Positions 1 to 64,000 of a stretch of 64,000 nucleotides of DNA are shown piece by piece (positions within the stretch are counted from its first letter, which is position 1; the number at the start of each line of letters is the position of its first letter). The position numbers and the translations under genes were made by a program. The notes under the pieces are model-generated. The model ran no database searches. It had not been told where the DNA came from and saw only the letters and a list, made by a program, of their open reading frames with translations. This stretch comes from Sialis fuliginosa (lineage: Eukaryota; Arthropoda; Insecta; Megaloptera; Sialidae), in NCBI GenBank assembly GCA_961205875.1, contig OY540812.1, forward strand, positions 28,405,098-28,469,097, given 5' to 3'.

Positions 1-868
1 TAACAAACAAAAATATACAATTTATTTTTCGAATTTTTCATTTAAAACGAACTAAATCGATAATTTTGTTGATTAAATTAAAGTTTAATAATTACAAATA
101 TATATTCTTCATAAGAATAAAACTTATTTGTCCATTTTGTGACATAATATTATAACGAAGTTCAACCATTTGATACTCACTAGTTTGAAATATTTCGTAA
201 ATTCGTGATTATTATTATTAATCAGTCTATTAGAGTTATGAAATTTTTGTTAATAACTTTAAGAGCAATACAAAAATGATTGTTCGTATAGTCTACATGT
301 TATCTATATATATAATCAATTATGCAATCGATATACTCATAACAATATATATAACAAATAAAAAAAATCATATATTATCATGATGAAAAGAACATGCAAA
401 ATATTAGTATTAATACTGAGAAATGTGTAAACTCCAATATAATCAATGTACTAATAGTAAAATTAGCAATACTGGTATTAGAGAATGTCTGGAAGCGAAG
501 CAGATGTGTAGGAAATATTATGAACATATGGCTGTCATACTCTATATTTATAACGGATATGTTCTAACGAGAATACCGCTGTAACCACGTTTTAGAAAAT
601 ACATCTAGTAAATGCATTCACAGTCTAACAGATAATTATGCTAGAACACTCATCATTAATTAAACTTGCAATTTTAATTTTTTACTATACAATTGTTTAC
701 TAATTTATAGATTTTCGACAATATCAGATATTATTATATTATTACATTTTTTTACATAAGTCTCCTCCCCCGGTTTTGCCAAAGTGTATTTCAAAATGAA
801 TGTTTTCAATTTTATGAGGTAACCTATATTTGTATCAGATACATATTTTTTCCAGAATAAACGTCGTA
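1..868. other. AT-rich non-coding stretch
   Basis: Very AT-rich sequence with short A and T runs. I see no open frame with coding character, no recognisable repeat end and no RNA gene. Confidence 0.6.
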
Positions 869-869
869 T

Positions 870-1201
870 GCCCGGTATTATAAAGAATTTGCTTGAGTAC
901 AAATTGAAATTAGCTCCCAGCTAACGCTATCTGCTAGGTATTAAATATAAATGACAACCACTCACAGATGTAGCCAATGAAATCGTACATATGACTTTGA
1001 CGCATGCGTATTAAGTAAAAATCAGTGACATAAAATATGTGCTTCCCAGTGTACCTCATAAAATGCATAGCATTTACATTACTAGGTATACATTTATTAC
1101 TACTACTTTAAAATATCGAGCAATTTTACAACAATTTGACTCCCAGTAGATAGCGTTAGCTGGAAGCAAATTTGCGTGCAAATTATTTATAATAACGGGT
1201 A
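870..1201. mobile_element. Inverted-repeat element (MITE-like), about 330 bp
   Basis: The two ends are inverted copies of each other over about 65 bp with mismatches. The left end reads CCCGGTATTATAAAGAATTT and then CAGCTAACGCTATCTGCTAG. The right end contains TAGATAGCGTTAGCTGG and ends AATAACGGGTAATA. The interior of about 200 bp has no coding potential, so this is a non-autonomous DNA transposon by structure. A similar terminal motif (CCGGTATTATAAAGGAGC) recurs near 10256, which suggests a family. Superfamily not assigned. Confidence 0.6.
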
Positions 1202-3246
1202 ATACCCAGTTTTGTTTTAAATACGTAAAATATAATCGAATATGTTTTACATCATAGACATATTATATATAGATATATGGACTGTACACTGTACATCTGT
1301 TTTGAAAATCGAGTCTTTACAAAAAAGAGCGTATTGTGTAATGCTTGTCTTTATTTAAACATGGGTGTAAAAATGATAGAGTATTGTTTAGGTTATATCT
1401 ATCTTCATTTTTGTGAAACAAATTTTATATATTATTTTAATACAGAATGCGCTAAAAATTTGTAGAATCTTACTAAATTCTGTTCTTATATTTAATAAGG
1501 AATATTATTGTTAATTGTTTAAAATTAAATTTATAAATCAGTTATTGAATGGAAACAATAATAGTTTAAATGGACAACATTTTAATTCCATTATAAAATA
1601 ATAATTATCAAACACATTACTGTAACATAATATGTAACTTTATTACAGAAATACAAACTCGAGCACATAAATTTTACTTTCCCCTGCTCTATATTTTGTG
1701 CCTAAGTTAATCCTATTAATTTTAACAATTAAATTTACTACATGCATTTGTAAGAATTAACAACAGTTTGTGTTTAAAATATACCCAGTTAACCCTAATT
1801 ATTCTAGAGTATTCCTGTGACACTAACCTTTTTTATACACTGGTATACGAACCGAACCGATAATAAAAAATCCAAATTGAACCATATTTGGAAAAATTAC
1901 GTTTTCAATTTAATTTTTTCTTTTTAAATTAAACTTATAAAATGTATTTAAGCAAATCTAACAAAATCACTATAACAATCATTACTTTGATATTTATTTG
2001 ATATAAATGGACGCAGACAAAACCGTTAAAAATGCAAAACCGGAGCAACAGTTGTACCGTTTAAAGTCTGTTACCGCAAAATTAATTTTTTAGCGGTTAT
2101 ATATTTTTAATTCAGTGAATTTTATTATACCTATCTACATTTTATATTTAAAATAAAAATGAAAAACAAATAGAATGCCTTGCAAAAGAATATATTTAAT
2201 GCATTTTAAATATTCTTATTGTTTAAATGTTAACGAATTAACCGTTAAGTATATTTTCATTATCTAATTATTATACATCTAAAGTTTCCTGGTACCTAAA
2301 CTTTTTCTTTTTTGTTCTTCGACGAATGAGCAAACTTTTTGAGTGTTTTTAAAGATAATTTAATTAACGTAAATGTTCAAGTACGTGTACAGAAAATTAT
2401 TCTATTACTTTGAAAGTAGAGTCTTTTTTTCTTCTTTCTGTAACGTGTAAAAAAAACATTTACAGACTCAAGATAAAAATTAAAATAAACATTTTTGTTT
2501 TTAACAATCTTATTCTTTTGCCATTTAAAGTTCACATTTTATCAAAATAATTTGATGGGGGTCACAATTCACAACATAAATATATAATTTTATTAATATT
2601 AAAAGGGCTTTACGAGATTCTTTTCAATTTAATTAAATTAATAAATATTATTAACATTGTATCATACAGTTATTAATGAAAGTAGAATCATGCTGAAATA
2701 TTAATAATTGACAATATCTTAAAACAAGATTGTCGGCGAGACTTATAAATAAAGTTGATATCGCCTCGGTCTCATCTTGTCAAAATTTAAACCGATATCA
2801 TCTTGGCGTGAAGCCTTGTAATACATTACAAAAATACTGAAATATTTTAATATAGATATTACATTTTTTGATAAATCGCTATAAAATTAAACAAACTATT
2901 TTTAAGATTTTTTTAAAATATGTAACTCGAAACCTAAAATTTATTAAAATGAAATAAAATAAAAAGATCTATAAAATTATCATAATTGGGGTGTTAAAAA
3001 ATTAACATTCGCCCTTGTTACGAAATAAGTTACTTTATTATCTAAAAAAAACTTCGCGCAAAGGAATACCCTGTAGTTAAATTTTGAAAGATGCCAGAAT
3101 GAGAGGGGTCGCGTGTAAACCTTTTAGTAGAAAATTTAAATAATAATAATTTAATTCTTACAAATATCAACACAAATAAGTTCCAATAGAAAATTAAGAA
3201 TTACTTGTATGTTCATATATTACTATTTTTGATAAATAGCCATATA
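1202..3246. other. AT-rich non-coding stretch, nothing recognised
   Basis: About 2 kb of AT-rich sequence. The ORF at 1277..1465 is short, has AT-driven composition and matches no family I know. A slightly richer patch at 2728..2820 holds two similar motifs, GATATCGCCTCGGTCTCATC and CGATATCATCTTGGCG, but no clear element. Confidence 0.5.
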
Positions 3247-3621
3247 CAGGCTGGGGCATTTAAAGTGTTACAGATTTTTATCTCAGAACCATCGCATATT
3301 TGAAAAAAATGTTTCGACCAAAAAATGTTTGGTTGTGAGGGGGTAATCGAATAATAATATTTATTTGTTATTTTAACGTGGCCTTCATGGATATTTGAAG
3401 GTCAACATCATTTTTTAAAATAGAAACGTGATAAAAGATAATTAAATAAAAACTATAGGTTCCTATTTAAAAAAATAATGTTAACCTTCAAATATCCATG
3501 AAGGCCTCGTTAAAATAACAAATAAATATTACTATTCGATTACCCCCTCACAACCAAACCTTTTTTTCATATGCGATGGTTCTGAGATAAAAATCTGTAA
3601 CACTTTAAATGCCCCATCCTT
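3247..3621. mobile_element. Rep-F hairpin element, copy 1 (TA-flanked)
   Basis: The whole element folds back on itself. The left arm begins CAGGCTGGGGCATTTAAAG and continues with GTTACAGATTTTTATCTCAG. The right arm carries the reverse complement and ends GCCCCATCCTT. Arms of roughly 170 bp flank a short AT-rich spacer that holds a second inverted pair, CTTCATGGATATTTGAAGG. TA is present on both sides (3245..3246 and 3622..3623), as expected for a Tc1/mariner-type target duplication. No coding capacity. A longer relative lies at 61445..61978. Confidence 0.75.
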
Positions 3622-4317
3622 TATGTTTTCGATATGATCATATATTTTTCCCTAGTACCATTTTCGTATTTCAAATTTCACGTTGCATATAAATGGTCTA
3701 TAAATATAAGACACATAAATACGCCTTTTGTCAACACTACTTTTAGCATGTTATTTTTAGCACATGGGTCAAGAAGTAGGTATTCATAATATTATTTGTA
3801 ACTAGACACGACTGTCATATTTATAATTTATATAATTAGTAGTAGGCAAGGCTAGAGGTGTTTGTAAAATAAACATAAATCATCAGAATGGTTTTTTAAA
3901 ACGCTAGAAATGAAATATATATACACACTGCGATGACAAATACACTAGTATACGAATAATACTAAAATAATTTATGATTTCGGTTAAACAGCAGTATACG
4001 ATTAAAATAGGATTAGTTTACCAGGTTTCGATTGTTTCGGATGATTTATGCGTTGGCTTGAAGTGGATTTAGGGGAATGAGGGGGAAGGAGAGGAGGAAA
4101 TAGGGGGTCTATTGAAATTTGTATTAGTTAATGTCGTGTTTGTTGTTATTGCTGTAATGTTGTTTCTTCTCTAGGAGTTAGTAGTTAAATTCTATTGGGT
4201 GACGTGTTTACGAAAATAATATTGCTGAATTGAATTATGCATATATACAAAATAGTTTAAACAAACAAGTTTGTTTTTATTCAAAATAGTTAGATATACA
4301 TTTTAACATTGTATAAA
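3622..4317. other. Non-coding, nothing recognised; purine-rich run
   Basis: AT-rich sequence with a strongly purine-rich tract near 4070..4115 (GGGGAATGAGGGGGAAGGAG). No repeat ends or coding frame recognised. Confidence 0.45.
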
Positions 4318-4713
4318 CAGTGAAACTTTGTTATAACGTTCTTGAGCAGATCGGATCAAAATCACGTTATAAACGGGATAGCGCAATATGCGGAAAATAA
4401 ATTAGTAAATGAATATTTTTCCTAAAAATTAAATGTACCTAGATCATAATTTTATTATAATATAAAAGAAGAAATTACATACAGTATGTAGAGTATTGTA
4501 GAGTATGAACTTTAACATTTTTCTCGATTTTTATGAACAGAACGGAGAGTTGAACCCGGAATTTCAAAAGTCAACACTTTTCTGTTTTCGTCAAATTTTC
4601 GAAAAATCACCATTAAAGAGAGTTTGGAATGGTCAACACTACACAACAAATGTTGCGAAGTTGATTCGAAGAATTTTGACAAAAGCTTTTCGTTTTCAAC
4701 ACAACAACTAATA
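4318..4713 (-). mobile_element. Pogo/Tigger-like element fragment, copy 1
   Basis: The left end reads CAGTGAAACTTTGTTATAAC, matching the inverted-repeat ends at 27243 and 53329 and typical of pogo/Tigger elements (Tc1/mariner superfamily). A minus-strand frame inside (part of 4512..4784) holds remnants of the transposase N-terminus: DHSKLSLMVIFRKFDENRKV and then IPGSTLRSVHKN, the tail of a CENP-B/psq-type helix-turn-helix. The segment between them is shortened compared with the copy at 53342, and there is no catalytic domain. The right terminal repeat is missing; a Rep-P copy follows directly. Confidence 0.65.
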
Positions 4714-5062
4714 CTATATAGTCCGTATACGAAACTGTTACTAAAACTTGATGAGAGCCATCTTTTATCAACTGCCATTTCCATGAATATATTCTAAAGG
4801 TGTCTGTTGAAAATTTATAATATGCAAATATGTTTTAAATTACAACTGAATTTGAGAGATGACTTTTCTCTATTCATACTTTTAAACACAATATAAAACA
4901 TTAATTATTAATTAATTATATAATTCCAAACAATTGATATTTGTTTAAAATCCGAATGATACACCAATGACTCGTAGAGCGATTTTTTGCGGAACGTTGT
5001 GGTAACTACGCTACGTAGTATGGTATGAGTTCTATATCTTTCCTTGTCTAAGCAAAAGTCAA
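4714..5062. repeat. Rep-P interspersed repeat, copy 1
   Basis: Starts near AGTCCGTATACGAAACTGTT and ends near ATCTTTCCTTGTCTAAG. Long similarity to 46487..46860 and, reversed, to 53160..53328 plus 53775..53890. The shared block AATATGCAAATATG is followed by AATTACAA(C/T)TGAATTT. No coding frame. Class unknown. Confidence 0.65.
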
Positions 5063-5174
5063 GGAAATATGTAGATTCAATATTTCAATGCTTCTCAACA
5101 TGTTTCGTTCCAAATATGAATGGAGAACCTTTTTGCACCTTAAGAGAACAGGGGAACCTTTCCCAGGAAATATT

Positions 5175-5846
5175 CAGTGATCTTTAATGAACTAGTTCGT
5201 TCTTCTAGTCCTTTAGTTCATAGAATTTTTTTCAGGACTATACGATGACAATTTATTGATTTAGATAAATTAGATTATTGGATTTTTACCTATAATTAAA
5301 TTTATTAATTAGTAATTTTGTATTAATATTTTTTTTATCAAACAATAGAAATGTAAACTGCTGCAATTTTTAATTCGTTTTTTATTTATAGACAAGATCG
5401 ATATTAAAAGTATATATTTGCAATAATCTTCTTTTTTTTTAAATCGAACCCTCGATATACCTATGTATATGACGATTTTGAAATATTTTCAATGATACAT
5501 TATTTATTGTACTGTAATTTAAGCAATATATTTCAATTTCACTAAAATCTGTGATATTCCTTTTTGTTGATTGTCATAAAATAATATAAAAATCACGTGC
5601 TTTTGATATATTGCATTCTTTTGAACAAAAAATTCAATATAATATATCTTTAGTAAAATAAATTCAAAATTGGTAATAAAGTATTGAAAACGTAAATTAT
5701 TAAACATAAAAATCGTACAATCTCATTTTTAGAACAGTGTATTTGAAGTGTATCGGGAACTATTGAACTAAAAGAGCGGAGCACATTCCTCTAGTTCTCG
5801 TGTGGGAGCGCTCTTTTGAACTAGTTCGTTCGTGAACTACACAAGT
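5175..5846. mobile_element. Putative inverted-repeat element with GAACTAGTTCGTTC ends
   Basis: The left end reads CAGTGATCTTTAATGAACTA, followed by GTTCGTTC. The right end contains GAACTAGTTCGTTCGTGAAC. The GAACTAGTTC core is itself palindromic, and GTTCGTTC lies on the same strand at both ends, so true terminal inversion is imperfect. The 670-bp interior has no coding capacity; the 5519..5707 ORF is AT noise. A hAT-like non-autonomous element is possible but boundaries are uncertain. Confidence 0.4.
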
Positions 5847-6321
5847 CTAATACGAATTATTTCTATTCATTTCATATTAAGTTCATAAATTACCAAGAAG
5901 GTGGAGTGGTACGTACAAGTACATTAGCTGTTATTGTTCTATTCTTTGTAGTTGGTATTTACAGTGAAAACGGTTGCTCGTACGAGAATAAAATGTTCAA
6001 TCTATAATTTTTATACTATACTAGTCATTTTATCATCCGACCAATAAGAAGCAAAAAAACTGCAAAAACTCAATTTTTGAATAGCATGATATCAAAGGTG
6101 TATGCAAAAATTCAACTATTTAGAATAATTTAGACTAATATATAGATATAGAAAATTTGTGTGAGCTTGACCGAAGTAATTTCGAAAACTTCTAGACCCA
6201 TTTTGATTAAACCTGCATCAACGTATTCCTTAAATATATAATCACACTATCGCTCATAATAGCTGAGTAGTAATTATATTATTAAATCGACAGGCAACAC
6301 CGGGTACTATCATATAAGTAC
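5847..6321. other. Non-coding, nothing recognised
   Basis: AT-rich sequence. A short CAACACCGGGTACTATC near 6296 resembles the GC-rich hairpin of the Helitron-like ends elsewhere in the window, but no complete element can be drawn. Confidence 0.4.
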
Positions 6322-7092
6322 ATTATTAACTTCCCAACTGAAAGTTATTGTAAACGATCCGAAAATCAAAATCAAAAATTTCAACATAATTGTATGTTTT
6401 AAGGTCACTATAGTATATTTACACTATTTTCAGAAAAATGTCTGTGTGTGTATGTACGTACGTATGTGCGTGTCATTTTTTACGTTCACGAAATCTCGTA
6501 ACTAAAAAATGCTATTGACTTCATTGGGGTGGCAATTGAAGCGTCTTGACGTGATTATGATCTGAAAGAAAGGATTTTTCAAAATTCAACTCCTACGGGG
6601 GTAAAAAGAGGTGTAATGTTTTTTTTTGGTCGGATTTACTTGAAACTTAGCATAAATATTCTACAATACAAATAATGAAACATGTAAAGGTGGAAACCAC
6701 TTTTAAAATTTGAATTTTAAATACTAATAATTAAATCTATGATTCATGTTGCCTTGGAAACAAATGCAATTAAATTTACATTGTCAGATTTGTTATAATA
6801 AAAACAAATGCAATTTAATTCAAATTATCAAATTAGTTATTCTAAAAATGTGAGTTATATTATTGACATTAGGATATTAGAAAACTAATATTCATAATAC
6901 AAAGGTGAGTTTTATTTCTGACTAATTCCATTAAAATTTTTCATATACATACATATTAAAAAAATATTCACATAAACTATACGGAAACAATAAATAATCA
7001 ATATTCAAGTATTTATAATCATACCGTGTTGGGAAGTTGATTGTGTGGACCTTAAGGGTCACATCCCACCCCAAGCTTGTATTTAACATTAT
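6322..7092 (+). repeat. Rep-R interspersed repeat, copy 1
   Basis: A block of about 770 bp with an inverted counterpart at 35494..36432. Landmarks in both copies are AACTTCCCAAC-like ends, a (GT)n/ACGTACGT patch after CTATAGTATATTTACACTA, CGTCTTGACG, GGTCGGATTTACTTGAAACT, a GGTTTTCACC-type motif and ATTAGTTTTCTAAT. The similarity extends past the right GTTGGGAAGTT into CCACCCCAAGCTTG, so GTTGGGAAGTT is not the true boundary. No intact ORF; the 6931..7170 and 7037..7225 frames overlap this decayed repeat. Class unknown. Confidence 0.7.
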
Positions 7093-9830
7093 ATTGCGTA
7101 GGTATATTTCAAGAATGAGTTTAAAAGTTTGGATGTACTTAAACTCTTCATATAGATATTTGAAAATCATAAATTTACACCAAATTTATAAAAAAAACAA
7201 TGCTTCAAAATTTTGCGGGATATAGCAGTCAATTAACCCCATGCGACCCTCCTCCCAAAAAGGTTGGTAACCCCTAGTTTATTAATTGGTTGTAATCATG
7301 TATGTCATATATATTTCATTACCATAATTAAATTCTCCTTTTGTATTCCCAATATCCATTACAATCATTTCACCACATATAACATACAATAACATCTAGG
7401 TACTACATTTGCTTTGTAATGAAGATTATTTAGTTACACAACAAAACAAAGATACATTACAAATCACAAACCTCATAATTATTCAACAAGCTCTGCGGAA
7501 ACCGAAACCATTGAAATAAATAATCTATCCACGGGCGGTAAAAAGGTTATCTCCAATCGACCGAATAAAATAGAAGCCTACACACGTACAGAAATAATCA
7601 CGTTCGCTGCATTTTATACACTGTACAATGAATTTCCCCTAACACCTTTGTACCGAAACCGTTAATTTGCTGTCTTGAATTTTACCGTTCCCTACTGTTT
7701 CCCCTATTTTATGTGTGTGTTTAAATCTAACCTGTGTAGCACAATGTTCTCTTAATTATGTAGCTAGGTTGTGTCTTGTTTTAGTCTCCTATTATTACCT
7801 GATCTAATGGCAACTTTTGAATAATCTGTTGTGTAGTTATACTGCTTAACTAAACTTATCTGATACCTTAGATCAGATAAAAAATATTGAAAATTTGGTG
7901 ATTTTCAAATCGCTGTATTTTCGCAAAAAATTATTGGATTTTAAAAAACGTAAGCTTTTTTTGAAGTTTATACATTCTAGTTTTTGGATCATAGACTCAA
8001 AAAAAATTATCATCCCGTTAGCGAGCCGTGAGAATTTAAAAATGAAAAAAAAAATGATCCTTTAATTTTTTTATAAAATTTTATCATGTCTAAAAATCCA
8101 TATAAATTTCTAGTAAAGTATTTTAAAGCTAGTACTTTCCGTTTGATCGAGGCTTACTCGAGTATTTCTTATTGTTAATCACATTTTAATAAATTTAAAT
8201 TATAAATTTAATTTAAAAAAATAGATGAAATATGGTATAGAAATTGAAGTAAGTGTATATTATACTGTGAGTGAGATTCACTGAACGTTAATGATCCGAT
8301 ACTAGACATAGGCCCAACTGTCGATAAATGCAGGGAGAACATTAGCTTTCCTCTTATAACATACTGAAATTCATTGATTACCCTGCTTTCGAGATTACCC
8401 CACTCCCCCCTTACATTCAATATCTCGGTGGTGGTTAAAAAAACTATCATTTTCTTAATCTGTATCTATAGATGTAGTTATCGTCAAGTGTAGCCATTTT
8501 TTTGGTAATATTTGGTCCCAATAAAAGAAAAAAAAAATAATTAAAAAAAAAATTCTCGCTTGGACTAATTTGAATAAAGTCGTTTCGTGAAAAACGCGGT
8601 TGAAACTTTAAGTACATATTCATTTTTTTTAAATTGGTATTCTTACTTTAACTTACTGTAACCACATCAATTTCTGATATTTTATTTTGATATTTTTAAA
8701 TACTTATATAAACTATAAGAAAATATAATTTTTTTAACCAATCACATTGCTGTTCCCCTTTAAATTAACTATGCAAATGAAAATTTAACGATCAAATTTA
8801 TTCAAAATAAAATGGTTACGAATTTTTAATAGTTGATTTACTATTATGATTCGATTTGCGATTTTTTTCTATTTTAGACCCACCCTTATGTGCAAGCATA
8901 TATTTTATGCATCTTCTTTTATAATCAAAAAAATATTGTTTATAAATTGTATTGTTAATCAACAGAGAAAACAAAATAAACGCGGGCGAAACTACGAGGA
9001 ATTTCTAGTATTAGGTATATAGTGTTATAAACTTTTAGAAAAACAAATATACTATGTACGTACATGGATTTATTTTCTTTAATGAATAATTCTGATTAAT
9101 TCATATTAATTAATATATTTTCATTTAGCTTTTTCTTGATTCACTTTGATCTTCACTTTTAAGCTGTTTTTACATTACCAATGTACAGAATACTAGTCTA
9201 ATTAATTTTTAATTGCAATTAAAACATCAAAAACAAAATTCAACATATAATTTGAACCTAATTAATTAAACAGCAATGAAAATTCTGAGAATATCAAAAA
9301 TGTATTTTCATTTGTATCCAGCTACAATATCTACGAGTACCTATTTTAACAAATCAACAATTGTTTATTACATTAAATACAAAATTGTTATTTCAGTTCT
9401 TTGTTAAAATTATGTACCTATTTAAAATAATTGTGTTGAAATACACACATATGTGTTGAATACTTGGTATATCTATATATTAATACGTGAACATCGAAAA
9501 ATTGTCGAACGTTTTTTTAGTATTTATTATAAAAGGAGGTGAATGAAAGGTGAAAGTTAACATATTTATACACATGATTTCCCATCTCGCTGTTTGTTTA
9601 TTTCCCCTCGCATCGTTTAACAGCATATCAATACTCCTAGTGCTATCAAGCGGCAAAAATAAAAAGTTTTGGATTTCTGTCAAACGTAGAGAATGTGTAT
9701 AGAGATTTCAATTCGCGTTCAATTGCAGTTATTTATTTGGAAATTTTTGTTGTAAAAGCAGGTTAGATATGTTGCCGTTAAGGTAGGTAAAATACTGTCG
9801 AATTTCGATCATAGGCGATACTAGTTTAAA
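7093..9830. other. AT-rich non-coding stretch
   Basis: About 2.7 kb without a recognisable gene or full repeat. 7490..7770 is a little less AT-rich and lower in homopolymers, so it may be unique intron sequence. 7870..8090 is T- and A-rich with GATTTTCAAATCGCTG-type motifs like those of old repeats. ORFs at 8208..8450 and 9480..9683 have no recognisable domain. Confidence 0.5.
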
Positions 9831-9835
9831 TAAAA

Positions 9836-10252
9836 CTGCCAAGTGCGTATTGGGCACGCACATGTTAGGGTTCCTTAGTAATTCTCACTACGATTTGTAA
9901 AAAAGTTATTTCCAAATTTTTCATAAAATATTTTTTCTACAATATTCGTTATAATTTTCATTGAAAGTGTTAATTAAAAGCAGCATTCGGGAATTTTTTC
10001 AGATTTTTTGCATCGATAGTTTAGTAATTAAAATCAGGAGACGCTCTGATAACTACATTGAAAAGCAAATATATCGTGACTGAAAGGTTAAAATCAAAAG
10101 GTCATATTTTAGGACACCTATCTAAAGATACCCCATATGTGAGTACAATTTTCAGTCTATGGAAAGAGGGTTCAAAATTTTTTGACAGTGTTCGTTTTAT
10201 TTTCGGTAAAAGTACTAATTAAAAGTTACATTCTGGGATAGGTACTTTATTG
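9836..10252 (+). repeat. Rep-B interspersed repeat, 5' portion
   Basis: Begins GCGTATTGGGCACGCACATG and AGGGTTCCTTAGTAATTC, matching the start of the near-complete copy at 18800. Shared inner landmarks are TTTTTTGCATCGATAGTTTA, ATATCGTGACTGAAAGGTTA and TTTTCAGTCTATGG. It breaks off before the CTACGGAACCC end, so it is truncated. This repeat type is familiar from lepidopteran genomes. Confidence 0.65.
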
Positions 10253-10253
10253 T

Positions 10254-10560
10254 CCGGTATTATAAAGGAGCTAGCAAATTTGTTAGCTAGCAAGCACTTT
10301 CAAGTGAGATATCAAACTTATATGACAGTTCTTTTGGAGTTAGTTGAAGACTTTGACAAGTTTCGCGCACGCGTTGTAGGTAAATACCAACGGTATTAAA
10401 ACAGTGGTGATATTATGAAAATTATTTTGTACGGTGAAAGATGCCAACCGTGTTACAATCAGTTGAAATATCACTGCTCTAAATTCCATAACTAATCCAT
10501 AGATACTAGTACAGAATTAATACCCCATTTGAAAATAATTGCTAGCTAGCATATAAGATC
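10254..10560. repeat. Possible relative of the 870..1201 element
   Basis: Opens with GTCCGGTATTATAAAGGAGC, close to the terminal motif at 870, and then GCTAGCAAATTTGTTAGCTA, a local palindrome. The far side carries TTGCTAGCTAGCATATAAG. The arrangement suggests a decayed inverted-repeat element, but pairing of the outer ends is weak. Confidence 0.3.
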
Positions 10561-10689
10561 TTAATTGACTGGTTAAGTTAATCAGGCGTTTTAACAGACA
10601 TTTAACGGAGAGTTAAATGTAGTTCTTCATTATCTTTCTTAAACGTTTAATCTCAACACATACATATATAAAAGAATGTTGAACACGAA

Positions 10690-10935
10690 ACCAAACCTTG
10701 TATATACATATACCGTGATTGCGGTCAGTCGACACTGTACATACAATACAGGACTGCAGATTTGACTTGGACAACGTGACGTCACCACGGTAACGACACG
10801 TCTGGGGTGCAACGTGTTCTCCCTCTAACTCTCCATTTAAATGTGGTCGTCGGATCGTGTGATTGAGACAAATGCGTCTGTCGTGTCTGTTTGCGTACAG
10901 GTTAGAACTGCATTAGTTTGGTTTGTATTGTTTGT
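10690..10935. promoter_or_regulatory. GC-richer island with palindromic CRE (candidate regulatory DNA)
   Basis: This patch of about 245 bp is clearly richer in G, C and CpG than its surroundings and shows no repeat structure. It contains the perfect 10-bp palindrome GTGACGTCAC (10776..10785), a full CREB/ATF-type site, followed by CACGGTAACGACACG. Upstream, TATATACATATA (10701) and an arthropod initiator-like GGTCAGTC (10723..10730) lie about 26 bp apart, a possible core promoter on the plus strand. No coding frame is supported. It could be an enhancer, an alternative first exon with promoter, or a conserved intronic element. Motif presence is observed; function is inferred. Confidence 0.35.
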
Positions 10936-11819
10936 GCAGTGGTTATCAAAATGGATTAATCAATTATGAGTTATTGCTGAAGTGAACTGTTGATATTAAC
11001 ACGTATTGGTTGACATATCATCAATGACATTTAATTTGAAGATCAGTTACGTTCTGAAGTTACTATCAATAGATTAGAAAAAAAAAGTTTTAATATTTTT
11101 TATTGGTTTTTTGCATTTTTACTCAGAATGAATATTTTTTCATATACTTAATTATAAACTGAAATAAAATAGAAAATACCTAGAAAACAAGGGACTGTAT
11201 AGAAAAATCTTTTAAATAAATATTGTTAAGTTACAAGGCAAAAACAGTAGCGCGTATTTGAAGGTATACTTGAATAATCAGACATATTTTGTAAGAAATT
11301 GTTTTCTGGTACGTAATTTTATTACGCTATTTTGCGAAATAACTAGATATTCGAACTTTTACTAGTAAATTATCAGTTTTTAAAACAAAAATTTCTTTAA
11401 AAAACTTACCTATAATTAATTGATTCATTAATTTTATTTCTAGATAATATTATTCGGAAATTTTATCTTGAAATCTTAAGTTACTGATTGTTAGATAAGT
11501 TTTTTTTTTCTTATTAATAATTAGAGATAGGAAAAATAGGTGTTATTTTCAATAAAATAGTTACTAGTTGAATTTTTTTTCGGAAAATATTTGATAAATA
11601 GTTTTTTTACCATTTAATAATAATTAGTGCAAACGAAGCAGTAAAAAGTGTCGCAAATAGTTTTAAAATAGTTGGAAAGGTAGTTGCAAATAGTTGATTT
11701 TAAATTGTGTTCAATCAAACCAGTTTTCTCAAAACGGTGGAGATATGTAATAAAAATTACAATAAATGCATTTTCACGCAATAGTTGAAAAACTATTTTT
11801 CCAATTTCTATTAATAATA
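10936..11819. other. AT-rich non-coding stretch
   Basis: Nothing recognised. Several near-repeats of AAATAGTT(G/A)-type words occur at 11560..11720 without a clear unit. Confidence 0.45.
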
Positions 11820-11985
11820 ATAGGGCGAGTCCATGGAATGGATTTTACAAGTTTATGCAAATCAAAACGATATTTTTGATATTAATATAAAATAATATGA
11901 AATAATACCTGAAAAGAAACTGTTTTTTTTATTAATTTCACTTTGTTAAATGGAGAATTTTGCACACTTATTATTAGATTTATAA
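11820..11985 (-). repeat. Rep-G fragment
   Basis: Contains GGAATGGATTTTACAAGTTT, then CAAAACGATATTTTTGATAT, and ends near TTTTGCACACTTATTATTAG. This matches the reverse complement of 52627..52820, where the outer end reads CAGTATGTCCCAATAATCTG. The outer terminus is missing here, so this copy is a fragment. Confidence 0.65.
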
Positions 11986-12951
11986 AACAATCATATGTAC
12001 CTGTAACGGGCGTTACAAATTTCGGAAGACTATTTAAGCCAAGTTATTAAGTCAGGTAAATCTGCAAAATCTCTTATTCCATTTATGTGTTTTTTTGTAT
12101 ACTGTGACTATTAATATAGGCAGATGTAAATATAAAAATGAAACTACATAGATTGTATGTTTATCTATTTTTTAATGATTTTTGATAAGTGTAACGGGTG
12201 CTACGCACAATTGATATAGATAATATTTTTATTGATTGGAGTTGATTTTTAAAATAATATGTAATAATAAAAAAGGTGTTCTTTATTATTGTTTCTTATC
12301 ATTTAGGCGTCAATTTATAAAGAAGTGAACTTTTTACGCAAAAAATAAATAAAACAAAAAAGTCAGTAAAAGTAGCGGTTAGTCTATAACCTAACCTAAC
12401 CGGACCTTTTCAAGAGGAAGAATCAAAAATTACAATAATCATCCTTACGTAATCCTATCTTTCATATACCTTCATACTTTGTAAATAAACAAAAATAAAG
12501 TTTTGCTAAACTGTCTTCTGACAGTTACCAAAAAACACATTATTGCTTGCCACAAAAAATAAAACCTAACCCTAATTATGACAAAATGTACAAACTAACT
12601 GAGTGAATTTTTTGTGAAAACTGTCCAATTATAACCACACATATAAGCTCATATGTATTACAAAATGCGTTTATATAAGTAAATTACAGTCATTAAATAG
12701 GGATTCTATTTGATGATGCCGGTTGTGTCGTTATTATTTTTGTTTGTTTTTGAATTCAAATTTAATTATCGCGAATGATGGCCTGAAACTGAATTGGTAA
12801 ATAAATGATTAATAATAATTGTAAACGTGCATTAACTTGCAATTATACGCTGACAATTTACATACACTGCCGATTTAATTCAATGTAATCGATAAAAATC
12901 ATTTAACGTTGGGTTGGACGGTTTGTTTATTTTTGGTATAACAATATTAAT
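11986..12951. other. AT-rich non-coding stretch
   Basis: Nothing recognised. Two related words, GTAACGGGCGTTAC (12003) and GTAACGGGTGCTACG (about 12191), are 190 bp apart and may be remains of a repeat. CCTAACCTAACC at 12392 is too short to be a telomeric array. Confidence 0.45.
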
Positions 12952-13175
12952 TACTAATCTTTTACCCGTGACTTCACCCGTGTTTATTTCGAAACCGGTT
13001 GCTATAAAAACCTAAACACTAAATCTCTACTACGGCAGTACACTTATCTACTTGATATCTATATAGCCTTCAAACATCTAGCGTCATAGGCTTTCCAGCT
13101 GTGAAAGTCCCATCAAAATCGGTTCAGTAGTTTTTGAGTTAAACTGGAACAAACAGATAGACATTTTTTTAAAAC
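12952..13175 (-). mobile_element. Decayed Helitron-like element (relative of 42190..42466)
   Basis: Reads on the plus strand from ACTAATCTTTTACCCGTGAC through TTCACCCGTG to CATCAAAATCGGTTCAGTAG and GACATTTTTT. The complement of the left edge resembles CGGGTAACAGCTAG, the 3' end of the element at 42190, with the CTAG mutated. This layout (GTGACTTC-CCCG at one end, TCGGTTCAGTAG near the other) is one I associate with lepidopteran non-autonomous Helitrons. No coding capacity. Confidence 0.5.
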
Positions 13176-13258
13176 CCTCAATGTGGATTGTATTGATTGT
13201 AAAGAGAAACACTAACTAAAATAAAATTCGCAGATTGAGCCAAGAGATTTATATATTA

Positions 13259-13496
13259 CTAGCGCATTGGACCCGGTATAATCCGGGTATATAAATTTTC
13301 TGTAAGAAAACTATTATTTTTTCGACTTTATAAAACTTACATAAAATATCCACAAATTATACTCCTAAACATTCCTCAAGAAACACTCTATTCATTAGTG
13401 AAAACCGGAAAAAAATCTGCTCAGTAGTACTGTGAAGATTGTGCACAGACAGACACACAGACGCAATGAGGGATTTTATTTAATACTATGTATAGA
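13259..13496 (-). mobile_element. Helitron-like non-autonomous element, best-preserved copy
   Basis: Read on the minus strand it begins TCTATACATAGTATTAAATA (5'-TC) and ends ATACCGGGTCCAATGCGCTAG (CTAG) directly before a T, with T/A context at both sides as Helitrons require. Just upstream of the end is a GC stem, CCCGG...CCGGG, then about 9 nt and CTAG, the usual Helitron 3' hairpin layout. The inside carries an ACTGAGCAGA word (mutated from ACTGAACCGA). 238 bp, no coding capacity; it must be moved by an autonomous Helitron elsewhere. Relatives at 29985, 54700 and 55970. Confidence 0.65.
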
Positions 13497-13534
13497 TTAT
13501 GTTCTCTCTAAATTTAAATCAGTGAAAAAGTCAT

Positions 13535-15571
13535 TGATTCATCAGTAAACTGTATTGAGTCAAGTTTTCTGAAGTGGGAACACTAAAAATCAACTTCTTC
13601 AACTTAAACTTTTTATTGTAGAACTTTGAAGTTTTATTGTTCAAAATTAATGTTCTGAAATATTTTTTGAAAATTTTGATTTTTTAAAAAGTTATAAGCA
13701 AATGAATTTTTATATAGGTTTTTTTTGAAATTTTGATTTCTCCGTAAATACTGAGTAAAAAATAATGAAATTTTTATGGTAGGGCTAAAAATAATTCACA
13801 ATTTAGATGAAATAAAGTTTTCATAAAAGTTTTTATTTTTTCTTATAAATAATAAATATTTTAATAAACAAATAGAAATTTAACCAACTTCTCATATAGA
13901 TAGAAACAATTTTTTTTCACAGTATTGTTCTGTAAAATCTACTTAACTTTTTCCTGAAAAAAAATTTTAGTACATTTCATAAACAAAAAAGTTACGAATG
14001 TTTAACTGCCGTCAGATAGGCGCGCGGCGCGCTGCCGCGCGAGGCACACAAACGCATTCACGCGCTTCACTACCTCACCTACTCGAACAAAAGCAATTTT
14101 ATGGTTGATTATTATAGATTTTGGGGCGTAGAATTCGAAAAAAATAACCCGGACTGTAGAAAAGTGGTGCTACACCCTTAAAAATGGGGTTGAAGAGTGA
14201 AAACCCCGTTTCCAACCTTTTTTTCAATTTATCTCAAAATCTAAATCGATGATGGTTTTTTTTTATGGTTGATATTTGTTAGGGACACACAAACAAATTG
14301 ATTGGGACCACATATACTGAATTTGACCAAAAATTACTTTTTCTAGAGGGTTTGAAAAAAGTAAAAATGCTTCTATTCGGGGAAAATATTTTTAAAATTA
14401 ATAACTTTTGTTAAAATCATCCAAATGACTCGTAATTGGTCTCAAATTGTTCCCGAAGTTCCAAAGAAGAAATGCATTATTTGAATAAAACGTATTATAT
14501 TCAACCCTGATGTTTTTATTTAAATTTTAGTAAAAAGGTAGTTTTTAAAAAATTTACGTTACTTACCCTTAAACATTAGTGATTTTCATTGGTTAAGCTA
14601 TTAATATATTTTTTTAATTATGGTTGATCATTATTCTTTGGAACTTCGGGAACAATTTGAGACCAATTACGAGTCATTTAGATGATTTTAACAAAAGTTA
14701 TTAATTTTTAAAGTATTTTCCCCGAAAAGAAGCATTTTTACTTTTTTCAAACCCTCTAGAAAAAGTAATTTTTGGTCAAATTCAGTATATGTGGTCCCAA
14801 TCAATTTGTTTGTGTGTCCCTAACAAATATCAACCATAAAAAAAACCCATCATCGATTTAGATTTTGAGATAAATTGAAAAAAAGGTTGGAAACGGGGTT
14901 TTCACTCTTCAACCCCATTTTTAAGGGTGTAGCACCACTTTTCTACAGTCCGGGTTATTTTTTTCGAATTCTACGCCCCAAAATCTATAATAATCAACCA
15001 TAAAATTGCTTTTGTTCGAGTAGGTGAGGTAGTGAAGCGCGTGAATGCGTTTGTGTGCCTCGCGCGGCAGCGCGCCGCGCGCCTATCTGACGGCAGTTAA
15101 ACATTCGTAACTTTTTTGTTTATGAAATGTACTAAAATTTTTTTTCAGGAAAAAGTTAAGTAGATTTTACAGAACAATCCTGTAAAAAAATTGTTTCTAT
15201 CTATATGAGAAGTTGGTTAAATTTCTATTTGTTTATTAAAATATTTATTATTTATAAGAAAAAATGAAAACTTTTATGAAAACTTTATTTCATCTAAATT
15301 GTGAATTATTTTTAGCCCTACCATAAAAATTTCATTATTTTTTACTCAGTATTTACGGAGAAATCAAAATTTCAAAAAAAACCTATATAAAAATTCATTT
15401 GCTTATAACTTTTTAAAAAATCAAAATTTTCAAAAAATATTTCAGAACATTAATTTTGAACAATAAAACTTCAAAGTTTTACAATAAAAAGTTTAAGTTG
15501 AAGAAGATGATTTTTAGTGTTCCCACTTCAGAAAACTTGACTCATTAGGTTTATTCACTGATGATTCAGTT
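13535..15571. mobile_element. Giant foldback element, arms of about 0.9 to 1 kb
   Basis: The left arm (13535..14469) and the right arm (14635..15571) are reverse complements with only scattered differences, about 98% identical by eye, around a spacer of about 165 bp. Anchors: CAAGTTTTCTGAAGTGGGAA at 13561 pairs with TTCCCACTTCAGAAAACTTG at 15520..15539, and GAACTTCGGGAACAATTTGA at 14641 pairs with its complement at 14442. Each arm contains one strikingly GC-rich block (GGCGCGCGGCGCGCTGCCGC at 14019 and its complement at about 15063) in otherwise AT-rich DNA. No transposase or long ORF was seen. Outer edges fade through a TGATTCATCAGT-like motif. By structure it is a foldback-type or very long inverted-repeat transposon; the family is not identified. 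A segmental inverted duplication is an alternative. Confidence 0.8.
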
Positions 15572-17849
15572 AAAACATGCATACAAGCCAGTCAATAAAT
15601 TAGTAAGTTAACTTGTCGCCAGGGAAGTGTATTTCCAATTTAAATATAATTTTAACAATCCGAGTTTAAATATTATATAACTTATAAGAAAAATAAATGT
15701 TTTTAATAAAATTACAAAATTGATATTACTTTTGTAATTAGTCACTTTTCATTTGGTCAAATTAAGAGTTAGTAAGGCATCACAGGACCTTTTAAGATGA
15801 AATTTTAGGTTCCATAACATTTGATTCATTAGGGTACTGCAAAATTATAAAAGTTAACAAATTTATAAAACCGAGTCTTTTTTCATTTTATAAAATCATA
15901 ATTATGAAATAATTCGTTTAAATTCGGAAAAGAACTAAATTCAACAAGTCACATGAATCCCTAATAATCAATATACCTATAGCTGGTATATAACAACAAA
16001 GCAAAATATAATCTGTTTTTTAACTAAATAAACAATGTTACGTTTAATAAATTGTAAAATAAATTACATATCTCAAAAATCATAAAACGTATTTACTGAA
16101 TAAGGTAAACACCATTAAAAAATATTTATTTAAGATTCTGCAATTATCATGCCTATGTGTTTGCGATAAAATTGCAACTTTCATTAAGTAATTAATAAGA
16201 ATTGTATTTTAGTGAAAAATATGTAATCACACACATACATACCGTAAAATTGCCAAAAAAAATATCTGCATTAAAAAATTGTTTTTGTGTTTTGCTTAAG
16301 ACTTTTGATTATACAATCTGCAGCTTTTATACATAAAATTTAATAAAATTTGCGTGCATAAATTTAATGGATTGACGTAAAGCATAAGTTTAAATAAATA
16401 ATGAGATAACCTTTCCAATAGCGTGTTTTAATTTTTAATTTTATGTTTTTTGTATTTAATGCGAACCCCTCTATAAGAACTATCATAAACTTTCCTCTCG
16501 AAAAAAGCACTTTCGAGCATTAAACTCAGATTATTCATTTTGACGCAAACATCCTTGCTTCTACCATAGCCTAAATAAAATTGTAGATTCTCCTCTTTTC
16601 AACGCAATTTTTTTTTTTTTAATAACTGTACCCATTTGAAAATGAGTTGATTAATTTAAACACCTTCCCGTAGGACACCACGTATCTTTTGATAGTACAA
16701 CTCTTCGAAAAAGACTCCAAAAATTTTTTATTCTACGGAAAAAATCCTATCAAATCCAATCTTAACATTGCATATTTAATGGTCCTAAGTAGTATATTTC
16801 CATTTACAAAAAATATAATTTATATGCAGACAATCGTTATCATGGGCGTTTATATACACAAGCAGTTGTTCAAAAGCAAAATTTTACTTTAAAACTTTGA
16901 AACATAAATTTCGATATCGATTAAACTGCTGTAAACAACGGCGATCAATCTCGTTGTTTTAAATTCCTTCAACCATTAAACTCTCATAACTTAAAAGACT
17001 CCCTTACATTTTGTAATATCCTCTACAAGACAGTTTCAAACAAACTTTTCCGACCCCAATATGAAAATTTCCATCGAGCCCTTAACTTCCTGCAAATACG
17101 TTAAAGGCTTCTACTCGTTGCTAATCGCCGGTTAAAGCTCTTGACTACCGTATTCCATTTAAACCGAGAGCGTTATCAACAAACAAGCATTTAGTGTAAA
17201 GCGTAAGAACGGACCGCCAATAATAATGGCATTAATTTAAATGGATCGAAGTTATATGAATTTCAATTAAGGCGGCTGTACATATGTTTACAGTAATAAT
17301 AAATATTCAAATTCGATATTTAAATACAGTTGTGTAGTGTTTGAATTGTAGACAGCAGGGTCCAATAATAGTCCGAGATGTGAGCGACAAAATATTGCAA
17401 CTACTTTATAAAGGCTGATTTTTTTATATTACGTCACATTTGTGGTGTAGAGATACAGCCTGCCGTCAGTCAGCTAGTTTCGTTAGCGTTTGGCGCGGGG
17501 CGGCTTTATTTTTGTAAAAAATCGATACATGTTGAAACTACTTTATAAAATCTGAAAATTTATTTGTAAGCAGTATACTAAGTAAGAACCCCTTTTATCA
17601 TAGTCAGCCTTCAAAATCTTATTATTATTAAATATAAGGCGATTACAAGAACTACTAGTGTCTCGTTCTGAATATATTTTTAATTAAAAGAATATTTTAT
17701 AAAGCCATGTTTTTACATAAAAATTTCGGTATGGAAAACCATGCATATATACACGACTTCCATGTTTTTAATATCTTTTTAAATCATTTTTAATATATAA
17801 AAAATTTCAATGGGATTTGTCAGAAATGAAAATCACTTTTGTATTATAA
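15572..17849. other. Non-coding stretch with a mildly conserved-looking patch
   Basis: Mostly AT-rich. 16950..17290 has fewer homopolymers and contains clustered TAAT words (CAATAATAATGGCATTAATT) flanked by CCGCC and GGCGG, so it is a weak candidate for unique intronic regulatory sequence. 17400..17560 contains two CTACTTTATAAA direct repeats and the GC-rich GTTTGGCGCGGGGCGGC. The ORF at 16689..16892 has no recognisable domain. Confidence 0.35.
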
Positions 17850-17985
17850 ATATTAGTTTTCTAATCAAAAACCTCACCATTTCTGTTTTTGGGTCATCAA
17901 TATACGTCCGTACACCAAATTTCAATTAAATTTATATAGAGCGAAACTATAAGGTTTCCTAGTTTTCTACGGAACCCTAATAATA
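17850..17985 (+). repeat. Rep-B 3' fragment
   Basis: Carries TTTCTGTTTTTGGGTCATCA, ATATACGTCCGTACACCAAA and the terminal GTTTCCTAGTTTTCTACGGA plus ACCCTAA, matching the 3' half of the copy ending at 19420. The 5' part is absent. Confidence 0.65.
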
Positions 17986-17999
17986 TCGAAAAATATATA

Positions 18000-18720
18000 C
18001 ATACAATATACATAATACATATATACGAGAGTCGAAGTTGGAGCCACTAGATTAATATAATTCTTTATATATTCTGTCATAATATAACATACACAGGTAC
18101 ATACTTGTACTTCATAGAAATATTTTATACGGTAAAAAGAATTTAATAAATCATGTCAACAAAGAAATATTATTATGTAGGTACGTTTATATTATTTTTA
18201 AATAAAAAAGTTATGCATAAACAACAAAAATAAGCTGTTATGTATAAATATATGTACATAGATATAAAAATGATATAAGTATTTGCGTTGAAGAAAACAA
18301 ACCACATGGCAATAAGCATATACATTCACTTTTCAAACAAATTAAAGAAAAAATCAAGACACAACGACAAAAATAATCACACAATGAAGACACATAAAAA
18401 ATCTTGCCTGAGGTGAATTTTCTCTAACTTTTCATTTTATACATAAGGGTCGCTTCACACGTAAAAAATATTAAATAAAATTTTTTGATTTGATTCTACC
18501 ATATACCCGGTTCAATAAACGAGCACTTATCAAATATTTAACAATTTTCTCGTTAAATAAGACGATTTTGTAGCAAATTATAAATAATATGTATGAATTC
18601 ACTGTCACTGTCTAGCCTAATTTAAAAAAAAAAAAAAAAAAATCTTATATAAAATAGTAATATTTTCAAGTCAGTAATATAATCATTCTTATAGAAATAA
18701 TAAATAATTAATAAAAATCA
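18000..18720. other. AT-rich non-coding stretch
   Basis: Nothing recognised apart from a poly-A run at about 18622..18643. Confidence 0.5.
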
Positions 18721-18790
18721 GAGTCTTCTTCTGATACAGCTTCAAAAATACTCCTGAAGAAGACTACGACATGAGAGTCGAAACGTCAAG
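18721..18790 (+). repeat. Small inverted repeat with hammerhead-like core
   Basis: GAGTCTTCTTC (18721) pairs with GAAGAAGACT (18756). The second half reads CTGAAGA, then a GACT...AGTC stem, then GAAAC and GTCAAG. CTGANGA plus stem plus GAAA is the conserved core order of hammerhead ribozymes, which occur in Penelope-like elements and retrozymes. The strand that would form stem III is not visible upstream, so activity is doubtful. Related hairpins are at 41524 and 48365. Rep-B begins directly downstream. Confidence 0.35.
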
Positions 18791-18796
18791 TAAAAT

Positions 18797-19422
18797 AAAA
18801 TGGCGTATTGGGCACGCACACGATAAGGTTCCGTAGCCATTTTCACTAACATTCTCTTCAACTAGCATTCTCTACTTAATAATAAGTATCAAGAGCTGTT
18901 TCATGTTGACGAAACATGTAACCTCTATAAAAGTGAACGTGTTCGTGTGGCGATTTATAAAAATAAGTAAGTACACTTTTCAGTCTATAGAAGGGGGGTT
19001 ACAAAATTTCTTAAGTGTTTGTTATATTTTTTTATTGAAAGTACTAATTAAAAACTACATTTTCAAATCGATGCAAAACTTCTGAAGATGTTTTAGATCG
19101 ATATCTTTGAAATAAAAAAAGGGGGGGGGGAACTCTGATAACGACTTTGAAAACAAATATCTCGTGACTAAATCATTCCATTCAAGAGTTTAAATTAAAA
19201 AAATAAAAGAGCAAACTTTTCAGTCTATGGGAGAGTAGGGGTCCAAAAATCTTTTTTTTTTCAAAAATTTCATCATTTCTGTTTTTGGGTCATCAATCTA
19301 CGTCCGAAGTATACCAAATTTCATCTTAATGTGTATATAAATGAGAGAATGGGAGGACTGTGACTGGACATACGGACAGATCGAAACTATAAGGGTTATT
19401 AGTTTTCTACGGAATCCTAAAA
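18797..19422 (+). repeat. Rep-B interspersed repeat, near-complete copy
   Basis: Starts AATGGCGTATTGGGCACGCA with AAGGTTCCGTAGCCATTTTC and ends AGTTTTCTACGGAATCCTAA. The outer words GGTTCCGTAG and CTACGGAAYCC are inverted copies of each other. Inner landmarks are CAGTCTATAG, GTTTTTGGGTCATCAATCTA, CGTCCGAAGTATACC and ATAAATGAGAGAATGGGAGG, followed by a mutated GACAGACGGACAGA stretch. No protein frame. I recognise this motif set as common in moth genomes. Fragments are at 9836, 17850, 44990, 47640 and 48515. Confidence 0.7.
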
Positions 19423-19449
19423 ATACGACAACTCGGAAACTCAGTTAAG

Positions 19450-20117
19450 GGTTTAGGCCACTCTAGGATTTTAAAAAAATTGACTTTTTTATTGTTTTAA
19501 ATGGAAGAAGACCGCTGGTATCGCGGATTAAAAGTATTGTAAAAATTTTCATGACTTTCCATAACTTAAAACTTATCTCAAAACTGCATTTTTCAAGTTG
19601 GCCGCACCCATAACTCGAACAATTTTCAACCAATTCACTTCAAATTTTAACTAGATCTTTAAAAATATATTGTCTAAATAAGCATGTAGGATTTTTTTTT
19701 TATATGGTATAGTTCATTTGTTATTAACAATTTTCTAGCGATTTTTCAGTTAATTTTGCAAGTTTGACTTTGGAAGTGCGCCATTCGGTCAAAAATCAAT
19801 AAGTACATATATCAAAAAAATTCTACGTACTTCTCTAGCTGTTGTTATGTACAGTAAACAAAAATTTGTGACTCATCATAATTCAAAATTTACAGGAGCT
19901 GTTGGTACGGCTGTGGACCCTTCTAAAATAGAGAGGTCATCTGAGAAACACTGCACAGCCGCCATTTTAAAATAAATTATTCTATAAAAATTATGTTTTA
20001 TAGTCAATTATATGTACAATAAACTTCTACCTTTGTAAACACGATTTGTTTTATATTTTTCTTGAAAAAAATCACAAAAAGCCTATTTTTTTGTCCTCTG
20101 GAGTGGCCTAACTCCTA
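19450..20117. mobile_element. Inverted-repeat element with TTAGGCCACTC ends
   Basis: Left end GGTTTAGGCCACTCTAGGAT; right end CTCTGGAGTGGCCTAACTCC, its inverted partner. The interior of about 620 bp is AT-rich, with a GGAAGTGCGCCATTCGGTC patch and no intact frame. By structure a non-autonomous DNA transposon. No clear target duplication was identified. Superfamily not assigned. Confidence 0.6.
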
Positions 20118-20299
20118 AATAGTTCTGTCTATAATTTTTTGCATTTGAAAATTTTATGTACAAGCACACAAAGTTTTAAAGTAAAAAATAAATCACCGTG
20201 CTACATCCAGCTAAGGTGCAAATTTTCCATACAACAAACACCCTAACGACCAAATCGACATTATTTCACCCTGCCATTACCCCTAACCATTTCAAATTC

Positions 20300-20670
20300 A
20301 GTGCACGTCAATTGAAACAGAGACATCTTTATTGAACACGCATAAATCTGGCCGCATCCCGAGACGCGGCGGCAGCTTGTTGCAAATGTCTCCAGTATAT
20401 AAAAAGAACAATAAACAGCCGATCCATCGGTGACGTGATGGATTCTGTGAATTATCCTTTATATGTACAAACGGTGTAATGCCGCAGCACATCGGCGGTA
20501 CGCAACGCATGCAAATGTAGATGTCACACTGCTGCTCGCGGTTGTCATGGCAACGCGGGCCGGCGTCACAGCCCGCTGCGATCGAGGTGGTGGCGGCGGC
20601 GTTGGAGTTAACTGATCGTTGTTTTGGTTTGGTTTTACATGGACATGTATTATTACATACGTAGTTCACG
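20300..20670. promoter_or_regulatory. GC/CpG-rich island with RFX X-box-like palindrome and octamer
   Basis: About 370 bp with G+C and CpG far above the background and no repeat structure. It contains GTTGTCATGGCAAC (20541..20554), a near-perfect palindrome matching the RFX X-box (GTNRCC-spacer-RGYAAC) at all but one or two positions. It also has ATGCAAAT (20509..20516), the POU octamer, a CRE-like TGACGTGA (20431) and a GTGGCGGCGGCG run. A minus-strand ORF (20298..20669, 123 codons) spans it, but its sequence is Cys-rich, matches no family I know and lacks a codon pattern like the real exon. I read it as a conserved enhancer, promoter or non-coding exon. Confidence 0.4.
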
Positions 20671-21116
20671 TGATTTTGTTATTTATTTATTTTAAAGTCT
20701 TATCAATTTTGTGAATTATGTACGTAATATTTTTTTTAATAACACAGCCCTACAAAAAATAACTTAACCGGACTATTTTTTTCTTACATTTTTTTGGACG
20801 CTATAAACGAATTTTGCATTTTTTACTATTGTGAAAAATAATAAAAAGAGCAGTGTTATAATTCTTATCTTTCCAATTTTGTATCACTGGACGACAATTT
20901 TGGACCGAATTATAGAGAAAAGTCTTCCAGCTTGACAAATCTGATTTATGATTTTTTTTTACAAAAATGCTTTAATATAAACGTAACACGAATAATTATT
21001 GTTGTATATATGGTTGTTTTTGGCGTACTGAAGATGCATCCGTTTCACAAATTGTTCCATCACGTCAGGTTTTAAAATAACCTAATCTTAAATTGCGAAA
21101 ATAACGATTTTGGCAA
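20671..21116. other. AT-rich non-coding stretch
   Basis: Nothing recognised. Confidence 0.5.
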
Positions 21117-21395
21117 TCCCATGTAGGAAACTACAAAGGGGCCACGGTTGGTCCAGGCTTGCGCCAATGCTAGCCAACACTGGGTCAAGATACAAATGAT
21201 AACTTCATTCAAGACTCGGCCAAGGCTTGTCGTACCAAGGCTGGTCCATAGTTGGTCCAATCATGGGTAAGGAATAGTTGACAAAAGCTCGATGTCTGAA
21301 GGTTGGCCTAGACTGGCACCAATATCGAAAAAGCAACACTGGCAACCCAGTATTGGACAACGCTTGGGCTCAAGGCTGGTATTTCCTATATGGGA
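21117..21395. mobile_element. MITE with TCCCATGTAGGAAA ends, 279 bp
   Basis: Ends are TCCCATGTAGGAAA and TTTCCTATATGGGA, inverted partners. The interior is unusually GC-rich for this window and full of degenerate GGTTGGTCCAGGCTTG / CCAAGGCTGGTCC words in both orientations, a subterminal repeat structure. The minus-strand ORF at 21072..21260 is a by-product of these words. Non-autonomous DNA transposon by structure. Confidence 0.7.
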
Positions 21396-23931
21396 TGTTT
21401 AAGAATTTATTACCAAATAGGTATTTTTTTTTAAAGTTTTCGAAATAAATGGTGTTTATCTTTTGTCATTTAAATAAGTTTTTACTTTTAGTGTGAAATT
21501 TTTTTCGCCGAGAGTATGAAGATATGATATTTTTATTAATAAAGTGACAGTAGACACAAGTGACACAATAGACTTGACTACATATCTTCAAACTAGTATA
21601 TTTCGGTGAAAAAAAATCGTACAGTAAAATGTAAAAATTCATATTAAAGAGGAAAGGAACGAACATTTTAGAAAAAAAATTATTCACTTGGTAAAATTTT
21701 TTAAATATTTCCAAACTCGTCATTTTGGCACTCATTTTGGTTAGGTTATCTTTGGGCAACGGATTCAGATTCAACACGCCAAAAACCTCCGAAATCACTT
21801 ATTGAAGTAGAGACAGCAGAACAAAAGTATTTTTTGTCGGCCTATGTTATTAGTTCTGGAAATACAAACTTTAAAAGTTGCATTCATGCTCTCGATGAAG
21901 AGTTCTATGTCAAAAATTTTCAAAATCTTGTTTAAATGTTGTACAACGGAATTCATGTAGTAGATCTCATCATAAATGTTATGGTATAAATTATCATTAA
22001 AAATTCGACCGTGTGAATGAACTCTAAATAGTACTTATCTGAAGGAAGCAGAATTTTCATTTTTCGCGTCTAGTTGTATCTCACATGTGCGTGTACCTGT
22101 GTTCCTACGATCGCCCGCACGCCAGGTTTCGCTGATACCGTACATTTTTTTCCGTTTCGCTCTTCCTCCTGATTTAGATTTAACCTTTTTTCATAAATTT
22201 TATACCTTTTAAGTGGAGGGAGGGGACCAAGCTTGTGATTTATGACCTTTCATGGACGTGGCACTCTCTTTAGTAAGGGTTTTCGTGATGTAAAAAATCT
22301 AATAGGCGCGTAATTATGGTTCTGTATTAAGCTGAAAAATGAATCCATTTTTCTCTTTTTGGTGATGAGTAGAAAAGGGGAAAAAAGGATATTTATTCAA
22401 ATAAGTTTTTGGATTAATGTACTGTCTTGGTGATAAATGATTCATTCAAAAGCTAAAGAGTATAAAAGAAGAATTAGTCGTCCAAAAGCAAAAATAATTA
22501 ATTTCACTTCGACTTTAAGTAATTAAGGGAAAAAATGTTTCTGGGTAAATTTTCAAAAGCAAACCTAATTTATTATTACGCGGAATATACATATATTATT
22601 ATATTATACGTAATGATATTATCTACAACTTTCATTTGAAATATTTACGAACCGTTTCAAAAATGATTACAAAAAAATCTAAAAAATGTCAAAAGTAAGT
22701 TTCTGATTTAATGATACTCTTCAAAAAGATACACAACTAATGTAAATAAGAACATTTTATTATTTCGTAGTTTTCGCTGTGGAGCATTTACAGACATGGT
22801 CGTACTCGATCTAGGGTTCCTCGGAGCGTATATTTCCATGAAATATCTAGTTCACATTTTTTTTATCATTAATAAAGGTACCTAATCAGTTTGTATGAAA
22901 AAGGTAGAAACAATCGAGAAATGTACGCTTTGGAAAAAAAATTTTTTTTTATTGGCAAATAAATGAAATTTTAAAAGAGTATTTTTGTTTTGCCAAATTA
23001 GCAAACTGAAGATTTGAACTTTCTTATATTGACAACTGAATCCCAAAATGTTCTATAATGTTCCTAAATGAGTATGTATCATAACTCCCTGAAAGGGGAG
23101 GGGGGTGACTGGCGATGCTCCAGTCTGGAGGCTAGACTCGGCGATTTTTCAAGCTTTTTTTGGTCGTCGTCAAAAATAATTTCTTAGATTTATTAGTAGG
23201 ATGTGACCCATCGAAAATCTTGGCTTGAGGGCCTGCAATAGGATGTTCGGGCCATAGGATTCGCACAGTTGTAATATTTGACAAATTTTCGTATAGTTAA
23301 ATATGCAATCTTTTAATGAATAGATACGTTTTTCAAATAAAATTACATAACATACTTTTTAATTTTTAATTAATTAAAATAAGAACTCTTTGAATTAAAA
23401 AAAATACAGTTGATTAAAATTTTTGAACAATTGTTTAAAAAAAAGAATTTAAATTAAATATTTAAAATATATCTGTACATAAACAAAAAAATTCAACATT
23501 CCACCAATTCGTGTGTAACGAACGCAAGAAACAAATATAGAAATTCCATTAAAATTTTTGTATAACAGTGTTTAAAAAATAAAAAATAACACAATACACA
23601 AATTTAAATCTCGGATGAAATTTAAAAGTCTAAATTAAAATGTCAAAATAAAATACACTAGAGAATGCAAGGGGGGAGGGACAGGAACAACCATCTACCT
23701 TCACGATTATATTGAAAAAAAATGTTTCCAATAAAAGAATTTCCGGCGTATAAAAATCTACAGAATTCATTATTTGAAATATTACACAATAACATCCAAG
23801 GTACCTATGTATTCATAATTTATTTATTGATATAAAAAAAGAATGAATGTAATTAAGAGAGTTTTGTATAGCGAGGAATTTTATAAAAAAAATGTACTGT
23901 TTTGTTAATTCTGTATACTGTAAGATACCTG
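21396..23931. other. Non-coding stretch, nothing firmly recognised
   Basis: 2.5 kb. A minus-strand ORF at 21466..21798 (110 codons) is Phe/Lys-rich and unrecognised. GC-richer patches at 22080..22140 (ACGATCGCCCGCACGCCAGG) and 23085..23270 (with the small palindrome CTCCAGTCTGGAG) could be remnants of elements or unique sequence. The rest is AT-rich. Confidence 0.4.
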
Positions 23932-23932
23932 C

Positions 23933-24548
23933 GACAAATAAGGCCCAGGGTGTAATAAGGCCCATGTAAAAAAAACACATTTGCAATAGTTGGATCGGTC
24001 TGGATTTTTATATACACATAGAAGGTACTTATACAAAGCTAACTACACGCCGACTAGTCTCTCGCCGCGCTAACTTTTCGGTATCTCTGAGTTTGTGGTG
24101 AGAGATGGTGATGGATGCTCAATTTTATAAAAACAACCAACAAATAATCTTAATTTTTGTTAAAAAATGTTATGTATTATTTGTTTCTTATTTGTTCAGG
24201 TAATAGTTCAATCCTTAATGGTAAAAGTTGATTTCTATTGTTTTTATGTTTTTGCTTTATAAAATAAAATAAAATATATCGTAGTACCTTAGGGATAATA
24301 AGGCCGAACAAATTTAAGATTGGACTTTTTATTATTTATTATAATTTATGATCACATATTATGTTCTAGATTGGTATGTCATTTTTGTTTACTAATAGTT
24401 CTATAAAAAAATCAGTTGCTATTGATGGTTTTCATACTTCTTTAGATTAATAATAAACCAAAGTTTACCATTAACATAGCCTTTTTAATATAAATAACTT
24501 ATTACCCGAAATATAGCGTTTTTAATTAAGGTGGGCCTTATTTGCCTC
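23933..24548. mobile_element. Inverted-repeat element with AAATAAGGCCCA ends
   Basis: Left end GACAAATAAGGCCCAGGGTG; right end GGTGGGCCTTATTTGCC, its inverted partner. The AATAAGGCC word repeats just inside the left end (AATAAGGCCCATG) and again at 24297 (AATAAGGCCGAAC), giving subterminal motifs. The 616-bp interior has a GC-richer part at 24050..24120 but no frame. Non-autonomous DNA transposon by structure. Confidence 0.65.
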
Positions 24549-24626
24549 CATGACCTTATACAATTTGACTTATTACAATTTACAACTTAACACAAATGGT
24601 TTTTCTGTCTAAAGTTCATATAAATA

Positions 24627-24850
24627 CTAGCGGACTCGCTCCGGCTGCGCACGGAAGTTAATATTTCACCTCCTGTCATGTATGAAGGGTTTATAATTAG
24701 TTTCATTAGATTCGGCGGAATAAATTCCACGGGGGTGGAGTTTTACGGAAAAAATTAACACCCTATCTTCCATTTTTTCAAAAAATTACAATATATGTAA
24801 GCTTTCTACATAGATTATTATCTTAAATTAATATACCATTATTTAACTCG
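24627..24850 (-). mobile_element. Helitron-like 3' end
   Basis: On the minus strand the sequence ends GAGCGAGTCCGCTAG directly before T. An imperfect GC stem (CTTCCG...CGGAG) lies about 8 nt upstream of CTAG, as in Helitron 3' ends. The other boundary is not recognised, so the right coordinate is a guess. Distinct in sequence from the 13259 family. Confidence 0.4.
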
Positions 24851-25835
24851 AACTCCTAAATCATTCCTTTGTATGATTTGTATGTCCAATGTATCAACAA
24901 TAAATTCACATTCATCTTTGGAAAATGGTAAAGATGACACAGTACAAAGTAATGAATGCATATGCGAGATTGGTTTGTGACAAATTCAGTTTAATAGTGA
25001 GATGGAGTTAACTTTGAGTATAGTGTTGCAATTTGACTGATATTATGGCATGCAACTTATGTACATATATATAAGTTCTAACAACCTGTATAAGCATCCA
25101 AAGTTACAAAGGGCTCGATTGAATTAAATACTAGAATTCAATTCCTTTGAACATTTTTAATACGCTTTTATTAGTTTGACTTGTAGCTTCCTTACATTTT
25201 AAGCAAAACTTGCAACTCATTTTTCACACACTTCTAATTGTCGTATCGATATATTTAAAACTTTACAAACTTAATCTACATAGTATACAATAATATGGTA
25301 GGTACCACCGAGTTTGTATAAAGATGGATATGGGATGTGATCATATTTTTTAGTGCGCTACTCATAAAAACGTGTGTTTTTTTCAGTTTTATAAACTATA
25401 ATTTATTATTCATAGACACATCTTTCGCTTAAATAAACTAGATTAATAAGAATATTAAAAAAGTAATATAAAAGAAACGCTGCTCTTATTACAAAAACAT
25501 TCTTTATTAAACTGACTGTATTACCAACACAATAGTGTCTCTGTATGATTACAACGGACATACGAGGTAGCTTTCTCAGGTCTGTCAACATTGCAGATAT
25601 GGGATTGTCATAATGCAGATGTAAATATTTACAATCTTTTATCTCTCTTTCTCTCCATCTCTGGACAATTACAGAGCGAGTCAGATATAACATAATTAAC
25701 ACGGCTCATTACCTTTAATTCTACGTTTTTTCATAAAATGTTTCCATAAGTTTTGTTTCATTACATTTCATCTTAAATCAAAATAAAATGTACATATTTA
25801 TAACATAAAAATACAGTGAATATGACTATTCTGAT
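24851..25835. other. Non-coding stretch
   Basis: Nothing recognised. The 25406..25702 minus-strand ORF has no domain. The word TCATAATGCAGATG occurs both here (about 25610) and at 26444, perhaps an old shared repeat. Confidence 0.4.
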
Positions 25836-25837
25836 AA

Positions 25838-26195
25838 TAAGGTATTGGTACCAGTTTGGGCCGTTTTAAGAGCAAGTTAACTGTTTTTTGGGATTGATGG
25901 TCTTTCTTTTGTAATTACCATGAACTCGTGTTACTTACAAAAGAAGTAGGAAGCATTTTTATTAAATCAATTTAATTACAGTCCGCAAATATAGTTTGTT
26001 TGATTGACCCATTGTCATCAAATTAAACTGTTTTACAGTTTGGTGTTTATAGATTGTGATTCAGTAATGACAGTAATCAAATATCAACAAATATTTTTAG
26101 TTTAATACTTTTAATGAAACAAGAGTCCAACACTGGGGTGTGATTGAAGACTGGTGCCAGTACTTTTTATTAGTAACTTGGGTAAGCCATGTTAT
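25838..26195 (-). mobile_element. Rep-D element, internally shortened copy
   Basis: Outer ends AAGGTATTGGTACCAGT and ACTGGTGCCAGTACTTTT are inverted partners and match the other Rep-D copies (47838, 48555, 56250, 58082). Shared inner blocks include AGAGCAAGTTAACTG, TAATCAAATATCAACAAATA and TAATTACCATGAACTCGTG. About 200 bp of the interior is missing compared with the 58082 copy. No coding capacity. Confidence 0.7.
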
Positions 26196-26554
26196 TTCGA
26201 ATTATTGACAATAAATTTTATTTCATTTAAAATCTACAAACCTACAAACTGAACTTCAAGAACCGAAAACGAAGAAAAAACTTAAAAATGTACTTGAATT
26301 TTTCACAAGCCGAAGTAATTCTGAACACACCTGGAGTGCCCGTTCGACCGGTCGTATGTTTGTTCAGAAAACATTATGTCGCATTTATAAAGCTTGGGGT
26401 GGGTTTTTTTGGTCGGTCAACATGGATGGCAGTTACAAAGTTGTCATAATGCAGATGCTAGACCACTTTCATGCAAGTGTTTTAAGATTATTATTAAAAC
26501 TAGCTTGTGTACTCGGGTGGATGTCGAGATGTCACCTTATCAATTAAATACCGC
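26196..26554. other. Non-coding, nothing recognised
   Basis: Overlapping short ORFs (26356..26547 and 26394..26594) have no recognisable domain and run into the element that follows. Confidence 0.4.
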
Positions 26555-27081
26555 AAAGTGCGCCAACTTTGTGCCATTTTTTGAGTTTTTTTAAGCATAT
26601 CTTCCTTATTTATTGAGACAATTAGATGGGAATTTTACCCAGCATAACTACACATCACAGGAATATAATTCTGTTGCTAAAAAAAATAATTCAGGTAGCA
26701 TGGGAAGGGGGGGGAGAATTTTTTTCGTGAGGCAGAAAGTTGTATACAAGGTGCGCCAACTATGTGATACTCCCTTTTCTCAACTAAAATGCGTGTTAAA
26801 CTTGACCTGGCTCAAAATTGTCACACTCCAGTTATTCATGATTGAAAAGAGTATAAAAAAGTTTTAATTATTTTTCCCAAGTTATTGGTGAAATAAAAAA
26901 ATTCACTTCAAAATTGTATTAATTAAAAAGAGTGATAAGGTTGGGAATGTGGGAGTTCACTTCTCGCATGTCAGAGTTGTTCTACATATTTTTTTGGAAG
27001 CTTTATCTTAACAACCGAACTTTCAGTCCGAAATCAGCAGTGGCACATAGTTGGGTCACTGGCACAAAGTTGGCGCACTTT
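26555..27081. mobile_element. MITE with perfect 21-22 bp inverted ends (AAAGTGCGCCAACTTTGTGCC)
   Basis: The left end AAAGTGCGCCAACTTTGTGC and right end GCACAAAGTTGGCGCACTTT are perfect reverse complements over at least 21 bp. A subterminal copy, GGTGCGCCAACTATGTGATA, sits at about 26751, and TGGCACATAGTTGGGTCACT near 27040 is a further degenerate copy. The 84-codon ORF at 26613..26867 has no transposase motif. The 527-bp size and structure indicate a non-autonomous DNA transposon. The perfect ends suggest fairly recent activity. Confidence 0.75.
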
Positions 27082-27242
27082 ACTTTAACTATTTAGATTA
27101 TACATTATTATACATTATACATATATACATAGTTTTGAAGTATATATCAGATAATTTTCTCAATATATCGTATTATATGTTAAAAAAATTAAATATGAAA
27201 CTAATAACCGTCACAATATTAAAAATACTTAAAAAATATATA

Positions 27243-27425
27243 CAGTGAAACTTCGTTATAACGCTCTTGAACGGATCAGATCAAAAACGCGTTATAAACG
27301 AGAGACGCGATGTGCTCGCGCGTTTGTATCGTAGCAAACGCGCTGTAAAAAAAAACCGCAAGACAAAAAAACGCAAACAATCTGTTGTGTGGAACTTTTC
27401 GGCGCTGTTAACGCGCTTTCTATAA
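27243..27425 (+). mobile_element. Pogo/Tigger-like element fragment, copy 3
   Basis: TA followed by CAGTGAAACTTCGTTATAAC, then GCTCTTGAACGGATCAGATC and CGCGTTATAAACGAGAGACG, matching the ends at 4318 and 53329. No transposase remnant and no opposite end, so this is a terminal fragment. The following GCGCGTTTGTATCG stretch is GC-richer than the background. Confidence 0.6.
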
Positions 27426-28047
27426 TAACTTACCCTTAATAAATAAAAATGGCCATAATAGAAAAGTCACAGTTACAACAACTACAGAAAACTACATAGT
27501 TGCTACTCTGCTCGAACAAAAATGTTGCGTAAACAAAACGTAAAATGCTGAAGGGAAAAAGAACATTAGAACAAAAATCAACAAGTTCAGGAAATGGTCT
27601 AAGGTAAACTACGTATATGGACGTCATTCAATTCAATGCACTTCCGTTCTCGTTAACTCCCTGTGAAAACAATAGATGGTGCTGATAGGTGACGGGGAGA
27701 ACTAAACGGTCGATATGGCAGATATCTGTTGCAGCTTGTAACATTCTGCTGTACGTTGCAGGTAGAATAGTGTGTAGAAAAAACCATTGAATAAAGGATA
27801 TTTTAATATATCTCAGGTATTTTATCTTATCCAGAACCAATATATAGGTAGATTAAATCTGAAGGTAAAAAGTCAGCAAAGTACATTGTAGACAATGTAT
27901 GAGATCCGGCAATGAAGCTACCGGCGCAGGCGTGAAAATAATTTCTTGAAAATTAGCAATTCTCACCCCTCGATACGAATAAATATATTTTTATAGGCAA
28001 ATTTTTGAAATCAGCTCAACAAGACGCATACTTCGATGCGTAAAGAA
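27426..28047. other. Non-coding, nothing firmly recognised
   Basis: 27620..27800 is less AT-rich (AGATGGTGCTGATAGGTGAC and nearby) and may be unique sequence. The minus-strand ORFs at 27436..27627 and 27628..27840 show no domain. Confidence 0.4.
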
Positions 28048-29605
28048 AAAACATCTGCCAAGTAAATGCACAGTGCTTCCTCGTGCTAAATTCACCAAAG
28101 GTAGTTAATTATTGAACAATTTAAATAAAAACCGATAGTGTTTAGATAAATTGCCTGGAATTGGTTAACCATTTAATTTTTATACAATTTTACAAAAAAT
28201 ATTAGTTTGAAATTTTACTTAAAATGCACCTGATTATGTTTTTGTATATTTTTAATTTTTTGGCAGTTTCAATCTAAATCTAAATTTATGCAAACGTCAA
28301 AATGACATTTCAAACGCCAAAATGGCATATAAAACGTCAAAATGACATTTAATATGTCCAAGCAAATATCAATTTAGATAAACAAAACATGAATTTTTAA
28401 AATAAATTGAGGTAAATTTTTGTAAGGGATTATTTTACAACAAATGTTGTAGACCCATATTAAAGGAAATATAATGCTCTACAAAAAATATTCCATAAAA
28501 TTTTCACGTTACATGTGTCGTTCTTGAGATATCTTGAAAAAATAAATATTTTTGGATGTCACCCCTCCACCTTACACACGATTTTGATGATTTTGAAATG
28601 GGACCATCCTCAAGCCAGACCCAACCATCCGACCAAGTTTCAATAATATCGGTTCAGTGGTTCATGAGATATGCGTGTGACAAGGATTCAGGGGACAGAC
28701 GGACACACACACACACACACGGACGGACAGACAGACAAGGAACGAAAAGTGTTTGTCCTGACGTGAAACGGAAAGATCAATTTAAAATTTTGAAAACATT
28801 TTTGCTTCCTCGCAATATCGAAGATACGAGAAGCTATGTGATCGTTTCAGATTGAGAAACACTTTTCGTTCCGTGTCTGTCTGTCCGTCCGTCCGTTCGT
28901 CTGTCCCCTGAATCCTTGTCACACGCATAACTCATGAACCACTGAACCGATATTATTGAAACTTGGTCGGATGGTTGGGTTTGATTTGAGGACGGTCCCA
29001 TTTCAAAATCATCAAAATCGTGTGTAAGGGGGAGGGGTGACACCCCAAAATATTTCTTATTTCAAGATATCTCAAGAACGACACATGTTACGAGAAAATT
29101 TTATAGAATATTTTTTGTAGAGAATTAAATTTCCTATAATATGGGTCTACTACGTTTGTTGTAAAATATTCCCTTACAAAGATTTATCTAAACTAATTTT
29201 AAAAATTCGTGTTTTGTTTTTTTAAATTGATATTTGATTGGATATATTAAATGTCATTCTGACGTTTTAAATGTCATTTTGGCGTTTTAAATGTCACTTT
29301 GACGTTTTAAATATCATTTTGACATTTGCATAAATTTAGATTTAGATTGAAATTGTCAAAAAATTAAAAATATATGAAAAAATATTCAGGTGCGTTTTAT
29401 GAAAAATTTCGAACTAAGATTTTTTAGTAAAATTTGTATAAAAATTAAATGGTTAACCAATGCCAGGCAACTGCACTATCGGTTTTAGTGAATTTAGCAC
29501 GAGGAAGCACTGTGCATTTACTTGGCAGATGTTTTTTTGTCTCAATCTGAAACGATCACAAAGCTTCTCGTATCTTCGATATTTCGAGGAAGCAAAAGTG
29601 ATGTG
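28048..29605. mobile_element. Rep-A double unit in inverted arrangement (foldback of about 1.55 kb)
   Basis: A forward Rep-A unit (28048..about 28820) is followed by a reversed unit (about 28820..29540) and then by a short forward tail (29541..29605). Unit start: ACATCTGCCAAGTAAATGCA, then GTGCTTCCTCGTGC. Unit end: TATCTTCGATATTTCGAGGA, then AGC. In between lie CAAAATGACATTTAATATGT words, GTGTCGTTCTTGAGATATC, CACCCCTCC, TATCGGTTCAGTGGTTCATG, and a GACAGACGGAC microsatellite. GCTTCCTCG and CGAGGAAGC near the two ends form a short inverted pair. ORFs 28556..28855 and 28834..29043 are near-mirror translations of the two arms. Non-coding; class uncertain. Confidence 0.75.
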
Positions 29606-29984
29606 TGTCTCACTCACATAAACGCACGGTTGAAGTAAAACTTCTTTTGTTTTCATTAACCATTCAATCATTTCATTAAATAAATAAAGTTAATGATTAT
29701 TTTTATAATTACAATTAAAATCAAACGTATCACTTTAACATAAAAACCGTATACAAAACACGTAGCTTCTTGACACCAACGTAAAATTACTTGTACGCAT
29801 CTTTTACTTTTACATATACTCACGAATATGCACATTCTTCTTAGCGTTCGATCTTTAAAATCTATCGATTTTAAGATCTTTTGAGTTCAGTCCAATGTAC
29901 TAGTCTCACTAAAGAAGTTTCACTTCAAAAATAGTTTTTCTGTGACAAAATTAAAATTCTCAAACGAGACCCGCTGTTCGCTGG
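29606..29984. other. Non-coding, nothing recognised
   Basis: AT-rich sequence between the Rep-A foldback and the next Helitron-like element. No gene or repeat end seen. Confidence 0.5.
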
Positions 29985-30223
29985 GAGTTTTAAAATATAA
30001 TTTTACACGATTTTTTCAGTAACTACTGAACAGATTTTATTCCGCTTTTTACTAAAAAAAAGGTTAGGTTTAGATATATAATTTGTGGATATTTTATGAA
30101 GTCTGAAAAAAAAATTCGTGGTGAACCGTGTATTGTGAGCATGTTAGGTGGGCCTGTTGAATATTTTAGGTCACTATGATTTTGTGGATATTTACCCGAG
30201 TAACACCGGGTCCAATGAACTAA
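29985..30223 (+). mobile_element. Helitron-like element, 3' end mutated
   Basis: Plus-strand reading: ACACGATTTTTTCAGTAACT, ACTGAACAGATTTTATTCCG, AATTTGTGGATATTTTATGA, GGTGAACCGTGTATTGTGAG, and finally CCCGAGTAACACCGGGTCCA followed by ATGAACTAA. This is the same family as 54700..54950 (reversed there). The 3' stem CCCG...CGGG is kept, but the terminal CTAG has become CTAA. No coding capacity; frame 30023..30289 is incidental. Confidence 0.6.
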
Positions 30224-30545
30224 TAATAATATAAAACTGAAGTCATTTTTATGATGTACACCAAACACCACTGCTTTAAGATCATACATATGTACGCTTA
30301 TAATAAATAGTTTATAATTACCATCTTACTGTCATTTAAATTTAATACTCTACATATACCATTTGGCTTATAGTTTTGTTTGAACTAATAATAATATAAA
30401 ACTGAAGTCATTTTTATGATGTACACCAAACACCACTGCTTTAAGATCATACATATGTACGCTTATAATAAATAGTTTATAATTACCATCTTACTGTCAT
30501 TTAAATTTAATACTCTACATATACCATTTGGCTTATAGTTTTGTT
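30216..30545. repeat. Perfect tandem duplication, 2 x 165 bp
   Basis: Unit 1 (30216..30380) and unit 2 (30381..30545) begin TGAACTAATAATAATATAAA and end TTTGGCTTATAGTTTTGTT. I found no difference between them. The duplication begins inside the last 8 bases of the Helitron-like element. It is either a very recent tandem duplication or an assembly artefact. Confidence 0.85.
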
Positions 30546-30911
30546 CTAGCTAGATCAAATTCTTCATAATACCTGACTAATTTATCTCTGGTAATATTAA
30601 ACAATAGTTTCCACGATATTTTGCATTCAAAGAAACAACAATCTGATAATAATATATTCTAAACATCTGTACATACATACAAGCAGACAAACATACAAGC
30701 ATACAGGTACGATTGTAATTCCAGTAAGTCCCTAGAGCTTATTGCAAGGCATTTTAACGAGACTGGCTTTGCATTCGGTAGGTTACTAATTGAAATACTG
30801 ATTATGACATCGAATGCAATCGGGTATTGCATTCATAACACGATAACTATGAGAAATATGTAAATCTCGTTTCACTGTGCTGTGCATTCTCTGTGAATAT
30901 GTTTTGCAGAT
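30546..30911. other. Non-coding, nothing recognised
   Basis: Short CATACAAGCA(G/T)A-type repeats near 30670..30705. Otherwise ordinary sequence. Confidence 0.4.
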
Positions 30912-31202
30912 CAGTGGTTCTTAAACTTTGATAAAATATATTTGGTCTTCATGTACATATATTTATAATATTTAAATTTCCGTCGTCTTATATGCCGTAT
31001 TATACTGGCATATAAGACGACTTGTAAATGAAAAAAAAATCGACTTAAAATTTTTGTCTTACACGCCAGACCACTAATTTTTTACTTCACCTGTTATATT
31101 TCGATCAAATATTGCAATCGAAATTTCAACTAGTTTTAATTGAGCTAAAGTTTTGAAATTTTGCACATGTGTATAAGTCTGGCGACAATGCAATAAAATA
31201 TA

Positions 31203-31653
31203 CAGTACGGTCTCTTTTTACGTGGTAGATACGTTCCACAGCATATCACGTATAAAAAATCGCTTACATTGTTAAATTAGGCATATTAAAAGAAATAATA
31301 ATAAAATAAGTCGAAAATCGCGTAAAATGTTTCTGAAAGTTCACGAAAATGTCTAAAAAATAAACATAAAAAGTTTTTTCTGAAAGAAATAGATGTAAAA
31401 CCTAAAATAAATTACGTTTATTTTTTAATTTTATTTATTTAATTATTTATTGAAAAGTAAAAAAAAATTTTTCATCAGAATTATCGTCATTATCTGAAAA
31501 CTCGGCACCGTTTGTTAACTGATGCGAAATATTGTTAAATGAATTAAATTAATAACAAAACGTTTACACATTTAAAATCTATGAATTATCAGTTTTCATT
31601 AGATACCCCACTCGCCGAAACGTAGCTTTAAATCGGCGTAAAAAGAGATATTG
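31203..31653 (+). mobile_element. Rep-T inverted-repeat element, nested copy
   Basis: Begins TA-CAGTACGGTCTCTTTTTACG and ends CGGCGTAAAAAGAGATATTG, inverted partners. Matched in reverse by 34006..34455: GGTAGATACGTTCCACAGCA, TACCCCACTCGCCGAAACG and GTTTTCATTAGATACCCC all have counterparts. The TA before the left end and CAGT terminus fit Tc1/mariner-type elements. No frame. Confidence 0.6.
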
Positions 31654-31874
31654 TTCTAAGAATCCAACATGATGGTGGATTACCTTTTGATTCACATCCC
31701 CCTTAACATGAGTATCAAATGAAATGGTTAAACGAGTATAATACAAAATATACGAAAATACTAACCAGGTACGTTTTAAGAATATATCTTTATATTTTTA
31801 AATAAAATTGTATAAAAATTAAAAGAGTAATCAATGATAATTTTTCAGAATATAGTTTATTGGTAATTTACTCC

Positions 31875-31927
31875 CTTTATTGAATTAAACTTGAGGAAGC
31901 ACTGTGCATTAGACAGATGTTTTTTTT
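31875..31927 (-). repeat. Rep-A terminal fragment
   Basis: GAGGAAGCACTGTGCATTAG followed by ACAGATGTTTTTTTTT is the reversed Rep-A start (compare GTGCTTCCTCG and CATCTGCC at 28051). Only the end is clear; decayed sequence upstream (TAAAAATTAAAAGAGTAATC) may belong to the same copy. Confidence 0.55.
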
Positions 31928-32054
31928 TAGAAAATATTAAATTTAACAAATGTTATATTATTGAATTTAACAATCCTATAACTGTATAATAAAACAAAGA
32001 TTTGCAATTTTTTAAAAAAAGAGGCACTTACATGTCAATGTTTGAGAACTACTG

Positions 32055-32694
32055 ATCTATATGTAAGCTATGCATGCTATATATATTTTACAAATTAACC
32101 CCAAATATTATTGAATGCACAGTAACCTAAAAACACATTGAACAATTTTGATCCTATGTAAACAATAAACACCCCCGTCCCTCTCTGTCCTCCAATGACC
32201 CCATCTGCCTGGCGCTCTATCCATCAAGTATGTAATTTATTCGCGAGAGGGATTAACTCCAACGTTTAATTCCACTTTCACATTTTAATACCCTTTTTGT
32301 ATTCTTTCCTCGTGCAGCTTTATTGTAATACTTCGAGTATTAAAACTGTTAGAAGAAGTTCTCCTCCCAAAAAATATTTTATATTAGACCTACTCAACCC
32401 CCTCCCCACCCCACCCCGCACCCCCCAACCGCTGTACTTATAAAGTTACATTGATTTTAAAGCGACATTGAGTTTTTCTTTGAAATAAATAAATATATTT
32501 GAGTGTTTTTTGCCATGTTTCTTACTTTCTTTTACGGCCATAATAAGTATAAAATATAATATACGGTATATGTATCAAAATTATAACCTTCGTGTTTGAA
32601 AAGTGTATTTACTGCCTTACTTTCAATAAACAATTTTAATCAAATAACGAAAGGCAGTAAACTAAAACATCTAATTACCTATCTCGTTAGTAAA
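32055..32694. other. Non-coding with C-rich tract
   Basis: 32160..32230 is less AT-rich, and 32398..32431 is a nearly pure C/A run (CCCCTCCCCACCCCACCCCG). No gene or repeat end recognised. Confidence 0.5.
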
Positions 32695-33450
32695 CCATAT
32701 TGTTTCCTGCCCATATCAAAGATACGAAAAGCTTTGTGATCGTTTTAAAATGAAAAAAAAAATTGTTCTCCGATTTCAAAATTTTAACTTGATTTTTCCG
32801 TTTCAGGTTAAGATAAACACTTTTTATTCCGTGTCTGTCTGTGTGTATATGTGTGTGTGTGTGTGTGTCTGTCTGTCTGTTTCCTGAATCTTGAATAACT
32901 CATAAACCACTGAACCGATATTACTGAAATTTGGTTGGTTGCTTGAGTCTTGCTTGAGGACGGTCCCATTTAAAAATCATTAAAATCGTGTGTAAGGAAG
33001 AGGAGTGAAACCCAAAAATAAGTATTTTTTTAACATATCTCAAGAAAGACACATGTTACGTGAAAATTTTATAGATTTTTTTTTGTAGAACATTCAATTT
33101 TCTATAATTTACCTATGTTACCATATCGTATGTTGTAAAATATTTCTATACAAAGATTTATCTCAATTTGTTTTAATTAATCGTAATTTGTTTTTTACAA
33201 CCGTTATTTACTTTGGCATATTAAATGTCATTTTGGCATTTGTATAGCAGAAATATTTAGATTAAGATTGAAATTGTCAAAAAATTAAAAATAATGAAAA
33301 AAGAATCAGGCGCGTATTAAGAAAAAATTCGAATTAATAATTTTTATTAAAATTTTATGAAAATTAAATGGTTTACCAATGGCAGAAAGTTCATCTGAAT
33401 ATTTTATCGATTTTTATTTAAATTGTTCAATAATTAAAAACTAGCGGTAC
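32695..33450 (-). repeat. Rep-A copy, reversed
   Basis: Runs from AAGATACGAAAAGCTTTGTG through CCGTGTCTGTCTGTGTG, AACCACTGAACCGATATTAC and AATGTCATTTTGGCATTTG to AAATTAAATGGTTTACCAAT and TTGTTCAATAATTAAAAACT. It lacks the outer GTGCTTCCTCG and ACATCTGCC end. It holds an expanded TG/TC microsatellite at 32839..32882. Confidence 0.7.
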
Positions 33451-34000
33451 CAAAAATGAAAATTATGAAACAAATGATTTTAGTGCGTTTTACCTTAGCA
33501 TTGCAGAGTAGGTATATAATAAATGAGCTGGCGGCATTTTGATTCGTAAATAGAGACTGTACACTATTCTGTGATATTAATTTGCAATTCATAAAGTTGA
33601 GTTTCCCCGTGTATAATTGCAAGTGTATATAGTCCATTAAGAAAAAGGTAGCGAAAGCAGAGGATGTTTATAAATTAAACATTAAATATGTCTCGCGGCA
33701 CGGACGTTATTTTAGAGTTTTGCTGCATTGCTAATGCATATTTTAATAAGATAAATTAAATTTGTTTTCATGGTCATTATAACTTTGTACTAATCCTCAG
33801 CTGAAATGTTATTATTCATAAGATTTCGCGGTTTTTGTAAACATATACGTTCTACTAGTTGATTCTGTTTGACTTATACATTATAGAGTTTTATGTTTTT
33901 TTTAGTGTTCCGGCAAAAATAAATATTGTGTCTGTCTGTCTGTAACAATCTTTTGACTACTGAACTATTTGATTTGGCAAGATGAGATTTGGCATATTTA
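33451..34000. other. Non-coding, nothing firmly recognised
   Basis: Mostly unique-looking AT-rich sequence. 33900..34000 carries TGTCTGTCTGTCTG and ACTGAACTATTTGATT, typical of the tail of an old repeat. Confidence 0.4.
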
Positions 34001-34005
34001 CAGTA

Positions 34006-34455
34006 CAGTAGAGTCTCTTTTTCATGCGAATTCAGGGATTCCCCGTTTCGGCGAAGGGGTATCAAATGAAAACTAACAATTCAAGGATATTTAATACGTA
34101 AGCGTTTTGTTATTATTAAAATTTTCGTTCACAAACAGTGTGGAGTTGTATTGATAGTGACGATAATCTGATAAAAAAATAAAAATATAAAACAATTTTT
34201 TTTTTCAATAGACTGAAATAGACAAAAATGAAAAAAAACTTGTTTTATTTTAAGTTTTATATCAATTTCTTTCAGATTTTCGAACTAATTTCGTTGGTGT
34301 TTTTTTAGGCATTCGTATTTTTGTCAATTTTTTACTCGGTTATAGAAAGTTATCGAACGTCTCCTTAATTTTACAATGTTAGCAATGACTTTTTTTGTGC
34401 GATTTTTTATATGCAGTTTTCTGTGGTACGTATCTACCGCGTAGAAAGAAACCCA
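34006..34455 (-). mobile_element. Rep-T element, second copy
   Basis: TA followed by CAGTAGAGTCTCTTTTTCATG and then CCCCGTTTCGGCGAAGGGGT; the far end reads GTGGTACGTATCTACCGCGT followed by AGAAAGAAAC. It is the reverse of 31203..31653 and more diverged. The minus-strand ORF 33874..34065 overlaps its end by chance. Confidence 0.55.
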
Positions 34456-34463
34456 ACTCTAAA

Positions 34464-35490
34464 TAGTGGACCAATAAATCTGAGTAATACAAATATATTT
34501 TTGGCGCTTTTTAAGTGAGGAAAAAAGGATCACGATTTTTTTTATCCAATCCCGGCGATTGAGGTATCAAATGATTATTAAATTAAAGAAATACTTATGT
34601 TAAAATATTGTTTTTAAAATTTTCATTTAAGAAATAAAAAAAAAAAAAAATTATACGAGTATATGGGTAAATGTAAATTATTATTGACATTCCCAGTTAA
34701 ATATTAATATCCTTTATACTAGATTTTATTTAAAGCCGATTCTGTCATATTTGAATCTATTTCTATAGGTATCTACATATGATAGTTTATGAAACACATG
34801 TAATAATTCATATATGCAATATTCATTTATGCTATATTATTTATTATCTATATGATAATAAATTTTAATTTAAACACATTGACATTTTAAATGTTATTAT
34901 TAGAACAAATTATTGTAAATTTATAGTTAGCAGTTTAAATCATTAAAATTATTGATAAACTATAAAAGCAAGCACAGTTTATTTTAATTTTAAAGGTATT
35001 AATATAAATATTAACATAATCCTTCATGGTTTCTGGGTATAACCGTTGTCATGAAGATGTCAAATGCTGGGTGTGACGAAAATATAGAATTTTAATATGG
35101 TAATTAGTAATTATACAAAAAAAGTTTATACAAATTGGAGAAAATTGTTTTACAACTGTATAAATGTCATTCACAATCCAATTGTTTTTTATATTTGTTA
35201 GTTATTTAAAAAAACTTGTTTGGTTTTTATGGCCAAACCCGAGGGCGTGATTTAAATTTTATAATAAATTGAGATCAATATTCAATTTAACTTTTGTAAT
35301 TACAGGAAATAATTAATTGCATGTTTCTGAAATAACATTGATTTCTCTATGTTCCGTAGTTAACTGTATTGTATACAAATGGAAATATACAGTACTGCCG
35401 TCATTTGGTTCTTAACTTTGCTAAAGTTAAGCAAAATTTTTAAAACTGTAATTTTTGTGTTATCTCCTCTCATTGCTAATGTTTACAAGT
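34464..35490. other. AT-rich non-coding stretch
   Basis: About 1 kb without recognisable gene, repeat end or RNA. Confidence 0.5.
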
Positions 35491-35493
35491 GCA

Positions 35494-36432
35494 ATGTAAA
35501 ACAAGCTTGAGGTGGGGTGAGACCCTTTAGGTCCACACAATCAATTTTCCAACACAGTATGATTATAAATACTTGAATACTGATTATTTATTGTTTCCGT
35601 ATAGTTTATGTGAATATTTTTTTAATATGTATAAAGTATATGAAAAATTTAAATGGAATTGGTCAGAAATAAAACTCACCTTTGTATTATGAATATTAGT
35701 TTTCTAATATCCTAATGTCAATAATATAACACACATTTTTAGAAAAACTAATTTGACAATTAGAATTAAATTTCATTTGTTTTATAAAACGTAACTATAC
35801 TCCAAGGTTAGTACTAACCTTGACTATACTCTATTTCATTTAAGAATGCAGTTGTTGCCGTAGTATTTGACGATAAAATGCACGATTCGTACCGTCAAAA
35901 CCCCGTCTGACAATTTAAATTTAATTACGTTTGTTTCCAAGGCAATATGAATTGTATACTTATTATATTAGTATTTAAAATTCAAATTTTAAGGGTGGTT
36001 TTCACCTTTCACCCCTTCTATGGCTGTTTAGGCACGTATAACAAAAAAAGTACTGAAATACATTTTTCATTGTTTGTATTGTAGAATATTTATACTAAGT
36101 TTCAAGTAAATCCGACCGAAAAAAAACTTTACACCCCTTTTTACCCCCTTAGGGGTTGAATTTCGAAAAATCCTTTCTTTCAGATCATATATACGTCAAG
36201 ACGCTTCGATTGGCACACCAACGAAGTCAATAGCCTTTTTTCATTTGCGAGATTTCGTGTACGTAAAAAATGACACGCACATACGTACGTACGTACGTAC
36301 ATACATACATACACACACACAGGCATCTTTCTAAAAATAGTTTAAATATACTATAGTGCCCTTAAAACATACAAATATGTTGTAATTTTTGATTTTGATT
36401 TTCGGATTTTCCAGTTTGGAAGTTAATAAAAT
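35494..36432 (-). repeat. Rep-R interspersed repeat, copy 2
   Basis: Reverse of 6322..7092: AAGCTTGAGGTGGGGTGAGA, TCCACACAATCAATTTTCCA, ATTAGTTTTCTAATATCCTA, TTTCAAGTAAATCCGACCGA, CAAGACGCTTCGATTGGC, and TTTGGAAGTTAATAA at the far end. It holds an extra segment near 35790..35930 absent from copy 1, with a CCAAGGTTAGTACTAACCTT palindrome, suggesting a small insertion. A longer microsatellite lies at 36281..36322 (ACGTACGTACGT then ACATACATACACACAC). Confidence 0.7.
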
Positions 36433-37485
36433 AATTGAATAATTTGAAAAACTAGACGATACGGGACACTAGTACGCGAGGCTCGACTTTAACTTGGTAA
36501 ATTTGTATGTTTATTTATTTATTCTTACTTAACAGGAAAACTATTGAACCGATTTTGATAGGGCTTGTAAATTAATTAATTAATTACATTATTTTTTTTT
36601 TTTTTTTTTAAAAAACATTTAATTTTAAGAGGCTTCGGAGAATATCTGATATAAATATAAAATTCAAACAAAACATGATTAATTCAGTAATCTTTCTATC
36701 ATGAATAGAAATACTGTGGTGATAAAATAATCCAGACTAAATCTCACTTCCGTAAATTGGAATTTATTTTTATCTATTCTAATACCTTTCGTAATTAAAA
36801 CACAAACATTTAATCTTCCTAGATGAGATATTTAATAAAACGCTTAGCCGAAACGAAGGACATTTTTCAGCGTGCACGAATCAGAGAAGAAATCTCATAT
36901 TTGCTAAAGCAATAACGCGCTAAATTAACCCCAGTCACGCTACATTTTCCGTTAACCGACATGCATCTTCATCATTGCCGCACTATGACACATTTGGATG
37001 TTTCTTATATGGGAGACCTATTTCAGATCATTTTTATCTCATTTTATCAAGAGAAATTTGATTTGAAATCTTATCTGACAGATAAATATTTTTATGAAAA
37101 ATTTGTTGTTTAATTTGTATTGAAACTTATTGAATCGAATTTGAGTAATTCGATTGTGAAAACTAAGCATTTGAATAATTCGAATAGAATTTTTAATTAT
37201 TCGAATGAGGTTCTACTGTAGTTTATTTTTGAATATTAGTTTTATTACCATTTTAAATTTAAAATTGGTTATAAATTTTTAATTTCAATGTTATTTAGAA
37301 TTCATTAAAATATCTGCACTATTCTGTTAATATTACAAAGTCAGGAGTATATTTTTTCTTGTAAATTTGACGCTAAATAAAAATTTCAGATACGGATTAG
37401 GCCACAACGTTCTTATTATTATATTATTTAGATCAAGTGTCAAAATTATAAAAAAAACGTATGCCATGTGCTTAGTTTTTCAAAA
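36433..37485. other. AT-rich non-coding stretch
   Basis: Contains ACTATTGAACCGATTTTGAT at 36540 (tail-like motif of an old repeat) and a T run at 36591..36609. 36830..36990 is less AT-rich and may be unique. Nothing else recognised. Confidence 0.45.
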
Positions 37486-37489
37486 ATTT

Positions 37490-38012
37490 AAATTTTTCTG
37501 ATAAGCAAACGTCAAAATGACATTTAATATGTAAATAAATTGCGATTGAAAAAAAAATGAAGATTTTGTAAGCAAATGTAGATAAATCTTCGAAAGATAA
37601 TATTTCATTACAAAACCTGTGGTGATCTAAGTATTTTATAGAAAACTGAATGCTCTGCAAGAAAGATTTTATTAAAATGTCACGTAAAATGTGTCGTTCT
37701 TGAGATATCAAGAAAAAATAACTATTTTAGAATATCACTCATCCCTGTTACACACAATTTTGATAATTTTTAAATGGAACCGTTCTCAAGCTAGACCCAA
37801 CTAACCAACCAGGTTTCATTAATATCGGTTTAGTGGTTTATGAGTTATGCTTGTAATAAGGATTCGAGAGACAGGCAGACAGATGGACAGACAGACAGAC
37901 ACGAAACGAAAAGTGGTTGTCTTGGTCTGAAACGGAAAGATCAAGTAAAGTTTCGAATTTTTTTTTCTCATTTTAAAACGATCATCGATATGGCGAGAAA
38001 GCAAAATATTCT
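37490..38012 (+). repeat. Rep-A copy, 5'-truncated
   Basis: Enters at GCAAACGTCAAAATGACATT and continues through GTGTCGTTCTTGAGATATC, AATATCGGTTTAGTGGTTTA, GACAGGCAGACAGATGGACA and GTCTGAAACGGAAAGATCAA to AAAACGATCATCGATATGGC and GAGAAAGC. The first 280 bp or so of the unit are missing. The ORFs 37819..38004 and 37840..38025 are incidental readings of it. Confidence 0.7.
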
Positions 38013-38397
38013 TACTTTGTTGTAATATTAACAGAAGAAATATTTGGATGCATCTGAAATAACATTGAAATCCCTATGTACCGTAATGAAGTTCAACACC
38101 CGGTACGTTTTTTAAGTTTTGAAGCTTCCGCGGTTAGTCATTTTCTCGACCAACAGCTTCCTTCAAAGATATTTGAATATTGTGTTAAGAGTATGTATTT
38201 ACATATATTTTGTGTTAACGTTTAGTTGAAAGCTCTTCTTGTTTTACTGCTAATTTCAATGTCAATTAATTCAAGTACTTTTTAAAGATAAAGTCTTTAA
38301 TTACAACTATCTACCAACAAAAGTTTTATTAAGGATTATATATGTAGTTTTATTAAGTTAAAACGACCGGTATACAACCAAAAAAATATACATTAGA

Positions 38398-38955
38398 GGG
38401 CGTTCAAGTATTACGTAAGCAGGCTAAGGGGGTGGGAGTAATTTTTTTTGATACTTCGCTGATAAAGGAGTGAGATACGTAAGGTAAATACTACAAAATA
38501 ACGAATATTTTAAAAATAAATATTATTTAAAATTAATAAAAATACTTTGTTTACTTCCATATAATACGTTTGTTTACATATTCCCCTTATTTCTACACTA
38601 CAGTGTAACGTATTATAGTATGTAGTAGTCTACTAAATCTAGCGATGCTCAATTCGGGGAATCCCAGACATAAAAGGTTATTCAATTAATTTTAAATAAA
38701 TTGAATCAAGAATTTAAAACCAGAAATTTGAAGATGAGCCAATTCATGATATTGTTACATCAAGACCGTGATAAAAAACGAATGATTCTTAGTTATTCGT
38801 CAATCTTGAAAATAATTTGATTTTTGTTTCAATTTTGATCTCTTGTAAAAATATAAAAAAAACCTATTACGTCATATGAAGAAGGGGGGAGTCTACAATT
38901 TTCTTATTTTTTCATATAAAGGGGAGGGGGAAATCAACGGAAGTATACTTACGTT
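38398..38955. mobile_element. Possible inverted-repeat element with AAGTATTACGTAAG end
   Basis: The left side GAGGGCGTTCAAGTATTACG then TAAGCAGG resembles the ends of MITE-like elements I know from invertebrates. The right side, AAGTATACTTACGTTGAATT, is a weak inverted partner. G-rich patches lie inside each end (AAGGGGGTGGGAG and AAGGGGAGGGGGAAATC) on the same strand. Boundaries are tentative. Confidence 0.35.
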
Positions 38956-39164
38956 GAATTAAATAATATATTAAAATGCAAATATGGTATAACTATCCTA
39001 ATTTTTTTACATAATATCTTCTTTGAAAGTTTTTAATAAACCCATTTTGTTCAATGTTACGATATCTATTCAATTTTCCAGTAATCAAGGCACCACATAA
39101 ACATTTACTGTTCGAGTTTTTAATTAAAAATTGATTATTCAACGTACATTTTCCTTTAAACTTT

Positions 39165-39425
39165 TATAGCAATGAATTTACATAATGCTATGGGTAAAAA
39201 TCATAGTATGACTGAACCCAGCGTAGCATAACTACTGCGTCAAAATAACTACGACCAAAAATGATTTCAATACTAAACATTAAACTGGCAACAGGCGTTC
39301 ACAAAAAAAACGAATTAATTCCATACATAATTTTTAATTCGAAATAAAATTTTATAGCGGCATATTTACATAATGTTATAGCCATAAGTGAGCTGAAACT
39401 GGCGTAAAGTCACTACTATTGTTGC
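39165..39425 (+). repeat. Diverged direct repeat, period about 185 bp
   Basis: TTTACATAATGCTATGGG at 39178 and TTTACATAATGTTATAGCC at 39365 are followed by related words (GACTGAACCCAGCGTAGCAT versus AGCTGAAACTGGCGTAAAGT, then CTACTGCG versus CTACTATTG). Two decayed tandem units. Function unknown. Confidence 0.45.
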
Positions 39426-39988
39426 TGGGGCTTCCAATGCCGATATTTGAGAACGTATGTCAGTATTGCGAGATCTATGTAAGTTTCGCTGCATCAAAAC
39501 ATATATATGTGATCAGAATAAATAATTGCTTGTTACAAAGAGGTGGGGGAGAGGAGCTCTTTGGACAATTATATTACGTGACCTCTGCACTAGTAAGATG
39601 AGCTGAAACCATCAGAACGTGTCTACTGAATCGAATGCGCGCGCAGAATCTTTAATATAACGAACAGATTTCATAACGGAATAAGAAACAGGATAATAAA
39701 AAATGTATAGTCTTTGGCCTTTGGTACATACCGGAAATTGTATAAGTGTAATTAGAAATGCTACAATTTTCAAGTGGTATCGAATACCACCACAAAAGTA
39801 AAATTGGAATGTCTACAGATGTTTATCAATTTCATTATATTACCAGTTTATTTTTTATACATAATGGCGGTTAAAAATTACGATTGTGTTTCCCTATCAT
39901 GAGATCTTTTTTCTAAATAATTTTTTCTTTAAATAATAAATTATTTTTAATGTTATTCACGTGTCCGTTTGTTCCTAAAATACTTTAT

Positions 39989-40499
39989 ACAGGTGTCTAT
40001 AAAGTTTCGATCCATTTTAGTAGAAATGTAATAAAATCTCATTTTTTATAATAATATTATATATGTTTATTGTGTTTAACATATTATGTAGTTTATACAT
40101 TTTTTGATTATTATTAATGTATTTTATAGAAATAAAATCAATTTTGAACATCGAAGATATGAAAATGTTACCTTAACCGATTATCTTAAAAATACCCACC
40201 TTTTTCATTAATAATTTCGGCGCAAATTTTTGGTATTATTTGAAAAGTGGTGGTGGGCCAGTGATGGTTTATGGCTGCTTCAGACGCGTGGGACAACATA
40301 TAACCACAAACATTAAAATAAAAACATAAAAATCTGCGCCGAAATCATTAAAGCAAAACGTGGTCATTTTCAAGAAAATCGGTTGAAGTAACATTTTCAT
40401 ATCTTCGATGTTCAAAATTGATTAGATTTCTATAAAATACATTAAAATAAACTCAAAAAATGTTTTTTTTAGGTGTATTTAAACTTTTGACCTGTACTG
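39989..40499 (+). mobile_element. Tc1-like element, internally deleted foldback derivative
   Basis: The right end reads AAACTTTTGACCTGTACTG before TA, and the left end TA-CAGGTGTCTATAAAGTTTC, inverted partners of Tc1 type. Inside, arms at about 40114..40235 and 40330..40446 are reverse complements (TCGAAGATATGAAAATGTTA pairs with TAACATTTTCATATCTTCGA). The loop between them holds a Tc1 transposase remnant. It lies 78 bp from the 5' splice site of the KH exon, inside the intron. Confidence 0.7.
40246..40293 (+). pseudogene. Tc1-family transposase remnant
   Basis: Sixteen codons read SGGGPVMVYGCFRRVG. In Tc1 transposases the segment just before the middle catalytic aspartate reads close to GGGSVMVWGCFS, so the match is specific. 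Nothing further of the roughly 340-residue protein survives: no helix-turn-helix region and no catalytic triad. It cannot encode a functional transposase. It sits in the loop of the foldback at 39989..40499. Confidence 0.8.
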
Positions 40500-40577
40500 T
40501 ATATAATATATTTGGCAATTTTTAGTTCTCTTAATTCTTTATCTGCAGAAGTGAATAAACGTGTAAGCAGTACTCAC

Positions 40578-40724
40578 CGGAACCAGGAAGCGACGCACTT
40601 CCGCAAGGGCGTAGGCGATCCGCGCATGCGCCTCGGCCGGCGTGGCGAACGCGGATATCTCCACGTGTAGGTCTTCGCTTAAGTGCTGGAACTTGGGGTC
40701 GCCGGATGCTCGCAGTTCTTCTTC
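40578..40724 (-). CDS. Internal exon of a KH/STAR RNA-binding protein (KHDRBS/quaking-related type)
   Basis: This 147-bp exon encodes 49 residues in phase 0, starting EEELRASGDPKFQHLSEDLH and ending AEVRRFLVP. It corresponds to the C-terminal half of the STAR-type (maxi) KH domain of Sam68/SLM (KHDRBS) and insect quaking-related proteins. DLHVEISAF is the third beta strand and the PAEAHARIAYALAEV stretch is the last helix, which pack against single-stranded RNA. Family members bind A/U-rich RNA as dimers and regulate splicing. Splice sites on the minus strand: acceptor TTTCAG before GAAG (40725..40730) and donor CCG then GTGAGTACTG from 40577. GC content and CpG are far above the surroundings and third positions are GC-rich, as in a real exon. 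The start (GXXG-bearing half of the KH domain) and downstream exons are not in the window. Which paralogue it is cannot be decided from 49 residues. Confidence 0.92.
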
Positions 40725-41520
40725 CTGAAACACGCCAAGTTTTCATATTATTATTACGTTATAATGTGTCTTATTATGGCGTCGTTATGGGTAAAATATA
40801 ATAAAAAATTAAATTATTTAGTAGGTACTTTATTAATTTTTATTAGTTTCATACAATCAAAAGTAAGTATTTCTTTAAAAAATATTATTTTGATTTATTT
40901 ATACACTGCAAACTTTTGTACTTTTTCAAAACCCATTTTTCTGCATTGAGTGTCGAAAGCTTAATAGAGATGTTGGCCTAAATGACGCGGCTTGAACCCA
41001 CTAACCAAGATTTCCATACATAATATTACATACTTATCAAAAAACAAGAGATCCAAATATCCCAAGAAAAAAAAGATATATAGGTATTCAAACTTCTACA
41101 ATGATGGTAAAATTAATCTTATTGTTGAATAGATAGAAAAAGCACTTTAATAATTACAATATCTGGTTTCTTGTTGTTTGAAATTTAATTAATTTAAAAA
41201 TAAAAAATTACACTGTCATGATACATGGGATTAAAATAATTGTAAATAAAATCATTTGGAAGTGTAAAATTGAAGCTTATAAAAATAAGTGTCCATAAGG
41301 TGGGTTTTTGCCCCCAAGGCTTTGTATATCCTCAACTATTTATATGTGAGGTAAAGCTTTTACAAATATGAAAAGAAAATAGTTCAAAATTTTTTATTTG
41401 AAAGTTTTTAAATGTGTGTCAGCACACATTTATTTTATTTTATTATTTTTTTGCAACGTTCTATTTTCATTGCATTATTATTGAATTACTATATTTTGAA
41501 GCTTCCGCAGCGATCTGGAT
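40725..41520. other. Intron sequence upstream of the KH exon
   Basis: AT-rich sequence preceding the exon in the direction of transcription. The pyrimidine tract next to the acceptor is short (CTTGGCGTGTTTCAG on the minus strand). No repeat end recognised. The ORF 40683..40949 crosses the exon antisense and is not a gene. Confidence 0.6.
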
Positions 41521-41523
41521 ATG

Positions 41524-41716
41524 GATCTCGGCTTCTGGGTGTAAGCTTCGTCAATTCGGTCGTGTTATCGGCCAACGTTTCGTCACACAGTGAACATCTT
41601 CAGGGCTCTTTCAGGAGAGCCCTGAAGACATCTGGGACATTCACTTTAATGTTTGACGAAACATTGACCGGTATTAGGATCAAATTGACGCGAATTATAC
41701 CCAGAAGCCAAGATCC
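41524..41716. repeat. 190-bp inverted repeat with CCTGAAGA...CGAAAC motifs
   Basis: The left half GGATCTCGGCTTCTGGGT ... TCGGCCAACGTTTCGTCACA and the right half ... GACGAAACATTGACCGGT ... ACCCAGAAGCCAAGATCC are reverse complements. They meet at TCTTCAGG-gctctttcaggagagc-CCTGAAGA. In both orientations CTGAAGA is followed 20 to 30 nt later by ACGAAAC, which resembles the spacing of hammerhead-type cores reported in Penelope-like elements. I recognise the motif set as a dispersed insect repeat. The assignment to Penelope-like elements is an inference. ORF 41412..41744 runs through it by chance. Confidence 0.55.
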
Positions 41717-42189
41717 ATTGAATTATTATCCTTATTATACGTAGGCAGTATAAACTTGTTTATTATTCAGAATTATTCACGACTAATGCGCTTCGACTGA
41801 CCAAAACTGCAAGTGCGATGAACAACGTTTTACGCAAATAATTTGTGATTTTTATTGTTTATGTTTTGTTTACAATATGAGCGCAACATGTTCCTTCTTA
41901 TATATGTCTCCTACAACATATGTAAAGAAGAACGTGTTGCGTAATTGCGCTTGTATTAAAAATATGCGGTTAAATATACAAAAAGTGTACTATACTTTTT
42001 TGTAAAAATCGTTGGCTGATCTAAACGATACATAAATCCTATAAAAAGGATGAAAATATTGTATAAACCTTAAAGTACAAGCACTAAAAATTAAAAAAAA
42101 ACTTCATTATTACATTAATAGGACATATTCAAAATGTTAACTATTTTTAGAGCCAAAAATTCACTTTATGGACCCTCATCTTTTTGTAT
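41717..42189. other. Non-coding, nothing recognised
   Basis: AT-rich. The word AACATGTTCCTTCTTATATA (41886) is mirrored by TATGTAAAGAAGAACGTGTT (41920), giving a small hairpin at about 41875..41945 flanked by GCGCAA-like words. Possibly a decayed short element. Confidence 0.35.
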
Positions 42190-42466
42190 TCATACTAATA
42201 TTACAAATGCGAAAGCAACTCTGTTACCTTTTTACGGCTAAACCGCTGAACCCAACCTTGATGAAATTTGGCAAGGAGATAGTCTATGTCCAACCTGAGG
42301 AAGGACATAGGCTACTTAGTATCCCAAAAAACTCATTAGATAAAAATATGGGTGTGTATATTTTAGTACGCGCTATCTGTTATACTTTTTGGCGTAGACA
42401 TCTAGTGTGCAAATGCGAAACTAAAAACCTGTATATCAAGCGGAAAAAGTCGCGGGTAACAGCTAG
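42190..42466 (+). mobile_element. Helitron-like non-autonomous element
   Basis: Starts TC-ATACTAATATTACAAATG with CGAAAGCAACTCTGTTACC and ends GTCGCGGGTAACAGCTAG directly before T. The order ACGGCTAAACCGCTGAACCC, TTGATGAAATTTGGCA, GGAAGGACATAGGCTAC, GCGGGTAACAGCTAG is one I know as an abundant repeat of moths and butterflies. TC at the 5' end and CTAG|T at the 3' end fit a Helitron; the 3' hairpin is weak. The 105-codon frame 42168..42485 is not a gene. Confidence 0.6.
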
Positions 42467-43992
42467 TTATGTATATTATAAATAGATCATCGGATTCAAC
42501 ATTAAAAAAAAAATAATAATAATTTTGGGGTACCCAGATATCGCGTCAAACACTTAATTTCGATATTTTTACTCCAGATTGGTTAGGAGCAAATTGTTGG
42601 TGACGTTGATTATAAGTGCAATATTATTATAAAACATCTGTACCTATCATAAAACTGGAATCTATAAAATACATATTTCTCAACATAATACCATTATCTA
42701 TAAACTAAAAAGTTCCAACCAATCGTAAATACTTATTACATACAAGTTTTCTTTTTACAACCGCTGCACCATGTGCAAAAATGGATATAAACGTAGTGTC
42801 ATAGAATATCATGTTCTGAATTATAGCAACCGCGGCATAATAGGTAAAGATATATGACATATGACAGATCAACTTATTGTTGAATATCAGCATATTAAAA
42901 AAATCAGTATTTTTTTTCTAACCTACTAAAATAGGTTTTGCATTTTTACGAGTTTTTCTACATCTCTGGTATATTTTATTATGGCATAATAATATAAAGT
43001 TATATAGAGAAAAATTCAATTGATTGTTGAAATGATAAAAATAGTTTTACGATTTATTTATGGCATTGAATTTGATATACCTACGTTAACATATAGGAGT
43101 ATACATATACAATACATATACATATTAAAATTTCGATATTATTATTTATTATTGTAGATGTAGACCAGTGGCAACAAACTTTTGTAATGCGATTTACCAT
43201 CTCCTAAATTTCAATGTACTATGGGCTTCAGAAGTCGTCTGCCACCCTAAAGGTCAGAATCGCTTACAACAGATTAAAAAATATTCAAACAAACATCATC
43301 GGTTATCTTTTTCTAGTGCGGAGCTAATATTACATCATTTTAAATAAAAACATAAATATACGTTCATTTCATTAATTAATTTTAAATCAAATATTTATTG
43401 CCAAAAAAGTTACTTATATAATTTTCAATAGATTACATAATAATTTAATCGTACAAATATATATGAGTACTATAAACGAAGAGTAGGTACTTCTTTATCT
43501 AGCAAATGAGTTTCAAAATATCAGTCTTTCTTTGGTACATGGAGAAATGATTGAAATATTATAATAATCAAATGGGAGGAGCCAAATTTTAATTTTAATT
43601 TGAATGAAAACTGGTCGACCACTTCTGCATGCGACTCTGCATAATTTAAAAACAAGTGTACATCGTATGCAATGTGCGGGTTTCGTTAATCGATATGAAT
43701 GAGAAAAGTATATATTTTTTATGCTTACAATTTTTTCAGATCTTTTTCAGTAATTAGTTTCGCTGCCATAGACGTGAAAATCATTTCTTCTAATTTGGCA
43801 GGCATAATTTTTTCAACAAAATGGGTACTTTGATATCCCCCTTGTGCACATAGAAAAATGTATATTTTTAAGAGCGTAATTTTTTTTTCAGCAAATAATG
43901 ATTTTTCGATATTATTAATGTTTTTCATACATCTTATTAGTTAGCCAGAAATATTTGTTTTATATAAGTAGAAACACGTACACTATTCACTC
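42467..43992. other. AT-rich non-coding stretch
   Basis: 1.5 kb with nothing firm. GACCAGTGGCAACAAACTTT at 43163 resembles a hAT-type end, but no partner was found. Short ORFs (42705..42893, 43725..43928) have no domain. Confidence 0.45.
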
Positions 43993-44554
43993 ACAAGTAA
44001 CACTACCCAACTGTAACTCACCGATTTGAATGAAACTTAACATACTTATTAAACACCGAAAAATATTAAATACGTGTTTTTTTGTTTTGGCTAAATACGC
44101 TTTTTAGGGGTAGAAATCACCCCTCAACTACTGGAGGTGGAAACAGTTATGGCTAATTATTTCTGAAACGATACATTTTCTGAAAAAAGTGCTTAGGACC
44201 AAAGTTGTAGAGTTTAAAGTGATGCACTTGATGGCGACCTTGAGGTCGATTTTCAAGGTGAATGAAACATGAAATGATTTTCAAATGACCTTTAAAATCG
44301 ACCTCAAGGTTGCCATCAAGTGCATCACTTTGAACTCTACAACTTTGATCCTAAGCACTTTTTTCAGAAAATGTATCTTTTCAGAAATAATTAGCTATAA
44401 CTGTTTCCACCTCCAGTGGTTGAGGGGTGATTTCGACCCCTAAAAAGCGTATTTAGCCGAAACAAAAAAACACGTATTTAATATTTTTCGGTGTTTAATA
44501 AGTATGTTAAGTTTCATTCAAATCGGTGAGTTACAGTTGGGTAGTGTTACTTGT
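43993..44554. mobile_element. 562-bp hairpin element, arms of about 265 bp
   Basis: A near-perfect inverted repeat. Outer ends ACAAGTAACACTACCCAACT and AGTTGGGTAGTGTTACTTGT; inner ends AGTGATGCACTTGATGGCGA and TTGCCATCAAGTGCATCACT; loop of about 40 bp around 44255..44290 with ATGAAACATGAAATGATTTT. Few mismatches between arms. Further anchors: TTAGGGGTAGAAATCACCCC (left) pairs with GGGGTGATTTCGACCCCTAA (right). No frame. By structure a foldback MITE. No other copy in the window. Confidence 0.8.
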
Positions 44555-44989
44555 CGGTATTACGTATAGAAAAGTTCCAAGATACTATGTTATTGACACC
44601 AAATAATTTTTATTTGCAATTTTAATTTATCCAATTAAAAAAGTATATACATATTTGCAGCACAACATTTGAATTGGAATCAAGTTATTGTTAGTAAATA
44701 TTTCACTCAAAAATATTTAGTATTTGTAATAAATCATTAAATACATCAATTTAAAAAAATATTCTATTGAATAAAATAACATTAATTTGTATCAATAAAT
44801 TAGACTATTTGGATCAAATAGGTTCCTATAAATAACTGGGTTATTGGACAACGTCAACGAATTATTTAGCTCAAGAAAAAACTTGCTTTCGTAAATATGA
44901 CTCAATTAATTTGAATTATTTGTGTCCATAAAATGTTTTTTTCAGTGAAATAACAGATAACTTTTCAAATGTAAATATAAAATAAAATG

Positions 44990-45432
44990 GCCATGTGCAT
45001 GTTGGACACATTATAGCGTTCCGTAGCCATTTTCACTAACATTCACTACTTGATAATAAGTATCAAGAACATCTTGACGAAGGACTTAATCTCTAAAGTA
45101 TATGTGTTCGTGTGACGATTTATGCAAAAATAGTTATTTCTAGATTTTTCATTAACTATTATAAAAAATCAACTGAAGGGTTAAAATCAAAAGATTCTAA
45201 AACATTGTTTGTTGAATTTTAGAAGACCTATCAATGGAGTAAGTCAAACAAAATTGGTACACTTTTCATTCTATGGGAGGGAGGTTCCAAAAAAAATTAT
45301 TTTATCAATATACGTCCGAGTACCAAATTTCATCTTAACAAGTATATAAATGAAACAATGGGAGGGCTGTGAAATACAGACATACAGAACGAAATTATGG
45401 ATTCCTAGTTTTTTATGGAAACTTTAAAATTA
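44990..45432 (+). repeat. Rep-B copy, internally shortened
   Basis: Starts AAATGGCCATGTGCATGTTG and GCGTTCCGTAGCCATTTTCA, continues with GTGTTCGTGTGACGATTTAT and CATTCTATGGGAGGGAGG, and ends GATTCCTAGTTTTTTATGGA and AACTTTAA, a mutated CTACGGAACCCTAA. Same order as 18797..19422 with internal deletions. Confidence 0.65.
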
Positions 45433-46484
45433 AAAAAAAAATAATCGTACTGTTTTTATTTTAATATTATACTTCCACACTTGTACTTTATATATATATG
45501 CCACATACGTGATCCTATTCTTCTTTTTTTAAATGAAAACCAAACATGCAAAAGGCGGAATACTCTCGGTTGAATTAAATGTCAGACATATGATTTGCTT
45601 TTCATCGTACAACATTTCCATACATGGAAAAGAGGGGAGTGTATTTGTTATTATATATGTACAATGTTCCCTTTGTCAATGTCACAATATGTTGGAATAA
45701 AAAAGTATTACAAAAACACCGTTTGCAGTACAAATTCAGTTTAGTAAGGTTCAAATAAATAATATATGTATATTCGTAAAATATGTTTACTGCATAAACA
45801 CAAAACATTTCAATTTATATTATTTATTATTATTAGTTACATTTTAGTTGAATATTAACTTCATATTATTGTTTGTGATTGAACTAACGAATATTGCAAT
45901 AGGGTATTTGATTAAATTTTAAAATATATTGTAAATTGTGCGTATGTATTTAGGTAATAGATATAATACTTGTTTTTCTTGTTTCCAAAATGATGCCGAA
46001 AAGAATTGGTGTGAATGTGTCGAGATGAACAATCGAGAAATTGACGTGAATACATATGTTCCAAATTATGTTTAAAAAAAAACTACTCTAAAACTAAAAT
46101 ACGTTACTGCGTAGAGAATATATTTTAATATACTGTTATCTCTGTTACAATTCAATTAATATTTACAAGCGAAATCGTGGAAATACATACACTTTAAAAC
46201 TGGTCAAATAACCATAGATGTAATCGAGATCTATAACTTGAAAACTTGAAGCCCAAATCAGCGTGGTATGTACTCTGAGTGTCGAGATATACTGATTGTA
46301 ATTTTACGCTAGCAAGAAAAATGATTTCTTCAATACCCCCCCCCCCTCCCCGCCCCAAACCCCTGTATCTGGCGTGAAACAAGACGTTATTCTTGTCAAA
46401 ACGCTAAAAACTATTTTTCTATTCAAATGAAAAATTGACCGTCATAATCTTAGATTAGGAAAGACTATGGATACATTACAACCA
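45433..46484. other. Non-coding with a C-rich run
   Basis: Nothing recognised. A C-run at about 46337..46357 (CCCCCCCCCCTCCCCGCCCC) produces the poly-Gly of the incidental minus-strand ORF at 46194..46382. Confidence 0.5.
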
Positions 46485-46486
46485 AT

Positions 46487-46862
46487 GCTAGTCCGTATAT
46501 GAAAGTGTTACCGAAATTTGGCGGCGGCCATCTTTTTTTAATTGTCAAAATCGCATATTATCCCATAGGCGTCAGTTGGAAATTTATAATATGCAAATAT
46601 GCTTTAAATTACAATTGAATTTAGTATGTAAGAGAGATAATAGTTCCAAATATACATTTCTCTGTTAATCAATTATCACTTAAATACATTTAGACTATAA
46701 AACATTTATTATTAATTTATTTTATAATTCAAAACAATTGATATTTATTTTAAAATCTGAATGATACGTCAATGATCCGTGGTGCGATTTTTCGTGGTGC
46801 GATATGGTAACAACGCTAGGTAATGTGTTATTTGTCCTTTATCTTTCCTTGTCTAAGGTCAT
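46487..46862. repeat. Rep-P interspersed repeat, copy 2 (uninterrupted)
   Basis: Starts TAGTCCGTATATGAAAGTGT with GGCGGCGGCCATC, then AATTTATAATATGCAAATAT, ATACATTTCTCTGTTAATC, AATGATACGTCAATGATCCG, and ends TTATCTTTCCTTGTCTAAGG. It supplies the intact sequence against which the insertion in copy 3 (53160..53890) can be read. Confidence 0.7.
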
Positions 46863-47639
46863 AATGCTCATTCAAAGTCACGTGGTATATAAACAAATGG
46901 ATAGTGAACTGCCATTTTATTAATATTATGTTCTTACATTACTGAAAAATACGTTTGTAATAATGTGACAAACAGGTTAAAAATTATAATAGTAAGGTTT
47001 TTTTTATTCAAATACTATTTCAAGTAAATTTCAATTGATTGTATATTTTTTGAACACATACTACACGTTTTACATTTTAAATTTATTACAAATACCCTAT
47101 TATGGACCAGACAAATTATAACAAGTCTCAATTAAAACAAATAAAAATGAATGAAACACACAAAATGGATATTTCCATCGAAATCTCGAATTTGAAAAAT
47201 ATGTATCACAATAATCACAATTGTTAAATGAAATAATGTATATTGAAAAATTCGGGAGGGGAGTCTAACCCCCTAACTCCAACCCCATGGGTGCGCTACT
47301 GGTTTTTCATACATAAAATGTTCGTATAAAAAAGTAAATGATCATTATTGTTACAAAAATTGGGTGATTTTTCCATTGTTCTATTTAAAAATCTAATTTG
47401 ATTGACCTATCAAACTGTGTTGTTTTTTGTATTCTATTTCAATGTTATATACGTTCTGTGATATATAACAGTACTTACATCATATTACCTATAATTAAGA
47501 TCAAAGAGGATCGGTGAATATATGCAATTAATTTTCTAATGATGCTATATTTAAAGTATCTCAGAATCAAAGACAGTACCGCCGACTTTTCACTATTATC
47601 AAGTTCTGGAAAATTGTAAAAATTGGAACTGATTTTTTC

Positions 47640-47832
47640 TTTTCATATAATTCATAAAATTTCATAAAATTCTACGATTTTTTTTCAGATTTTTTGCATC
47701 GATAGTTTAGAAATTAGTGGGGGGGGGGTGCTCTTTGTTGAGTACCCTATTCTCATCATTAATGTCATCCATTTACGTTGATATACCAACTTTAATATTA
47801 AAAGGTATATAAATCGCTTAAATAAATAATTA
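47640..47832 (+). repeat. Rep-B internal fragment
   Basis: TTTTTTTTCAGATTTTTTGC and ATCGATAGTTTAGAAATTAG match 9995..10035. Further on, TACGTTGATATACCAACTTT and AAAAGGTATATAAATC follow the family order. Flanked directly by Rep-D at 47838. A G-run lies at 47719..47728. Confidence 0.5.
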
Positions 47833-47837
47833 AATAA

Positions 47838-48350
47838 GGTACTGGCACCAGTCTTGAACAATACCCAAGTGTCGAACATTTTTAAATTAAATGTACTGAA
47901 TTAAAAATATTTCTTGATATTTGATAACTCCCATTACTGGATATTAATATATATACATTTAACACAGTAAGATTTTACGATAATTAATCATTTTGTCAAA
48001 AAATAGCTGTTCGACACACTATCAAGAATAGTGTATTTCCATAGTAAACATTACATTGTTTTAAACTCTTTAATTTTATAACGTTTGTGTAGTAGTACTT
48101 ATCATTTTGTTATTATTAACAAGTGTTCATCACTGGGTGTTAAGTACTGGTTTTATGTTGTTCATTCTGGGAGAAAAAACATATATAAAATAAAAGGCTA
48201 TAATTTAAAAAACAAACTATAAATGCGGATTTTGGTAATTAAATTGATTAAATAAAGAGTTACTTGTTTTATTAGTAACATGAATTCATGAGACTTACAA
48301 AAAAGTAGTCCATCAATCCCTAAAAACAATACACTTTGCTATTAAAATAT
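47838..48350 (+). mobile_element. Rep-D element, copy lacking its right end
   Basis: Starts AAGGTACTGGCACCAGTCTTG, then TTAAATGTACTGAATTAAAA, ATTAACAAGTGTTCATCACT, GAGAAAAAACATATATAAAA, AAACAAACTATAAATGCGGA and TAGTAACATGAATTCATGAG, the same order as 58082..58650. It stops before the ATAACTGGTGCCAGT terminus. Confidence 0.7.
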
Positions 48351-48364
48351 TACTGTCGCCTGTA

Positions 48365-48440
48365 TTTTATATACGCCTTAACCACACGTGTTTTGACTTC
48401 AAAAGAAGTCTTCATCAATGAAGTCGAAATACGTGTCAAG
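48365..48440. repeat. Short hairpin with GAAGTC-GAAA-ACGTGT motifs
   Basis: ACACGTGTTTTGACTTC and GAAGTCGAAATACGTGT are inverted partners enclosing AAAAGAAGTCTTCATCAAT. Related in wording to the hairpins at 18721 and 41524. As a hammerhead candidate it has defects: TTGATGA for CTGATGA on the minus strand, and AAAA for GAAA. Confidence 0.45.
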
Positions 48441-48554
48441 TGACATTGTTTTTTTTGTGATTAAGGTTAAGTTCAGTTAGTTTAAGTGACTTAGAAACCA
48501 CACTTTCTCCATTTTCCAGTAGGTATATAAATGAGAGAATGGGAAAAAATTACT

Positions 48555-49018
48555 ATATGGTAAAGGCACCAGTTATGGCCGCTATAAGAGCAAGTTTTCG
48601 GGTTTTTTTTTTATTAATGGGCTTATTTTTTGTAATTCTTATGAACTCATGTTACTAATAAAACTTGTATTTTGTTTATGTTTTTTTCCAGTAATGGATA
48701 AAGTAAAACCAGTAATAAGCACGCAGTGATGGACACTTGCTAATGATTACAAAATGATAAGTACTACGACACAAAAGATATAAAAGAAAGAATCGTCAAA
48801 TTTGAAACAATGTAAAGCAGTTGCTATGATAATATAATAATTAATAAATAAACTATACTAATAATTAGTTTCAATGCCCACCATTCTGACACCTATTGAC
48901 CGATTGACTTCAAATTTCGCTGTAAGAGTTAAATGTAAATAGATTAATATTTAGAAATGGTAGTAATCAAATATCAACACATATTTCTAATTCAGTACAT
49001 TTAATTAAATGTAATCCT
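48555..49018 (-). mobile_element. Rep-D element, reversed copy
   Basis: Reads GGTAAAGGCACCAGTTATGG, CCGCTATAAGAGCAAG, TTATGAACTCATGTTACTAA, ACACTTGCTAATGATTACAA, ATAAGTACTACGACACAAAA, TTCTGACACCTATTGACCGA, TAGTAATCAAATATCAACAC and TTTAATTAAATGTAATCCTT. It is the reverse of 58082..58650. A scrap of Rep-B (ATAAATGAGAGAATGGG) sits just before it at 48522. Confidence 0.7.
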
Positions 49019-50745
49019 TGCTAAGATTGGTGTAACTACCTAATATCATTTTAATCAGACCAGAATTATATTTTTACAATACTTTTGCTGAAAATTAAAT
49101 AATAAACAATACATACATATGTGTTTTTTATTTTGAACTAAAATGATGAAAAGTATTTAAAAAATACATATGCAAGCTTGTGAAATACATAATATGTACA
49201 TATTTGTATCAACAAAAACTTTGAAATTATATTTATTTCAATCTCAATTAGTAAATATTAGTAAAAATCAAACCAAAAGCTAGTACATCCCTGGTACACA
49301 TGAACACATATTAATAAACATTTCACATACATGTATATTTAATGCCTTTTATCCTAATTAGAAATCGATTTTGCTTACATTAGGTTTATTAAACGCACAT
49401 TATATATTAAAATAGCTAATTCACAAAATAAGTTTTAGTTAATAATAAAGTTGTCTCGTAAATAATTACTTCAGCACTGGTTTGTTCCAAGTTCTCTGCT
49501 GCTTTTCTCTTATTATTTGAATTAAATATTCATGGATGAAATTTCATTTATGTTAAAGTAAAACTGTGAGAATATGGGTGACAGTTGGAACTTATGTATT
49601 TGAAATTTTCATTAGTTTGTTTCGTTTTCTTAGAAAAACAGATCATTAAAATATAAGGTTTCATCTAAGAGAAGATAGCATTTTAATTAAATAAAATCTT
49701 ATTCCATCTTTTCATAAAATACATGTTTGTTTGAAAAAGTACAGATCTAGTTTCTATTGAATATTTCTGTAAAGTTCTATTACTTTCCACTTATTGCTTG
49801 TCTCCATTGGAAGTGATAAAAAGCTAAACTTTTTGTACCTGAAACTGTAGTCGAATCAGTGGAGACACCGTGTGTCCTATTAATGTATAAAGACTACAAA
49901 TAAGCTTGTTACTCTAGTAGATACAATAACAATCTGTTCTTGCAACTATCGGGAATGAAACTAAAATGTTCCACATACATTTTACTTTACACAATGTATT
50001 ATATACATAAAAAGTTTATACATTGCGCACTTAAGACTTATTACTTCTTATTCTGACTAGGTTTATTCGAAGCTAAATATCGAAATTAACGACATTTGAA
50101 TCAATTAAGATATGATTGATGTATAAAACTAAATTTAGATTCTTTTTCCCGGGGTTTTTCCTAGCATGTTCCACACATAATATATAATATTAATTCAAAC
50201 TTTATTACGCCATTTAAGCGCATTATTTAACTAGCATTTGCTTACAAACTGCAGTTTAAAATTACATGTATGTTAAAACATAAATATGAACCTAACATCA
50301 CTGTTAAGCCTTGTATGTGAGATTATTTGATAATAAAAATTTCGTTGGGATTTTTTTATTTGATCAAACTTTTTTTTTAATAATTGTTTATTTTGAAAAA
50401 GAACTATAAATTAATTATTATCTACCAATTTGAAAAAAGAGGGTGTGTACTTCTATACGTCAGTTAAAAGTTATAATTATTTTGCTTAGTGACATCTAGC
50501 GTGCAATTCAAACTAAAAACCTGTTTTACCGACTATCATAACAGAAATCTGTATTATGTACACCTAACCTAACATAATGGCGTTGTTTTCTTTACGGGTT
50601 TTAGAAGCTGCTGAATACAAATTTAATAGAGTAAAAATTTTACAATTGGCAGTTGTCAATAACACAACGAAATTCAATTTTTTTTTTTTAAATTGAAGTA
50701 AAATAAAATTTTTTATGGTAGTTTTTTTTCAAAATTAACGATTAT
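49019..50745. other. AT-rich non-coding stretch
   Basis: 1.7 kb in which no gene, repeat end or RNA gene was recognised. 50450..50600 includes GTGACATCTAGCGTGCAATT, resembling part of the 42190 Helitron-like family (GACATCTAGTGTGCAAATGC), probably a decayed fragment. Confidence 0.45.
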
Positions 50746-50746
50746 A

Positions 50747-51312
50747 AAAAAACATCTGCCAAGTAAATTCACAGTGCTTCCTCGTGCTATATTCACCAAA
50801 GGTAGTTAACTATTGAACAATTTAAATAAAAACAGATAAAGTGTTTTTGCCTAGCATTGGTTAACCATTTAATTTTTATACAATTTTACTAAAAAATATT
50901 AATTCGTTTTTTCATAAGACGTACCAACCTGGTTATTTTTTCGTATATTTTTAATTTCAATCTACATCTAAATTTATGCAAACATCAAAATGACATTTAA
51001 TATGTTAAAGTAAACACGATTTTTTAAAGCAAATTGAGGTAAATCTTTCTTAGGGAATATTTTACAGCAAATGTTGTAGACCTGTATTATCGGAAATTGG
51101 ATGCTCTATAATAAATATCCTATAAGAATTTTACGTAACATGTATCGTTCTTGAGATATCACCCCTCCCCCTTACACAGGATTTTGAAGATTTTGAAATG
51201 GGACCTAAAACGGAAAGATCAATTTAAAGTATCGAAATCGGAGAACAATTTTTTTGTCTCATTCTAAAACGATCACAAAGCTTTTTGTATCTTCGATATT
51301 TCGAGGAAGAAA
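50747..51312 (+). repeat. Rep-A copy with both ends, internal deletion
   Basis: Starts AACATCTGCCAAGTAAATTC and ends ATCTTCGATATTTCGAGGAAG, giving the family's two boundaries in one copy. About 180 bp are missing between GATTTTGAAATGGGACC and AAAACGGAAAGATCAATTTA, that is, the TATCGGTTCAGTGG and GACAGAC region. No coding capacity. Confidence 0.75.
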
Positions 51313-52626
51313 AACACGTTTTGATCATATTTATAAGAAATACAGTATAAAGCGAATAGTAATTTCTGATTTGTCCTAACTGTGTACTGTATGCATCGGT
51401 ATTCTATACCTAGGTAGTTTTATTCCATTAAAAAGTATCCAAATTTACTATAAACTTGTACTCTAATGCAAATAAATAACAACGTGAATCTCTGCACACG
51501 ATCTCAAACAGCACTTTCCTTTTTTTCTTCGCACTTGAAAATAATAAATAAATAACAAACTTGTAAAGAGAATAAACAAACACACCTTCTCAACTCATCT
51601 GCATAACTTGAAGGTGCAGCCAAAAACAGAGCTTTTAGATGTTGAAACTAATTAAAAGCGTGCGACTCGACAATCTTGTTACTCAAACAAATATTAACAA
51701 GTTCTATCCATAAAACTAGAATATGACTGGAACGTACACTCACGACGTGTTAAGGGGTTACTCCTTATCGTCACTCCGGAAAATGATACTTTTTTAAGAA
51801 TTTTTTTATAATAATAAAAAAGTAATCAATAAATGAAATTTGGAGGGTTTATTGTGCATGTCTCAAAACAAACAAAATTAAAAAAAAAAATATAAAACAA
51901 AATGGTGACTTAAGCGTTGCTACACTGGGTGTATCATTTTTGTAATGTGCTCCACTGCAGAACTTCCATGGATCAACATCCAGAAAAAAAATTCACATTA
52001 TTTACATTTGAATTTTTCCTATTGAAGTACATACGATTATTAAAAAATATTGATTTTTTACAAAAATTCGCGTTTTTTACGAAAAAAACGACCTTAAATA
52101 GTTTACTAAAACCATAATTGTTAACCAATCGTAAAAACCGTGCGATGTAAAATCTATCTAAGACGTAACGGATAAAATTTCAAGTCGATCTGATGGAAAA
52201 TGGCCAAGATACGTTTTCCGCAGTTTTTAAAAACGTGGTTACGATAAAAATGAGTATAAAGTTTGAAAACTGTTTTACTACATGTAAAAGTCGACGTTAG
52301 TTTTTTTTCGAGGCTTTTTGTCGGTTTTCGGTTGCTTATTTTGATTCTGCTTTGGCTTGAGACCGAATTGCGGCACCCTTTTCAGAGACACTTTGGAAAG
52401 TGAGCTCTAAAAATAAAAAATAAAATTCGCTTATAATTCCATTTGAATATTATTTTTGAGATGTTTGTACATAAAGCCAATAAAAATGGTCAAAAATTAA
52501 TTAATAGATACAATAGGTGTAAGGCCTTAATAAACTAAGTTCAAGCAGTGTTGAATTCAGATATATTACTATCGTATGGGTGATAATTTGGATGAAAAAA
52601 TTAGATATTTCAAATAAATCAATATA
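51313..52626. other. Non-coding, possible unidentified element
   Basis: 51746..52410 begins TGTTAAGGGGTTACTCCTTA and contains GATAAAATTTCAAGTCGATC and GGCCAAGATACGTTTTCCGC, wording typical of old dispersed repeats, but no partner copy or inverted end is seen here. ORF 51917..52117 has no domain. Confidence 0.35.
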
Positions 52627-52822
52627 CAGTATGTCCCAATAATCTGGAAATGGACAAGTATTTTACAAATATAATAATAAGTGTGCAAAATTCTCCTTTT
52701 AACATAATGAAGTTAATAAAAAATCAGTCCCTTTTCAGGTGTTATTTTATATTATAAATTTATATTAATATCAAAAATATCGTTTTGACTAGCATAAACT
52801 TGTAAAATCCATTCCAAAAATC
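52627..52822 (+). repeat. Rep-G copy with terminus
   Basis: TA followed by CAGTATGTCCCAATAATCTG, then AATAAGTGTGCAAAATTCTC, CAGTCCCTTTTCAGGTGTTA, ATCAAAAATATCGTTTTGAC and TAAACTTGTAAAATCCATTC. Reverse of 11820..11985. The CAGT terminus after TA suggests a Tc1/mariner-type origin. The other end is not recognised. Confidence 0.6.
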
Positions 52823-53159
52823 GAGATTCTACTATATTAGTAACATTACCTTCCAGTTATGTTATATAATTCTATGTTCCCATCCATGTAAAGGTAAAGT
52901 CAGAGGTCGAGACGGTTCGGTAAACAAGTTTGGCACACACGTCACGCGTCAGCTGAGTTGCCGGTTTAACTCCACTCTTTACATAACTCTCTCTTACTCG
53001 TTAACAAAGACCCCACGTCAAAACGTTAATTACAAATACTGCATGTTCGTAAAATATGTACTGAAACCTATTTATAATTGAAAAATACACTTGTATATTC
53101 TGAAGTTATAATAATAAATATAATAATAATAATAAACAAATAGCTATACTTCCAATACT
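52823..53159. other. Non-coding with a GC-richer patch
   Basis: 52880..53010 is GC-richer (GTCACGCGTCAGCTGAGTTG, CCGGTTTAACTCCACTC) than its surroundings but shows no repeat end, frame or RNA fold that I can name. Confidence 0.35.
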
Positions 53160-53328
53160 GTACAACCTTTTGATAAGGAAAGATAAAGGACTGAACACGC
53201 TACCGAGCATTGTTACCATTGCTCTCCACAAAAATCGCTTCATAAAGTCATCTGCGTATCATTTAGATTTGAAAATAAATATTGATTGTTTAGAATTATA
53301 AAATAAATTAATAAATAAATGTTATATA

Positions 53329-53774
53329 CAGTAAAACTTTGTTATAATGCTCTTGAACGGACTATCGAATATATTATGTACCTATATACTATACTTGAAG
53401 CATTTTTCTCGATTTCTTGACGATTTTTAAGAATAGAACAGAGAGTTTCACCCGGAATTCCAAGAGTCTTCGCTAAATGTTTTTGTTTCAACACTTTATT
53501 TTCATCACATTTTCGTAAAATCGCCATTTTTCCGCTAAAGAGAGTTTGGAATGGTCAACATTTGCACAACAAATATTGCGAAGTTGATTTGAAAAATTTT
53601 GACAAAAGGTTTTCGTTGTCAACACAAACTTTTGAGCTTTATAAACAGGATCTGTGAGCGTTAAAAACGGCAATATTTGTATATGAATTTACGTGTTGGG
53701 GTCAGGGACATGGCAAAAGTGCGTAATACACGGGATAGCGCAATAAACGGAACCGTTATATCGAAGTTTCCATG
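53329..53774 (-). mobile_element. Pogo/Tigger-like element, deletion derivative with both ends
   Basis: Left end CAGTAAAACTTTGTTATAAT; right end GTTATATCGAAGTTTCCATG, its inverted partner. TA lies on each side (53327..53328 and 53775..53776), the Tc1/mariner-type target duplication. At 446 bp it is far shorter than an autonomous pogo element (about 2 kb or more) and keeps only the transposase N-terminus. Inserted into Rep-P copy 3, hence younger than that copy. Confidence 0.8.
53402..53640 (-). pseudogene. Pogo-type transposase N-terminus (CENP-B/psq helix-turn-helix), frameshifted
   Basis: Two overlapping minus-strand frames together cover the DNA-binding N-terminus. The first (in 53488..53673) reads DHSKLSLAEKWRFYENVMKI. 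The second (in 53342..53527) reads AILRKCDENKVLKQKH, then LAKTLGIPGETLCSILKN and RQEIEKNAS. The LAKTLGIPGETLCSILKN part matches the psq/CENP-B helix-turn-helix, in which xGIPxSTLxxILKN is the recognition helix. The frame must shift near 53520, so the gene is broken; the DDE catalytic domain is absent. Confidence 0.8.
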
Positions 53775-54011
53775 TAAGTAATTGTTCATTAACAGAGACA
53801 CTTCTATTTAGAACCATCATCACTTACATACCAAAATCAATTGTAATTTAAAGCATATTTGCATATTATAAATTTTCAACCGATCCCTAGTCTATTAAAA
53901 TACTATTATAATTATTGATAATTATTTAAAACCGAGGCTCTTGATTAAAAAAGTTGATGTATCGATCTCGTCTCGTAAAAACTTAAATAGTATCGTCTTA
54001 TTTAAACCAAT

Positions 54012-54650
54012 ATACGTAACTGCAAACTTGACAAGCCATGCATGATCCATCTTTTTGTACAAGCAGTCTGTAGTGTCTGTAGAATAATTTTGCGCAATTA
54101 TTTTAATTGTACAAGCCGCTTGAAGATGGATTGAATTTAAATCATGCAAGCTTGACAAACTTAGCAAGCCACGCTTGCACAAGCGAAACTGAACGTGTGT
54201 ACTAAGAACGTGCAGGTTTGTACAAGCAAACGTCAGTCGTAAGTGAGCTCTACATAAGTTGCTGTAAATCTTTCGTGAGGGGTTATAGCTTCTCTCATGA
54301 TCGTATCATTTTTAATTAAAGGTGACAAAATATTCAATTGTTTCTTCATTCATTCTGAGATAATTATGCCAATCACGCGGATATTTCTTTAATTTACTCA
54401 ATAAATTAATGTGAGAATTTGTTTTTATTTTCATTAACCACTTTTTACATAACGATTTTTCTTTCGCGTTTTCCTCTTGTGGATAAGGCAAAAAGCAGCC
54501 AAAACAAGAGCATCGTCGTCCGAGCTTAACATAGTCCCAGCGCAAACTGGCGCTTGTTTAAACATACTTGTACCGTGTGGTGATATCAGGGAAATTGTGC
54601 GTGCTTGTACAAAAAGATGGATTATAAACTTGACATGTTTGCAGTGACGT
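54012..54650 (-). mobile_element. PIF/Harbinger element, truncated, with inverted ends
   Basis: The left side reads CGTAACTGCAAACTTGACAA, then ATCCATCTTTTTGTACAAGC. The right side reads CTTGTACAAAAAGATGGATT, then TTGACATGTTTGCAGTGACG. These pair over about 45 bp. Between them lie broken transposase frames of PIF/Harbinger type. The remaining 640 bp is much shorter than an autonomous Harbinger, and repeated GTACAAGC words occur subterminally. Confidence 0.75.
54255..54545 (-). pseudogene. PIF/Harbinger transposase (N-terminal part), frameshifted
   Basis: The first frame (54312..54545) ends YPRDWHNYLRMNEETIEYFV, matching the F-x-N-Y/F-x-R-M-s-x-E-x-F/I-x-x-L segment before the catalytic domain of Harbinger nucleases. 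After a one-base frame change near 54320 the protein continues as LIKNDTIMREAITPHERFTA, the highly recognisable K-x-D-T-x-M-R-x-x-I-x-x-x-E-R-L/F motif, and then decays. Upstream residues include CKKWLMKIK. The downstream DDE domain is absent. Not functional. Confidence 0.85.
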
Positions 54651-54699
54651 GTGTAGCCACCTTTACATCTGAATGTTGAGTTTTTAAATTTATTACTTA

Positions 54700-54955
54700 C
54701 TAGCGCATTGGCCCGGTGTTACCCGGGGATATTAATTTAATTAAACATAAAGTAATCATGCCCACCCGACATGCCCACCCAACATGCCCACCCAACATGC
54801 TAACAACACACGGTTCACCACGAATTGTTTTTTCCGGCTTTACCCAAAATATCCACAAATTATACACATAAACTTAACCTATCCATTAGTGAAAACCGGA
54901 ATAAAATCCATTCAGTAGTTATTGAAAAAATCGTGTAAAATTATATTTTCTCCCA
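54700..54955 (-). mobile_element. Helitron-like element with CTAG end and hairpin
   Basis: Minus-strand 3' end CCCGGGTAACACCGGGCCAA then TGCGCTAG directly before T (T at 54699 in complement). The stem CCCGG-GTAACA-CCGGG lies 8 to 9 nt from CTAG, as expected. Inside: ATGCCCACCC repeated three times with a 12-bp period at 54758..54795, AATATCCACAAATTATACAC and ATTAGTGAAAACCGGAATAA. The 5' TCTATAC end seen at 13496 is missing, so the right boundary is approximate. Confidence 0.65.
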
Positions 54956-55284
54956 GGAAACACCAGGTCTTATCTTAGAATTTGTATGAAAATCAAAAAT
55001 AAATAAATCGGTTACCTTTCTTGGAAGTTCTTTATTGTAATTTATAAAAATCCGTTTATTTATATTGTAAAATGCATATTTTTTCATTCAAACTCATGGT
55101 GGAAAGATATACATACATATATTTGTAGGTATTATGATTCAAACTGACATTCACATATAGTAATTGTTTTCAGCGTCTTATATTCTATAGCTACTGTGTT
55201 TTTATATAAACGACAGTTTTATGCTCTGACATCATGGAACCAAAAGACGCTGTGCAAAAGATTCTTTTTAATCATTTGATGTTA

Positions 55285-55437
55285 AATCTTAGATTTTCAT
55301 AAAATATTATTAGCCACGATACTGCTCGTAAAAATTATCTAACTATTGGTAAAAACCGTATTGAAATCGGTTCAGTAATTCCCGAGTCTATAAGTCACAC
55401 ACAAACGAACATTCATTTTTATATATATAGATTTTAT
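55285..55437 (-). mobile_element. Helitron-like 5' portion (fragment)
   Basis: AAAACCGTATTGAAATCGGT, then TCAGTAATTCCCGAGTC, and ATTTTTATATATATAGA at the edge, the wording and order of the 5' half of the Helitron-like families (minus-strand 5' TCTATATATATA). No CTAG end nearby. Confidence 0.4.
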
Positions 55438-55969
55438 ATTCATGTAGCAATATTTAATAATAAATACAACGAAAGTATATTTCAGATAAAGATCGAATTT
55501 TTATTTCTGTATAAATAAATTTATATAAACTTTAAGTACTTTAAAATTTCCAAATAACCGACAAAATGATTTTGGGTTTGTAACAAATTTTTTTATATTA
55601 TCAATAAAGTTTTTACTGTTGTCGAATTTCCTAAAAATATCAATCGGTATCTTGTAAATAATAAAATAATAAAGGTACGTTTTGTAATCTTATAAACAAT
55701 GTGTCAAAAATCACTATACCTAATAAAAAAATTTTATCATGGTCCTCATAAAAATATAATCTTTTTGGGTCTTGCTTTATTTTCATAACGAAATATATAA
55801 ACACTGTTATGTCATCAAATTTGAATTGATTTTCTGTACACATTTCAAACTTTTAAGGGTTTTGTAATAAATTTTTAGTATAATAATATTACTGTGTATG
55901 TGTTGGTCTAGACGCTGTAAACCAAAAACAACTAAACATAGAAAAATACAATTTTATGTTTATAATTTA
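55438..55969. other. AT-rich non-coding stretch
   Basis: Nothing recognised. ORF 55640..55843 has no domain. Confidence 0.5.
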
Positions 55970-56249
55970 CTAGTGTATTGGATCCAGTGTTACCCGCGGA
56001 TATAATTTCATCTGTAATAAACCTATTAAACATTTTTTTCACTTATCACTAACTGTTTACGCAGTGCACACGAAGATACCTCTTCGACGATTAATTTACA
56101 CAAAATGTCCACAAATTATACACCTTAACCTCGCTCGTGAAACACTGTATTCACTAGTGAAAACCAGAATAAAATCGGTTCAGTAGTTACTGAGAAAAGC
56201 GTGCACAGATAGGCAGGCAGACGCGGCGAGATAGTTTGTTTTATACTAA
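55970..56249 (-). mobile_element. Helitron-like element abutting Rep-D
   Basis: Minus-strand 3' end GGTAACACTGGATCCAATAC then ACTAG before T. Inside are TTCACTAGTGAAAACCAGAA, AATCGGTTCAGTAGTTACTG and GTGCACAGATAGGCAGGCAG then ACGCGGCGAGATAG. Its 5' edge TTTTATACTA touches the first base of the Rep-D element at 56250, so one inserted into the end of the other. The 3' stem is mutated. Confidence 0.6.
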
Positions 56250-56815
56250 GGTAGTGGCAGCAGTCTTGGCAAGGACCCCAGTAATGGCAAATTTTTAATT
56301 AAATGTACTGAATTAGAAATATGTGTTGATATTTGATTACTACCATTTCTGAATATTAATCTATATACATTTAACTGTCTTACAGCGTGATTTGATGACA
56401 CTCAGCCAATAGGTGTCAAAATGGTGGGCATTTAAACTAATTATTAGTATAATTTAATTATTAATTATCATATTATCATAGAAACTGCTTTAAATTCTTT
56501 ATTTTATATCTTTTATGTCGTAGTACATATCATTTTGTAATCATTAGCAAGTGTCCATCATTGCGTGCTCATTACCGGTTTTACATTTGCCATTACTGGA
56601 GAAAAAACATGAACAAAATAAAGGCTATAATTTAAAAAACAAACTATACTCGTATTTGCGGACTTTGGTAATTAAATTGATTAAATAAAGAGTAACTTGT
56701 TTTATTATAGTAACATAAGTTCATGAGAATTTCAAAAAACAAACCCATTAATCTAAAAAAAAAACGAAAACTTACTCTTATAGCGGCCATAACTGGGCCT
56801 TTACCTTATGTACAA
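56250..56815 (+). mobile_element. Rep-D element, full-length copy
   Basis: Starts AAGGTAGTGGCAGCAGTCTT and ends GCGGCCATAACTGGGCCTTT, mutated versions of the GGTACTGGCACCAGT ends. Interior in standard order: CATTTCTGAATATTAATCTA, TTAGCAAGTGTCCATCATTG, GAGAAAAAACATGAACAAAA, ATTTGCGGACTTTGGTAATT. No coding capacity; ORF 56723..56929 is incidental. Confidence 0.75.
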
Positions 56816-57315
56816 ATAATACATAGTAAAATAAATGTAGGTACTATGTATATGTGGAACATTTTAGCACCTCGAAAGAAAAACGTCACTAATTCGGAAA
56901 CGGATGTTTACTATCTTGTCAATTTTTGAAGGTAAGTATTAAAAAATTGCTTCTGAAATGTAGACTCGGGAGAAAGTTACGGTCAATTTGAGTATAGAAA
57001 TCTCGGATAAAATACTCGTGGACGAAAAATGCACCCAGTCTCATTTTTTTTATTTATACGAGTTGCTAAGTTCATATCAGTTAGAATTGAGACAGCCAAC
57101 CTTTTCAAAATAATTATTTTAATCTCATTATAAAAATAAATATAAATATATAATAAGTACTATCTAAAACTGAATTAGTAGTTATTTTACTAATTGGATT
57201 AGTCATTTTATATTCCAATAAAAGAATAGTGATTTCCAATCGAAAATGGCGCCATTATTAACTGCTTATGAGTTATTAACAATAAATCAGGTATGTTTAT
57301 TTATTAAATGGTCAG
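56816..57315. other. AT-rich non-coding stretch
   Basis: Nothing recognised. Confidence 0.5.
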
Positions 57316-57425
57316 GCAATTTATCTGAACACTTTATCGGTTTTTATTTAAATTATTCAATAATTAACTACCTTTGATGAATTTAGTACGAGGAAGCATT
57401 GTGCATTTATTTGGCAGATGTTTTT
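57316..57425 (-). repeat. Rep-A terminal fragment
   Basis: GTCAGGCAATTTATCTGAAC, TTATCGGTTTTTATTTAAAT, AGTACGAGGAAGCATTGTGC and TTTGGCAGATGTTTTTG are the reversed first 110 bp of Rep-A (compare 28051..28160). Confidence 0.65.
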
Positions 57426-58081
57426 GTTGTTATTTCAAATAATTTTTTTAACGTTTGAAGTATTATTAGCTTTTTTTAATACTTTTTACATTTAACATTT
57501 TAACATATAATGCCGGCGCGTGAGTGAAAGCCTAAAAACAACATTAAAATATAACATTTTCATTATATAATCCTTTAAATACATATAACTCTTTCAAACT
57601 CATAATTCTGCAGTTGATTCATAAAAAACATAAATGTCATCATTGAAAACGAGAACACAAATTATAAATATGTGAATATAAATTTATACATATATTCTAA
57701 ATTATATTCCGAAATTAATGTTCCTGAATGGAAACTCATCAAGTTCTCCATAAACTCCAATTGTACGCAAACAAATCGCAGACGTAATAAGATATTACAC
57801 GTAAAACTGTGACAAATACACTGGCTTACAACATAATTTCTCATTTTTGGCTTTTATGTACATACGTACATACATAAACCTTGGAGTTAATAACAAAGCC
57901 GAATAATTTGAGTTGAACTTAAACACATAAACTCTGTATGACGTAACAAAATGAAATTAATGTTTGCAATATGGTATGTTATATGTTTCCAGAGGTTCGT
58001 CTTACACGAGCCAGTTTTAAGGCCGCTATTATAATGATATTATCCAAGAAATATGATCAAATCTCATTGAGCAAAGAAATA
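57426..58081. other. AT-rich non-coding stretch
   Basis: Nothing recognised. ORF 57662..57844 has no domain. Confidence 0.5.
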
Positions 58082-58650
58082 AGGTACTGGCACCAGTCTT
58101 GGATATGACCCCAGTAATTATATTTTTTAATTAACTGTACTGAATTAGAAATATTTGTTGATATTTGATTACTACCATTTCTGAATGTTAATCTATATAC
58201 ATTTAACTGTTTTACAGCGTGATTTGATTAAAATCGGCCAATAGGTGTCAAAATGGTGGACCTTTTAAGTAATTATTAGTATAATTTATTTATTAATTAT
58301 TAAATTATCATAGCAATTGCTTTACATTGTTCAAAATTTGACGATTCTTTCTTTTATATCTTTTGTGTCATAGTATTTATCATTTTGAAATCATTAGCAA
58401 GTGTCCATCACTGCGTGCTCATTACTGGTTTTACTTTTTCCATTACTGGAGAAAAAACATAAACAAAATAAAAGGATTTAATTTAAAAAACAAACTATAT
58501 TTGCGGACTTTGGTAATTAAATTGATTAAATAAAGAGTAACGTGTTTTATTAGTAACTTGAGTTCATGAGAATTACAAAAAAGATGCCCGTCAATCACAA
58601 AAACAGTAAACCTTGCTCTTATAGCGGCCATAACTGGTGCCAGTTAGGCA
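58082..58650 (+). mobile_element. Rep-D element, best full-length copy
   Basis: Starts AAGGTACTGGCACCAGTCTT and ends GGCCATAACTGGTGCCAGTT, which are inverted partners (ACTGGCACCAGT against ACTGGTGCCAGT). The 569-bp interior is AT-rich with no frame. This copy defines the family; others are at 25838, 47838, 48555 and 56250. Non-autonomous DNA transposon by structure. Confidence 0.75.
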
Positions 58651-58654
58651 TAGG

Positions 58655-58985
58655 GAAATTAATGAACTTTTATATAATATTTACCTTCATAATATTTCTA
58701 TTTCTATGATCATAGTTAGGCATAGATAAGACATTCCGAAGGTATGTAAAGTACAAGGTAGCCTCAGTAGCTCGGCGTGAGACAGGGAAATACATCATCT
58801 GTAGTACCCAAATGTGGAGAGGGGGAAGATACGTCCAATCATAACAAATATAGCCTTGTAACTCGGCGTGAGAAGGACAAAATACATCATCTGGGATACC
58901 AAGCTGATTGGTCAAAAGCTACTGAGACAACCTATGTATTTACTAACCTTGCGACATTCCCGAGTTTCATTTTGACACTGTTCTA
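58655..58985 (+). repeat. Diverged tandem repeat around CTCGGCGTGAGA
   Basis: AGCTCGGCGTGAGACAGGGA with AATACATCATCTGTAGTACC (58769) recurs as AACTCGGCGTGAGAAGGACA with AATACATCATCTGGGATACC (58860), about 91 bp later. AGTTAGGCATAG also occurs twice (58644 and 58715). Two old tandem units of unknown origin; frames 58670..58915 and 58777..58992 read across them. Confidence 0.5.
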
Positions 58986-58989
58986 TGCA

Positions 58990-59262
58990 TGACGTCACAG
59001 GATAGTATGTATGGTACATGTGGTTAATACGTTTATATGAAAACATAACACAGTGTTTTTTTTTTATCGTTCTTGTAGTTATTCAAATTAAATATTATAT
59101 CAAAAGACATATTCAGACACACACTGAGCACCACATAGAAAATTTTGTCTTTAAATCAGCAAAAATTTAAAAAAGAACTGGTTTTATCACGGTTTTATAA
59201 ACACCAAATAGATTAGTATCACGGACTACTATATAAATTTGGGTTTCTATCTTGTGACGTCA
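58990..59262. mobile_element. MITE with TGACGTCACAGGATAG ends, 273 bp
   Basis: Left end TGACGTCACAGGATAG, right end CTATCTTGTGACGTCA, inverted partners with one mismatch. The terminal TGACGTCA is a CRE palindrome, so each insertion carries two potential CREB/ATF sites. No frame. Non-autonomous DNA transposon by structure. Confidence 0.65.
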
Positions 59263-59404
59263 TCTGACAGCTACGGCGAACAGAGTGAGGTTGAAATGAT
59301 ATACGTAATGTCATATCTTTATTATTGAGGAGCTGAATTCCAAAACTCGTTAGTTACATTTAAAAAACAATCGAGATGCAGTGGATTTTAAAAGAATTTT
59401 TGGC

Positions 59405-59502
59405 GTTCTTTCATATTGTAATGTCAGATTTTAGCAAAACTCACTTAATCATATTATAATTGAGCGAGTTTTGCTCAAAAATGACATTTCAATATAAAGT
59501 GA
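59405..59502. repeat. Hairpin, arms of about 40 bp
   Basis: TATTGTAATGTCAGATTTTA with GCAAAACTCACTTAAT pairs with ATTGAGCGAGTTTTGCTCAA and AAATGACATTTCAATATA around a CATATTATA loop. Possibly the core of a small MITE. Confidence 0.6.
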
Positions 59503-60170
59503 AGTAAAAAGCTAGAATGTTACAAAATTTACCAATAAACCTTAGAAAATTTTGATTAAAATTTCAAAATACACGCCTGACTTTAAGACGACACTCATAC
59601 GCACAAATAACCATATTAATATGAAGATATATTCATTCGAAATCAAATGTTTAGCACTGTGCAACCAAAATGAAATTCTCGGCACTCGAATTTTGTGGCG
59701 AATGAATCAAGAAAGTTCTGTTAATAACCTAACTATAATGAAGGAAGTTTTAGTACAATTTCCTGCAAGTTGAAAACTTGTATTTTGATAATGTATAACA
59801 CACACACACACATACACATAATATGTATGTAGTAAAAATAATGTAAGATATTAATTAAACCAGCATAAGTTATGGAAAAAAAGATAAAACTTTTTTCATA
59901 AACGCGTCGGTTGGCTAATAATGAAGTTTGGAAATTATTACCGGTAAATTTAAACTTTGAGTATCGTATTAGTATAATATATGACGGTAATTATTATGTC
60001 TGTATAGTTTACTTAACAAACGTGCATAGTGAATACATTAGGGATATTCTACGTTCTCTAATTAACGAATAAGGGACGGCTGCAGTAATTTCTGAATCGA
60101 AATATACAGTGTAGTACACTAGTACAAATATGCAAGTATATTTCATAAAAAAACTTTTTAAGAAAAAAAT
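59503..60170. other. AT-rich non-coding stretch
   Basis: Contains a (CA)n microsatellite at about 59801..59817. The 59552..59773 ORF has no recognisable domain. Nothing else seen. Confidence 0.45.
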
Positions 60171-60173
60171 TAA

Positions 60174-60438
60174 ACCGACATCAAAAAAAACGAAAACTTA
60201 AAACACTTATATGTATATATAATACTTAATTAAATTTAACGCTTTCTGAAGTCTTTTTTATTTTTTTCTTAAAACTTTTTTTATTTTGCCTTTTTGATTG
60301 GCGTATCATTGCAGTCCATGGTCGGATTCTAATAGACCATCTCGGTAATGTATTCGTTCAATACATGAAAATATATACATACATAAAAAATATATACAGC
60401 TGAATTAAGAACATTCTACTTTTTTGAAGTCGGTCAAA
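60174..60438. mobile_element. Inverted-repeat element with ACCGAC...GAAGTCGGT ends
   Basis: Left end AACCGACATCAAAAAAAACG, right end TTTTTTGAAGTCGGTC, inverted partners. GAATTAAGAACATTCTACTT just inside the right end is a mutated form of a motif I know as very common in moth and butterfly genomes (GAATTGAGAACCTCCTCCTT followed by TTTTTGAAGTCGGTTAA). This is one of the better clues to the organism. 265 bp, no frame. Confidence 0.6.
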
Positions 60439-61444
60439 AAATAAACAAATAAAGCAAAATATATCTGACATCAAAAAAATAACAACTGAAAAATATAACC
60501 TAGTTATTTGAACAAAGGTTATATGACGCTTAAAATTTTGATAAATATAAAATTAAATAGATTTTGAGCTATTTTCTACCGTTTTTCAGTTAATTGCTAC
60601 CCAGCATTTAAAAAATCGATTGAATTCAAATCCAGAAAAAAGCATTAAAAAATTAAAAATTAAAAGCTCCAAAATGCTTTATGATTGATCGTTCTGCAGC
60701 TTTTTTATCAAAAATGTGATGATTTTAATTTTTCCCATTTTTTACAAACAAAATTCTATTTGATTTTTTATTGTTTTTTAAATCTTTCATGATCCGTAAA
60801 AAAATATCCAATCCTGTTACCGACTTTAATGACATGTATATTGAAGGTACACAGCAAGTTTAAAGTCAATCGGTTCAGTAGATTTTGATATATTATGGCA
60901 GCCATTTAAATAACTTAATTTCGAGGAAAACGCGTTTAAAGTTTTCGAAAACCTAATGAGTCAATAATTCTACACATCTGCCGCGCGCTGGGTCCCGCCC
61001 CGTTCAAACCGCTATAATTTCATTAATTTTGATAATAAGGTTTTGGACAAATATTTTTGAAATCCTATTTATTAATAAAATGCCAAAAAATCGATATTTT
61101 AAAATCTCTACAGGCATAAAAAAGTTCACTTAAAACAAGATAAAATTTTGTATAAAACAGAATGTTACCTTCGTACGATAATATAATTTTGAAGAGAAAT
61201 AATATTATACTTGGATTAAGATTATATTCTAATATTAAGATAATATTGTTTTCGATATATGTATATGATGAATCAAGGATTTTTAACTCTTAAAGGTACA
61301 GAAAAACAATATTTATTTTTACCCAGATTCCACACACGTTTATTTATCCACATTGGCCACTACACTAAATAAAATAAATTGTTTAACCACTTTCAAACCT
61401 GGAACAATGGTTGTATAATGCATTATTACATAGTACATACTATA
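60439..61444. other. Non-coding with probable repeat fragment
   Basis: 60800..61010 carries AAGTCAATCGGTTCAGTAGA and the GC-rich CTGCCGCGCGCTGGGTCCCG (60980), wording of an old repeat whose ends are not visible. The rest is AT-rich. Confidence 0.4.
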
Positions 61445-61978
61445 CAGGCTGATGCATTTAACGTGTTACAGATTTTTATCTTAGAACCATCGTATATTTT
61501 AAAAAAATGTTTAGAACAAAAAATTTTTGGTTTTAATGGGGAAATCGAATAATGAAATTTATTTGTTATTTTAACGTGGTGTTCAAGGTTATCTGAAGGT
61601 GAAAATCATTTTTTTTTAATAGGAACATATAGTTTTTATTTAGAAATCTTATTCTACGTGAAAAAATCCGAATCTTTCATTGAAAACTTTTTTTGAACAA
61701 CCTAAACTTTACAAGATATCAAATAAAATAAAGTAATCATCAACTTTAGAAAAAAAGTACAAGATACAAAAAATATTTATTTTGGTCTAAAATTTGGAAA
61801 ATTATTTTAGATTTTTTTTTACATTTCGTATTTTTATTTGTATTTGCTTAAATATAATAAATAGAAAACGTTAAAAAGTTTTATTACACCAAAATAAACA
61901 TTTTTTGGCCTAATTATTTCATTCAAATATTCGATGGTTCTAAGATAAATATCTGTAACACTTTAAATGCCCCATATA
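61445..61978. mobile_element. Rep-F element, copy 2 (longer form)
   Basis: TA followed by CAGGCTGATGCATTTAACGT, then GTTACAGATTTTTATCTTAG, AACCATCG. The far end reads CGATGGTTCTAAGATAAATA, then CTGTAACACTTTAAATGCCC. Same ends as 3247..3621 but with a longer AT-rich centre, 534 bp against 375 bp, so the hairpin form at 3247 is a rearranged, more symmetrical derivative or the two lost different parts. Confidence 0.7.
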
Positions 61979-64000
61979 CCATGTAGTACTTACAATTTCT
62001 GATCATTCGTGCAGCAAAGAAATACGATTTAATAAATGGTATCACCGTACATAACGTGTAGTACTAAGCCTGTAAGAGTTAAGTCATATTTCTCCAACTT
62101 AAGTTAAAATTCAAAATAATTAAATATTATCGATATTTATAAAAAATATTAAAACCGTTTCGAAAATCAAAAAAACAATTCAATCTACAGACCACCTACA
62201 ATAAAACATGGAATATTATATCATAAAAGATCTTTATTGCATTAAAACAAGCAAAGAAAAATAAACCAATTCCCCAAACATTTATAAAAAAAACGCACAT
62301 CCAAAAATATACTAGCATGATAAAATAAAATATTTGTTTTATTAACAATAAAATGTGAAACATTTGTATAATGTACAAAGTACGCGAAATTTACGGGTCA
62401 GAAGTTCTATAATCACGTTACCTGAAAATACTCAAAGCGTTATTAGATTTGAGGTGAAGTTAATACAAAATCATTTTGCTGAAAATATCCGAACACATAA
62501 AAAATTTCCACACCTTACCTACCTTCCATTTCGTATAACTCGATTTTTCGTTTTTTACGACAACAGACGGAAAAACACAGGGAGTAAAATTTCAAACAGG
62601 TTTATAGATTTTCCCTCCACTGATAAATCTCAAGATAATTTTTCTCGTATTGTCGTACGGAATGTATTTCTTTGATATCGCTGAAATAATTCTATGACCC
62701 ATGGTTACGTTTTTTATGGATAGTGCCTACCCCATTCAAACATATAGTTATTATTTTTATGAAATATAATATACGCTGAAGATATCAACGATGTGAATTT
62801 ATTTTTTTATTTTCCATTTTATGAGAAAATGTTCATAAAATATGATATAACGGCACATTTTATTATTACATTTGGGGAGGGTTACGCGTGTAAAAAAATC
62901 TATAAATATGTTTATGCGTTTCCTGGATTAATATAAGTGCAGTCATTATGGGGATATATATTATTACATTATTAACAAGAAGCTATAATATTTATTGCGT
63001 TTATATCTCTACGTGGTGGTCAAGTGGAATACTGGAAATAAAGAATTTCTATTAGACACAATAAAATATATGTATAACTAACTTATACATCAATATTTTT
63101 CTAGAAAAAATAGGGCGATATTCAATATATCTATTTTTTTTATTTTGGTCTCAATCAATTATACATAAAAATTAGAAAATGAAACATTGAAATGGTATGA
63201 TAAGGATAAATGAAAAAAGATGGATCAAATTAATTATGAACTAGTCACATAGGTAGAGGAAGACAAAAAAGAGGTCAAATGGAAAACATCAGTCCAGAGC
63301 ATAATGGCAGAGAAATAAGATTTTAAAAATTGACAGTAATGGAGGTTGAGGACGGCAAACATTTAATGAGAAAAAAGCCAAGAGAGAATGAGTCTTTGGG
63401 CTGGGCGTTGATGAGGATTACAATATTGCATTCTAAACAAACATTTTTAGTGGATTGTCTTCATATTTTAAAAAATATACAGTTTGTTCTTGGTTATTTT
63501 TACAACTTTGCTTATAAAACATCCTGTAGATGACCGAATAGACTGTTACATCTAGCAGGACTCGATCCCCCACTGTCATTCCGAAATAAATAAAAAATTC
63601 GTTCATTACACCTCTTGTTACATCTATCCTGGGACACACTGTATATTAAAATATAATAAAATAAATAGCAACTCCATTCTTCTATTAATATTACCAGTAA
63701 ATACATTAACATTTTATTTGTTTTGGCAACATATACATACAAACAATGCAGTTAGTATTATTTTGGCTGCAGACATAATCTCGAACGTATTGTACTGACA
63801 TGTTCACGTCCATGATTAACATGTTACATATTATGACTTGACTGAAGGAAAATAACTAAATTGCGGTAATTATCGTGACATTATTTTCGACGTACGAGAT
63901 GACAAGATTATGTTATGTTGTTTGTGTGGTGTGATATAGAGACACTAATAAACATTCTAGTAGATATTAATAGAACAAAAAATAATATTTTTTTCTTTGA
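61979..64000. other. AT-rich non-coding stretch
   Basis: 2 kb with nothing firm. The 62355..62675 frame (106 codons) is the longest but shows no domain. TCCTGGGACACACTGTATAT at 63628 is the complement of a CAGTGTGTCCCAGGA element end. Its partner is not visible. GTTACATCTA occurs at both 63546 and 63618. Confidence 0.45.

Follow-up and report, generated by a model that had tools for sequence, protein, structure and literature searches.

A foldback element with nearly identical arms in Sialis fuliginosa belongs to a dispersed family with common ends and 3-bp target site duplications

The 2-kb foldback in the 64-kb stretch of Sialis fuliginosa DNA analysed here (the window) is, with high confidence, best explained as a DNA transposon of the non-autonomous foldback (long-arm TIR) type, belonging to a small and fairly young family (here family A) that is probably moved in trans and whose arms appear to convert one another. 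We read it as a transposon because dispersed copies have the same termini and 3-bp duplications, and because two of them have empty sites.

Structure of the window copy

The arms align as reverse complements over 915 columns, of which 903 are identical; 10 are substitutions and the remainder a single 2-nt gap, and a chance origin of the match is excluded (self-BLAST of the window, E = 0). They make up 1828 of the 1987 bp of the element (13557-15543). The first-pass annotation had described a foldback with two near-identical arms of about 0.92 kb, and this structure is real, with arms of 915 and 913 bp; it is also, as claimed, the largest structure of the window, being the largest of the seven inverted repeats measured. 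The short central spacer stands as well, but its length is 159 bp and not 165 bp, and the ends had been placed at 13535 and 15571, which is 22 and 28 bp too wide, since other copies stop at GAGTC/GACTC. A looser local alignment widens the arms to 13535-14497 and 14602-15568. The features of the copy are as follows.

13535..13546, no strand: left half of an imperfect palindrome of the target site, outside the element; missing from other copies' flanks
13554..13556, no strand: left target site duplication ATT (flank comparison across copies)
13557..14471, + strand: left arm, 915 bp, starting GAGTCAAGTTTTC (arm alignment, ends compared across copies)
14019..14042, + strand: GC-rich self-complementary block of the left arm, one per arm
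14091..14471, + strand: inner module of the left arm, common to the abundant foldback family B
14472..14630, no strand: spacer, 159 bp, in the same place in 16 of the 20 family A loci compared
14631..15543, - strand: right arm, 913 bp, finishing GAAAACTTGACTC (arm alignment, ends compared across copies)
14631..15011, - strand: inner module of the right arm, common to family B
15060..15083, - strand: GC-rich self-complementary block of the right arm, one per arm
15544..15546, no strand: right target site duplication ATT (flank comparison across copies)
15557..15568, no strand: right half of the imperfect palindrome of the target site, outside the element; missing from other copies' flanks

The absence of a transposase from the element was borne out: no coding sequence was recognised, and the two arm ORFs scanned had no Pfam match at E values up to 1. 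Across the window, ten ORFs gave nothing above the Pfam cut-off, Rfam gave no matches at gathering scores, and self-BLAST found no further copies of the family A foldback.

The GC content of the window is 29%, and a short GC-rich block, GCCGCGCGCTGGG, lies amid AT-rich sequence at 60980-60992. The 11-mer TTATGGTTGAT (for example at 14099, 14263 and 14618) has two occurrences in each arm and one in the spacer, with no exact match elsewhere in the window. At least six inverted repeats are present besides the family A copy. A second large foldback at 28046-29537 has arms of about 0.7 kb (608 of 734 columns identical) and partial relatives at 32774-33437, 37485-37984 and 50747-51205, and a compact palindrome at 43993-44554 has 267-bp arms, identical at 258 of 267 positions, around a 28-bp spacer. 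At 30216-30545, 165 bp are repeated in tandem with 100% identity.

Dispersed copies, ends and empty sites

A genome-wide search with one arm, which the first-pass annotation had proposed as a check, revealed dispersed copies with common boundaries and target duplications. In the 392-Mb genome (20 contigs), one arm gave at least 59 matches with 40 of 618 first-look candidates scored, and several contigs carry full foldbacks. The outer 164 bp gave 35 matches (35/35 candidates scored) and the middle 370 bp gave 36 (36/36 scored), of which 33 fell inside loci already found by other arm queries and the rest were one fragment (C13:720594, L049) and two matches of about 55 bp. By our tally, 20 family A loci retain over 400 bp of arm, and five further matches are fragments or relatives. 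Six copies are full length (1971-1991 bp), and the other six two-ended copies measure 908-2248 bp. The spacer is homologous and in the same position in 16 of the 20 loci, and with one homologous spacer the palindrome of the family probably formed once. Searches of viral contigs (three exact patterns), of bacterial and archaeal genomes (one pattern) and of phages and plasmids, all collections unlikely to hold the host, gave no family A match.

Comparison of the window copy with the others places the termini at GAGTCAAG...CTTGACTC. In a survey of 20 loci, the window copy included, both ends were present in 12; the 3 bp on either side are an exact target duplication in 10 of the 12, compared with 6 of 132 control pairs of flanks from different loci. 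The exceptions are L023, with 4 bp, and L025, with only 1 bp. The ten duplications are ATA, ATA, AGG, TAT, AAA, ACC, TAT, AAT, CTT and ATT, the last being that of the window copy. The weaker outer match TGATTCATCAGT/ACTGATGATTCA is missing from the flanks of other copies inspected and is therefore a property of the target site. A first idea of a 7-bp duplication, TGATTCA, with a Galileo/P-like reading was dropped, as the other copies place the ends further in and have a 3-bp duplication.

When the joined flanks of 10 copies were compared with the fetched loci and the window, paralogous empty sites were found for two copies. In L011 the element lies near the end of another repeat, and elsewhere in this locus that repeat is uninterrupted and carries one AGG in place of the AGG...AGG of the filled site (94% over 160 bp); this match starts just 9 bp left of the junction. 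Element-free stretches of the repeat that surrounds the L009 copy are present within L009 itself (95% over 291 bp, though small gaps lie close to the junction) and at several places in L018. The same comparison yielded no empty site for the window copy, and a match for L020 was not counted, being its own element end.

Two loci, L015 and L021, match each other in inverted orientation at 97% over one arm and about 750 bp of its flank; in part they represent a single insertion, and the segmental duplication that copied it begins within the foldback copy. The copy in L026 is split by an LTR-type element (L026:2254-7503), which we take to be gypsy-like.

Family A would be mobilised by cut and paste, through a transposase that recognises the GAGTCAAG ends and has its gene outside the element, and movement in trans is probable. 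Among the loci examined, no transposase or autonomous copy of family A was found. At four loci (L038-L041) the outer 126-164 bp of the arm run on into other sequence; within 10 kb around each of these lone ends there was no second matching end and no transposase between ends, and they are perhaps further element types with the same ends. Their frames are presumably RT-like in L038, zinc fingers in L039 and ankyrin-like in L040, and L041 has what we assume to be a mariner-like frame about 8 kb from the A end.

Homogenisation of the arms

The first-pass annotation had put the similarity of the arms down to recent origin or gene conversion between them, and our data support homogenisation. The window arms are sisters in the arm tree with a support of 100/100, in a tree of 22 arms in which 7 of the 19 inner branches are open. 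They also have in common 11 bases, spread along the arm, that occur at no other of 17 loci. As a control, 220 pairs were formed from arms of different loci, and the two loci of each pair were excluded from the comparison set; here the mean number of such private bases was 0.20 and the maximum 5; keeping the partner arms in the comparison set gave lower values (mean 0.06, maximum 1).

Naming the arms a and b by spacer orientation, we find that the tree does not divide into an a clade and a b clade (AU p 0.000318; 22 arms, 11 loci), in a test where L025, having no spacer, lacks a fixed orientation of its arms. Without L025 the value is 0.000196 (20 arms), and without L021 as well it is 0.000176 (18 arms). 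This test is weakened by the fact that crossing over between arms would invert the spacer, so that the a arm would be named b and the b arm a; the sisterhood of the arms is the stronger evidence because a crossover cannot make the arms of one copy sisters.

The other ten of the 11 two-arm loci have only 0-3 private bases common to both arms, and in L011 and L021 the a and b arms still belong to separate lineages, which is what movement of the entire unit would predict, so that homogenisation is intermittent. The arms differ by 0.3%-4.9% within a copy (11 loci) and by a mean of 4.0% between loci (393 pairs); the multiple alignment counts the window pair at 13 differences in 913. These comparisons show that the arms have been homogenised within some copies, the window copy included, with gene conversion as the simplest cause; the evidence for strong homogenisation comes chiefly from the window copy. 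Repair or replication templated by the hairpin would give the same picture. After insertion, the arms may pair, as a cruciform or between sister chromatids, and convert one another, and because of such conversion arm identity would reflect repair as well as age.

A larger related family

A second set of foldbacks, family B, resembles family A in the inner 380 bp of the arm (83-92%) and in most of the spacer (79-93%; positions 26-162 of a 162-bp query, 14472-14633). The family B end motif has 850 occurrences in the genome at up to two mismatches, with positions given for those on C1 and part of C2, compared with 12 for the reversed pattern. Members L035-L037 have TAGYCCAGTMAAGGAAGC ends and tandem copies of the arm unit inside. 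All five family B copies with both ends, among 11 loci looked at, have 3-bp duplications (TAA, TAT, TAA, TAT and TTT); an extra right end in L047 was left unpaired in this count. By eye, the first nine bases of the A and B ends agree at seven (GAGTCAAGT/TAGTCCAGT). The two families thus have a common core and different outer ends. Long pairs of family B ends in L047 and L048 were considered as an autonomous copy and rejected, being nested insertions with no frame over 111 aa.

A bolder and rather unlikely extension is that A and B are exchangeable assemblies, in which a common foldback core (the inner 380 bp and the spacer) is set on different outer ends, one transposase with a relaxed 3-bp target serves both, and conversion keeps the two arms of each inserted palindrome alike.

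Comparison with known elements

By form, family A is a foldback element, with two long arms and little between them, dispersed copies with fixed ends, a duplication of constant length (10/12) and empty sites (L011, L009). The foldbacks FB and Tetris of Drosophila and Tm1 of root-knot nematodes have the same form and, like family A, no evident coding capacity; the repeats within their arms are paralleled in family B. MITEs are non-autonomous, dispersed elements with inverted ends, and family A is like them in all three respects and unlike them in being longer (2 kb), almost entirely arm, and low in copy number. CACTA/EnSpm elements have CACTR termini and a 3-bp duplication; the length fits, but family A ends in GAGTC. 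Duplications of 3 or 3-4 bp are also made by Zator, Chapaev3 and Academ.

Galileo, of the P superfamily in Drosophila, has arms of about 0.3-1.2 kb and up to 4.7 kb and resembles family A in its long near-identical arms, in target duplications and in that most copies are without a full transposase, according to PMC4168063 and PMC3573991. Its duplications, however, are 7 bp and rarely 8 bp long with the consensus GTANTAC (PMC4168063), compared with 3 bp in family A. None of the 12 two-ended family A copies matched at 7 or 8 bp, and judged by this length family A is not Galileo-like; a P-type transposase, a feature of Galileo, was not found for family A. Tetris, unlike family A, makes 8-10-bp duplications and is placed in Mutator (PMC4079207).

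According to PMC2572040, Harbinger elements usually make target duplications of 3 bp, and Turmoil-1 of this group in Caenorhabditis elegans has long inverted ends of 760 bp, like the arms of family A, and, unlike family A, encodes a transposase. The PIF/Harbinger target is TWA (PMC4482050), and 0 of 10 family A and 2 of 5 family B duplications fit it; judged by target, family A is not PIF/Harbinger. The same paper gives ANT, CWG or TNA as the duplication of the Pangu and Nuwa groups of PHIS, and in family A these account for 2 of 10, none and none, respectively. We regard family A as a new family of an already known kind, as judged against published descriptions. Four end sequences had no occurrence in the literature text searched, which is weak evidence because repeat libraries lie outside the scope of that search.

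Alternative explanations

The predicted RNA of the element folds at -1488 kcal/mol with 95% of its bases paired, compared with -342 to -518 kcal/mol for four other stretches of the same length from the window, and a transcript, if made, would be a hairpin whose stem measures about 0.9 kb, from which siRNA is possible. According to PMC10292708, hairpin RNAs silence targets in Drosophila simulans, and the foldback could be a hairpin-RNA locus under selection, with the fold itself as the function. We consider this improbable: any foldback would fold likewise, and family A copies bear substitutions, deletions and insertions. It is plausible that the element lies within an intron of a host gene, of which a Sam68/KHDRBS-like exon was identified on one side only; this exon-like frame (40542-40742, - strand) matches Sam68/KHDRBS STAR domains (E 6e-15).

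The GC-rich self-complementary block is present once per arm, as first described, and was also called an odd island. Within the family it is not odd. It is gap-free in 25 of 29 arm rows and is no less variable than the remainder of the arm, with departures from the column majority of 3.1% in the GC core and 1.5-2.5% in other parts, and so looks like ordinary family sequence with no sign of special constraint.

An inverted duplication local to one locus, from fold-back replication or a repair error, would give a near-perfect palindrome of the kind seen here, where the arms are 99% identical. We give it almost no weight, and it is refuted by the dispersed copies. The first-pass annotation had reserved this reading for the case that arms occur elsewhere only singly, but full foldbacks recur with common boundaries, and the same palindrome, spacer, ends and 3-bp duplications are present at other loci, two of them with empty sites. 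Palindromes are hard to assemble, but an artefact of collapsed or mirrored reads deserves hardly any credence, as the two window arms are not identical (10 substitutions, a 2-nt gap) and the same form stands at loci on other contigs that have target duplications of their own.

Implications

In conclusion, near-identical foldback arms need not signal a recent insertion, and arm-to-arm conversion can be measured in copies that have inserted at different sites. Family A is small, has clear duplications and is tied to a family hundreds strong with different ends, which makes it a tractable case for the gain of long foldback arms. If the exchangeable-assembly reading were true, A and B would form a hitherto undescribed group of foldback transposons that make 3-bp duplications and whose form is kept by conversion. 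For annotators, palindromes like those of family A can be mobile elements instead of local duplications.
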